Source: a virus
Strand: one strand, 5' to 3'
Virus record (IMG/VR): IMGVR_UViG_3300009180_000108
Span: 1 to 36,806 of that record
Length of the DNA stretch: 36,806 nucleotides
The position numbers and the translations under genes were made by a program. Below are positions 1-36,806 of this stretch, in pieces. The notes beneath the pieces are model-generated. The model saw nothing but the letters and a program-made list of their open reading frames with translations. It did not search any database and was not told where the DNA came from. Numbering within the stretch: the stretch's first letter is position 1; each line of letters starts with the position of its first letter.

Positions 1-17
1 CCCAATAACGCACAAAA

Positions 18-53
18 TGGGTTCCAATAGGGGGTGGCTAAAATGGAAACCCA
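18..53 (+). other. Stem-loop just upstream of terS
   Basis: TGGGTTCCA (18-26) can pair with TGGAAACCCA (44-53), giving a 9-bp stem with a one-base bulge and a 17-nt loop. It lies in the leader directly before the terS ribosome binding site. If the genome is circular it sits about 60 bp past the direct repeats at the far end of the window. It could be part of a terminase recognition site or simply a leader structure; sequence alone does not decide. Confidence 0.35.
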
Positions 54-67
54 AAAAAGGACAAAAA

Positions 68-526
68 ATGAACAACCGACTGCCGCCTGAGTTGCATATC
101 GTGCATGGAACCAAGGCCGAACACAAAGCAAAGCCATTGCCCGAAAAAGTACGCCAGCGCGTTCCCAAAGCTGATTGGCTAGACAACCCTGATGCTTGGG
201 ACAGGGATGCGTTCGTGCAGGAAACAAGCGATTTTCTGTGGGACACCTACGGCATTGGCTCTAATCAGGATAAGCACATCTTGGCGGCGCTGGCTATGCA
301 GTTGGATATTTACGTCCAATGTTGCAAAGGCGTTAAGGCAGGCGGCATTGTGGTCAAATTTAACGGCGGCGCTAATGTTGGCCCTAACCCCTACCTGACC
401 GCAGGCGATAAAGCCTTGGCTCGTGCAATCATTTTGATGAACGAATTGGGACTTACGCCTCGTGGACGTTTAGCAACAAACAAGGTTGAAGGCGGCAAAT
501 ACGCTGATCTGTTGGCTGGCCCATGA
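68..526 (+). CDS. terS: Terminase small subunit, P27 family
   Basis: This 152-residue protein is the likely DNA-recognition subunit of the packaging motor; it selects phage DNA and loads the large subunit. The N-terminal NRLPPELHIVHGTK and the C-terminal ALARAIILMNELGLTPRGR are characteristic of P27-type small terminases. The length fits the family. I chose the ATG at 68 rather than 17 because AAAAGGA lies 6-8 bases before it, whereas 17 lies inside a hairpin and lacks a binding site. The stop overlaps the start of terL as ATGA, so the two subunits are translationally coupled. Immediately upstream, across the presumed genome junction, is an HNH nuclease typical of HK97-like packaging modules. 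Confidence 0.88.
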   Translation: MNNRLPPELHIVHGTKAEHKAKPLPEKVRQRVPKADWLDNPDAWDRDAFVQETSDFLWDTYGIGSNQDKHILAALAMQLDIYVQCCKGVKAGGIVVKFNGGANVGPNPYLTAGDKALARAIILMNELGLTPRGRLATNKVEGGKYADLLAGP

Positions 527-2184
527 ATTACGAAGATGGGATTTTTTATGCCGTGCAAGTGGTTCGCGGCGAGATTCTAGTTTGCCGAAATGTTCGTCTT
601 GCCTGCCAACGATTTTTAAACCAGCTTGAGGACAAAGCGTGGGCGTATGAATTTCATGCTAAATATGCACAACACGTTTTAAAGTTCATTGGTACGCTAA
701 AGCACACCAAAGGCCCAGACGCTGGCAAACCTTTAGTCCTTGAGCCGTTTCAAATCTTCATCATCTGCGCGGTCTACGGATTCCGCAGCAAGAAAGATTT
801 AAACAAACGCATGGTGACGGATGTAATTATTTACATTCCCCGCAAGGCTGGAAAGTCTACGCTTACCGCGGCAATCGCTTTATATGAACTTGGTTTTGGT
901 GAGGCTGGCGCTGAAGTCTATTCGCTGGCAACCACCCGCGACCAAGCGGGAATCGTGTTTACTGCCGCAACGGGATTCATTGACGCAATGCCGCCTGATA
1001 TTGCTGCCCTGTACAGCACGGGACGCCATCAAATCATGAAGGCTGGTGACGCTCAATCCATGTTTAAGGCGTTAAGCCGTGATGCCAAAAAGACGGGCGA
1101 TGGATTAAATCCTTCTTGCGCCATCATTGACGAAGCCGCCCAGATCGTAGACCGAAACTCCATTGAGGTGTTGCATTCGGGCATGGTTGCTCGGCAAAAC
1201 CCTTTGCGTGTCTACATCACCACCGCCAGCTTTACCAAGGAAACCAAGTTCTACGAAGATATGACGATGCTTCAGACCATGCTGACCGGCGAAGCTACGG
1301 ATAACCCGCATTGGTTTGGCTTGCTGTACAGCCTAGATCCTGGCGATGATTGGCGCGACCCTGCCACATGGGCAAAAGCAAACCCTATGCACGGCATCAG
1401 CGTCTTTGAAGATGCCATTGCCCAACGTGCGGAGGAAGCCAAACACAAGCCTGCGGCATTGAATGAATTCCTTTGTAAGACCTTAAACCTGTATGTCAGC
1501 GCAAATTCCGCATGGATTGACCGCGCATATTGGGACGATGACCGTTGCAAATTGGGTGAAAAACGGGAGCCTGAAGCCGTGTTCATGGGTTTTGACTTGG
1601 CAGCAACGCGAGATTTAAACGCTGTCTGCACCCTAAAACGCTTTGCGGATGATGATTACGAAGCCGAATTTAAGTTCTTTTTACCGCAGGATGGGTATGA
1701 TTTAATCCCTAAACATTACGGCGACATCTTTGATGTGGCGCGGCGTTCGGGGATTTTGCAAGTAACCGAAGGCAATGTAATGGATGATCGCGAGATTAGC
1801 GACTACATCATCAAGCAAGCCCAAATCTACGACATTAAAGAAATCGGCTTTGATGCCTACAATGCGGCAAGTCTTGTTGCTCGATTAAACGATGCTGGCT
1901 TACCTGTCAAAAAGGTTGGGCAAGGTATGGCGGTTTTGAGCAATCCAAGCAAGCACGTTGAAAAGTTACTGTTGAACTACAGTGTTAAACACGATGGCAA
2001 CCCTTTTGTCGGCTGGCAGCTTGGAAACTGCGAAGTTTATGAAGATGTAAACGGAAACGTAAAGGTTCGTAAGAATGAAGCAGACAAATCGGCAAAGGTT
2101 GATGGTATTATCAGTTTAATCATTGCCATGCATTGTTCGCTGGACAATGCTACGATGGGCGGGTTCGGTTTCCGCACTTTCTAA
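523..2184 (+). CDS. terL: Terminase large subunit (ATPase-nuclease)
   Basis: This 553-residue packaging motor uses ATP to translocate DNA into the prohead and cuts it at the end. The ATPase half shows a Walker A-like RKAGKST near residues 106-112 and a Walker B CAIIDEAAQ near 199-207. The nuclease half has a first acidic residue in FMGFDLAATRD near 354, IGFDAYNA near 442, and a last acidic residue in KVDGI near 527. The Lys-Ala-Gly-Lys-Ser-Thr loop and overall order match the Terminase_1/YmfN-like family that pairs with P27 small subunits and HK97 portals. It is preceded by terS with an ATGA overlap and followed directly by the portal. Confidence 0.95.
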   Translation: MNYEDGIFYAVQVVRGEILVCRNVRLACQRFLNQLEDKAWAYEFHAKYAQHVLKFIGTLKHTKGPDAGKPLVLEPFQIFIICAVYGFRSKKDLNKRMVTDVIIYIPRKAGKSTLTAAIALYELGFGEAGAEVYSLATTRDQAGIVFTAATGFIDAMPPDIAALYSTGRHQIMKAGDAQSMFKALSRDAKKTGDGLNPSCAIIDEAAQIVDRNSIEVLHSGMVARQNPLRVYITTASFTKETKFYEDMTMLQTMLTGEATDNPHWFGLLYSLDPGDDWRDPATWAKANPMHGISVFEDAIAQRAEEAKHKPAALNEFLCKTLNLYVSANSAWIDRAYWDDDRCKLGEKREPEAVFMGFDLAATRDLNAVCTLKRFADDDYEAEFKFFLPQDGYDLIPKHYGDIFDVARRSGILQVTEGNVMDDREISDYIIKQAQIYDIKEIGFDAYNAASLVARLNDAGLPVKKVGQGMAVLSNPSKHVEKLLLNYSVKHDGNPFVGWQLGNCEVYEDVNGNVKVRKNEADKSAKVDGIISLIIAMHCSLDNATMGGFGFRTF

Positions 2185-2192
2185 GGAAAATC

Positions 2193-3587
2193 ATGGCTTT
2201 ATTTGACATTTTCAAACCAAAATCAAGCGAAAACAAAGAAGCGAACGCGCTTTTTGGCCAAACTGCGTTAGGAAATAACATCGTTTATACGGGTTCTAAT
2301 ACCCGTCCAACGGTTAATACGCAGATTCTGTACGTCACCACCGGCACGACAAACAGCGCAGGCCGACCAGTTGATATTAGTCTGTTAAGCCGTAATTCCA
2401 CAATCATGTCTTGTGTGGCTGTAAAAGCCCGTGCATTAAGCCAATTGCCCATTAGGGTAATGTGCGAAGCTGATGATGGAAGTTTTGTTGATGCCATCAA
2501 ATCGCCTAATGTTGGCGCAAGGGACAAGGCCAAAGCAAAGCAAGTAATTGCTCTGTTAAACCAGCCTAATAACTTCCAGACCACATACGAATTTTGGTAT
2601 CAATGGATGATGTGGTACGAACTCAGCGGCGAGGCGTTCACTTTGTGGTGGAGAAAAGACCAAAAATCACCCACGGAAACCCCGCTGGAAATGTATTTGC
2701 TGGACAGCACTTTGATTGCCGTCACCATTACGCCCACCCGCTATCCGTCCTATCGTTTGTCTACGCCTTCCTACGGCTTTAATCGTGACGAACCCTTGGC
2801 GGCGCATCAGGTCATGCACGTTAAAGAAATGGGATGGCAAGGCTCTGCTGGTTTTAATAAAGGATTGCTGGCGGCTGAACTAGTCAGCCTTGACCAAGAC
2901 ATTGATCTTTACGCCAACTACGTCATGCAGAACGGAGCAAAGCCTTCGGGAATGTTTACAACTGATAACGTGATTCCTGATGGAAAATACAAAGAGATTG
3001 CTGCCCGTCTGAAGGAGGCGTGGTCATCGATGGTGGGAAGCCGCCAGTCTGACCCAAGCAAGCCAGGCCAAGGTATGTTGCTAGATCAAGGCATGAAATA
3101 TGAGCCTTTGAAAATGCTTACCTTGCAAGATACAGATGCTGCGGCGCTTAAAGAACAAACCATGAAGCGCATTTGTACTTTGTTTGGTGTACCGCATCAA
3201 ATGATTGGCATCGGCGAAGGTAAATTTAACAATACGCAGACATTGTTGGACGAGTTCTACAAATCAACCATGTTCCCAACCTTGGTTAACATTCAGCAAA
3301 AACTGAAACAAAATTTGTTCAAGGGATACCCAAATTTGTGCATTGAATTTGACACTTCAGACTTTTTGAAGGGCGCACCTCTTGACCAAATGAACTATGC
3401 TGTTGCTGGTGTTGGTGCAGGACTTATGACCGCTAATGAGGGACGCCAGCACCTTGGAATGCCAAATATTGAAGGCGGCGATGAATTGCAAGAGCCTAAA
3501 TCCGCAAGTACAATTGCAGGGACAAGCCCACAAGACACGGGTGGCGGTGGCGGCAATCAAACCAAAAAAATGAACATTGGTAAATAA
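2193..3587 (+). CDS. Portal protein, HK97 family
   Basis: This 464-residue protein forms the dodecameric ring at one capsid vertex through which DNA enters and leaves and on which the tail assembles. Family hallmarks are SRNSTIMSCVAVKARALSQL near the N-terminus, FNKGLLAAELVSLDQDI in the middle, and FGVPHQMIGIGEGKFNNTQ near residues 335-355. The start at 2193 is preceded by AAGGAAAA; an upstream in-frame ATG at 2133 lies inside terL and is not favoured. The C-terminus is glycine-rich (TGGGGGNQ) and disordered-looking, as is usual for HK97 portals. The head protease follows after about 110 bp. Confidence 0.95.
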   Translation: MALFDIFKPKSSENKEANALFGQTALGNNIVYTGSNTRPTVNTQILYVTTGTTNSAGRPVDISLLSRNSTIMSCVAVKARALSQLPIRVMCEADDGSFVDAIKSPNVGARDKAKAKQVIALLNQPNNFQTTYEFWYQWMMWYELSGEAFTLWWRKDQKSPTETPLEMYLLDSTLIAVTITPTRYPSYRLSTPSYGFNRDEPLAAHQVMHVKEMGWQGSAGFNKGLLAAELVSLDQDIDLYANYVMQNGAKPSGMFTTDNVIPDGKYKEIAARLKEAWSSMVGSRQSDPSKPGQGMLLDQGMKYEPLKMLTLQDTDAAALKEQTMKRICTLFGVPHQMIGIGEGKFNNTQTLLDEFYKSTMFPTLVNIQQKLKQNLFKGYPNLCIEFDTSDFLKGAPLDQMNYAVAGVGAGLMTANEGRQHLGMPNIEGGDELQEPKSASTIAGTSPQDTGGGGGNQTKKMNIGK

Positions 3588-3640
3588 TGCAAACCGACCA
3601 TTTTCAAAAAGTGGTACGATTAAGCAATATCACAAAAAAG

Positions 3641-3658
3641 ACGCTTTTCAATAAGCGT
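3641..3658 (+). other. Hairpin in the portal-protease gap
   Basis: ACGCTT-TTCAAT-AAGCGT forms a perfect 6-bp stem in the 114-bp gap between portal and protease. It is followed by AT-rich DNA (AAAATAATATACGAT). A weak promoter reading is possible with -35 TTTTCA at 3645-3650 and -10 TACGAT at 3668-3673, 17 bp apart. This is the largest gap in the head module, so an independent promoter or attenuator for the capsid genes would fit here, but the matches are poor. Confidence 0.3.
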
Positions 3659-3701
3659 AAAATAATATACGATATTGACCGAACACCTACTGAGGTAATC
3701 C

Positions 3702-4475
3702 ATGAAAAAGACGTTAACCTTGATTTGCGAAGCCCGTCTGATGACGGAAGCGCAAGGGAAAAGCGGAAAGATTGAAGCCACCATTACTACATGGGGCGCA
3801 CGGGAAGGCGCTGATGGTCGGCGGTTTAATTACCAGCCAGAAGGCTTTATGGATTGGGCAGAAGCCTTTGCTGCTGACGGCAAGCCCATGCCAATGTTTG
3901 TAAACCACAATGCAGATGCTGTGCCTGTTGGACAATGGGATTCCGTTGAATTTACCAAAGAAGGCATGGTTGCTCAAGGGCGCATTTTTACAAATACCAC
4001 CGCTGGCAAAGACATTTACACCGTAATGCAGGAATCCCCCAATATGTTTGGCGGCGTTTCGGTGGCGGCTTATGCCGATGAATACCAAATGGTCAACGCT
4101 GATAACGAACCCGACCAAAGCGAAGAAGCATACTTTCAAATCACAAAAGGCGGCTTGCGTGAAGTCTCCATTGTGATGTACCCCAACAACCCCGAGGCAA
4201 ACGTCAGCAAGTTGGAATACTTCCGTCCTGACGGTACTGCGGATTTAAAGATTTTGGAACAAGCCCTGCGTGATGTTGGACTTTCCAAGAGTGATGCGGT
4301 TGCCGCTGCATCTACTTTCAAAAAGGTATTGGAACAGCGTGATGCCGTTACTTTGCCTGATGAGACTGCACCGATTCAGAGTGATTCTGATGCGGAGGCA
4401 ACCAACGTGGAAATTCTCGCGGCTCTTGAGCAACGTGAACTTCTTAAAACTCTTGAAAAACGACTGAAAGGTTAA
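3702..4475 (+). CDS. HK97-type prohead maturation protease
   Basis: A serine protease (peptidase family U35/S78) of 257 residues that cleaves scaffold portions from capsid proteins during prohead maturation. The expected triad is visible: His69 in FVNHNADAVP, Ser120 in MFGGVSVAAY, and Glu154 in GGLREVSIVMYPNNPEA. These spacings closely match HK97 gp4. The C-terminal hundred residues (ILEQALRDVGLSKSDAVAAA, then an acidic linker and a helix) form a tail beyond the protease core. The start is preceded by TGAGGTAATCC. The major capsid gene begins 2 bases after the stop, so protease and substrate are co-translated. Confidence 0.93.
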   Translation: MKKTLTLICEARLMTEAQGKSGKIEATITTWGAREGADGRRFNYQPEGFMDWAEAFAADGKPMPMFVNHNADAVPVGQWDSVEFTKEGMVAQGRIFTNTTAGKDIYTVMQESPNMFGGVSVAAYADEYQMVNADNEPDQSEEAYFQITKGGLREVSIVMYPNNPEANVSKLEYFRPDGTADLKILEQALRDVGLSKSDAVAAASTFKKVLEQRDAVTLPDETAPIQSDSDAEATNVEILAALEQRELLKTLEKRLKG

Positions 4476-4477
4476 TC

Positions 4478-5824
4478 ATGTCCCAAGCTATCATTGAAAA
4501 ACTGGACGCTATCGAAGCTAAACAAGCCGAAGCTGTCTCCGCTGTAGAAGCAAAAATCCCCGCTGCTGTTGACGCTATCAAAGCCGAAATGCAGGAACAA
4601 ATCGCTGCCTTGGAAGCTAAAGTTTCCGCTGTGCAGGCTCCCGCCATCATCAAAGTTGCAAAGACCGTTCGCGGCGATGTCAACCGTGCTGTGCGTGAAC
4701 AACTGTCTACCTACTACAAAGGTCGTCAGGGCGAAAAAGAACTGAAGATGTTTGAAAGCGTTGACCAGTATGACGCATACATGAAAGAAGCTGCTGGCCT
4801 GACCGCTGGTGGTGACGGTCAAGGTGGTCGCACTGGCTACGACCCTGTGTTTGCTGCTCTGCGTCTGGCTAACCCCATGCGCGGTCTGTCTCGCACTGTG
4901 GCAACCGATGGTTCGTCCTATCAGTTCCGTGTCAAAACCGGTAACGCTGGCGCTCAATGGGGCTACGCTATCCAAAACAACGGTACGCCCACGACTGAGA
5001 ACACCTCGATCTGGCAATTGGTGCTGAAAGACATTAACGTCCAGTTCCCAATCCGTACTGCGGCTTTGGACGACATTGATGGCTTGGAAGCCAACATCGT
5101 TGACGATATGCTGGCTGAGTTTGCTCAAGCTGAAGCCCAATCCATGATTGCCAACAACGACCAATCCGGTACAGGTTCCTCTGTGACCACCGGTGGCGCT
5201 GATGGCTTGCGTGGTCTTGACCAATACCCTGGCGCAAACTCGACCTACGCTGGCGGCACGACCTCTACGCCTTCGTTCGGTACTTCCGGTACGGGTTCTA
5301 CGACTGGTTTGCACAATCTGGCCACCTATGACCAGATCACCACCAACGCTAACACCGTGGGCGCAAACAACATCCAGTACAAGGACGTTATCAACACGAT
5401 CTACGCCCTGCCGCAACAATACTGGACTCCATCCACCAAGTTCATGGTTTCGCCAATCCTTGCTCAAGCCATCCGCGGTTTGCAAGACACCAACGGTCGC
5501 CCGATTTTCAACTCTGTTGAATCTCTGAACCCCGATGGCATTATTGGTCAACTATTGGGCTTTGATGTGGTGATGAACAAGTACCTTGATACTCCTAGCC
5601 AATTGGCCACCGCCGCGGCTGGTACTGTATCCAAGTACCCAATGTTCTTCGGTGACTGGTCTCGCGGTCATACCATCATTGATCGTTTGAACATGGTTAT
5701 GCGCCGCTATGACCAAACCCTGCCAGGCTACATCACCTTCTACGGTGAAAAGCGTCTGGCAACCTCGGTGCGCGACCCCAACGCCTTGGTGCGTTATCGT
5801 TCCACCGGTACTGCTGCCGCCTAA
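4478..5824 (+). CDS. Major capsid protein, HK97 fold, with scaffold domain
   Basis: This 448-residue protein is the main shell subunit. Residues 1-60 are Ala/Glu/Lys-rich helix, predicted coiled coil, and resemble the HK97 delta (scaffold) domain normally removed by the protease. The shell domain follows from about residue 108 (GGDGQGGRTGYDPVFAALR), with TSIWQL, QFPIRTAALDDID and the C-terminal P-loop LPGYITFYGEKRLATSVRDP. A weak AAAGG lies just before the start. Codon use differs from the neighbours: ATC, GCT, CTG and AAC dominate, as expected for a very highly expressed gene. A shorter paralog follows after a 62-bp gap holding a strong hairpin. Confidence 0.95.
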   Translation: MSQAIIEKLDAIEAKQAEAVSAVEAKIPAAVDAIKAEMQEQIAALEAKVSAVQAPAIIKVAKTVRGDVNRAVREQLSTYYKGRQGEKELKMFESVDQYDAYMKEAAGLTAGGDGQGGRTGYDPVFAALRLANPMRGLSRTVATDGSSYQFRVKTGNAGAQWGYAIQNNGTPTTENTSIWQLVLKDINVQFPIRTAALDDIDGLEANIVDDMLAEFAQAEAQSMIANNDQSGTGSSVTTGGADGLRGLDQYPGANSTYAGGTTSTPSFGTSGTGSTTGLHNLATYDQITTNANTVGANNIQYKDVINTIYALPQQYWTPSTKFMVSPILAQAIRGLQDTNGRPIFNSVESLNPDGIIGQLLGFDVVMNKYLDTPSQLATAAAGTVSKYPMFFGDWSRGHTIIDRLNMVMRRYDQTLPGYITFYGEKRLATSVRDPNALVRYRSTGTAAA

Positions 5825-5834
5825 TAGCGGATTT

Positions 5835-5862
5835 AATAAGGGGGGCTTCGGCCCCTCTTATT
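5835..5862 (+). terminator. UUCG-capped hairpin between the two capsid genes
   Basis: AATAAGGGGGGC and GCCCCTCTTATT form a 12-bp stem (11 Watson-Crick pairs, one G-U) closed by the very stable C(UUCG)G tetraloop. It lies 10 bases past the major capsid stop. Beyond the TT at the base of the stem there is no long U run, so it may be a partial terminator, an RNase block stabilising the capsid mRNA, or both. Its likely effect is lower expression of the second capsid gene than of the first. Confidence 0.75.
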
Positions 5863-5886
5863 GGATAAATTAACTTGGAAGAAACC

Positions 5887-6918
5887 ATGAAAACTATCAC
5901 CGAAAAAATCCTTGACGGCATTAAGCAAACTCTGGAAACCGGAGAAAAAGTAAATATTGATTTGCGTGAAGCTGCCTCTTTGGGTGGAAGCGGCGGTGGA
6001 CAAGGTGGACGCACTTATTTTGATGATGCATTCGCAGCGTTGCGTTATGCAAACCCATTCCGTATGGGCGCACGACAAATCAAGGTTGCTGGCTCCAGCG
6101 CCCAATTCGTTGCCAAGACTGGTAATGCGGCTGATCAGACAAACCCTTGGGGCTATACATTTACCCCCAACACCGGAACGCCCGGCACCAACACTTCGAT
6201 CTGGCAGATTCCAACTCGCGTGATTACGGCCCAATTGCCGATCCGCACGGCTGCTATGTCGGACATCAACTACTTGAACCAAACCATCGTTGAAGACTTG
6301 ATGCTGGAGTTCTCGGCTATCGAAGCCGCCTCAATGGCCGTCAACAACGACCAGACTGGAACCACCACGACCACTACAGGCGGCACAGACGGCTTGCGCG
6401 GTATCTCTAGCTACCCAACAAGCTCCGTGGCCGCTTACGGCTCTTCTGGCGTCGCCATTACCAACGGTTTGCATACGCTTGCAGCAATTAGCGCAAGCTC
6501 TACCGTGCCAACGTTTAATTTGGTCGTTAATATGGCCAACGCGTTGCCTTCTCAATATTGGTGCTTGCCTGGAACCGCTTGGCACATTCACCCCAGTTTG
6601 ATTTTGTCAATTCGCCAACTTAAAAACACTGCGGGCTTGCCATTGTTCCAAGAAACTGGCGGCACAGAAGGCGGGCAATTGGTGTCAATGTTGGGCTTTC
6701 CCGTTATTCCTAATCCTTACCTTGATGCTCCAAGCACGGGGTCGCGCTCAATGGTTCTTGCTAATTGGCCGCAATTTTTGACCATTGCTGACGTTGAAGA
6801 AATGTCTATTCAAGCAATGGAAGAGACAACACCTGGTTTTATTACGCTGTTTGCGGAAAAGCGCATGGTAAGCACCGTAAGAAACCCATTTGCAGGCGTG
6901 GTATTGGTAGGAACCTAA
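5887..6918 (+). CDS. Second HK97-fold capsid protein (paralog, no long scaffold domain)
   Basis: This 343-residue protein is clearly homologous to the major capsid protein just upstream. Shared blocks are GGGQGGRT..FDDAFAALR.ANP, TSIWQ, QLPIRTAAMSDI, MAVNNDQTG, GGTDGLRG, ALPSQYW, and the C-terminal TPGFITLFAEKRMVSTVRNP. It has only about 30 residues before the GGQGGRT block, against about 108 in the major protein, so the delta-like scaffold is missing. Codon use is ordinary, not optimised like the first copy. The ATG at 5887 follows GGAAG; an in-frame TTG at 5875 is inside that site. It may form pentons, decorate, or substitute for the major subunit. The role is inferred. Confidence 0.88.
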   Translation: MKTITEKILDGIKQTLETGEKVNIDLREAASLGGSGGGQGGRTYFDDAFAALRYANPFRMGARQIKVAGSSAQFVAKTGNAADQTNPWGYTFTPNTGTPGTNTSIWQIPTRVITAQLPIRTAAMSDINYLNQTIVEDLMLEFSAIEAASMAVNNDQTGTTTTTTGGTDGLRGISSYPTSSVAAYGSSGVAITNGLHTLAAISASSTVPTFNLVVNMANALPSQYWCLPGTAWHIHPSLILSIRQLKNTAGLPLFQETGGTEGGQLVSMLGFPVIPNPYLDAPSTGSRSMVLANWPQFLTIADVEEMSIQAMEETTPGFITLFAEKRMVSTVRNPFAGVVLVGT

Positions 6919-6919
6919 A

Positions 6920-7591
6920 ATGGCCGCGAACTCCATTATTGATGGATTGCCCTTCGGGGCAGTCACGCGCAATCCGTTCAACTATGTAAAAGTTGAGCAG
7001 ATAAACCGTGACAATGCAACGCCTTGGTTGTCGTTGACCGAAATCACCAATCAATTAAATTTGTTTGGCGATGAAAGCCAAGATGCGTATCTGTCTGGCC
7101 TTGAAGTGGCTGTACGGCAAGCGATAGAAGATTACTTGGGGATGTCTATTTTCCCCGTGTCTTATCGCGTCTGGTACGGCATAGAAAGCCTTGCTGCGGC
7201 TCCTTTGTCTTTGGACATTCCCGAAGTAAGCCAAAACTACAATTCCTCGCTTGCTGGCGTAAGCATTACTTCGCTGAAATACTGGACAGATGCATTCCCG
7301 CCGGTTGCGGTAACAGTTGCTTCTTCGCAGTATTACTACGATGCTTCGGGCAACAAGTTGATTGTGCAGACATTGCCAACCAGCATTAATTCCACAATGA
7401 CAGCGCCCATTGTGCTTGATTACTCAACAGTAGCGAACCCTTTGTCGGCTTATCCGGTCATTAAACAAGCAGGACTGTTGTTGCTGACTCATTTATATAA
7501 CAATCGTAGCGACACGACTGATGCCAAGCTAAACAACATCCCATTTGGTGTTGCTACCTTGCTTCGTCCTTACAAGCCTTTGGTGATGTAA
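6920..7591 (+). CDS. Head-tail connector, gp6-like adaptor
   Basis: A 223-residue protein expected to form the ring under the portal that extends the DNA channel (HK97 gp6 / Phage_QLRG-like family). Typical features are the helical N-terminal part DAYLSGLEVAVRQAIEDYLG and the C-terminal helix VIKQAGLLLLTHLYNNRSDTT followed by IPFGVATLLRPYKPL, the standard ending of gp6-like connectors. A longer beta-rich insertion lies between them (residues 75-150). GGTAGGAA precedes the start, one base after the upstream stop. It opens the neck gene block. Confidence 0.85.
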   Translation: MAANSIIDGLPFGAVTRNPFNYVKVEQINRDNATPWLSLTEITNQLNLFGDESQDAYLSGLEVAVRQAIEDYLGMSIFPVSYRVWYGIESLAAAPLSLDIPEVSQNYNSSLAGVSITSLKYWTDAFPPVAVTVASSQYYYDASGNKLIVQTLPTSINSTMTAPIVLDYSTVANPLSAYPVIKQAGLLLLTHLYNNRSDTTDAKLNNIPFGVATLLRPYKPLVM

Positions 7592-7936
7592 ATGGCAATC
7601 GCACGGTTTGAAAACATCAACGTCAACAACTTGACCTTTGGGCAATCGTCCTTTGGTGAGCAAAGCACGACTCAATCCCTTTGGTTTACTACACGGGCGC
7701 GAGTGCATTCGGTTGCTAACCATGTAAAGATTACAGACAAGTATCGGGTTTATTCAGATGTTGTTGAATTTACGCTGAATTACACGCCCAACACCAAAGC
7801 AATCATTGATAATCAAAACCTGTATTCGATTACATGGCGCGGTTTTGACTGGCGAGTAGACAATGTGCGCGAAGCCGATGATCGTATGACTGTTAAATTC
7901 CTTTGTGTTCGCAATGACCCTGTGGTGGCTGTCTAA
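7592..7936 (+). CDS. Head closure / head-tail joining protein
   Basis: This 114-residue protein matches the size and position of SPP1 gp16-like head completion proteins, which close the connector after packaging. It is predominantly beta: SLWFTTRARVHSV, VYSDVVEFTLNYTP, DNQNLYSITWRGFDWRVDNV and MTVKFLCVRND suggest a small barrel. The segment WRGFDWRVDNVREADD resembles the conserved tail of this family (the I-R-x-G-x-W-I-x-x-x tract). It starts directly at the upstream stop and overlaps the next gene by one base (TAATG). Confidence 0.7.
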   Translation: MAIARFENINVNNLTFGQSSFGEQSTTQSLWFTTRARVHSVANHVKITDKYRVYSDVVEFTLNYTPNTKAIIDNQNLYSITWRGFDWRVDNVREADDRMTVKFLCVRNDPVVAV

Positions 7937-8355
7937 TGGCAACGCAACAAAATCCGGTTCAATACGGCAAGGCTATTCAGTATCAACTGGCAAGCATTGT
8001 TACGCCCGTTCCTGTGTATGCGGCGTTTAACCGTAACTTTGCCACGGAGCCAAAATTCATTACTTGGATGCTTCGCAATGTTCACCAGCCTGTATATACA
8101 GGTAGCAACCAAGCAAACAAAGGCATTGATCGTCCGGTATTTCAGATTTCCGTTTTTACCCAATTGGTGGAAGATGGATTTACAATATCTAATCAGATTT
8201 TGCAATCGCTCCACGGGTACAGCGGCTTATTTGGCGGCTCTACTAATGGTTTTCAGATTTCAAAAGCTGATGTGCAATGGCTTTACAATTCCTATGACAA
8301 CGAAAACAAGTTGGCAGAAGTCTTTATGGATTGCACATTGGACATCCCAACATAA
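7936..8355 (+). CDS. Probable tail terminator / neck protein
   Basis: A 139-residue protein between head closure and tail-tube genes, the slot of the tail terminator (lambda gpU / gp17-like / DUF3168-type). The pattern is N-terminal helix (PVQYGKAIQYQLASIV), a beta sheet (IDRPVFQISVFTQ), a helix (VEDGFTISNQILQSLHGY) and a final strand (LAEVFMDCTLDIP). This matches the fold order of terminators that cap the tail tube. The assignment rests mainly on position and secondary-structure pattern; no exact motif is recognised. It overlaps the upstream gene by one base. Confidence 0.55.
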   Translation: MATQQNPVQYGKAIQYQLASIVTPVPVYAAFNRNFATEPKFITWMLRNVHQPVYTGSNQANKGIDRPVFQISVFTQLVEDGFTISNQILQSLHGYSGLFGGSTNGFQISKADVQWLYNSYDNENKLAEVFMDCTLDIPT

Positions 8356-8389
8356 AACAATAAACCATATTTTTTTTAAAGGATGAAAA

Positions 8390-8884
8390 ATGGCGCTCCC
8401 AAATAAAGTTTTACCTGGCTTCTCTGCATCAATGTATGCACAGCCTTTGACCACCCCAACCCCGTTGACATTGGCTCAACTGTCCACCTTGGCAAACGTG
8501 GCAGCTATTGCTGTCTCGGGCAACTTGATGAACATTGAGGCAATCCCTGCCTTCGGTCAGGATGATGCGGTTGCATCGTTCACCGTTGCTGGCTCCCGCC
8601 AAAGCGACAAAATTCCTTCGCAGTCTGCACCGACTTCAATGACCATTACCGCGGCTTGGAATCCTTCCGATACCGTCCTGCTGTTGTTGCGTGGTGATGC
8701 ATATTCGGGTACTGTTGACCGCACCTTTGTGGTTGCTGCTACTGATGGAACAAACATCATTTATTACAGCTTCATTGGTCGTGTCTCGCAATGGCAGATT
8801 GATGCACAACCTGGCGCAGAAGCTAAGGCTACCTTTACCGTCCAACCCCGTGGAAATCTCTACGGTTGGGTCAACAACGCTTAA
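8390..8884 (+). CDS. Tail tube protein, copy 1
   Basis: This 164-residue protein is a candidate major tail (tube) protein by position and by its beta-rich ending VSQWQIDAQPGAEAKATFTV, a pattern common in tube proteins. It begins PNKVLPGFSASM. A good binding site, AAAGGATG, precedes the start after a 34-bp gap. The next gene is a close paralog: the core around PAFGQDDAVASF and VAGSRQSDKIP is nearly invariant in the two. Silent sites have diverged greatly between the copies while the protein has not, so both appear to be kept by selection. Which is the bulk tube subunit is not clear from sequence. Confidence 0.75.
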   Translation: MALPNKVLPGFSASMYAQPLTTPTPLTLAQLSTLANVAAIAVSGNLMNIEAIPAFGQDDAVASFTVAGSRQSDKIPSQSAPTSMTITAAWNPSDTVLLLLRGDAYSGTVDRTFVVAATDGTNIIYYSFIGRVSQWQIDAQPGAEAKATFTVQPRGNLYGWVNNA

Positions 8885-8897
8885 TTAGGAGTAAATC

Positions 8898-9416
8898 ATG
8901 GCAGCACCAGCAGTCGTTCTACCTGGCTTTAGTGCCTCAATGTGGATGCAAACGGGCGCTACGCCTACGGCATTCAGTACCGCAAACCTTGCAGTTTGGA
9001 CAGGTCAAGTTGCAACCTTGGTCGGAACCGTGGCAAACGGAACTGGCGCATCAGGAACTGCCTTGAACGTAGAAGCCGTCCCTGCCTTTGGTCAAGACGA
9101 TGCAGTTGCATCTTTTGCTGTTGCTGGTTCGCGTCAATCGGACAAAATCCCGACTCAAAGCGCACCTACTAGCATGACCATCACGGCAGCTTGGAATCCT
9201 TCTGACGCTGGTCTGTTGCTGATTCGTGGCGATGCATACAGCGGCGTGATTGATCGCACGTTTGTTGTTGCTGCCGTTAGCGGTGCAACCACAATTGCTT
9301 ATGCTTTCAACGGTCGCGTGTCTCAGTTCCAAATTGACGCACAGCCAGGCGCAGAGGCTAAATGCACGTTTACGATTCAACCCCGTGGCAATCAGTACGG
9401 TTGGAGCAACACATAA
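8898..9416 (+). CDS. Tail tube protein, copy 2 (paralog)
   Basis: A 172-residue paralog of the protein encoded just upstream, starting PAVVLPGFSASMW. It is longer mainly by an insertion after the first 40 residues (VGTVANGTGASGTALN). The shared core includes TSMTITAAWNPSD, RGDAYSG, DRTFVVAA and QIDAQPGAEAK. A strong site, TTAGGAG, lies 6 bases before the ATG. Candidate roles are a second tube component, a minor tube ring near the tip, or a decorated version of the tube subunit. The stop overlaps the next start by one base. Confidence 0.75.
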   Translation: MAAPAVVLPGFSASMWMQTGATPTAFSTANLAVWTGQVATLVGTVANGTGASGTALNVEAVPAFGQDDAVASFAVAGSRQSDKIPTQSAPTSMTITAAWNPSDAGLLLIRGDAYSGVIDRTFVVAAVSGATTIAYAFNGRVSQFQIDAQPGAEAKCTFTIQPRGNQYGWSNT

Positions 9417-9613
9417 TGGAATCCCTTAACCAAGTGGTTGAGGGGTTGGTTTCAGCTAATGGAGACTTAGACTTAATCGCTAGGTTTTCATTGGTTGATG
9501 CCAACGAAGTTGCTGCTGCATTGGCTTCTGTAGAAACTGATTCTGCCGAAGGTGTGGCTTTGCGTTTGTTGTCTAAATACAACCCTGTAAATGCCAATAG
9601 CCAAGAAGCCTGA
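9416..9613 (+). CDS. Small hypothetical protein after the tail-tube genes
   Basis: A 65-residue acidic, helical protein (MESLNQVVEGLVSANGDLD...) with no family I recognise. The ATG at 9416 shares a base with the stop of the second tail-tube gene (TAATG), which argues for coupled translation. An in-frame start at 9362 lies inside that gene and is not favoured. It overlaps the following gene by 23 bases. It lies in the interval between tube and chaperone genes that often holds small tail-associated ORFs. Function is unknown. Confidence 0.6.
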   Translation: MESLNQVVEGLVSANGDLDLIARFSLVDANEVAAALASVETDSAEGVALRLLSKYNPVNANSQEA

Positions 9614-10106
9614 TGGCTGGTATTGGGGCGGCAAAGGCCCCTTTCCTACCAAAGCCAAAGCGCAAGCTGTAGGTCGTGCGGCTTATGCCAATGGATATTC
9701 ACAACAAGGCGATACCATGAAATTCAGCGTTGAGCAACAACAAGCCGACCCAGTAATGGAGTTTGTGATGTGCCTGTTGCATAGTGTGACGGGCGCTCAC
9801 ATCCTTCATTTGATAAGCCTTTCCTATTCTCAGCACAAGGCGCTGGAAACTTACTACACGGAAATCGGCGACCATGTAGACGACTTTGTGGAAGCATTCC
9901 AAGGTAAATACGGCTTGCTGACAAACTTCACTAGCGGCTTTGAACCACCGACCGATGCAATGGATTACATGATGTATCTGAAGGATGAAGTCTTTGAACT
10001 GCGAAACGCTGACGGCTTCCCACAAGATACCGAACTGCAAAACATCACCGATGAAATTGCACAATTGATTGACAGCACAATTTACAAACTACGATTCTTG
10101 AAATGA
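9591..10106 (+). CDS. Two-part protein: KPDGWYWGGKGPF motif plus ferritin-like (DUF5856-like) helices
   Basis: The 171-residue frame has two parts. Residues 1-40 carry KPDGWYWGGKGPFPTKAKAQ, a short motif seen as small stand-alone phage proteins. Residues 43-171 are all-helical, with LLHSVTGAHILHLISLSYSQH and ALETYYTEIGDHVDDFVEAF. This resembles DUF5856, a phage ferritin-like family: His and Glu residues are spaced for a four-helix bundle. The ATG at 9717 is preceded by AAGGCG, so the helical part may also be made alone by internal initiation, while 9591 has no clear binding site. Its stop overlaps the next start (ATGA). A structural role in the tail is not obvious. Confidence 0.65.
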   Translation: MPIAKKPDGWYWGGKGPFPTKAKAQAVGRAAYANGYSQQGDTMKFSVEQQQADPVMEFVMCLLHSVTGAHILHLISLSYSQHKALETYYTEIGDHVDDFVEAFQGKYGLLTNFTSGFEPPTDAMDYMMYLKDEVFELRNADGFPQDTELQNITDEIAQLIDSTIYKLRFLK

Positions 10107-10342
10107 CAACACAAAACACATCACAAAACACAATACAAAATACAGGCGATTTGTTGGACTTCCTTGTTAAACAAATGGGCGAACGCAAGGATTGGTTTGG
10201 ACGTAGCCAGCAAAAGTTAACGGCAGTCAGCCTTGCCCATAAAATAGCCGAGAATCACGCATCACAAATGACCCCTGTGGAAGTGGTCAATTATGTGCAA
10301 GCGCTCAATCAGGAAATTTTTGACAAGATAATCAAAGGATAA
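10103..10342 (+). CDS. Hypothetical protein upstream of tail chaperone
   Basis: A 79-residue protein: a Thr/Asn/Gln-rich N-terminus (MTTQNTSQNTIQNT) followed by a helical body containing LLDFLVKQMGERKDWFGRS and QMTPVEVVNYVQALNQEIFD. No family is recognised. The start overlaps the upstream stop as ATGA and the next gene begins 3 bases after its stop, so it is embedded in the tail operon. It may be an additional chaperone or a small structural protein; nothing in the sequence decides this. Confidence 0.6.
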   Translation: MTTQNTSQNTIQNTGDLLDFLVKQMGERKDWFGRSQQKLTAVSLAHKIAENHASQMTPVEVVNYVQALNQEIFDKIIKG

Positions 10343-10345
10343 GAC

Positions 10346-10864
10346 ATGACATTTGCAAACAAATTGGGCACAAATTATTCAGATGTCCGAGCCAGCGCAC
10401 GATTCAAGACAATTACAGTTCAAGCCAATGATGTGGTTTTTGATATTAAGGTTCGCATTCCTGTAAAGCGCGAAATGGATGCATTGGCAAGTTCCATCAC
10501 CGAACCCGATTCGGCGCGTGTAAATGCTATTTATGAAAGCCTTAGTTCTCCATTGCGTAAAACGCTAGAAGATGCTGAAGAAGGTTTTTTAGATGCTATA
10601 AATAAAGATGGCGACAAAATTCTAATTACCAATGATGACGTAATCGTGGACGGCACATCCGTTCGTCAAGTTGCAAAAATGACCGCCATTTGGCAGACTC
10701 AAGTGGAAAAGTATTTTTCGCTTTTGCAATCTGCGACTGGAGAACCAATCACGGAAAGCTACGATGAAATTGCGGAAGAATTTCCAGAAGCCGTCATTCG
10801 TGAAATTGTTAGCAAGATTGATGAAGCCATCAAGCCAAACTACAAAGAATCAAAAAAAAACTAA
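10346..10864 (+). CDS. Tail assembly chaperone, zero-frame product (G-like)
   Basis: This 172-residue product sits directly before the frameshifted downstream ORF and upstream of the tape measure, the defined place of lambda G-like chaperones. It starts with a small beta domain (TVQANDVVFDIKVRIPVKREMD) followed by an acidic helical region. It ends ...ESKKN encoded by TCA AAA AAA AAC and then TAA. The last sense codons form the heptamer A AAA AAC in frame, a classic -1 slippery site, so part of the ribosomes continue into the overlapping -1 frame. The chaperones bind the tape measure and help tube polymerisation, and are absent from the virion. Confidence 0.85.
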   Translation: MTFANKLGTNYSDVRASARFKTITVQANDVVFDIKVRIPVKREMDALASSITEPDSARVNAIYESLSSPLRKTLEDAEEGFLDAINKDGDKILITNDDVIVDGTSVRQVAKMTAIWQTQVEKYFSLLQSATGEPITESYDEIAEEFPEAVIREIVSKIDEAIKPNYKESKKN

Positions 10865-11220
10865 GACGTTCAGTTAGCGCCCAAGCACGGGCAGCAATGA
10901 TTTTTAATGGTCATACGGTAGAAAGCATTGACCAAATAGACGAAGAAACATTCGCAGAAATCTGCGTGATGTGGCATGATGGGATGCTTGGCGGGAAAAA
11001 TGTCTTTGATGCTTTAGCCCCGCTGACTGCGACTGTTTACAATTACTTTCGGGAAAAGGGCGCAGCGCCTTACAAGACAGATTCTATTTTTCCTTGGATT
11101 GCAGAATACGATAAAAACCCCGACCTTGAAGTTCCAGAAACCGAAAAGGTGAGCAACACATTGCTGGCATTTCTTACAAGCGCACCAGGCTTTAACATGG
11201 AGAAAATAAATGGCAGTTGA
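10346..11220 (+). CDS. Tail assembly chaperone, -1 frameshifted fusion (GT-like)
   Basis: Slippage at A AAA AAC (10855-10861) moves ribosomes to the -1 frame, which has no stop between 10861 and 11218. The fusion is predicted to be 291 residues: 172 from the zero frame, then 119 starting LRRSVSAQARAAMIFNGHTV. The T-like part is compact and acidic, with LTATVYNYFREKGAAPYKTD and a final TLLAFLTSAPGFNMEK. An ATG at 10897 in that frame could give the T part alone, but it has no binding site. The stop overlaps the next gene by 11 bases. Confidence 0.82.
10855..10895 (+). promoter_or_regulatory. Programmed -1 frameshift site with possible hairpin
   Basis: The heptamer A AAA AAC (10855-10861) is in the correct phase and is followed at once by TAA. 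Sixteen bases later GCGCCC/GGGCaGC can form a short bulged stem with loop AAGCAC (10877-10895), a possible stimulator. Nine consecutive A (10852-10860) provide the slippery run. The heptamer is of the strongest known class; the hairpin is modest. Confidence 0.8.
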
Positions 11221-11740
11221 ATATAGCGTTGAAGGTTTTTCCGAATTATTTGCCGCAATGGATGCATTGAAAGAAGAAGTTGGCAAAGGTAAAACAGATC
11301 GCATTTGGCGTGATGCAATGAAACGTGCGTTTACCCCTGTTCTTAATGCTGCAAAACAAAATGCCCCCAAAGACACGGGTCAGCTTGCAGAACGAATTTA
11401 TATGAAAGTTCACCGTCCTAATCAGGGCGACAAAGGAAGCAAGTATTACGTTCCAGGCGAAATCTACATGGCGCGGGTGTCTGCTAGTCCATTGCGAAAT
11501 GAATCAACGCTTCACACCATATTGAATAAACGTGGGAAATTTCAAAACGTATGGCGAGGCAAGCGCCCTGTTGCAATTTCCCAAGAGTTTGGAAATGCTT
11601 CAACTCCGCAACATCCTTTTTTGCGCCCTGCTCTTGAAGCCAACACAAAGCTAGTAACAGACATTCTTGCTGATAGCCTAAAAATTGCTATGGATGAAAT
11701 AGCCCGTAAAATAGCCAAACAGAACGCAAAAGGCACATAG
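11210..11740 (+). CDS. HK97 gp10-like tail completion protein
   Basis: A 176-residue protein of the HK97-gp10 family. Diagnostic segments are LNAAKQNAPKDTGQLAERI near residues 45-63 and EFGNASTPQHPFLRPALEAN near 125-145, with a basic, Lys/Arg-rich body. Such proteins join the tail tube to the head or complete the tail end. The ATG at 11210 is preceded by GGAG and overlaps the chaperone fusion stop. Its position is odd: in most HK97-like genomes it lies between head closure and tail terminator, upstream of the tube gene, whereas here it sits between the chaperones and the tape measure. Confidence 0.85.
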   Translation: MAVEYSVEGFSELFAAMDALKEEVGKGKTDRIWRDAMKRAFTPVLNAAKQNAPKDTGQLAERIYMKVHRPNQGDKGSKYYVPGEIYMARVSASPLRNESTLHTILNKRGKFQNVWRGKRPVAISQEFGNASTPQHPFLRPALEANTKLVTDILADSLKIAMDEIARKIAKQNAKGT

Positions 11741-11741
11741 C

Positions 11742-14132
11742 ATGGCACAAATTGGCTCCCTATCGGTAAAACTTGGTCTAGTGACGGTTGATTTTGATAA
11801 AGCCACCGCCGCTGCTAAAAAATCTGCCAAAGATTTGCAATCCCAATTTAATGATTTGGGCAATCGAGTTAAAGGGCTTGCCAATGATTTTAAAAATGCT
11901 GGCATTGCTTCTCTTACTATTGGCATGGGTGCGCTGTACCATGAAGCTGTTGCATTGTCAGATGAAGTCAGCGATCTTTCTAAAAGTTTTGGTTTAAGCA
12001 TTCCCGAAGTCTTGGCTTTTCGTGATGCATTGCAATCTAGCGGTGGCAAAGCGGAAAATGCAGATAAAGCTATTAGTACATTGTTTGGCAAACTTGCTGA
12101 TGCTAGAGATGGAAACGATGCGGCTGTTGCTCAATTTGAAAAACTTGGGATTGCGTTTGGTGATCTTAAAAAATTAAGCCCTTACGAATCAATCATTCGT
12201 GTTGCTGATGGATTTAAAAACATTGGCGACCAATTTGAACGAACTAAAGCAATTAAAGAAGTTTTTGGCAAAGCTGGCATTGGTGTCAGCATGGATGACA
12301 TTTCTGCCGCGCTTTCTAAAGGCACGGGCGAATTTGATAAATATGGAAAATCAATTGAAACTGTTGGACAAGTTGCGGATGCACTTCATACCAACCTTCA
12401 AAATCTAACTGTTGCATTTGCTGATCTGATTGCGCCATTTACAAAAACACATATTCTTACAGTACAACAATTTAGCAATGTTTTAAAAGGTGTTGGTTCT
12501 GCTGCTGTTGTTTTAGGTATTGCGGCAGTAGCCCGTGAAATATTAAATGTTGCATCTGCAATTCGTATTGCGGCTGCCGCCGGCGCTGTTTTTAATTTAA
12601 CGGCTGGAGGTGCTACACCAATTGGATTAGTATTAAAAGCCGTCACAGCAATGGCGGCAATTGGCACGTTTATTTATGTGACAAGCGAAGGAAAATCCGC
12701 AGAACAAAAACAATCTGACAAACGTGTTTCTGATTACGAAAAAGCGCCTTTGTTACAAGGCAAAGCATTGTTGGATGCAAGAGCCGCAAGAGACAATGCT
12801 GGCTACGATTCAAGGTTTAGCCGTGGCACAGGTGACGCTTCAGATGCTAGGCTTTCACGATCTGGATTGTCTCTTGGAGAAGCACCAGCAAAAGCTGCAG
12901 ACGATACAGCCAAAGCGGTTTCAAAAGAAGCGCAAGCACGACAAATGGCTGTTGCGTTAACTCGCAATTTAATGGCGCTTGATCAAAAACGTGCCGATCT
13001 TAGTTTGCAAATGTTGAACAACGACACTTTGGCAAATCGGTTGTCCATGATGGACTTAGACGCAGAACAGCAAATTGCAAGCATTCAAGCAAAAGCGGCA
13101 CAAGAAAAAGCAACGGCAGACGGAAAAGAATCTGCGGCAATGGCGGCGGCGCGTGATGCTCAAACTGCGGCAGATATTGCACGGGTAAACAAAACACGGG
13201 ATAACAACAAAGCACTTGAACGCGCAAAAGATCAATTAGCATTTAAAAATCTTGGCGGCAGTACAGCAACTGATATTGCAGAACAACAAGCGCAACTAAA
13301 TGCAATTGATAACTTGGACAAACAAACCCAAGCGCAAATTGAATTGAACGATGCAACAAATCAACGTCTTGCTTATGAAAATAGTTTGCTTTTAGTAAAT
13401 TCAGATGACCGCGACATTTTGATGCAAAAATATGATTTGGAAGTAAAAATTGCTGATTACAAAAAGCAAGCGGCGGCGCTTGATAAACCTCAGAACATGA
13501 TTGATTCTGAAGTTGAAAGACTGCGTAAGACTGGTGAAGCAACAATTGAAATTAACAAACAAAACAAAGACGCACAAAAAACATTTTCTTATGGTTGGAG
13601 CAAAGCGTTTCAAGATTACAAAGACAACGCATTTAATGCCGCCAGTCAAGCCGCCCAAACATTCCAAGTTTTCTCTAAAAGCATGGAAGATGCAATTGAT
13701 AACTTTGTATTTCAAGGCGGCAAATCATTTAAAGATTTTGCTGATAGCGTCATTAAACAATTAATTGCAATTCAACTTAAAAAACAAGCATTGCAGATTT
13801 TTGACCAAGGCTCGGCTGCTGCTGGAAACATCATATCGGCAGGCATTAAATTTCTTGGCTTTGCTGATGGTGGAAGCCCACCTGTAAATCAAGCGTCAAT
13901 GGTTGGCGAACGTGGCCCCGAATTGTTTGTTCCTAAAACAGCGGGAACTATTATTCCAAACAATATGCTTGGCGGCGCATCTAATGCTCCAACAATTAAT
14001 TACAATGGCCCGTACATTGCGAACATGAGTGCTATTGACACGCAAAGCGGCGCTCAATTTCTGGCCAAAAACAAACAAGCGGTATGGGCAACCTACCAAT
14101 CTGCAAATCGTAGCATTCCAATGTCGAGGTAA
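11742..14132 (+). CDS. Tail tape measure protein
   Basis: A 796-residue protein that sets tail length and is ejected during infection. The N-terminus (SLSVKLGLVTVDFDKATAAAK) has the usual pattern, followed by long Ala/Lys/Gln-rich helices. A hydrophobic stretch near residues 245-315 (VVLGIAAVAREILNVAS, GLVLKAVTAMAAIGTFIYV) may insert in the inner membrane. The C-terminus carries FADGGSPPVNQASMVGERGP and ELFVPKTAGTIIPNN, a standard tape-measure ending. At roughly 1.5 Angstrom per residue it implies a tail near 120 nm. It is preceded by the chaperone pair, as in lambda. Confidence 0.95.
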   Translation: MAQIGSLSVKLGLVTVDFDKATAAAKKSAKDLQSQFNDLGNRVKGLANDFKNAGIASLTIGMGALYHEAVALSDEVSDLSKSFGLSIPEVLAFRDALQSSGGKAENADKAISTLFGKLADARDGNDAAVAQFEKLGIAFGDLKKLSPYESIIRVADGFKNIGDQFERTKAIKEVFGKAGIGVSMDDISAALSKGTGEFDKYGKSIETVGQVADALHTNLQNLTVAFADLIAPFTKTHILTVQQFSNVLKGVGSAAVVLGIAAVAREILNVASAIRIAAAAGAVFNLTAGGATPIGLVLKAVTAMAAIGTFIYVTSEGKSAEQKQSDKRVSDYEKAPLLQGKALLDARAARDNAGYDSRFSRGTGDASDARLSRSGLSLGEAPAKAADDTAKAVSKEAQARQMAVALTRNLMALDQKRADLSLQMLNNDTLANRLSMMDLDAEQQIASIQAKAAQEKATADGKESAAMAAARDAQTAADIARVNKTRDNNKALERAKDQLAFKNLGGSTATDIAEQQAQLNAIDNLDKQTQAQIELNDATNQRLAYENSLLLVNSDDRDILMQKYDLEVKIADYKKQAAALDKPQNMIDSEVERLRKTGEATIEINKQNKDAQKTFSYGWSKAFQDYKDNAFNAASQAAQTFQVFSKSMEDAIDNFVFQGGKSFKDFADSVIKQLIAIQLKKQALQIFDQGSAAAGNIISAGIKFLGFADGGSPPVNQASMVGERGPELFVPKTAGTIIPNNMLGGASNAPTINYNGPYIANMSAIDTQSGAQFLAKNKQAVWATYQSANRSIPMSR

Positions 14133-14135
14133 TAA

Positions 14136-14708
14136 ATGTCCGTCCCTAATACATTCGCCAGCGCAACTACTTCAATTCCCCTTGCCAACTTAGACGCAAA
14201 CTTTGCGTATTACGATGCGGCGTACAGCATTGCTGCGGGGATGATGACCGTCAATTACAACTTGGCAACTACAGGAACTGTTAGCGGGGTAGGCTTTAGC
14301 AATTATTTGGCAAGCCCACCGGCTATTGGTGGAACGGCGGCAGCGGCGGCAACATTTACAGCGCTTACTGTTAACACATCATGGGTCATTCCTGCACCAG
14401 CGCCAGCTTCAATCAGCGCGGCTACAACCTTAACCAACGCCAACATTCAAACGCAGATCATCAATACCACTGGCACAAGCTACACACTCACAATGCCTTT
14501 GGGGACTACGCTGGAATCATTGGTCACTTGGCCTGCGGTAAACCTTGCAACTGACTTTTGGATTGTTAACACCGCCAGCGGTACTATCACAATGGCAGCA
14601 AACACCGGCGTGACTACGTTGGGCTTGTTGACCATAGCAACCAACACATCAGCGCGTTTCCGCATCCGTAGGACGGCAGCAAACACGTTCATACTTTACA
14701 GGCTGTAA
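14136..14708 (+). CDS. Small fibre-like tail protein
   Basis: A 190-residue Thr/Ala-rich protein. The N-terminus PNTFASATTSIPLANLDANF matches the short adsorption-apparatus anchor seen in phage tail proteins. The segment SPPAIGGTAAAAATFTALTV resembles SPPAIGGTSPASGSFTTL in the large fibre at 21225, a common fibre motif. The remaining part is beta-rich and ends RFRIRRTAANTFILYRL. GAGGTAATAA precedes the start. It lies between the tape measure and tail-tip genes, where it might be a small side fibre or a tip decoration. No enzymatic motif is seen. Confidence 0.7.
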   Translation: MSVPNTFASATTSIPLANLDANFAYYDAAYSIAAGMMTVNYNLATTGTVSGVGFSNYLASPPAIGGTAAAAATFTALTVNTSWVIPAPAPASISAATTLTNANIQTQIINTTGTSYTLTMPLGTTLESLVTWPAVNLATDFWIVNTASGTITMAANTGVTTLGLLTIATNTSARFRIRRTAANTFILYRL

Positions 14709-14712
14709 TATT

Positions 14713-15393
14713 ATGAGCCTCCAGTCTATTCTTTCAGTTGCTGAATCGGTTGGAATTAACGACCACAAATTTGCCGGTCAGATGATGTCCCGCAATATGC
14801 GGATTAGTACGTCTGAGATTCTGACAAGCCAACCTTTCATGTTCACCATGAAACCCATGAATTACCTTTTGTACTCGCAGAACAAAGGGGTTTTGTCGGC
14901 ATTGCGTGTGTCTGACCGAATTACGGAGCAATATCTAAACTTTGGCTCCACCGGATGGGTAAATTACATTTCCTACGGCGGCGACATGACCAGCGCCCAA
15001 ATCATTGCTTGCCAGGTTCAGACCAGCACCGCAGGCAAGACCATCGTTCTTGGCAACCTTCCGTCTATTTCTTCTTCTGCGTACATTGTCAGGGTCGGCG
15101 ACTTCATCCAGATTGACCGCTACGCATACATAGCCACAGCAAGCGTTCAGCGGGGCGTTGCTGGCACAGTAAGCATTCCCGTGCATCGTTCTATCCTTAC
15201 CACCGTATCTTCGCCTGTAGCGCCTGTAATCGGTCAATACGGAACAACTGTGGCTCTTGGCGGCTCAAGTTACACCGGCGTAACCTTTTGCGTGGTTGCT
15301 AAGGATTACCCGACATACGACTTAGTACCCATCACCAATGACAGTTTCATTTCTTGGACAGGCGCATTCTCGGCAATGGAGGTGATTTTGTGA
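14713..15393 (+). CDS. Tail tip protein, distal tail/hub candidate
   Basis: A 226-residue protein in the slot of lambda gpM/gpL or GTA orfg12-13 proteins. It is beta-rich: ASVQRGVAGTVSIPVHRSIL, VGDFIQIDRYAYIATAS and a final SFISWTGAFSAMEVIL. I do not recognise an exact family; the context (right after the tape measure and a small fibre, before the second tip gene) points to the tail-tip complex. The stop overlaps the GTG start of the next gene, giving tight coupling. Confidence 0.6.
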   Translation: MSLQSILSVAESVGINDHKFAGQMMSRNMRISTSEILTSQPFMFTMKPMNYLLYSQNKGVLSALRVSDRITEQYLNFGSTGWVNYISYGGDMTSAQIIACQVQTSTAGKTIVLGNLPSISSSAYIVRVGDFIQIDRYAYIATASVQRGVAGTVSIPVHRSILTTVSSPVAPVIGQYGTTVALGGSSYTGVTFCVVAKDYPTYDLVPITNDSFISWTGAFSAMEVIL

Positions 15394-16064
15394 ACATTAT
15401 TGGCCCCGTCCAAAATACAAACACCATACGTTATGCCGATTTTTTTCGGCTTGGCATGGCTGACGGGACTTATTATTTTGCGACTACGCCAGCGCCGATT
15501 ACCGTTCCATCTATTTCAGCCACGCCATTTACTGCATTGGGTCAATTGGTAAGCGTTGGCAGGGTTCAGCGCGACATTAAAAGCACGGCAAACGAAACCA
15601 CAGTAACCTTGGTCGGTGTTGACACCACAATGTTAGGGCTTGTTCTTAATTCAAAAATTAAAGGTTCGTCCATTGATTTGTGGCATGGATTTTTTGATTC
15701 AAATAATCAATTAATTACAGCGGTTCCAGTTGCGTGGACAAATAACGCATCAACTCAAATAGGTTGGACAAATTCATCGTTTGCTTTAGTTAATTGGACA
15801 GCAAGTTCAGGGACTGGCGTTTACAAATATTTCAGCGGATACGTCAACTCTTTTTCTATTTCTGAACAATGGATGGAAGAAGCACGGGAATATGTTGGCG
15901 TAGTAACAATTAGCGCATCAAGTTTTCAATTGATTCTGCAAAACAGAACGGCAGGACGATATACAAACGATAACTCATGGCAGTCAGTAAACTCAGGCGA
16001 CACATCCATGAATCGCGTTACTTATATTTCAACCATTAACTATCAGTTCGGTAAAGCCGTATGA
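15390..16064 (+). CDS. Tail tip protein, second component
   Basis: A 224-residue protein in the second tail-tip slot. Recognisable parts are VQRDIKSTANETTVTLVGVD and the C-terminal YVGVVTISASSFQLILQNRT, then ND.SWQSV.SGDTSM, which resemble tip-hub proteins of GTA-like phages. I chose the GTG at 15390 because GGAGGTGA lies 5-12 bases upstream and it overlaps the previous stop as GTGA. The alternative ATG at 15354 is deeper inside the upstream gene. The next gene starts within its stop codon (ATGA). Confidence 0.62.
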   Translation: MNIIGPVQNTNTIRYADFFRLGMADGTYYFATTPAPITVPSISATPFTALGQLVSVGRVQRDIKSTANETTVTLVGVDTTMLGLVLNSKIKGSSIDLWHGFFDSNNQLITAVPVAWTNNASTQIGWTNSSFALVNWTASSGTGVYKYFSGYVNSFSISEQWMEEAREYVGVVTISASSFQLILQNRTAGRYTNDNSWQSVNSGDTSMNRVTYISTINYQFGKAV

Positions 16065-16510
16065 TTCGCGCAGCTACGCCATTTGATATGCCTGCTTTGG
16101 TTGGCTTAATGCGTGGCTATGTGGCAGAAGCGCCAATGGAAGTATTAAAAGATTCCAGCGTTCACAATCAAGCGCACATTGAATCTTTGTTGGCAAGTTT
16201 AATGGCTGGTCGTGGGTTTATTTTGATTGACAATGACGGGCGTGGATTTATTGCCGCAATGATTATTCAAAACGTATGGTGTCCGTCTATCCTTGAACTC
16301 CATGAATTAGCGTGGTGGGTTAAACCAGAACATCGAGGCGGCACAGTTGGCGGCAGGCTTTGGAAATCATTTGATGTAAAGGCACAAGACTTGTTAGATA
16401 ATGGGCGGGTTCAGATAATTTGCTCATCCGTCCTTGCAGACTCGCCAAAAATCAACTATGAAAAACGCGGATACCGACTGATGCAAAAAACATATTTCAA
16501 GGAACTGTAA
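16061..16510 (+). CDS. GNAT-family N-acetyltransferase in the tail-tip operon
   Basis: This 149-residue protein has the GNAT fold signatures: N-terminal MIRAATPFDMPALVGLMRGY, the central strand LELHELAWWVKPEH, motif A (acetyl-CoA loop) HRGGTVGGRLW near residues 97-107, and the C-terminal YEKRGYRLMQKTYFKEL. It should transfer an acetyl group from acetyl-CoA to an amine; the substrate is unknown. It starts with an ATGA overlap and its stop shares a base with the next start (TAATGG), so it is inseparable from the tail-tip genes. In lambda and GTA-like clusters this slot, just before the J-like gene, usually holds an NlpC/P60 peptidase. Confidence 0.85.
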   Translation: MIRAATPFDMPALVGLMRGYVAEAPMEVLKDSSVHNQAHIESLLASLMAGRGFILIDNDGRGFIAAMIIQNVWCPSILELHELAWWVKPEHRGGTVGGRLWKSFDVKAQDLLDNGRVQIICSSVLADSPKINYEKRGYRLMQKTYFKEL

Positions 16511-19500
16511 TGGTCGGAATGATTATGGCTGCGGCCTCATACGGATTGCTGGCTTGGAGTGCAATAGGTGTCGTGGGTCAATTCGCGGTCACACTAATTG
16601 CTTCATCCATTATCAGCAAAGCCTTTGCGCCAAACATTGATAACGCATCAAGCGCGGCAAACCCAGGCAATCCACAACAGCAGCCTCCAGCATCAGACAA
16701 CAAACTTCCAGTAATTTATGGGACAGGTTGGGTTGGAGGCATCGTTACCGATCTAAGCATCACAACAAACAATCAGGTGATGTATTACGTCTTGTCGCTT
16801 TCCGAATGCACGGGAACGTCAGATACATTTACCTTTGGTGATGTGTTTTTTGGCGGTAAGAAATGCGTGTTTTACACCGGCTCATCTTTTACCGCATCTT
16901 GCTCTGGTACTCTTTTGACCACTCCATTGGGAACAACTGTACTTGTCGGCACAACAGTTTATTCAAGCACCGGCGTAAGCCTTGGACGAGTTACAGCAGA
17001 CCTTGGGCAACTTTTTAGCGGTGTTCACAATTACGTTGTTTCAATTGGCGGCATTTACGCCAGCCAGACAATGACATCTAGTGACCCGACAAGGGTTTCC
17101 GGTTTGCTTGACCAATCAACAGGTTTGACGGATACATCGGTTAGCGGTTACCTCAATGTCTACCTTTACCCAAAAGGCTCCAATTCTGTTGGCAACACCA
17201 CGACATCTGCCATTTCGGTGATGCAAGATACAAACTTGGTCTACCAATGGGATGCAAACAAATTGATGTCAAATTGCGCGTTTGCAATTATCAAGATTAC
17301 TTACAACCAAAACGCAGGATTGGTGGGACTTCAGCCGACGAAGTTTCAACTTACAAACAGCCGCACTTCGCCTGGTCAATGTTTCCTTGATTACCTAACC
17401 TCCACCACCTACGGAGCCGCAATTCCGTTGGCTGGCATTGATACCGCCTCTTTGACGGCGCTGGATGTGTACTCAAGTCAAACAATGATTTATACGCCAT
17501 ACACGGGCGGTAGCGCGTCTCAAACACGATTCAAGTTTGACGGTGTTTTGGACACCAACCAAACCATTATGAACAACTTGCAGATCATGGCATCATGCTG
17601 TGACTGCCTGCTTCGTTATAACGAAATCACGGGATTGTGGGGTGTTATTGTTCAAAGCCCGACCTATACCGTGGCAATGGATTTGACCGATTCCAACATC
17701 ATTTCATCCATCCAAGTAACTCCCATTGACATTGCCAGCAGCTACAACATTGCAGAGGTAAAGTTTGTTGATGGCACTCAGCAGGATTCCTTTATCACCG
17801 CAACCTTTGATTTAGCGGTTATCAATCCGTCTTTGCTCTATCCTAATGAGCCGGTCAACAAGCAAACCATTACGCTGTCCTTGGTCAACAATTCCGTCAG
17901 GGCGCAATACCTTGCAAACCGATTCTTAGAAGGTGCGCGGGAAGATTTGCAAATCAAATGCAAAGTCAACTTTGTTGGCCTCCAGCTTGAGGCTGGCGAC
18001 ATCGTTACCTTTACAAACGCCAATTATGGTTGGGCGGCAAAGTTATTTCGAGTTGGTCAGGTCGTGGAAGAATTCAACGATGACGGCTCCATCACCACGG
18101 CTTTGTCCTTGATGGAATACAACCCCGCCGTTTACGATGATGTCAACGTAACCCAATTCACGCCAGCACCAAACACCGGCATCGGCAATCCCTTAAACTT
18201 TGGAACGCTTACCGCGCCCACCGTATCAAGTTCCTCGCCAAACGCAGCCACGCCCTCATTTAGCCTTGATGTAACGGCATCTAGCGCAGGCATTGTGCAA
18301 TACGCAGAGGTTTGGTACAGCGCCTTTGCAAATCCAAGTGCAGCGCAACGATTCTTTGCTGGTACGACAGCTATAAATTCTAGCGGCAACCCGTACACGC
18401 CAAGCGCCAGCATGGGGTTGGTGACGTTGACCAACATTCCGCAAGGTGATTGGTATTTCTTTGTTCAGATGGTCAATTCCCTTGGGAAAAGTAATTTCTC
18501 GGCAGCATCGTCTGTCTTGCAATGGCGACCCACGACCTTCCAGTATGTAAATCGTTATATCAATGTTCGATATGCAAGCGATATTGTTGGAACCGGCTTT
18601 AATACAAGCCCCCGCGGGTTGACGTACTACGGCTTGCAAAACACCACCACAACGACAGGAAGCACCAACCCATCTGATTATTCATGGTACTTGGCTTCTA
18701 CGGCGTTTGGAACAACTGCCCCAGTAAATTACCTTTTGTTTGCAAACCGAAGCAATCGAAAATTTAGTTTTGATGTTGGCACAGCAGCACAAGCAAATTC
18801 TACGGCGGCATTTGTTCCGACACTCACATCTGTTTACGATGCAACTGTTTGGTCTGGCCTGCCTGATGGCATCAATTCCATTGACCTAGACGCACGAACT
18901 GGTCAACTTACGACCACCGGAACAACGTCAGTAAGTAGCGCCGATGGACTGTTAAATGTGACCAACAACACAAGCGGCAATATGGTTGTTTCGCTTGCTC
19001 AATTCTTAAATTTTGGTGCTGGCGTTTATTCCAAGACGGCGGCTGTATCAACTCTGACAATTGACATCTATGGTCGTGTAGTTGGATTTAGCGCACCAGA
19101 TGCTTTTTACTATACCGAAACAGTATTCACGGCAACGGCATCACAAACCACATTTAGCGTCACCCACATTGTTGGCGACATCTTGGTGTTCAAAAATGGC
19201 ATTCTGCTTGATTTGACCGAATACACCGAAACCACCACAACTGTGGTCTTGGCGACAGCTTGCGCGGCTGGTGAAATTGTTGTGGTTATCAATGCCCGTG
19301 CCGTCAGCACATCCAATTATTACGAAACAAACAATATCACCATTGCATCAAGCACAACCAATTCGGTGACGTACACCAACGCGCCATACCAAGAAATTGT
19401 GGCGGGTGATTTGCTGTGCTTTAGCAATACGGGAAGCCCTACAACCTACACAGTCAGCACGATTAACACAACAACCAAGGTAATCACGTTTACGACCACA

Positions 19501-20007
19501 ATATCAGGTGCAACTGCTGGCTTGACTATTTATCGCTATCGTGCGGCGGGTGCAACCTATCGTCCGTGGAGCAGATACACCCAATCCGTGACTTCCGTTT
19601 CTTCGTTAACGCCAACCACATGGGCGGTCAATAGCGGATTTGAAGAAATTTTTGTCAATGGTTGCGGATACAACGAAATTGATTACGACATTGTTTCTGG
19701 AACACTTACAGGATTTCCAGCAGCTATTACGGGAAACTTTACGCTTATTCAATGGAATCAAAACAACCTTAGCGTTCCTTGTTCCAACATCGTAAACACC
19801 ATTACTTATTCCGTGGCGGGTTCAACGGCTTATACTTACGCCAGCAACCCATTGGCAATGGAAGTTTATGCAAATGGCGTTTTGCTTGCAAAAGGTTCGG
19901 GTTACGATTACACCGCAACGTCAACAAATTGGATTCTTGCTACCGCATTTCCTGACAATACAACCCTTCTTAATCAACAAACCTTTGCCCGTGACGGAGC
20001 AGCCTAA
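16510..20007 (+). CDS. J-like tail tip / host-specificity protein
   Basis: At 1165 residues this is the largest gene. The N-terminal hydrophobic stretch (SYGLLAWSAIGVVGQFAVTL) and then DNKLPVIYGTGWVGGIVTDL mark it as a tail-tip attachment protein (TipJ-like, combining lambda I/J-type segments). A fibronectin type III-like domain lies near residues 580-670 (FFVQMVNSLGKSNFSAASS). The C-terminal third is fibre-like, with two copies of a ...FKNGILL / VYANGVLL...YT.T domain that resembles phage fibre repeats. It is expected to sit at the tail end and contact the host receptor. The next fibre gene starts inside its stop codon. Confidence 0.85.
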   Translation: MVGMIMAAASYGLLAWSAIGVVGQFAVTLIASSIISKAFAPNIDNASSAANPGNPQQQPPASDNKLPVIYGTGWVGGIVTDLSITTNNQVMYYVLSLSECTGTSDTFTFGDVFFGGKKCVFYTGSSFTASCSGTLLTTPLGTTVLVGTTVYSSTGVSLGRVTADLGQLFSGVHNYVVSIGGIYASQTMTSSDPTRVSGLLDQSTGLTDTSVSGYLNVYLYPKGSNSVGNTTTSAISVMQDTNLVYQWDANKLMSNCAFAIIKITYNQNAGLVGLQPTKFQLTNSRTSPGQCFLDYLTSTTYGAAIPLAGIDTASLTALDVYSSQTMIYTPYTGGSASQTRFKFDGVLDTNQTIMNNLQIMASCCDCLLRYNEITGLWGVIVQSPTYTVAMDLTDSNIISSIQVTPIDIASSYNIAEVKFVDGTQQDSFITATFDLAVINPSLLYPNEPVNKQTITLSLVNNSVRAQYLANRFLEGAREDLQIKCKVNFVGLQLEAGDIVTFTNANYGWAAKLFRVGQVVEEFNDDGSITTALSLMEYNPAVYDDVNVTQFTPAPNTGIGNPLNFGTLTAPTVSSSSPNAATPSFSLDVTASSAGIVQYAEVWYSAFANPSAAQRFFAGTTAINSSGNPYTPSASMGLVTLTNIPQGDWYFFVQMVNSLGKSNFSAASSVLQWRPTTFQYVNRYINVRYASDIVGTGFNTSPRGLTYYGLQNTTTTTGSTNPSDYSWYLASTAFGTTAPVNYLLFANRSNRKFSFDVGTAAQANSTAAFVPTLTSVYDATVWSGLPDGINSIDLDARTGQLTTTGTTSVSSADGLLNVTNNTSGNMVVSLAQFLNFGAGVYSKTAAVSTLTIDIYGRVVGFSAPDAFYYTETVFTATASQTTFSVTHIVGDILVFKNGILLDLTEYTETTTTVVLATACAAGEIVVVINARAVSTSNYYETNNITIASSTTNSVTYTNAPYQEIVAGDLLCFSNTGSPTTYTVSTINTTTKVITFTTTISGATAGLTIYRYRAAGATYRPWSRYTQSVTSVSSLTPTTWAVNSGFEEIFVNGCGYNEIDYDIVSGTLTGFPAAITGNFTLIQWNQNNLSVPCSNIVNTITYSVAGSTAYTYASNPLAMEVYANGVLLAKGSGYDYTATSTNWILATAFPDNTTLLNQQTFARDGAA

Positions 20008-20717
20008 TGACACAAAGCTACAACCTATCCCAACTTGCCAATAACTTAAATTCGGCGGGGCAACTTGATGCTACCGATGGTTTAGTCGGTGCGGTTCCAC
20101 CAGCCAATGGCGGCACTGGTCAGTCAACCTACACCATTGGCGACATCATTTACGCAAGCGGTGCAACTGCCCTTGCCAAGTTGCCTGATGTTTCCACCGG
20201 CAATGCGCTTATTTCGGGTGGCGTAGGCGCGGCTCCAAGCTACGGCAAGGTCGGCCTGTCTACCCATGTAAGCGGAACTCTGCCCGTGGCAAACGGCGGG
20301 ACTGGCGCAACAACCTTTGCCTCCAATAACGTCCTGCTTGGAAACGGAACGGGTTCGCCTTTGACTGTAGCGCCTGGCGCATCAGGGCAAGTGCTTACAT
20401 CTAACGGGACAACGTGGACAAGCGCGGCGCTTGGTGGCATTGGAGTAGGTCAAACATGGACAGACGTTAGAACCTCGCCAGGTCGCGCAAGCGGAACGCC
20501 CTATACCAACAGCACGGGAAAACCCATTCAAGTAGCAATTACAACAAATTCATCCTCTAGTCCTTCCACCTTTTTAATAAATGGCTCAATAATTGCAAAT
20601 TTTGGCGGCGACAACAACAACAACGGAACATTTCAAATTATTGTTCCAGATGGCAACACCTATCAAATGAATTTAGGTTCGTCTGCTGCCCTTAATTACT
20701 GGTGGGAACTGCGGTAA
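20007..20717 (+). CDS. Tail fibre protein with GGTG repeats
   Basis: A 236-residue fibre. It has two copies of a PxANGGTG unit, PPANGGTGQSTYTIGDIIYAS and PVANGGTGATTFASNNVLLG. Each is followed by a beta repeat (TGNALISGG, SGQVLTSNGTTW). These are typical trimeric fibre repeats. The distal domain from residue 150 (GQTWTDVRTSPGRASGTPYT) ends in NLGSSAALNYWWELR and resembles a small head or receptor-binding domain. It follows the J-like gene with a one-base overlap, and probably attaches to the tail tip. Host range would depend on this part. Confidence 0.78.
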   Translation: MTQSYNLSQLANNLNSAGQLDATDGLVGAVPPANGGTGQSTYTIGDIIYASGATALAKLPDVSTGNALISGGVGAAPSYGKVGLSTHVSGTLPVANGGTGATTFASNNVLLGNGTGSPLTVAPGASGQVLTSNGTTWTSAALGGIGVGQTWTDVRTSPGRASGTPYTNSTGKPIQVAITTNSSSSPSTFLINGSIIANFGGDNNNNGTFQIIVPDGNTYQMNLGSSAALNYWWELR

Positions 20718-20739
20718 TACTTAACTTCTAGGATTAATC

Positions 20740-21228
20740 ATGGCAATATTCAACAAAAACAGCTTGGCCCAAGTGTCGGGTTTCAACAACCCAATCCTGT
20801 CCGGTGAATTGGTGTGGAATCAAAGCACTTACTGGAACCTGACGTTTCAAAACTCAAGCACCGGCGTTCCCGTCAACCTGACCGGCGCAACCATTTCGGC
20901 GCAGATCGTTCGGCGTCAATTGTCAAACATTACCGACACGCGCAACGGCTTGACCTTTGATATTGCCGATTACAACCCAACGCCTTCAGCAATTACTTTG
21001 ACCGTGACAAATGTTGTTCCTACCTCGGGAACTTGCACTTTGGTAATTGACGCAAGCGCATGGAGCCTGATGGCAACCGACCCTCAACTTGAAATCAACG
21101 CGACTGATACTGTTGGCTACTCGGGTAGAATCAAGGTATCGTTTCCAGCGTCAGGAACAACGCCAGCAGACGACTTGGTGATCTTCCTGCTGTTCTTGGT
21201 ACGCTCTGATGGAGTAATCGTTTTATGA
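20740..21228 (+). CDS. Baseplate/fibre-adaptor-like beta protein
   Basis: A 162-residue protein built of beta strands: SGELVWNQSTYWNLTFQN, GVPVNLTGATISAQIVRR, SAITLTVTNVVPTSGTCTL and IKVSFPASGTTPADDL. The layout resembles the N-terminal domain of BppU-type baseplate proteins, an Ig-like strand arrangement that links fibres to the tail. GGATTAATC precedes the ATG. Its stop overlaps the start of the large fibre (ATGA), consistent with a chaperone/adaptor-and-fibre pair. No exact family is recognised, so the role is inference. Confidence 0.6.
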   Translation: MAIFNKNSLAQVSGFNNPILSGELVWNQSTYWNLTFQNSSTGVPVNLTGATISAQIVRRQLSNITDTRNGLTFDIADYNPTPSAITLTVTNVVPTSGTCTLVIDASAWSLMATDPQLEINATDTVGYSGRIKVSFPASGTTPADDLVIFLLFLVRSDGVIVL

Positions 21229-23621
21229 GCAATGTTTCCGTCATTGTTGAGCAGAAGAACGGCATTAATTTTGTTGTTAATGACAGCAACAATATCAACT
21301 TAGTCGTTGAAGATGGAAACAATGTAAACCTGATCGTTGACGACACCAACAGCATCGTTGCCATCGTTGACAAAGGCGTTATCGGCCCAGCAGGCCCACA
21401 AGGCCCAGCAGGCACAGCGGCGACAGTTGCAGTTGGAAGCACCACTACAGGCGCGGCGGGTACGTCTGCATCCGTTACCAACTCAGGCACATCAAGCGCA
21501 GCCGTTCTTGAATTTACGATTCCACAAGGTGCAAAAGGCGATACGGGTGCAACTGGAGCCACAGGCGCTACTGGCGCTACTGGCGCAACGGGCGCAGGCG
21601 TAGCAACGGGTGGAACAACAGGTCAGGCGCTGGTTAAATCAAGCAATGCTGACTACGCAACCACATGGCAGACCCTGGCTACCGGCACAGTCACTTCGGT
21701 CACAGCCACTTCACCCGTTGTATCTACGGGCGGCGCTACACCACAAATTAGCATTCCTGCGGCAACTAGTCTAGTCAGCGGATACCTAACAAACACGGAC
21801 TGGACTACTTTTAACAACAAAGGCTCGGGTACTGTTACTAGCGTTACGGGAACGGCTCCTGTCGTTTCTTCTGGCGGTGCCACGCCTGCAATCAGCATGG
21901 CGGCGGCGACATCAAGTGTCAGCGGGTACTTAACCTCAACCGATTGGACTACGTTTAACAATAAAGGTTCTGTCAATAGCGTAAGCGGTACAACCGGACG
22001 CATTACATCCACAGGTGGAACAACGCCTGTAATTGACCTTGCAAGCGGTGTGGCAACAGCAGGAACTACGGGTTCTGGAACGCAAATTCCCGTTGTAACA
22101 ATTGACACTTATGGTCGTGTAACTAGCATTTCTACCGCGGCTAATCCACAAGGAACAGTCACTTCGGTCGGCGGCACAGGCACAGTTAACGGCATATCTT
22201 TGTCAGGCACAGTCACAAGCACGGGCAACTTGACCTTGGGCGGTACGCTTGACCTGTCCAGCCCACCCGCTATTGGCGGCACAAGCCCTGCGTCTGGTAG
22301 CTTCACAACCCTGATTGGCGGTGCTGGTTCTACCAACTACGAACAAATTACGGGAAGTTCTACTGGCAACGCTGTTCAATTCCAAACCCTTGGAACAGAC
22401 ACCAATGTACCTTTGGCAATTCAAACCAAGGGTACTGGAGCAATATCCCTTGCGGCTGGTTCTAGGGGTGTGAATGTTAGCAATGGCGGGACGATCACTG
22501 CTGTTACTGGAGTTACGGGTGGTTCGTACACAACAATTCCAACCATTACTATTTCCCCTCCAACTACGGCTGGTGGCGTACAGGCTACTGGTACTGTGGC
22601 TATGCTGGCATTGGCAACCACCTTAGTAAGTGGAGGCACCGGATATAATGTAGGCGACACAGTTACTTTGACAGGGGGTACGTTTACGCAAGCAATTACG
22701 TTAACTGTAGCCACCCTTTCCGGTTCTGCTATTGCCACGTTTACAGTGACGAACGGCGGTACATATACTGTATTGCCTACAAACCCAATTTCACAAGGCT
22801 CTACAAGCGGTGGTGGTTCTGGTGCAACATTTAGCGCCACATGGCAAGTAAGAGGAACGGCTTTCACCATCACCAACGCTGGCTCAGGCTACGTTGAACA
22901 ACCAACAGTTACATTTTCAAGCGGAAGTGCTACTGCTTATGCTGTTGTAGGAACAACTCCTACAATTAAATTTCTTGCAAACACTGTACTATTTGCTACT
23001 TCAATGGGTTCTGCCCTTGATTTAACAAATTACGGCGCAAATCAAACAACAAACAGATACGCTTTGTTTGCGTCAGCTACTGGAAATCCTGCAATTATTG
23101 AACCCAGAGGTGATACAAACGTAACTGCTATTTTGAGCAGTAGAGGTTCAAGCCCTGTTCAGTTTTATACAAATGGTTTTTCTGGTGGCGGTACTGGTTT
23201 ATTGCAACTTAACGTAGCCCACACAGCCTCCGCTGTTAACTATTTACAAGTAACGGGTGGGGCTACAGGAAACGGTCCGGCTATTTCAGTACAAGGTAGT
23301 GATGCAAACTCTGAATTAGCACTTCGATCAAAAGGCATATTTAATGTTGTATTAAAAAATGGTGCAGGAAATAATGGCCTAGTTGTTGATATGACTTCTG
23401 GAACAACTTTAGCCAATTATGTTTCGATAGCTCCAAAAGTAGCAGGAACGTCTCCTGTTATATCCGCACTAGGAACCGACACCGACATTGACCTAACCCT
23501 AACCCCCAAGGGCGCTGGTAATGTAAGATTCGGAACGTACACCGGAACGATTCTCACGCCCACCGGATACATTACCATCAAAGACTCTGGCGGTACAACC
23601 CGCCGCTTACTCGTAGGATAA
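21225..23621 (+). CDS. Large tail fibre with collagen-like and beta repeats
   Basis: A 798-residue fibre. Residues 1-50 contain a repeated NN.NLVVEDGNNVNLIVDD pattern. Collagen-like Gly-X-Y follows (GPAGPQGPAG near 54-63 and six GAT triplets near 107-124). Three copies of a beta unit lie around residues 155-250 (PVVS.GGATP, SGYLT.TDWTTFNNKG). The centre (430-580) is rich in GSGY..PTVT.-type repeats, and the distal third has NA-type motifs ending KDSGGTTRRLLVG. SSPPAIGGTSPASGSFTTL is a common fibre motif. It likely forms a trimer for host binding. Confidence 0.82.
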   Translation: MSNVSVIVEQKNGINFVVNDSNNINLVVEDGNNVNLIVDDTNSIVAIVDKGVIGPAGPQGPAGTAATVAVGSTTTGAAGTSASVTNSGTSSAAVLEFTIPQGAKGDTGATGATGATGATGATGAGVATGGTTGQALVKSSNADYATTWQTLATGTVTSVTATSPVVSTGGATPQISIPAATSLVSGYLTNTDWTTFNNKGSGTVTSVTGTAPVVSSGGATPAISMAAATSSVSGYLTSTDWTTFNNKGSVNSVSGTTGRITSTGGTTPVIDLASGVATAGTTGSGTQIPVVTIDTYGRVTSISTAANPQGTVTSVGGTGTVNGISLSGTVTSTGNLTLGGTLDLSSPPAIGGTSPASGSFTTLIGGAGSTNYEQITGSSTGNAVQFQTLGTDTNVPLAIQTKGTGAISLAAGSRGVNVSNGGTITAVTGVTGGSYTTIPTITISPPTTAGGVQATGTVAMLALATTLVSGGTGYNVGDTVTLTGGTFTQAITLTVATLSGSAIATFTVTNGGTYTVLPTNPISQGSTSGGGSGATFSATWQVRGTAFTITNAGSGYVEQPTVTFSSGSATAYAVVGTTPTIKFLANTVLFATSMGSALDLTNYGANQTTNRYALFASATGNPAIIEPRGDTNVTAILSSRGSSPVQFYTNGFSGGGTGLLQLNVAHTASAVNYLQVTGGATGNGPAISVQGSDANSELALRSKGIFNVVLKNGAGNNGLVVDMTSGTTLANYVSIAPKVAGTSPVISALGTDTDIDLTLTPKGAGNVRFGTYTGTILTPTGYITIKDSGGTTRRLLVG

Positions 23622-23624
23622 AAA

Positions 23625-23894
23625 ATGGCACTCATCAAATCAATCGACACCGACTACGGCATCCCCGCCAGCTACTGGAACATCGGAGCCGTGCAAGAGG
23701 ACTTCAAAGGACAAGGCACAGAAGTTACCTTCTACGGATATGCTTCCCAAGCTGCTCGTGAAGAAGGTAAACAACCTCTGAGCGCAGGTAAGGTGCAAAT
23801 AGCTGGTAACGAATACGTTGCTGGTGCTCCTCGTGCTGTTCTCTATTCAATCATTAAACAACGCCCTGAGTTTGACGGCGCAATGGATGCCTAA
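23625..23894 (+). CDS. Small tail-associated hypothetical protein
   Basis: An 89-residue protein, ALIKSIDTDYGIPASYWNIG, with a predicted beta-rich fold (VTFYGYASQAAREEGKQPLS). It starts 3 bases after the fibre stop. Comparable short proteins follow tail fibres in many siphophages, where their role is not settled. It is followed 2 bases later by the first lysis-region gene. No motif for enzymatic activity is visible. Confidence 0.6.
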   Translation: MALIKSIDTDYGIPASYWNIGAVQEDFKGQGTEVTFYGYASQAAREEGKQPLSAGKVQIAGNEYVAGAPRAVLYSIIKQRPEFDGAMDA

Positions 23895-23896
23895 TC

Positions 23897-24130
23897 ATGG
23901 ATATGCAAAACCTTGTTAATGCTGGCCTTGGCGTTGTAATGACGGCTTTAGGCTGGTTTGCCCGTGAATTGTGGGCAGCGGTCAAGGAATTGAAATCCGA
24001 CTTGTCCAAGATGCGCGAGGATTTGCCAAAGTTCTATGTTGCCAAGGATGATTACCGCAACGACATTCGCGAACTCAAAGAAATCATGAACAAGGTTTTT
24101 GATCGCCTGGACGGGAAGCAGGACAAATGA
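23897..24130 (+). CDS. Small membrane protein with coiled coil (lysis region)
   Basis: A 77-residue protein with an N-terminal hydrophobic segment LVNAGLGVVMTALGWFAREL and a charged helical C-terminus, KELKSDLSKMREDLPK, consistent with one membrane span and a coiled coil. The layout resembles XhlA-like or accessory-holin proteins, but the order of segments differs between families. A second ATG lies at codon 3. The stop overlaps the next start by 4 bases. It may help membrane depolarisation or regulate the holin; this is inference. Confidence 0.6.
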   Translation: MDMQNLVNAGLGVVMTALGWFARELWAAVKELKSDLSKMREDLPKFYVAKDDYRNDIRELKEIMNKVFDRLDGKQDK

Positions 24131-24597
24131 TTGACCCAATCACGCTAATTGCTACCGCACGGGCTACGATAGCCGGTGTCAAACAAGCGATTGCGTTGGG
24201 TAAAGATGCATCTGAACTGTTCCACCAATTCTTTGATGCCAAAGATGCGGTGATGAAAGAGAAGGCCAAACCTTCTAAAAAGTCTTTCCAATCTGTCAAT
24301 TCTCAAGCCATGCAATTCATTCAACTGGCTGAAGAGATGCAGCAGATAGAAGAAGAAATTAAGTTGTCCTTCATGCGGCGTGGTAAGACAAATCTGTGGA
24401 TGGACTTTCTACGCGAAAGGAACCGAATAGTGGCTGAAAACAAAGCAGATGAGATTGCGGCAGACAAAGCCAAAGCCAAGCGCAAACAAGAGATTGAAGA
24501 AGTTGTAGAGATGGTTTTGTTGGTTGCCTTGATTGCTCTTGTCATTACGCTAGGCGTATGGGGCACGATGGAATACATTGCATTTATGAGGAAATGA
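24127..24597 (+). CDS. Membrane-anchored helical protein (lysis region)
   Basis: A 156-residue protein. Residues 1-120 are charged helix (ARATIAGVKQAIALGKDASE, then LAEEMQQIEEEIKLSFMRR). The C-terminus has a clear membrane segment, MVLLVALIALVITLGVWGTM. The cytoplasmic N-terminus and single C-terminal anchor make it unlike i-spanins, which anchor at the N-terminus. Together with the following holin it completes a membrane cluster before the endolysin. Function is unknown. It overlaps the upstream gene by 4 bases and ends 1 base before the holin. Confidence 0.62.
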   Translation: MIDPITLIATARATIAGVKQAIALGKDASELFHQFFDAKDAVMKEKAKPSKKSFQSVNSQAMQFIQLAEEMQQIEEEIKLSFMRRGKTNLWMDFLRERNRIVAENKADEIAADKAKAKRKQEIEEVVEMVLLVALIALVITLGVWGTMEYIAFMRK

Positions 24598-24598
24598 T

Positions 24599-25006
24599 AT
24601 GTTGCTTGATTCAATTCTTGGCATTGGTAACAAACTGATTGACAAACTAATTCCCGACCCAGAAGCAAAAGCCAAAGCGCAACTTGAACTAGCGACCTTG
24701 GCTCAAAACGGTGAACTAGCTAAGATGGCTAATGAAACCGACATTTACAAAACAGAACAAAACAATGTTACGGAACGCTGGTCTGCGGATATGGCTGCGG
24801 ACTCTTGGCTGTCTAAAAATATCCGACCAATGGCTTTGATTGCTATCTTTATAGCTTTTTTCTTGTTTACTGCCATGTCTGCTTTTGGCTACAGAGCGCA
24901 AGAATCTTATGTTCAACTTCTTGGTCAATGGGGGCAAATTGTATTTTTGGCTTACTTTGGTGGTCGTACAGTTGAAAAACTGGCAGAAATGAAAATGAAG
25001 CGATGA
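24599..25006 (+). CDS. Holin, GTA-type 3TM family
   Basis: A 135-residue holin candidate resembling the family named for gene-transfer-agent release (GTA_holin_3TM). It shows the family's N-terminal segment LIPDPEAKAKAQLELATLAQ, a middle ERWSADMAADSWLSKNIRP, then hydrophobic spans MALIAIFIAFFLFTAMSAF and QWGQIVFLAYFGGRTVEK. It is expected to form membrane holes that release the endolysin. A TATG start follows one base after the upstream stop. Its stop overlaps the start of an HNH gene (ATGA) that separates it from the endolysin. Confidence 0.8.
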   Translation: MLLDSILGIGNKLIDKLIPDPEAKAKAQLELATLAQNGELAKMANETDIYKTEQNNVTERWSADMAADSWLSKNIRPMALIAIFIAFFLFTAMSAFGYRAQESYVQLLGQWGQIVFLAYFGGRTVEKLAEMKMKR

Positions 25007-25506
25007 AAACGTGTAGTAGATGCAAGGTTGAAAAACCATTAGATGAATTCAGTCCTGATAAACGCATAAGTTCAGGATTGCAATCTAAATGCAAAAAATG
25101 TTTTGCTGAAATTGTCAAAATAAAACGCTTGGAAAATCCAGAGGCACATAGACAAAGTGTAAAACTTAGCACTCAAAAACATTATGCAAAAAAAATTGCT
25201 CGAAACAATTCTTACAGAAAAGAACATCCAGAAAAAGTAAGACAATGGAAAAAGAAAGATAGAGAAGAAAACAAAGCTAGAATTCTTTCCGACAATGCTA
25301 TGCGTAGGTCACTAATAAAAGGTGAAAACACTTCAGAAATTAAGCAGTTATATGCTTTGCGTGATTTTTATAAAGCAATGTCTTTAGGTGATGATTTTCA
25401 TGTAGATCACATTGTTCCCCTAAGTAAAAATGGACTACACGTTTTTGAAAATTTAAGAGTTATCCCTGCTATTGATAATTTAAGAAAAGGCGCATCTCTT
25501 GTATGA
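25003..25506 (+). CDS. HNH endonuclease inserted between holin and endolysin
   Basis: A 167-residue protein. Cys4, Cys7, Cys30 and Cys33 form a zinc-finger knuckle; the HNH core is FHVDHIVPLSKNGLHVFENL near residues 132-151, with Asp135-His136 and the Asn150 position. Such proteins are usually homing or free-standing nucleases. The gene is much richer in A/T and AAA codons than its neighbours, pointing to recent transfer. It is bounded by ATGAAA at 25003 and again at 25503, each serving as stop-start overlap. The holin-endolysin pair would be contiguous without it. Confidence 0.85.
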   Translation: MKTCSRCKVEKPLDEFSPDKRISSGLQSKCKKCFAEIVKIKRLENPEAHRQSVKLSTQKHYAKKIARNNSYRKEHPEKVRQWKKKDREENKARILSDNAMRRSLIKGENTSEIKQLYALRDFYKAMSLGDDFHVDHIVPLSKNGLHVFENLRVIPAIDNLRKGASLV

Positions 25507-26015
25507 AACAAAACTTTGAAACTGCACTAGCCCATATTCTTGAATCAGAAGGTGGTTTTGTTAACCATCCTAAAGACCCGGGCGGCATGACCAACTTGGG
25601 TTGCACAAAAAGAGTTTGGGAAGAATTTGTAGGTCATCCCGTGTCAGAAGCAGACATGAAAGCATTGACCCCCAAAGACGTTGCTCCTTTGTACAAGCGC
25701 AAGTATTGGGACAAAGTGTCTGGCGACCAACTTCCCTCCGGTCTTGATTACGCTGTCTTTGATGCTGCTATTAATAGTGGGCCAGGTCGCGCTGCAAAAT
25801 GGCTCCAAGAGGTTGTAGGCGTACAAGCTGATGGTGTTATCGGATACAAAACAATCGTTGCCTTGCAAGAAACACCACTCGCAAGAATCCTTGCCCTGTA
25901 CAACGACAAGCGGCTCCAGTTCCTAGAAAGCCTTCCTACCTTTGCTACGTTCGGCAAGGGTTGGTCTAATCGTGTTTCTTCCGTACAAACAATATCATCA
26001 TCAATGTTGACGTAA
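25503..26015 (+). CDS. Endolysin, glycosyl hydrolase family 108
   Basis: A 170-residue peptidoglycan hydrolase. The GH108 signature is present at the N-terminus: ILESEGGFVNHPKDPGGMTN, with the catalytic Glu expected at residue 16, followed by the LGCT...W pattern. The middle (DYAVFDAAINSGPGRAAKWL, then VVGVQADGVIGYKT) is the peptidoglycan-binding part of the family and the end is FGKGWSNRVSSVQ. It cleaves cell-wall glycan or stem once the holin lets it out. No signal peptide is seen, as expected for holin-dependent release. The 3-prime end overlaps a hairpin. Confidence 0.92.
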   Translation: MKQNFETALAHILESEGGFVNHPKDPGGMTNLGCTKRVWEEFVGHPVSEADMKALTPKDVAPLYKRKYWDKVSGDQLPSGLDYAVFDAAINSGPGRAAKWLQEVVGVQADGVIGYKTIVALQETPLARILALYNDKRLQFLESLPTFATFGKGWSNRVSSVQTISSSMLT

Positions 26016-26031
26016 CAGTTTTGTGTTACGT
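26010..26031 (+). terminator. Hairpin at the end of the endolysin gene
   Basis: ACGTAAC-agttttgt-GTTACGT is a perfect 7-bp inverted repeat with an 8-base loop; the left arm includes the endolysin stop codon. Only TTT follows, so it is a weak terminator or an mRNA 3-prime stabiliser. The next gene begins 29 bases later with its own binding site, AAGGT. Confidence 0.5.
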
Positions 26032-26059
26032 TTGAAAAGTTGCAACTACAAGGTCACAT

Positions 26060-27010
26060 ATGCAAGTTTCTGACAATGAGTTTATTGAACTTTGGAAAAC
26101 GTACAAATCCCCTTCAAAAATTGCAGAAGTTACTGGATTGCAACTTCGTGGCGTATATCGGCGTAGAAACAAACTTGAAGAAAAATTTAACTTAAACCTT
26201 GAAAGCCATAAAGAAATAAAAACGTGGGCGCCTCCTGCTCCTAAATCTGAATTAGGAATTGAAAATGGCACAGTTATTGTTTTTTCTGACGCTCATTTCT
26301 GGCCTGGGATACGGACTACTGCTTTTCAAGGCTTACTTTGGGCGATTGAAAAACTACAACCAAAGGCAGTTATTTGCAATGGCGATGCTTTTGACGGTGC
26401 ATCTGTCTCTCGCCATCCACCTTTGGGATGGAGTCGTACACCAAGTTTGATTGAAGAACTCAACACCTGCAAAGAGATGCTGGGGGAGGTGTCCGAGCTT
26501 ACAAAAAAGGTACGGCACAACGCCAAGTTGACCTACACGATGGGCAACCACGATGCCCGATTCGAGATGCGTCTTGCTGCCAATGCACCGCAGTACGTCA
26601 ACACCCCTGGCTTCAAGCTGGAAGACCATTTCCCCGATTGGAAGTTTTGTATGTTGACTTGGGTGACGGACGATATTATTGTCAAACACCGTTACAAAGG
26701 TGGACTTCATGCCACCCACAACAATACTGTCGGGGCCGGTAAGAGCATCGTAACGGGTCATTTGCACAGTTTAAAGGTCACACCCTACGCAGACTACAAC
26801 GGCAATCGTTTCGGCGTGGATACAGGCACTTTGGCAGAGCCTTACGGCCCTCAGTTTGAATACGGTGAAGGCAACCCACTAAACCATCGTTCTGGCTTTG
26901 CTGTGCTGACAATCAAAGACGGCAAGTTAATTTGGCCAGAAGTTGTCCACAAGTGGGCTGATGGACAGATTGAATTTCGCGGGGAAGTGATTGATGTAAG
27001 TGTCCTTTAA
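26060..27010 (+). CDS. Metallophosphoesterase with N-terminal HTH-like region
   Basis: A 316-residue calcineurin-like phosphoesterase. Motifs are D77-A-H79, G108-D109..D112 (CNGDAFDG), G162-N-H-D165, His217/His220 (GGLHATHNN) and G233-H-L-H236. Together these form a di-metal site, so it should cleave phosphomono- or diesters; the substrate is unknown. Residues 6-45 (SPSKIAEVTGLQLRGVYRRR) look like a DNA-binding helix-turn-helix. The first third is AT-rich and the catalytic two thirds are not, suggesting a junction. It is the last gene before the convergent terminator. Confidence 0.85.
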   Translation: MQVSDNEFIELWKTYKSPSKIAEVTGLQLRGVYRRRNKLEEKFNLNLESHKEIKTWAPPAPKSELGIENGTVIVFSDAHFWPGIRTTAFQGLLWAIEKLQPKAVICNGDAFDGASVSRHPPLGWSRTPSLIEELNTCKEMLGEVSELTKKVRHNAKLTYTMGNHDARFEMRLAANAPQYVNTPGFKLEDHFPDWKFCMLTWVTDDIIVKHRYKGGLHATHNNTVGAGKSIVTGHLHSLKVTPYADYNGNRFGVDTGTLAEPYGPQFEYGEGNPLNHRSGFAVLTIKDGKLIWPEVVHKWADGQIEFRGEVIDVSVL

Positions 27011-27016
27011 GCAACA

Positions 27017-27052
27017 AAAAAGCCCATCTATTTGTAGCTAAATGGGCTTTTT
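27017..27052. terminator. Bidirectional intrinsic terminator
   Basis: AAAAAGCCCAT (27017-27027) pairs perfectly with ATGGGCTTTTT (27042-27052), an 11-bp stem whose arms supply U runs on both strands. It lies between the convergent phosphoesterase (plus) and the acidic-protein gene (minus), so it can end the plus-strand late transcript and the minus-strand early transcript. Confidence 0.92.
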
Positions 27053-27069
27053 GTCTCTATAGAAGCAGA

Positions 27070-27387
27070 TTATTCTGCTTTTTCTTCATCCTCTACAAGC
27101 AGCCATTCGCCAGACTCTTCGTTCAGCCAGTACCAGGCATCGTACTCTTCATCGTACCAGCAATAGCACTCGGCATCTTCATCGTAAGCGTACTCTTCGT
27201 TTTCATCAAACAAATGCTCAAGTTCCTCGGGAACTTCAAGGCATTCGTCATCCTCAAAATCTTCGTCCTCATCCACAACGTCAAGGTTTCCCAACATCTG
27301 AGCAATCTCAGCAACATGGAAAATGGATTCGGTGGAGAACTCAAAATAGCCTTTGTCGGCTAGGTCAACAGATACGGTGAACAGCAT
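27070..27387 (-). CDS. Highly acidic small protein, possible DNA mimic
   Basis: Of 105 residues, 39 are Asp or Glu and only 2 are Lys, with no Arg. Acidic runs include DVVDEDEDFEDDECLEVPEE near 36-55, and the C-terminal half is also rich in Trp and Tyr (CYCWYDEEYDAWYWLNEE). The N-terminus MLFTVSVDLADKGYFEFS is an ordinary beta-like segment. Extreme charge plus aromatic residues is the profile of proteins that mimic DNA and block nucleases or regulators; that role is inference. A strong binding site (AGGAGG) lies before the start, and a 5-bp hairpin is just upstream at 27408-27423. It is the last gene of the early minus operon. Confidence 0.75.
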   Translation of the reverse strand: MLFTVSVDLADKGYFEFSTESIFHVAEIAQMLGNLDVVDEDEDFEDDECLEVPEELEHLFDENEEYAYDEDAECYCWYDEEYDAWYWLNEESGEWLLVEDEEKAE

Positions 27388-27432
27388 AAAACCTCCTAAG
27401 AATTAGCGCAGCAAACCCGCTGCATAAACATC

Positions 27433-27705
27433 TTACACCCCTTTTTTGACTGAATTTAAGTGCTTTGTACCGGATTTGTCAGGCCGTGGGCAGTTCTCCG
27501 GAACCTCTACTACACACCATACCGCGCTTAGATATTTCTTTTCCCCGCGGGTCTGCCAGCGATCAATGTAGGCGTCAGGCATAGAACGCAACACTGACCT
27601 CATGCGTCCATCTGGCGCTTTGATAAGTTCGTGTAATTGTGATGTTGTAAGACCATCTGGGTGCGCTCTTAGTGCTGCGCGTACTTCTTTGTTATAGCTA
27701 TACAT
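27433..27705 (-). CDS. Winged-helix-like small protein
   Basis: A 90-residue protein with the pattern VRAALRAHPDGLTTSQLHEL, a helix-turn-helix, followed by APDGRMRSVLRSMPDAYIDR and a beta wing (KKYLSAVWCVVEVP). This is the order of a winged-helix DNA-binding domain. It may regulate early genes or bind replication DNA; the target is unknown. It begins 3 bases after the stop of the proline-rich ORF. Confidence 0.7.
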   Translation of the reverse strand: MYSYNKEVRAALRAHPDGLTTSQLHELIKAPDGRMRSVLRSMPDAYIDRWQTRGEKKYLSAVWCVVEVPENCPRPDKSGTKHLNSVKKGV

Positions 27706-27708
27706 TTT

Positions 27709-27801
27709 TTACCAAGGTGCGTCTTCATAGTTGTCAGGATTGAACTTAACAGGCGGTGCTTTAGCAGGCACAGGCCGTGGAAATGGTGGGAAAGGCCACA
27801 T
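27709..27801 (-). CDS. 30-residue proline-rich protein
   Basis: A 30-residue ORF: MWPFPPFPRPVPAKAPPVKF, then NPDNYEDAPW. Ten of 30 residues are proline. The ATG overlaps the stop of the preceding gene as TGATG, and GGGGGTTCTG lies just upstream. The tight overlap on its left, the 3-bp gap on its right and the unusual composition support it as a real gene. The function is unknown; PxxP-type tracts often bind SH3-like or other adaptor domains. Confidence 0.6.
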   Translation of the reverse strand: MWPFPPFPRPVPAKAPPVKFNPDNYEDAPW

Positions 27802-28067
27802 CAGAACCCCCTGCTTTTGATAGACAAGAAGTCGTTAGCACCAGGGCGTACATAGCCTTCCTGCGACTTATAAACGGGACGCTCCCACAGGTTCATTGCT
27901 GGTGCTGGTACGGCATCAGGGTCTTTAGGCAACGGCACAAAGCCTGTGCGGTACTTTTTCTGCTCTTTGTCGCCAGTTGAGTTGTTAAACGAACTTAGCG
28001 TTGCTTGTTTGTTGACGCGCATTGCTTTGCGCTTCATTGCGTCAGGGTTTCCGGCTTGGAGAATCAT
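27801..28067 (-). CDS. Hypothetical basic protein
   Basis: An 88-residue protein, MILQAGNPDAMKRKAMRVNK, basic at the N-terminus, with VPLPKDPDAVPAPAMNLWER in the middle and a disordered-looking tail. I recognise no family. It starts with an ATGA overlap on the preceding membrane-protein gene and its own stop overlaps the next start, so it belongs to the operon. An internal ATG at codon 11 is possible. Confidence 0.55.
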   Translation of the reverse strand: MILQAGNPDAMKRKAMRVNKQATLSSFNNSTGDKEQKKYRTGFVPLPKDPDAVPAPAMNLWERPVYKSQEGYVRPGANDFLSIKSRGF

Positions 28068-28216
28068 TTAATTAATTTATCTATAAAGGTTGATGTACAG
28101 GTCTTAGACAATACCACAGGAATGGAGGCGTAAGCGTATCCAAGGGCAAACATTAGGGCGGCAAACATCCCCAATGCTGTTAGACCTCGGATAGCAAGGT
28201 CGTAAATGGCTTTCAT
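28064..28216 (-). CDS. 50-residue single-span membrane protein
   Basis: Starting at the ATG at 28216 (ATGA overlap with the MazG-like gene), the protein is 50 residues: MKAIYDLAIRGLTALGMFAA, LMFALGYAYASIPVVLSK and a polar tail. One membrane span near residues 12-35 is clear. An in-frame upstream ATG at 28291 falls inside the mazG coding sequence and would add an improbable extension. The stop also makes an ATGA overlap with the next gene. Function is unknown. Confidence 0.6.
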   Translation of the reverse strand: MKAIYDLAIRGLTALGMFAALMFALGYAYASIPVVLSKTCTSTFIDKLIK

Positions 28217-28515
28217 TCTTTGACGAACACACCATTGGGCAACAGGATGCCCTTGCGGTTCTTGATCTGGTCGTAAGCCACTTCCATGCAAGACACTAGG
28301 TTAATGTCACGCAAAGCGCAATAGACCACCAGGCAGACCATCACATCACCCACAGCGTCAATGATCTCGTCTTCGTGATTCTTGATGGTGGCATCTGCCA
28401 GTTCACCCATCTCGCTAACGGCCTTGAGTAGCTGAGTTGCTGGAGTACTGTTGGGGATAATCTTACGTTGACTTGCCCAAATAAGTATTCTATTTTCTAC
28501 ATCTGCAAATGACAT
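28213..28515 (-). CDS. MazG-like nucleotide pyrophosphohydrolase
   Basis: A 100-residue all-alpha protein. The metal-binding motif shows as E35..E38 in KAVSEMGELADATIK and E50..D53 in EDEIIDAVGDVMVCL, followed by a helix VVYCALRD. This is the single-domain phage type of MazG fold, which hydrolyses NTPs or ppGpp-like nucleotides. In infection it may adjust the nucleotide pool or relieve the stringent response; this is inference. AAAGGA precedes the start, just downstream of the HNH-AP2 gene. Confidence 0.85.
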   Translation of the reverse strand: MSFADVENRILIWASQRKIIPNSTPATQLLKAVSEMGELADATIKNHEDEIIDAVGDVMVCLVVYCALRDINLVSCMEVAYDQIKNRKGILLPNGVFVKE

Positions 28516-28526
28516 AACAATTCCTT

Positions 28527-29018
28527 TTAAATAGTTGAAAATTCATGCAATTTTCTTTTTGCCAAAATATAGGCTTCATGCGCTTCTTCTGCCGTTGAAA
28601 AATATCCCAAATGTTTTCCTTTTCCATTTGTAGTTAAAACCGCTCTAAAACGATTTTTTACTTTATAAACACCTTGAATTCCAAGTTTATTATTTGCTCT
28701 AGCTTTTCTTTGATTTTGCATATTTTGAGCATCTGTTGCATTTCTTAAATTTTCAATTCGATTGTTTGATGGATTGCCATCAATATGGTCTAAATGATCT
28801 TTAGGAAATTCTCCATAATGCCAAAGCCAAATAAGTCGATGTAATTTATACATTCCATAATCAACGCCAGCTAATTGATATCCATTTTTTGTAGGATGTC
28901 CTAAAGAAGTTCCAGCTTTCCATCTAGTTCCTTTACTTCCTCTTCCCCTGTTTACTTTTCTAATCAATTGGCCATCTTGATAATCAAACAATTCTTTCAA
29001 GCGTTCTTGGGTAATCAT
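28527..29018 (-). CDS. HNH endonuclease with C-terminal AP2-like domain
   Basis: A 163-residue homing-type nuclease. The HNH region is YKLHRLIWLWHYGEFP followed by KDHLDHIDGNPSNNRIENLR (His60, His75/His78, Asn86 region). Residues 111-160 (KLGIQGVYKVKNRFRAVLTT, STAEEAHEAYILAKRKL) match a plant-AP2-like DNA-binding domain common in such nucleases. The gene is markedly AT-rich compared with its neighbours. It has its own promoter and a strong AAGGAAG binding site, and stands between the recombination cassette and mazG, so it looks like a late arrival. Confidence 0.88.
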   Translation of the reverse strand: MITQERLKELFDYQDGQLIRKVNRGRGSKGTRWKAGTSLGHPTKNGYQLAGVDYGMYKLHRLIWLWHYGEFPKDHLDHIDGNPSNNRIENLRNATDAQNMQNQRKARANNKLGIQGVYKVKNRFRAVLTTNGKGKHLGYFSTAEEAHEAYILAKRKLHEFSTI

Positions 29019-29047
29019 GCATCTTCCTTGGTGTTAAATGATAAATC

Positions 29048-29075
29048 ATTATACGCCATTTATGTTTTTGCACAA
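29048..29075 (-). promoter_or_regulatory. Promoter for the HNH/mazG transcript
   Basis: Reading the minus strand, -35 TTGTGC (29075-29070) and a perfect -10 TATAAT (29053-29048) are separated by 16 bp. The start of the HNH gene lies 30 bases downstream. The -35 matches consensus at 3 of 6, so the -10 is the main support. Confidence 0.6.
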
Positions 29076-29097
29076 ATCCTATAAAAATAAAGAGGGT

Positions 29098-29250
29098 GGG
29101 AGTACTGTTGATTCACATAAAGCAGTGTTTATGAAACAACCCTTGTGGAATTGAGCGTTTCGGCGCTAACCCGAAATTCAACAGCACCCCCGATAAGGTG
29201 GGAAAGCTGCCTCTTATGCTTGCATGGGTGACACAGAGCCTGCAAGTCAT
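29098..29250. ncRNA. Structured non-coding element (possible RNA)
   Basis: The 255-bp gap between the mini-SSB and HNH genes (29019-29273) holds no coding frame I trust. It contains nested inverted repeats: GGGAGTACTGTT (29098-29109) with AACAGCACCCCC (29180-29191, two mismatches); CATAAA-gcagtg-TTTATG (29116-29133); a bulged stem TTGA..TTTCGG/CCGAAA.TCAA (29151-29181); and ATGCTTGCA/TGCAAGtCAT (29216-29250). The first three together draw a three-way junction. On the plus strand a TATAAA at 29080-29085 could start transcription just before it. It may be a small RNA, an operon attenuator or an origin; the strand is undecided. Confidence 0.5.
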
Positions 29251-29273
29251 GGAATTGTCAGCCTTCCCGAAAA

Positions 29274-29513
29274 TCAAAACGGGATGTCGTCCTCTGCGGG
29301 GCGGCGTGACTTGGGCGCATCATCCTCGCGTGGGGCATTCATAAACGCCCAGCCATCCCATCCACCTTCTTTCAAGGGGATAACGTCCAGCTTAAGCATT
29401 TCGCCATTTTTAGTAGACAAGACAGAGCCAATACGCTGGTAGCGGTTCTTGGTCTGTCCGTCTTTGTTGGTGTACGTTCCAACAATGCAAGAGATTTCTT
29501 TAGTGATAGCCAT
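29274..29513 (-). CDS. Mini single-strand-binding-like protein
   Basis: A 79-residue protein. The N-terminus is a short beta region (ITKEISCIVGTYTNKDGQTK, then RYQRIGSVLSTKNGEMLKLD) and the C-terminus is the acidic-hydrophobic tail EDDIPF, the hallmark of SSB proteins that bind other replication and recombination proteins. It starts 2 bases after the exonuclease stop, in a cassette with ERF and exonuclease. A role in coating single strands or recruiting partners fits, but it is shorter than standard SSBs, so a full OB fold may not be present. Confidence 0.62.
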   Translation of the reverse strand: MAITKEISCIVGTYTNKDGQTKNRYQRIGSVLSTKNGEMLKLDVIPLKEGGWDGWAFMNAPREDDAPKSRRPAEDDIPF

Positions 29514-29515
29514 AA

Positions 29516-30145
29516 TTAGTGTATATGTTGATTTGCAATTTCCCGAACAATTTGCTCATAGTAGAGTCGGGCGGCTTCTACTTTGACCTTGATCTTTTCC
29601 TCCAAGACCAAATTTCTTTCATACGGCACTAGCGTAACGCGCAATTCACGGTTGATGTGGTCAACCTGGTGCAGACTTGGCGCTTCCCATCCAATCAGAT
29701 CGTCAGGCGTTGACACTAGGCAATACGCAATTTCGGCATAGGGCTTGTCCCACAACATCATGTAGGCGCGTAATTGCCATTCATAGCCTTTGTCCTCGCC
29801 CTGTTCAGCCAGCACGGGAAAAGTTGCAAGCGACCAACTTGATTTGATGTCAATGATCTTGTGCGTTGCCACAATGTCGGCTTCGCCAGTAATCCATGCG
29901 TTTTCACGGCGCTCGGTGTTCTTGGCGTAGCTGGTCAACTTCACGGCGTTGTACAGGTCAATGGACGCATCCTCAACGCGAATGCCTTTGTCCATGTACT
30001 TGCTAGTGATGCGTTCGTCATAGCCGTAGACAAATTCTTTTGCCAGTTTGGTGACGTAGGTTTTTGCGCCTACGGACAATTCGTCTTTACCTTTGCCGTC
30101 CGTCATAATGGCAGACAAGGCTGATGCTCTGAATAGGATGCTCAT
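29516..30145 (-). CDS. PD-(D/E)XK exonuclease (YqaJ/RecB-like)
   Basis: A 209-residue nuclease. The motifs in order are Glu58 in KGIRVEDASIDLYN, Asp90 in NAWITGEADIVATH, and D99-I-K101 in KIIDIKSSWS, the core of lambda-exonuclease-like phage nucleases. The QLRAYMMLWD segment after it is also usual. It resects 5-prime ends so that the ERF annealing protein can load. The start overlaps the ERF stop (ATGA). It is the middle gene of an ERF-exonuclease-SSB cassette. Confidence 0.85.
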   Translation of the reverse strand: MSILFRASALSAIMTDGKGKDELSVGAKTYVTKLAKEFVYGYDERITSKYMDKGIRVEDASIDLYNAVKLTSYAKNTERRENAWITGEADIVATHKIIDIKSSWSLATFPVLAEQGEDKGYEWQLRAYMMLWDKPYAEIAYCLVSTPDDLIGWEAPSLHQVDHINRELRVTLVPYERNLVLEEKIKVKVEAARLYYEQIVREIANQHIH

Positions 30146-30687
30146 AGTGTTGCCTTCTTTGCGTCTTTTGCCGCAATGATGTGATCTTTGGCTTTTTGGT
30201 CGCTACCAGCAGATTTAATGGCTTCAAAGTAAGCGTTTTTAAGTTCTGCTTCGGTCTTGCAATCAGCAATGTCTGCTAGGTGCGCTTTCAAAACACTTTC
30301 GTCAACTTTATTTGTCCTAATTGCTGCGTTGCCATCATCATCTTCGGGAGCAATGCCACAGGCCGCCATAAGGCTATAACGCCTAGCGTAAGTCAGCGCA
30401 GAGCCGTAGCCTTGTGGGTCTTGCTTGGCAGCAGGGACATGGAGTTTCCCGCATTCCAGCATTTCACCAGATTCATGGATAAACACAGTCTCCACAGTCA
30501 CGCCAGTAGCGTCCTCGCTGGTACGTTGCACAAGGGCAATTCCTGCGCCATTTAAGCCGTCAATCACGGCCTCCACGCAAGCGGACAGGTCGGCATAGCG
30601 GGATTTGAAATGCGGGTTTGTAGACGATTTGAGGGCAGGGCCAAAGGCTTTTTGCGCTTTGACAAAGGCGGTGGCAATTTGTTTCAT
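30142..30687 (-). CDS. erf: ERF-family single-strand annealing protein
   Basis: A 181-residue ERF recombinase that anneals complementary single strands. The signature GSALTYARRYSLMAACGIAP followed by EDDDGN is present, preceded by the usual NPHFKSRYADLSACVEAV region. I chose the ATG at 30687 because it overlaps the stop of the upstream 29-residue ORF as ATGA and has GGA about 10 bases upstream; the ATG at 30702 lacks a binding site. The C-terminal third is helical and Lys/Ala-rich. With the exonuclease and mini-SSB it forms a recombination module. Confidence 0.9.
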   Translation of the reverse strand: MKQIATAFVKAQKAFGPALKSSTNPHFKSRYADLSACVEAVIDGLNGAGIALVQRTSEDATGVTVETVFIHESGEMLECGKLHVPAAKQDPQGYGSALTYARRYSLMAACGIAPEDDDGNAAIRTNKVDESVLKAHLADIADCKTEAELKNAYFEAIKSAGSDQKAKDHIIAAKDAKKATL

Positions 30688-30773
30688 TTGATGATGTTCC
30701 ATGTTGACTTAATTGATTGGATGATTGTTCGACCTTGGCGGCGGTACATGAGATAGATGCGGATGATGGTCAT
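30684..30773 (-). CDS. 29-residue basic micro-ORF
   Basis: A 29-residue frame, MTIIRIYLMYRRQGRTIIQS followed by IKSTWNIIK. Its ATG overlaps the stop of the upstream 38-residue ORF (ATGA) and its stop overlaps the ERF start (ATGA). The double overlap argues that it is translated; composition is basic and hydrophobic, so it may be a small membrane-associated peptide or simply a coupling ORF. Function is unknown. Confidence 0.5.
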   Translation of the reverse strand: MTIIRIYLMYRRQGRTIIQSIKSTWNIIK

Positions 30774-30886
30774 AGTGCCCACCCGTAGACCAATGCGGCG
30801 GCAAGAGACACGCCAATCACAGTAGCCAGAGCCATTTCGGCAAACAGTTGTTTACGCATTTTGCGTTTAGATTTAAAACCAGTCAT
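30770..30886 (-). CDS. 38-residue single-span membrane micro-ORF
   Basis: A 38-residue frame: a basic N-terminus MTGFKSKRKMRKQLFAEMA, then the hydrophobic stretch LATVIGVSLAAALVYGWAL, a membrane helix. GAGGTG lies 4 bases before the ATG, and the ATG overlaps the upstream stop as ATGA. The positive N-terminus suggests it stays in the cytoplasm with the rest crossing the inner membrane. Function is unknown. Confidence 0.6.
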   Translation of the reverse strand: MTGFKSKRKMRKQLFAEMALATVIGVSLAAALVYGWAL

Positions 30887-31077
30887 TCTTTCACCTCAAA
30901 AGTTGCTTCTGCTGACAAGAGGATACGATTCAACACGACTTCGCCAAGGATTGCGTCTAGCTTTCGGGCGTATTGGTCGGACGTAAGTTTTACTTCGTTA
31001 ACAATGCTTTTTAACGAGTGAAGCGCCTGGTAAACCTTTAGAAGGTCATCAAGACGGACGGTAGGGATAGTTTGCAT
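30883..31077 (-). CDS. Small hypothetical helical protein
   Basis: A 64-residue helical protein, VRLDDLLKVYQALHSLKSIV, with a second helix LTSDQYARKLDAILGEVVLN. AAGGAAG precedes the start. No family is recognised. It is the second gene of the early minus operon and is followed at its stop by the membrane micro-ORF with an ATGA overlap. It may be a small regulator or accessory to replication. Confidence 0.6.
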   Translation of the reverse strand: MQTIPTVRLDDLLKVYQALHSLKSIVNEVKLTSDQYARKLDAILGEVVLNRILLSAEATFEVKE

Positions 31078-31093
31078 TTTGCTTCCTTAGTAG

Positions 31094-31107
31094 GGGGCCT
31101 AAGCCCC
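31094..31107 (-). other. GC-rich hairpin between early genes
   Basis: GGGGC-CTAA-GCCCC (on the minus strand GGGGC-TTAG-GCCCC) is a perfect 5-bp GC stem with a 4-base loop. It lies between the first two genes of the minus operon, shortly before the binding site of the second. No U run follows. It may slow ribosomes or RNA polymerase or protect the mRNA. Confidence 0.45.
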
Positions 31108-31113
31108 GTTTGA

Positions 31114-31359
31114 TTAAAGGATGCCGTAGACTGGCGTATGTTCTGTAACGTGTGCAACGTTCTGTATAAATTTGGGCAGGCTATCAAAAACTTTTTTAGC
31201 ATCTACCTCTGTTTTAAACTTCAATTTATCTTTGGAATAGTGCTTTAAGTCAAATTGCAATTGTTTAATTAATTTAAAGTATTCTGGTTTAGGCATTTTT
31301 TGCTGTTCCAGCTTATATGAATTGATTTGGATAACCCAGAAAGGTGTTCCTGTTGTCAT
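31114..31359 (-). CDS. First gene of the early minus operon, hypothetical
   Basis: An 81-residue basic protein, MTTGTPFWVIQINSYKLEQQ, with a helical body (YFKLIKQLQFDLKHYSKDKL) and a tail ...HTPVYGIL. I chose the ATG at 31359 because AGGAG lies 8 bases upstream; an ATG at 31416 would place the start across the promoter. The early position and small size suggest an early regulator or host-takeover protein. No family is recognised. Confidence 0.65.
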   Translation of the reverse strand: MTTGTPFWVIQINSYKLEQQKMPKPEYFKLIKQLQFDLKHYSKDKLKFKTEVDAKKVFDSLPKFIQNVAHVTEHTPVYGIL

Positions 31360-31401
31360 GATGCTTACTCCTAAAAAGACCCCGAGAAATTCAGGGCATG
31401 G

Positions 31402-31433
31402 GTGTAGTATACACACATTTGTGACTCTTGCAA
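31402..31433 (-). promoter_or_regulatory. Early minus-strand promoter with operator
   Basis: On the minus strand, -35 TTGCAA (31433-31428) and -10 TATACT (31411-31406) are 16 bp apart. The palindrome GTGTA-GTA-TACAC (31402-31414) covers the whole -10, the layout of a repressor operator. It drives the operon from 31359 to the terminator near 27017. The neighbouring Cro-like regulator is the obvious ligand, by inference. Confidence 0.7.
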
Positions 31434-31486
31434 GCCTTTTTTAAAAAATATTTCTATTGGTTTTGCTTTTGTCATAGGAATTTTTT

Positions 31487-31522
31487 ATGATGAATCATTC
31501 ACAAACGTGATAAAATGTTTGT
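31487..31522 (+). promoter_or_regulatory. Promoter and operator of the Cro-like gene
   Basis: An extended -10, TGa TAAAAT (31508-31516), lies 6 bases before the start codon, so the transcript would begin at or near the ATG and be leaderless. No -35 or Shine-Dalgarno site is seen. Two palindromes flank it: ATGAT-GA-ATCAT (31487-31498) and ACAAAC-N10-GTTTGT (31501-31522), the second enclosing the -10. This suggests autoregulation. Confidence 0.62.
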
Positions 31523-31702
31523 ATGAATAACTTAGAAATTGCAATCAAAACGTGCGGAGGGGTCACTAAGCTGGCTGAGAAGCTGGACGTAAAGCCTAAC
31601 CGAATACATAACTGGCGTACCAGGGGCGTTCCTGATGGCTGGCTGTCGCTGATTCGGATAAAGTTCAAGCGTCAGATTGCAGAAGCTAAAAAGTTGATGT
31701 AA
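31523..31702 (+). CDS. Cro/YdaS-like DNA-binding regulator
   Basis: A 59-residue protein, too short for many gene callers. The helix-turn-helix is LAEKLDVKPNRIHNWRTRGV, with the following PDGWLSLIRIKF typical of Cro/YdaS-type proteins (the ...W..RGVP..W pattern). It is expected to bind the two operators in the adjoining divergent control region. The start codon lies at the predicted transcript start, with no ribosome site. No partner CI-type repressor or integrase is visible. It is the first gene of the rightward early arm. Confidence 0.85.
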   Translation: MNNLEIAIKTCGGVTKLAEKLDVKPNRIHNWRTRGVPDGWLSLIRIKFKRQIAEAKKLM

Positions 31703-31711
31703 GATTGAGGC

Positions 31712-31732
31712 ATCCCTTGGCGGGGATTTTTT
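31712..31732 (+). terminator. Intrinsic terminator after the regulator
   Basis: ATCCC-TTGGCG-GGGAT forms a 5-bp stem followed by six T (31727-31732, counting the final stem base). It lies 10 bases past the Cro-like stop codon. The position is like lambda tR1 after cro: it would cut rightward transcription before the replication genes. Confidence 0.7.
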
Positions 31733-31736
31733 CAGC

Positions 31737-31818
31737 AAGACTTAGACGGGACACTGCTGGTGCTGACCAGTCCGCCAACACCGGAAACGGTGAGTGTCTC
31801 GCCTAAGTCTTTTTTTTT
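31737..31818 (+). ncRNA. Three-way-junction RNA ending in a T9 terminator
   Basis: The closing stem pairs 31737-31755 with 31793-31811: 17 Watson-Crick pairs, one G-U and one A-C mismatch. Inside it are CTGGT-gctg-ACCAG (31757-31770) and CACCG-GAAA-CGGTG (31779-31792), the second with a GNRA tetraloop and stacked directly on the closing stem. The joining segment is 8 bases. Nine T (31810-31818) follow, so the whole element is also a strong terminator. The ribosome site of the DUF1376 gene begins right after the T run. I recognise no known RNA family. Confidence 0.82.
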
Positions 31819-31825
31819 GGACTTT

Positions 31826-32518
31826 ATGCATTACTACAAACGAAACCTTGGCGACTATGCCAAGAAAGCGGGTAGGCTAACAATGCTTCAGCACGGTGCG
31901 TACACGCTTCTTATTGATTCGTGCTATGACCGTGAAGTGTTTCCTACATTGGAGCAAGCCTTGGAATGGACTTGGGCAGCAACAGAAGCCGAAGTTGAAG
32001 CCGTCAAATTCATTCTCAATCGGTTCTTTACGTTAGACAAAGATGGCTGCTATGTCCAGCAAAGAATTCTTGAAGAACTGCTTCACTATCACAAAAATGC
32101 GGACATCAACAAACGAATCGCAGACGAAAGGGAAGCGAAACGTAAGGAAAAACGCACGAACCGTGAACAAAACGTAGACGAAGCGCCACCTAACCATAAA
32201 CCACTAACCATTAACCAAGAACCACTAACCAAAGAGAAGGCGCAGGACAAGCCTGCTGACGATTTGTTTGATGCGTTTTGGAAAGCCTATCCCAAAAAGA
32301 TGGGTAAAGATGTTGCCAAGAAAGCGTTTACCAAACGCAAGGTAGGCAAGCAACTACTGCAAGAAATCTTGGTAAGCCTTGACCAACAAAAAAAGACAGA
32401 CCAATGGAAAAAGGATGGTGGTCAATTCATACCAGCACCAGCTACTTGGTTGAACCAAGGACGTTGGCAAGACGAAGTTATCCCTGTTCAACAATCTAAC
32501 TTACCTATCTACTCATGA
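31826..32518 (+). CDS. DUF1376-type replication protein
   Basis: A 230-residue protein. The N-terminal DUF1376 domain is clear: MHYYKRNLGDYAKKAGRLTM, LQHGAYTLLIDSCYDRE, then W.W...EAEVEAVKFILNRFF. A charged linker (EREAKRKEKRTNREQNVDE) leads to a C-terminal region FDAFWKAYPKKMGKDVAKKA and ATWLNQGRW, a tail found in phage replisome organisers. It probably recruits the helicase encoded downstream to the origin. The ATG at 31826 follows GGA 5 bases upstream; a GTG at 31760 lies in the RNA element and is rejected. Confidence 0.83.
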   Translation: MHYYKRNLGDYAKKAGRLTMLQHGAYTLLIDSCYDREVFPTLEQALEWTWAATEAEVEAVKFILNRFFTLDKDGCYVQQRILEELLHYHKNADINKRIADEREAKRKEKRTNREQNVDEAPPNHKPLTINQEPLTKEKAQDKPADDLFDAFWKAYPKKMGKDVAKKAFTKRKVGKQLLQEILVSLDQQKKTDQWKKDGGQFIPAPATWLNQGRWQDEVIPVQQSNLPIYS

Positions 32519-32727
32519 AACACGAATCAGCATTTCCGGTACAAAGTATTTACATTGAAGATCAAAGCACAAATTCTTACGGCATGACCTTGCGCGATTA
32601 CTTTGCTTCAAAAATTGTTGTTGCATTTTTAGACAAAAAAATTGGTGAACTTGACAATGACGTTATGCGAACTTATGCAGATGTTGCATACACGATGGCA
32701 GACACCATGATGGAGGCACGGAAATGA
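32515..32727 (+). CDS. Small conserved phage protein
   Basis: A 70-residue protein with the segment NSYGMTLRDYFASKIVVAFL, a frequent signature of a small phage-encoded family of unknown role found near replication genes. It overlaps the upstream stop (ATGA) and its own stop overlaps the next start. The C-terminus AYTMADTMMEARK is helical. Function unknown. Confidence 0.7.
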   Translation: MKHESAFPVQSIYIEDQSTNSYGMTLRDYFASKIVVAFLDKKIGELDNDVMRTYADVAYTMADTMMEARK

Positions 32728-33056
32728 AAGGTCACGAAGGAATCATCAAGCTACGCCTGGCAGGAAAAGCGCCGGAACTCATCCTGCTGGACGACCTGTC
32801 ATTTCCAAGCCCATTGACCGATTGGGAAGGCTACGACTCCATGCCGACTGTCTGTGTACACAAAGAGCCAATAGAAGGGCTTGATTTGCGCTTTTTAGTT
32901 GGATGCAAGGTCAGCGTCACAAGTCACAACTTAGAACGCGCAAAACGCCTGTTTAACGCCTGCAAAGAGGCAGGGGCAACATGGGTGGCGGCAAGCCATA
33001 CGGAAATGCACGGGGAGATGGCTAAAACAGGATGGATGGAGTTTTATCATGGCTAA
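32724..33056 (+). CDS. Hypothetical protein before the helicase
   Basis: A 110-residue protein, EGIIKLRLAGKAPELILLDD, then PTVCVHKEPIEGLDLRFLVG and a C-terminal helix ERAKRLFNACKEAGATWVAA. The alternating strand-helix pattern suggests a compact alpha/beta fold, but I do not recognise the family. It overlaps neighbours by 4 bases (5-prime) and 8 bases (3-prime), so it is firmly in the replication operon. Confidence 0.62.
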   Translation: MKGHEGIIKLRLAGKAPELILLDDLSFPSPLTDWEGYDSMPTVCVHKEPIEGLDLRFLVGCKVSVTSHNLERAKRLFNACKEAGATWVAASHTEMHGEMAKTGWMEFYHG

Positions 33057-34008
33057 CTTCATTGATGACACCATTGACTTTTCGCAATACTTGCGCGAAA
33101 CTGACAACAAGCAAAAGGTCAGACCCGCAAAGGATTACATTCCCGCAATCAAAGAACGGATGCGAACCGTTGCAACGGAACGCAAACTTTGGATGCCTTG
33201 GAGCAAGACCCGTGATTCCTTCTATTTTCGACCAGGCGAGATGACAGTTTGGGCAGGGCAGAACGGACACGGCAAAACCCAAATCACCACCCAAGTGGCA
33301 ATGCACCTGATGGCGCAGGGCGAAAAAGTTTGTACCGCCTCCTTTGAAATGAAGCCAGTTCAGACCATTCGCCTAATGAGCAGGATGTTTATCGGAACCA
33401 ATCCATTTACGGCTGAATACCAAAGCAACGAAGGCTTTGAAGTCTTGGACGAAATGTTTGATGGCTTTGGCGCATGGAGTGACAACAAACTGTGGATTTA
33501 CGACCAAATGGGCGTAACCAGCCCCGAAATCGTAATTGGCTTGACTCGCTACTGCGTGAAGGAATTGGGCATTACGCAGATTTTTATTGACTCGCTGATG
33601 AAAGTGGTGGGCGATGAAGATGATATGAACGGGCAAAAGCGGCTGGTGGGCGAGTTATTTGCCATTGCCAAAGACTTGCAGATTCACATCCATTTGATTC
33701 ACCACCTTAGAAAGCCAGCAAACGAGGCTGAAATACCCGACAAGCACAGCATCAAGGGAAGTGGCTCAATTACCGATCAGGTGGACAATGTGATGCTTGT
33801 TTACCGCAATAAGCCCAAAGAAAATGATGCGCGGGAGGCTGGACAGTTCGGCAAGTTGTCAAACGACCCTGATGCGCTTCTTCTATGCAGAAAACAGCGC
33901 CATTACGAAGGTTCGTCTGATGGTGAACCGACCATCGGGCTTTGGTTGCATAGAGATTCGGGGCAGTTTGTTGGCAACGCTGGCGATTCACCCATTATTT
34001 ATGAGTGA
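33049..34008 (+). CDS. DnaB-like replicative helicase
   Basis: A 319-residue RecA-fold helicase. Walker A is GQNGHGKT (70-77), the next conserved block is ASFEMKPVQTIRL (98-108), Walker B is TQIFIDSL (176-183), then HLIHHLRKP and SGSITDQVDNVMLVYRN. The DnaB N-terminal (primase-binding) domain is missing, replaced by about 50 residues. This fits short phage helicases loaded by a DUF1376 or similar organiser. GGAG lies 8 bases before the start, inside the upstream gene. Confidence 0.88.
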   Translation: MANFIDDTIDFSQYLRETDNKQKVRPAKDYIPAIKERMRTVATERKLWMPWSKTRDSFYFRPGEMTVWAGQNGHGKTQITTQVAMHLMAQGEKVCTASFEMKPVQTIRLMSRMFIGTNPFTAEYQSNEGFEVLDEMFDGFGAWSDNKLWIYDQMGVTSPEIVIGLTRYCVKELGITQIFIDSLMKVVGDEDDMNGQKRLVGELFAIAKDLQIHIHLIHHLRKPANEAEIPDKHSIKGSGSITDQVDNVMLVYRNKPKENDAREAGQFGKLSNDPDALLLCRKQRHYEGSSDGEPTIGLWLHRDSGQFVGNAGDSPIIYE

Positions 34009-34219
34009 CCGCGCCCAACTAGAAAAAGCGGAGGCAAGGATGCTTGTGCCGTCCTACTTTGCGACTGTTGCGTTACTGGGTAAGCCAAAAGCAAACGCCT
34101 GGCTGACAAAGCAGATTGCAAGGATTGAAAAACACTACGGGTCAGGCTTTGACCACCGATGCCGGTCTTATATGCGGGAAATTGTGGAGACAGAACTATG
34201 CGACACGCAGCAAGGGTAG
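34001..34219 (+). CDS. Small hypothetical protein downstream of the helicase
   Basis: A 72-residue basic protein, MSDRAQLEKAEARMLVPSYF then LLGKPKANAWLTKQIARIEK. No family is recognised with certainty, though similar short proteins with a VPSYFATV..LGKP..A..W pattern occur in phage replication regions. The ATG at 34001 overlaps the helicase stop by 8 bases; an alternative start is at codon 14. Function unknown. Confidence 0.6.
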   Translation: MSDRAQLEKAEARMLVPSYFATVALLGKPKANAWLTKQIARIEKHYGSGFDHRCRSYMREIVETELCDTQQG

Positions 34220-34473
34220 ACGCTAACCAAGAACAGATAGTCAGCGCATTAAGGGCTGCTGGCGCTTACGTTTGGATTATTGGCCTTCCAGTCGATCTTT
34301 TGGTTGGGTATAAAAACAACACTTTTCTAATGGAAATAAAAGATGGCCCGAAAAAAAAGCTAACCAAGCTGCAAGAGGCTTTTTTCGCAAAATGGACAGG
34401 TGGCACGTTATGCCGTGTTGATGGCCCAGAAGCCGCACTAAGAATGATTGGAATGTTAAATGAGCAAAATTGA
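34198..34473 (+). CDS. VRR-NUC-like PD-(D/E)XK nuclease
   Basis: A 91-residue nuclease candidate of the small VRR-NUC/Holliday-junction-resolvase type. The core is Asp33 in GLPVDLLVGYKNNT and E46-I-K48 in FLMEIKDG, after Glu12 in NQEQIVSALR. The C-terminal part LTKLQEAFFAKWTGG also fits. It would cleave branched or structured DNA during replication and packaging. GGAG lies 9 bases upstream of the ATG at 34198; a longer frame from 34159 is less likely. Confidence 0.75.
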   Translation: MRHAARVDANQEQIVSALRAAGAYVWIIGLPVDLLVGYKNNTFLMEIKDGPKKKLTKLQEAFFAKWTGGTLCRVDGPEAALRMIGMLNEQN

Positions 34474-34792
34474 CGCTGCTGTAGACTATTTACGCGACAA
34501 TTCGGGCAATTACGCAGTTGCTGAAGCGCAATTAGTGTACATGACTGAACTACGAAAGACGGTAAAAGCGCAGCTAATGAAACAGTTTGAGATGCAAGGA
34601 CACAAAACTACGGCAGCGCAGGAACGGGAGGCTTACGCAGACCCCCAATATGTCCAGCACCTTACCGCATTACAGGCGGCGGTAGAACAAAGAGAAAAGG
34701 CGCGGTGGTTAATGATTGCCGCCCAAGCACGGGTAGAAGCTGAAAAGGCTAATTTATACGCCAATGGGCGCACAGATAGGGCAATGCAATGA
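34460..34792 (+). CDS. Helical hypothetical protein
   Basis: A 110-residue strongly helical protein, YLRDNSGNYAVAEAQLVYMT, with a long predicted coiled coil (LQAAVEQREKARWLMIAAQA). It resembles small phage proteins found beside nucleases in replication regions, none with a known role. It overlaps the upstream gene by 14 bases and the following one by 4. Confidence 0.6.
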   Translation: MSKIDAAVDYLRDNSGNYAVAEAQLVYMTELRKTVKAQLMKQFEMQGHKTTAAQEREAYADPQYVQHLTALQAAVEQREKARWLMIAAQARVEAEKANLYANGRTDRAMQ

Positions 34793-35085
34793 TGTTTCCC
34801 AAGACCAAGTATTTGCGGGACAAGAAACGCCTTGAAGCCTGCCGCAACCTACCCTGCCAGCATTGCGGGGCAGAAGATGGAACTGTGGTTGCCGCACATA
34901 GCAATGAGGGCATACACGGCAAAGGAAGGGGCATTAAAGCCAGCGATGAGTTTATTGCCGCCTTATGCTTCACCTGTCACGCAAACGTAGATCAAGGCAA
35001 AATGAGTAAGCATGATCGTGCTGAAATTTGGCATAATGCTTACGTTAAAACCACAGCAATACTAAACAACATATGCTCAAAATAG
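34789..35085 (+). CDS. DUF1364-like HNH protein
   Basis: A 98-residue zinc-binding protein: CRNLPCQHCGAEDGTVVAAH in the N-terminal half and FIAALCFTCHANVDQGKMSK in the second, giving a four-Cys/His cluster around an HNH-like His. This resembles DUF1364-type putative nucleases of phages. It likely cuts or processes DNA during replication or recombination. A second in-frame ATG follows at 34792. It overlaps the MTase gene by 13 bases. Confidence 0.75.
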   Translation: MMFPKTKYLRDKKRLEACRNLPCQHCGAEDGTVVAAHSNEGIHGKGRGIKASDEFIAALCFTCHANVDQGKMSKHDRAEIWHNAYVKTTAILNNICSK

Positions 35086-36275
35086 AATACAAACCCATTG
35101 CAGACCTGATTCCTTACGCACGGAACAGTCGCACTCACTCAGAAGCCCAGGTTGCTCAAATTGCAGCATCCATTCGGGAATTTGGTTGGACTAACCCAAT
35201 TTTGCTTGACGGTGAAAACGGCATTATTGCTGGTCACGGGCGGGTATTGGCAGCGCAAAAGCTAGGCGAAACGCAAGTGCCTACTATTGAGTTAAGCCAC
35301 ATGGATGACAATCAAAAGCGGGCTTACATCATTGCCGATAACAAACTGGCGCTGAATGCTGGCTGGGATGATGCAATGCTTGCGTTAGAGATAGGTGATC
35401 TAAAGGACGCAGGCTTTGACCTTGGTTTGACGGGCTTTAGTCCTAATGAAATTTCAGCATTAAATCCAGAGGTAATAGAAGGATTGACGGATGAGGATGC
35501 TGTACCTGATGTTCCTGATAAGCCGATTACCAAGTTGGGGGACATTTATCAATTGGGCAACCACCGATTGATGTGCGGAGACAGTACAAGCATTGATGCC
35601 GTTGATAAGTTGATGAACGGACAAAAAGCTGATTTAGTTTTCACAGACCCACCATATGCATTATTTGGAAATTCAACAGGCGTTGCTGGTGTAACTGATG
35701 ACAATATGGTAAGGTCTTTTTTTAGAGACATTCTTGTTATGTTGAAAGTAAATGCTAAACCTTATGCTCATATTTATGTTTGTTGTGATTGGCATTCAGC
35801 TTTTTCCATTGAAGCAGTTGCCAAAAGCATTGAATTAAAAGCCAAAAATTTGTGTATATGGGACAAAGGTGATGGTGGAATTGGAGCAATGTATCAACAA
35901 TGTTATGAAATGATTTGGTTTTTTGATAATTCACCAACTAGTAAAACAACTACAAATTCCAATAAAGCAGGGGTTAGAACTGTAAATGGCAAACCTAATA
36001 TTTGGCGAATTAAAAGACATTTAACAGATAGAGTTCATAACGCTCAAAAACCTGTTGACTTAGTCAATATTCCAATGCTCAATGGAAGTGATGGGGGAAA
36101 TGTTGTTCTTGATTTATTTGGCGGGTCAGGGACAACATTGATATCTGCTGAAATTAATGGAAGAGCCGCACGACTTATGGAATTAGAACCAAAGTATTGC
36201 GATGTCATTGTAAAGCGTTGGGAAGAATTCACAGGTAAGAAGGCAACGCTACTCAATGCCGACCTACCCACATAA
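35073..36275 (+). CDS. ParB-domain DNA methyltransferase
   Basis: A 400-residue protein. The N-terminus is a ParB/Srx-like domain (GEN-GIIAGHGRVLAAQKLGE, residues 48-67). The C-terminal MTase has motif IV DPPY at 192-195 before motif I FGGSGTT at 349-355, the beta-class N4/N6-MTase order. It probably methylates adenine or N4-cytosine in the phage genome, for protection or regulation. Base composition shifts: roughly 35640-36130 is AT-rich unlike either end, so the target-recognition part may come from recombination. It overlaps both neighbours. Confidence 0.85.
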   Translation: MLKIEYKPIADLIPYARNSRTHSEAQVAQIAASIREFGWTNPILLDGENGIIAGHGRVLAAQKLGETQVPTIELSHMDDNQKRAYIIADNKLALNAGWDDAMLALEIGDLKDAGFDLGLTGFSPNEISALNPEVIEGLTDEDAVPDVPDKPITKLGDIYQLGNHRLMCGDSTSIDAVDKLMNGQKADLVFTDPPYALFGNSTGVAGVTDDNMVRSFFRDILVMLKVNAKPYAHIYVCCDWHSAFSIEAVAKSIELKAKNLCIWDKGDGGIGAMYQQCYEMIWFFDNSPTSKTTTNSNKAGVRTVNGKPNIWRIKRHLTDRVHNAQKPVDLVNIPMLNGSDGGNVVLDLFGGSGTTLISAEINGRAARLMELEPKYCDVIVKRWEEFTGKKATLLNADLPT

Positions 36276-36696
36276 CGCCAAATGCTCAGAGTTAGGATGC
36301 CATGAGCCGAGGAGCCGCCTCAATTCTTTCTGCCTAAAACATGGGGGTAAAGATAACCTAGCAATGCGGGAAACAGACAGCATCTACCAAACGCCAGCAT
36401 GGAGAACAGTCAGGCAACGCCAGTTATCCATCCAACCTCTATGCCAAGCCTGTTTGAGTAGGGGTAAGGTAGAAGTAGCTGCACACGTTGACCATGTATG
36501 GGCATGGAAGCACATAGGCAAGCAAGCATTCCTGCGTAACATCTTTCAGTCCCTATGTCATGCTGACCATAGCCACAAGACGGGGTTAGAGAAGCAAGGG
36601 CGGTATATCCACTACACAGCGGATGGAGAGAAGGAGTACACCATTAATGACTATGCTTATGTGGTCATGCATGAGGCGCACACAAATGGTGCGTAA
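36256..36696 (+). CDS. Terminase-associated HNH endonuclease
   Basis: A 146-residue protein. Cys residues at the N-terminus (CSELGCHEPR, SFCLKHGG) form a zinc knuckle. The HNH core is SIYQTPAWRTVRQRQLSIQP, then CQACLSRGKVEVAAHVDHVW and FQSLCHADHSHKT. This pattern matches the HNH nucleases that assist terminase cleavage in HK97-like phages. Its place next to terS, across the genome junction, supports that role. The start overlaps the MTase stop by 20 bases. Composition is like the neighbours, so it is probably resident. Confidence 0.88.
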   Translation: MPTYPHNAKCSELGCHEPRSRLNSFCLKHGGKDNLAMRETDSIYQTPAWRTVRQRQLSIQPLCQACLSRGKVEVAAHVDHVWAWKHIGKQAFLRNIFQSLCHADHSHKTGLEKQGRYIHYTADGEKEYTINDYAYVVMHEAHTNGA

Positions 36697-36720
36697 TGGT
36701 AAGCCGCGCACAAATAAATT

Positions 36721-36780
36721 TGTTAAATTTGTGAAAATCGGTAAAAAATTCGTGAAATTTGTGAAAATCGGTGGAAAAAC
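36721..36780 (+). repeat. Two 30-bp near-tandem repeats before terS
   Basis: Units at 36721-36750 and 36751-36780 share AAATTTGTGAAAATCGGT exactly (36725-36742 and 36755-36772), with 30-bp spacing and further partial matches. They lie in the non-coding tail after the HNH gene. If the genome is circular, terS starts about 95 bp further on. Repeats spaced near three helical turns suggest a protein-binding site, perhaps for the small terminase. Confidence 0.7.
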
Positions 36781-36790
36781 TTAAAGTTTT
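36776..36790. repeat. 15-bp palindrome
   Basis: AAAACTT-A-AAGTTTT is a perfect 15-bp palindrome located at the edge of the second 30-bp repeat. It may be a second part of a terminase or cos-type recognition site, or a regulatory operator. It lies 15-30 bases from the window end. Confidence 0.5.
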
Positions 36791-36806
36791 AGCATTTGGT
36801 AAAAAG

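Follow-up and report, generated by a model that had tools for sequence, protein, structure and literature searches.

In phage lambda, nutR/tR1 lies between cro and the replication genes, and termination there would gate those genes; termination at tR1 requires Rho, and nut consists of a short boxA/boxB site. The put RNA of phage HK022 antiterminates in cis through the zinc-binding domain of the RNA polymerase beta' subunit. It is approximately 70 nt long, consists of two stem-loops with a short triplex, occurs in two copies per genome (one per early operon) and has no terminal U-tract; putR follows the PR start at a distance of approximately 270 nt (PMC9378689). EAR (the epsC motif) and JUMPstart, both structured 5' leaders, exert their effect on transcript elongation (PMC2864571). 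A further RNA relevant to the present locus, int-alpA (Rfam family RF02996; 71-nt model), is of unknown function.

Position of the element and comparison with known systems

We analyzed a complete virus record of 36,806 bases (the window), in which a structured RNA (referred to below as the element) lies between a small regulator gene and a replication operon, flanked as follows.

31523..31702, plus strand: small HTH (Cro-like) gene (phrog_8008, DNA binding; phrog_409, transcriptional regulator)
31819..31828, plus strand: Shine-Dalgarno GGA and ATG 31826, abutting the U-tract (UUGGAC; spacing conserved)
31826..32518, plus strand: first gene of the replication operon (primosomal/replication initiation, DUF1376-like; phrog_9327, E 7e-52; phrog_270, E 5e-25)

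The rightward gene order is HTH regulator, element, primosomal/replication-initiation protein and DnaB-like helicase; among the genes that run leftward, in divergent orientation, are those of an Erf-like annealing protein and of an exonuclease. The stop codon of the HTH gene lies 9 nt 5' of the element, so the two presumably share one transcript. The first replication gene has a ribosome site that starts at the last U of the U-tract, in agreement with the initial annotation, which had placed it directly after the RNA.

The element thus shares its position with lambda nutR/tR1, but differs from it in being a putative intrinsic-type terminator inside a folded RNA. The initial annotation had also drawn a comparison with HK022 put; it holds for position (each is a structured RNA made beyond cro in the nascent rightward early transcript) but fails for structure and copy number, because the element, at 107 nt, combines a U-tract with four stems and two covarying pseudoknots, and is present exactly once in the window (no second copy was found in the leftward operon) and once in each of the 22 records with a match. 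A put-like action, in which the nascent RNA would bind the elongating polymerase and make it resist later terminators of the early operon, would fit both the post-cro position (approximately 190 nt from the likely start, as against the approximately 270 nt of putR) and an elaborate fold ahead of diverse early genes; given these differences in architecture and copy number, together with the lack of a copy in the leftward operon, we give it a small chance. The single copy per record rules out a mobile or multi-copy element.

EAR and JUMPstart differ from the element in sequence, hosts and genes, and no family in Rfam 15 matches it. The int-alpA RNA occupies the same slot in relatives and likewise has a three-way junction, a closing stem that runs into a U-tract and pseudoknot potential, but there is no correspondence in sequence or helices, and the partner strand of its pseudoknot follows the U-tract, whereas those of the element precede it; with the int-alpA covariance model, nothing in the window reached the gathering score, and no match was listed at E<=5 for 31640-31850. 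A literature search at the level of titles and abstracts found no description of the family, which is apparently a new and undescribed family of structured RNA.

Extent and fold of the RNA

The initial annotation had marked positions 31737-31818 as a three-way junction with a GAAA loop and a T9 run, too regular to be a chance hairpin. Folding of this segment confirms it (minimum free energy -40.3 kcal/mol, z = -6.7), with none of 200 shuffled sequences as stable. Sequence comparison indicates, however, that the segment is part of a larger whole, a four-stem, two-pseudoknot RNA that spans 31712-31818 (approximately 107 nt) and whose closing stem (P2) has 17-18 bp.

31712..31727, plus strand: P1 hairpin (stem 31712-31716/31723-31727; hexaloop L1, UUGGCG, 31717-31722); covaries
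31717..31722 with 31773..31778, plus strand: pseudoknot PK1, UUGGCG (L1) with CGCCAA; covariation
31732..31737 with 31761..31766, plus strand: pseudoknot PK2, UCAGCA with UGCUGA of the P3 loop; covariation
31738..31755, plus strand: P2 closing stem, 5' strand (8 bp, an A-C mismatch, 9 bp; the single mismatch is A31746 x C31802)
31756..31771, plus strand: P3 hairpin (stem 31756-31760/31767-31771, 5 bp; 6-nt loop UGCUGA, 31761-31766)
31772..31778, plus strand: junction linker CCGCCAA (unpaired C31772 plus the PK1 3' strand CGCCAA)
31779..31792, plus strand: P4 hairpin with GAAA tetraloop
31793..31810, plus strand: P2 closing stem, 3' strand; covariation in the 100-member alignment
31810..31818, plus strand: U-tract (U9), directly on the closing stem with no spacer

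Relatives detected by blastn came from IMG/VR phage contigs and from three phage records: two Manatee Spring genomes and the isolate Pseudomonas phage AH02, whose single copy spans 29521-29628. In the true relatives the L1 loop reads UUGGCG and the linker CGCCAA, and the strand before P2 complements the P3 loop with letters that vary by phage; the P1 loop, the linker and the P3 loop therefore belong to a single RNA with two pseudoknots. Several details of the first reading change as a result. The element begins at 31712 rather than 31737 and includes the hairpin 31712-31727, which had been taken for a simple terminator 25 bases upstream but is pseudoknotted into the same RNA. The two perfect 5-bp arms are indeed present, as P3 and P4, but the P3 loop UGCUGA pairs with 31732-31737, and the interior linker is not free, pairing through CGCCAA (31773-31778) with the upstream hexaloop. 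We rejected P1 as an independent terminator, because only 6% of 86 distinct members have at least five T in the next 6 nt. We infer a compact bundle of helices in which P1-PK1 would extend up beside P2 and P3-PK2 would double back down beside it.

Covariation in approximately 100 homologues

We evaluated the fold in approximately 100 homologues assembled from phage contigs. The members are related and partly clustered, so the following counts are not counts of independent events: among 42 diverse members, 96.8% of cells are paired (75.1% after shuffling), 360 cells are doubly changed (98 after shuffling) and 30 of 42 pairs have both-sided changes, and in the 100-member alignment 98.8% of cells are paired (35-44% in slid controls) and 29 of 35 pairs are doubly changed. 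Covariation exceeds both the column-shuffled and the slid controls, and none of 500 shuffles reaches any measure. A search for compensatory changes in homologues, which had been proposed as a check, is thus strongly positive in both alignments.

All four stems contribute in the 100-member alignment. The P1 stem pairs vary as CG/UA/AU and GC/CG/AU; P2 has both-sided changes in 16 of 17 pairs, with 97.5% of its cells paired; and four of the five P3 pairs and three of the four counted P4 pairs covary, the P4 loop being GNRA in 63 of 100 members. For PK1, all six positions are complementary in 100/100 members, in five different sequence pairs with double-sided changes at four of the six, although the PK1 letters were fixed by the scan pattern and their invariance among pattern matches therefore carries no weight. 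Members found without the pattern (L002, L068, L402 and L005) have other letters with full complementarity; the variants outside the pattern are UUGGUC/GACCAA, UUGGUG/CACCAA, UUGACG/CGUCAA and UGGGGA/UCCCCA. PK2 takes 46 distinct complementary pairings, with covariation in all seven columns of the 42-member alignment, and its longest complementary run averages 5.87 between a member's own strands versus 3.31 when partners are swapped between members.

The same alignments bear on which molecule is selected. The wobble G31756-U31771 is G-U in 97/97 distinct rows, and at other pairs U-G occurs in 30/97 rows and G-U in 25/97; because such pairs would be mismatches on the opposite strand, it is the plus-strand RNA that is under selection. 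A DNA element (origin or operator) is disfavoured by these invariant and frequent G-U pairs.

C31772 (C in 100/100 members) is the sole base that is both unpaired and invariant. A ligand-sensing riboswitch, with the closing stem as its terminator, would explain the aptamer-like junction with pseudoknots and the leader position, but we found no conserved unpaired ligand pocket beyond this one base, the conserved junction bases vary with compensation and the downstream genes have no common metabolite; we consider this reading extremely unlikely.

Distribution of the family

Scanning with a pattern of both conserved strands yielded at least 120 viral stretches, most of which share the fold, and a covariance model separates true members (59-110 bits) from the remainder (<=19 bits). 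In bacterial genome contigs, the best model score among the pattern matches listed was 18.5 bits, and no true copy was found in 399 Pseudomonas and 401 further genomes: 12 of 13 matches in Pseudomonas genomes are one near-identical sequence that lacks the element's stems, and the other is unrelated. A limited first look with the model in four Pseudomonas genomes gave no match, and a plasmid search returned one 34-nt chance match and nothing else. Within the scope of these searches, we reject a bacterial chromosomal or prophage element.

In other carriers the gene upstream often encodes a different Cro/YdaS-like protein, its stop codon often lying 4-24 nt from the element, and the downstream genes are unrelated (DUF1376, O-like, ParB-like, SNF2-like and GIY/HNH-like). 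At the level of BLAST, no phage protein family is present in all of 19 carrier genomes (the largest is in 12 of 19); a phage-encoded partner common to all carriers was accordingly not found at this level, at which remote homologues could be missed. In one relative (L072:2954-3059) the element is 98% identical to that of the window and the DUF1376-type protein that follows only 36% identical, which points to a recombination joint at the element.

Comparison of homologous sequences demonstrates evolutionary support for the fold, its strand, its terminator form, its leader position and its single copy.

Terminator form, spacing and proposed mechanism

The closing stem is followed by U6-9 in 86/86 distinct members; at least five T were demanded by the selection pattern, and members found by protein or by covariance model share the U-tract anyway. 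A stable stem with an immediate U-tract, the form of an intrinsic terminator, is therefore present in all members, and the terminator-like end that the initial annotation had placed between the Cro-like regulator and the replication operon is upheld. The base of P2 in the window is A-U rich (two to three G-C among the lowest eight pairs), so termination here may be weak.

The U-tract also stands at a nearly constant distance from a start codon, with 7-14 nt from its end to the start codon in nearly all members and 16-21 nt from the edge of the closing stem to the ATG. A start codon lies within 20 nt of the U-tract in 79% of elements versus 13% of 119 other terminator-like sites on the same contigs; the remaining approximately 21% of elements probably have, for the most part, short or truncated downstream frames. 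In 77 of 92 members UUGG comes after the U-run, and U-run length and the gap to the start codon are anticorrelated (r -0.56). These regularities could mean that the replication mRNA is capped on its 5' side by the RNA bundle, which would act as a translation or mRNA-stability leader, with the U-tract recruiting ribosomal protein S1 and termination irrelevant: the spacing of U-tract, GG and ATG is fixed, the stem edge lies just outside the expected 30S footprint and the Shine-Dalgarno sequence is free in the fold. We consider this unlikely, because a zero-spacer stem and U-tract is the signature of an intrinsic terminator, which S1 binding does not need, because phage compaction alone could explain minimal spacing, and because point substitutions within the U-run would be expected to give such an anticorrelation.

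The terminator-like 3' end could alternatively belong to a stable, trans-acting sRNA, or to the 3' end of the cro mRNA, with the downstream gene on another transcript; Rfam, in keeping with this, classes the slot-equivalent int-alpA as an sRNA. However, a promoter does not fit between the U-tract and the ribosome site, almost every conserved base is paired, leaving no free conserved antisense region, and the gap to the upstream HTH stop is often, as noted, a few nucleotides to two dozen. We regard this reading as very unlikely. The operon, lacking space for another promoter ahead of its ribosome site, would depend on read-through, and the terminator would have to be leaky or conditional.

Our preferred model, to which we assign an even chance of being correct, is that the element sits in the 5' leader of the early operon as a conditional intrinsic terminator that acts in cis, at a nutR/tR1- or putR-like position, and is recognized by a host factor. 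RNA polymerase from the early promoter would cross the cro-like gene and reach the element approximately 190 nt after its likely start; the P1 and P3 pseudoknots could form before the 3' strand of P2 emerges; and when P2 closes on the U-tract, the polymerase would either terminate or read through into the replication operon, with the tertiary fold setting or changing the ratio of the two. The element would in this way probably decide how much of the replication operon is made. The contact would most likely be a host component (RNA polymerase, a Nus factor or the ribosome), because the same RNA precedes unrelated genes and no phage protein family was found in all carriers at the level of BLAST. 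Besides the A-U-rich base of P2, two observations weigh against a conditional terminator: an RNA that enhances translation or docks on the ribosome could equally have a U-tract and start codon with fixed spacing, and in phage AH02 and in the group of L113, L150 and L155 the element lies within the operon rather than after cro.

In a few members, sequence resembling that of the element recurs at the ribosome site. In a divergent member (L005:2029-2160) an exact repeat of the P1 hairpin UUGCUGGGGAGCAA covers the ribosome site after the U-tract, ahead of an HNH-like gene, and the junction linker could pair with either UUGCUGGGGAGCAA copy; in L167 and L173 the L1 sequence UUGGCGG(G) is repeated in the ribosome-site region just after the U-tract. 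The L005 case is suggestive of a linker that may switch between L1 and the ribosome-site UUGG, and the linker and ribosome-site UUGG of L402, which lack covariation, run counter to such switching.

Other folded RNAs in the same slot

We examined loci of O-like replication proteins, ranked by likeness to one carrier and hence not a random sample, and found the element just before the O-like gene in 40 of 80, with different folded RNAs there in many of the others. The int-alpA RNA is in this slot at or above gathering score in six (L431, L069, L020, L022, L041 and L006) and below it in four (L416, L394, L407 and L368), and, in related phages, stands directly before replication genes of the DUF1376 or O-like kind, so that it shares the genomic slot of the element. 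Copies of int-alpA or sub-threshold relatives lie directly 5' of replication genes at L431:1396-1503 and L069:2955-3045 and in L416, L367, L394 and others.

Covarying pairings of int-alpA include CACCUU/AAGGUG, CUCCC/GGGAG and CCGCCC/GGGCGG, and, judged by eye, nearly every aligned copy has an inner loop that complements the bases immediately 3' of the U-tract. This partner is made only after the U-tract, so that, if the pairing is real, the RNAs could not act as terminated sRNAs alone; the alignment suggests that int-alpA may be a cis leader RNA rather than an sRNA.

Two further kinds of RNA were seen in the slot. At L404:1350-1500, a hairpin with loop GGACAAG and a terminator-like hairpin with loop CUUGUCC form an apparent kissing pair, followed by U6, AUUGGAG and ATG. 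At L413:1350-1500 and L435:725-875, a long imperfect hairpin containing GGAAUUUCCACC ends close 5' of the start codon of the O-like gene.

Conclusion

The element represents a large and very well supported RNA family, which many environmental phages carry at a key point of control. The element and the orphan int-alpA stand in for each other ahead of the same replication genes, which suggests that the two have a common cis function and do not work as sRNAs. It is possible, if doubtful, that these unrelated leader RNAs (the element, int-alpA and others) are interchangeable forms of an RNA-only switch module that would control the polymerase or first ribosome without a phage partner, doing the work of lambda N/nut. 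If the conditional terminator model is true, the family would show how early operons are gated in phages without recognizable N or Q proteins.
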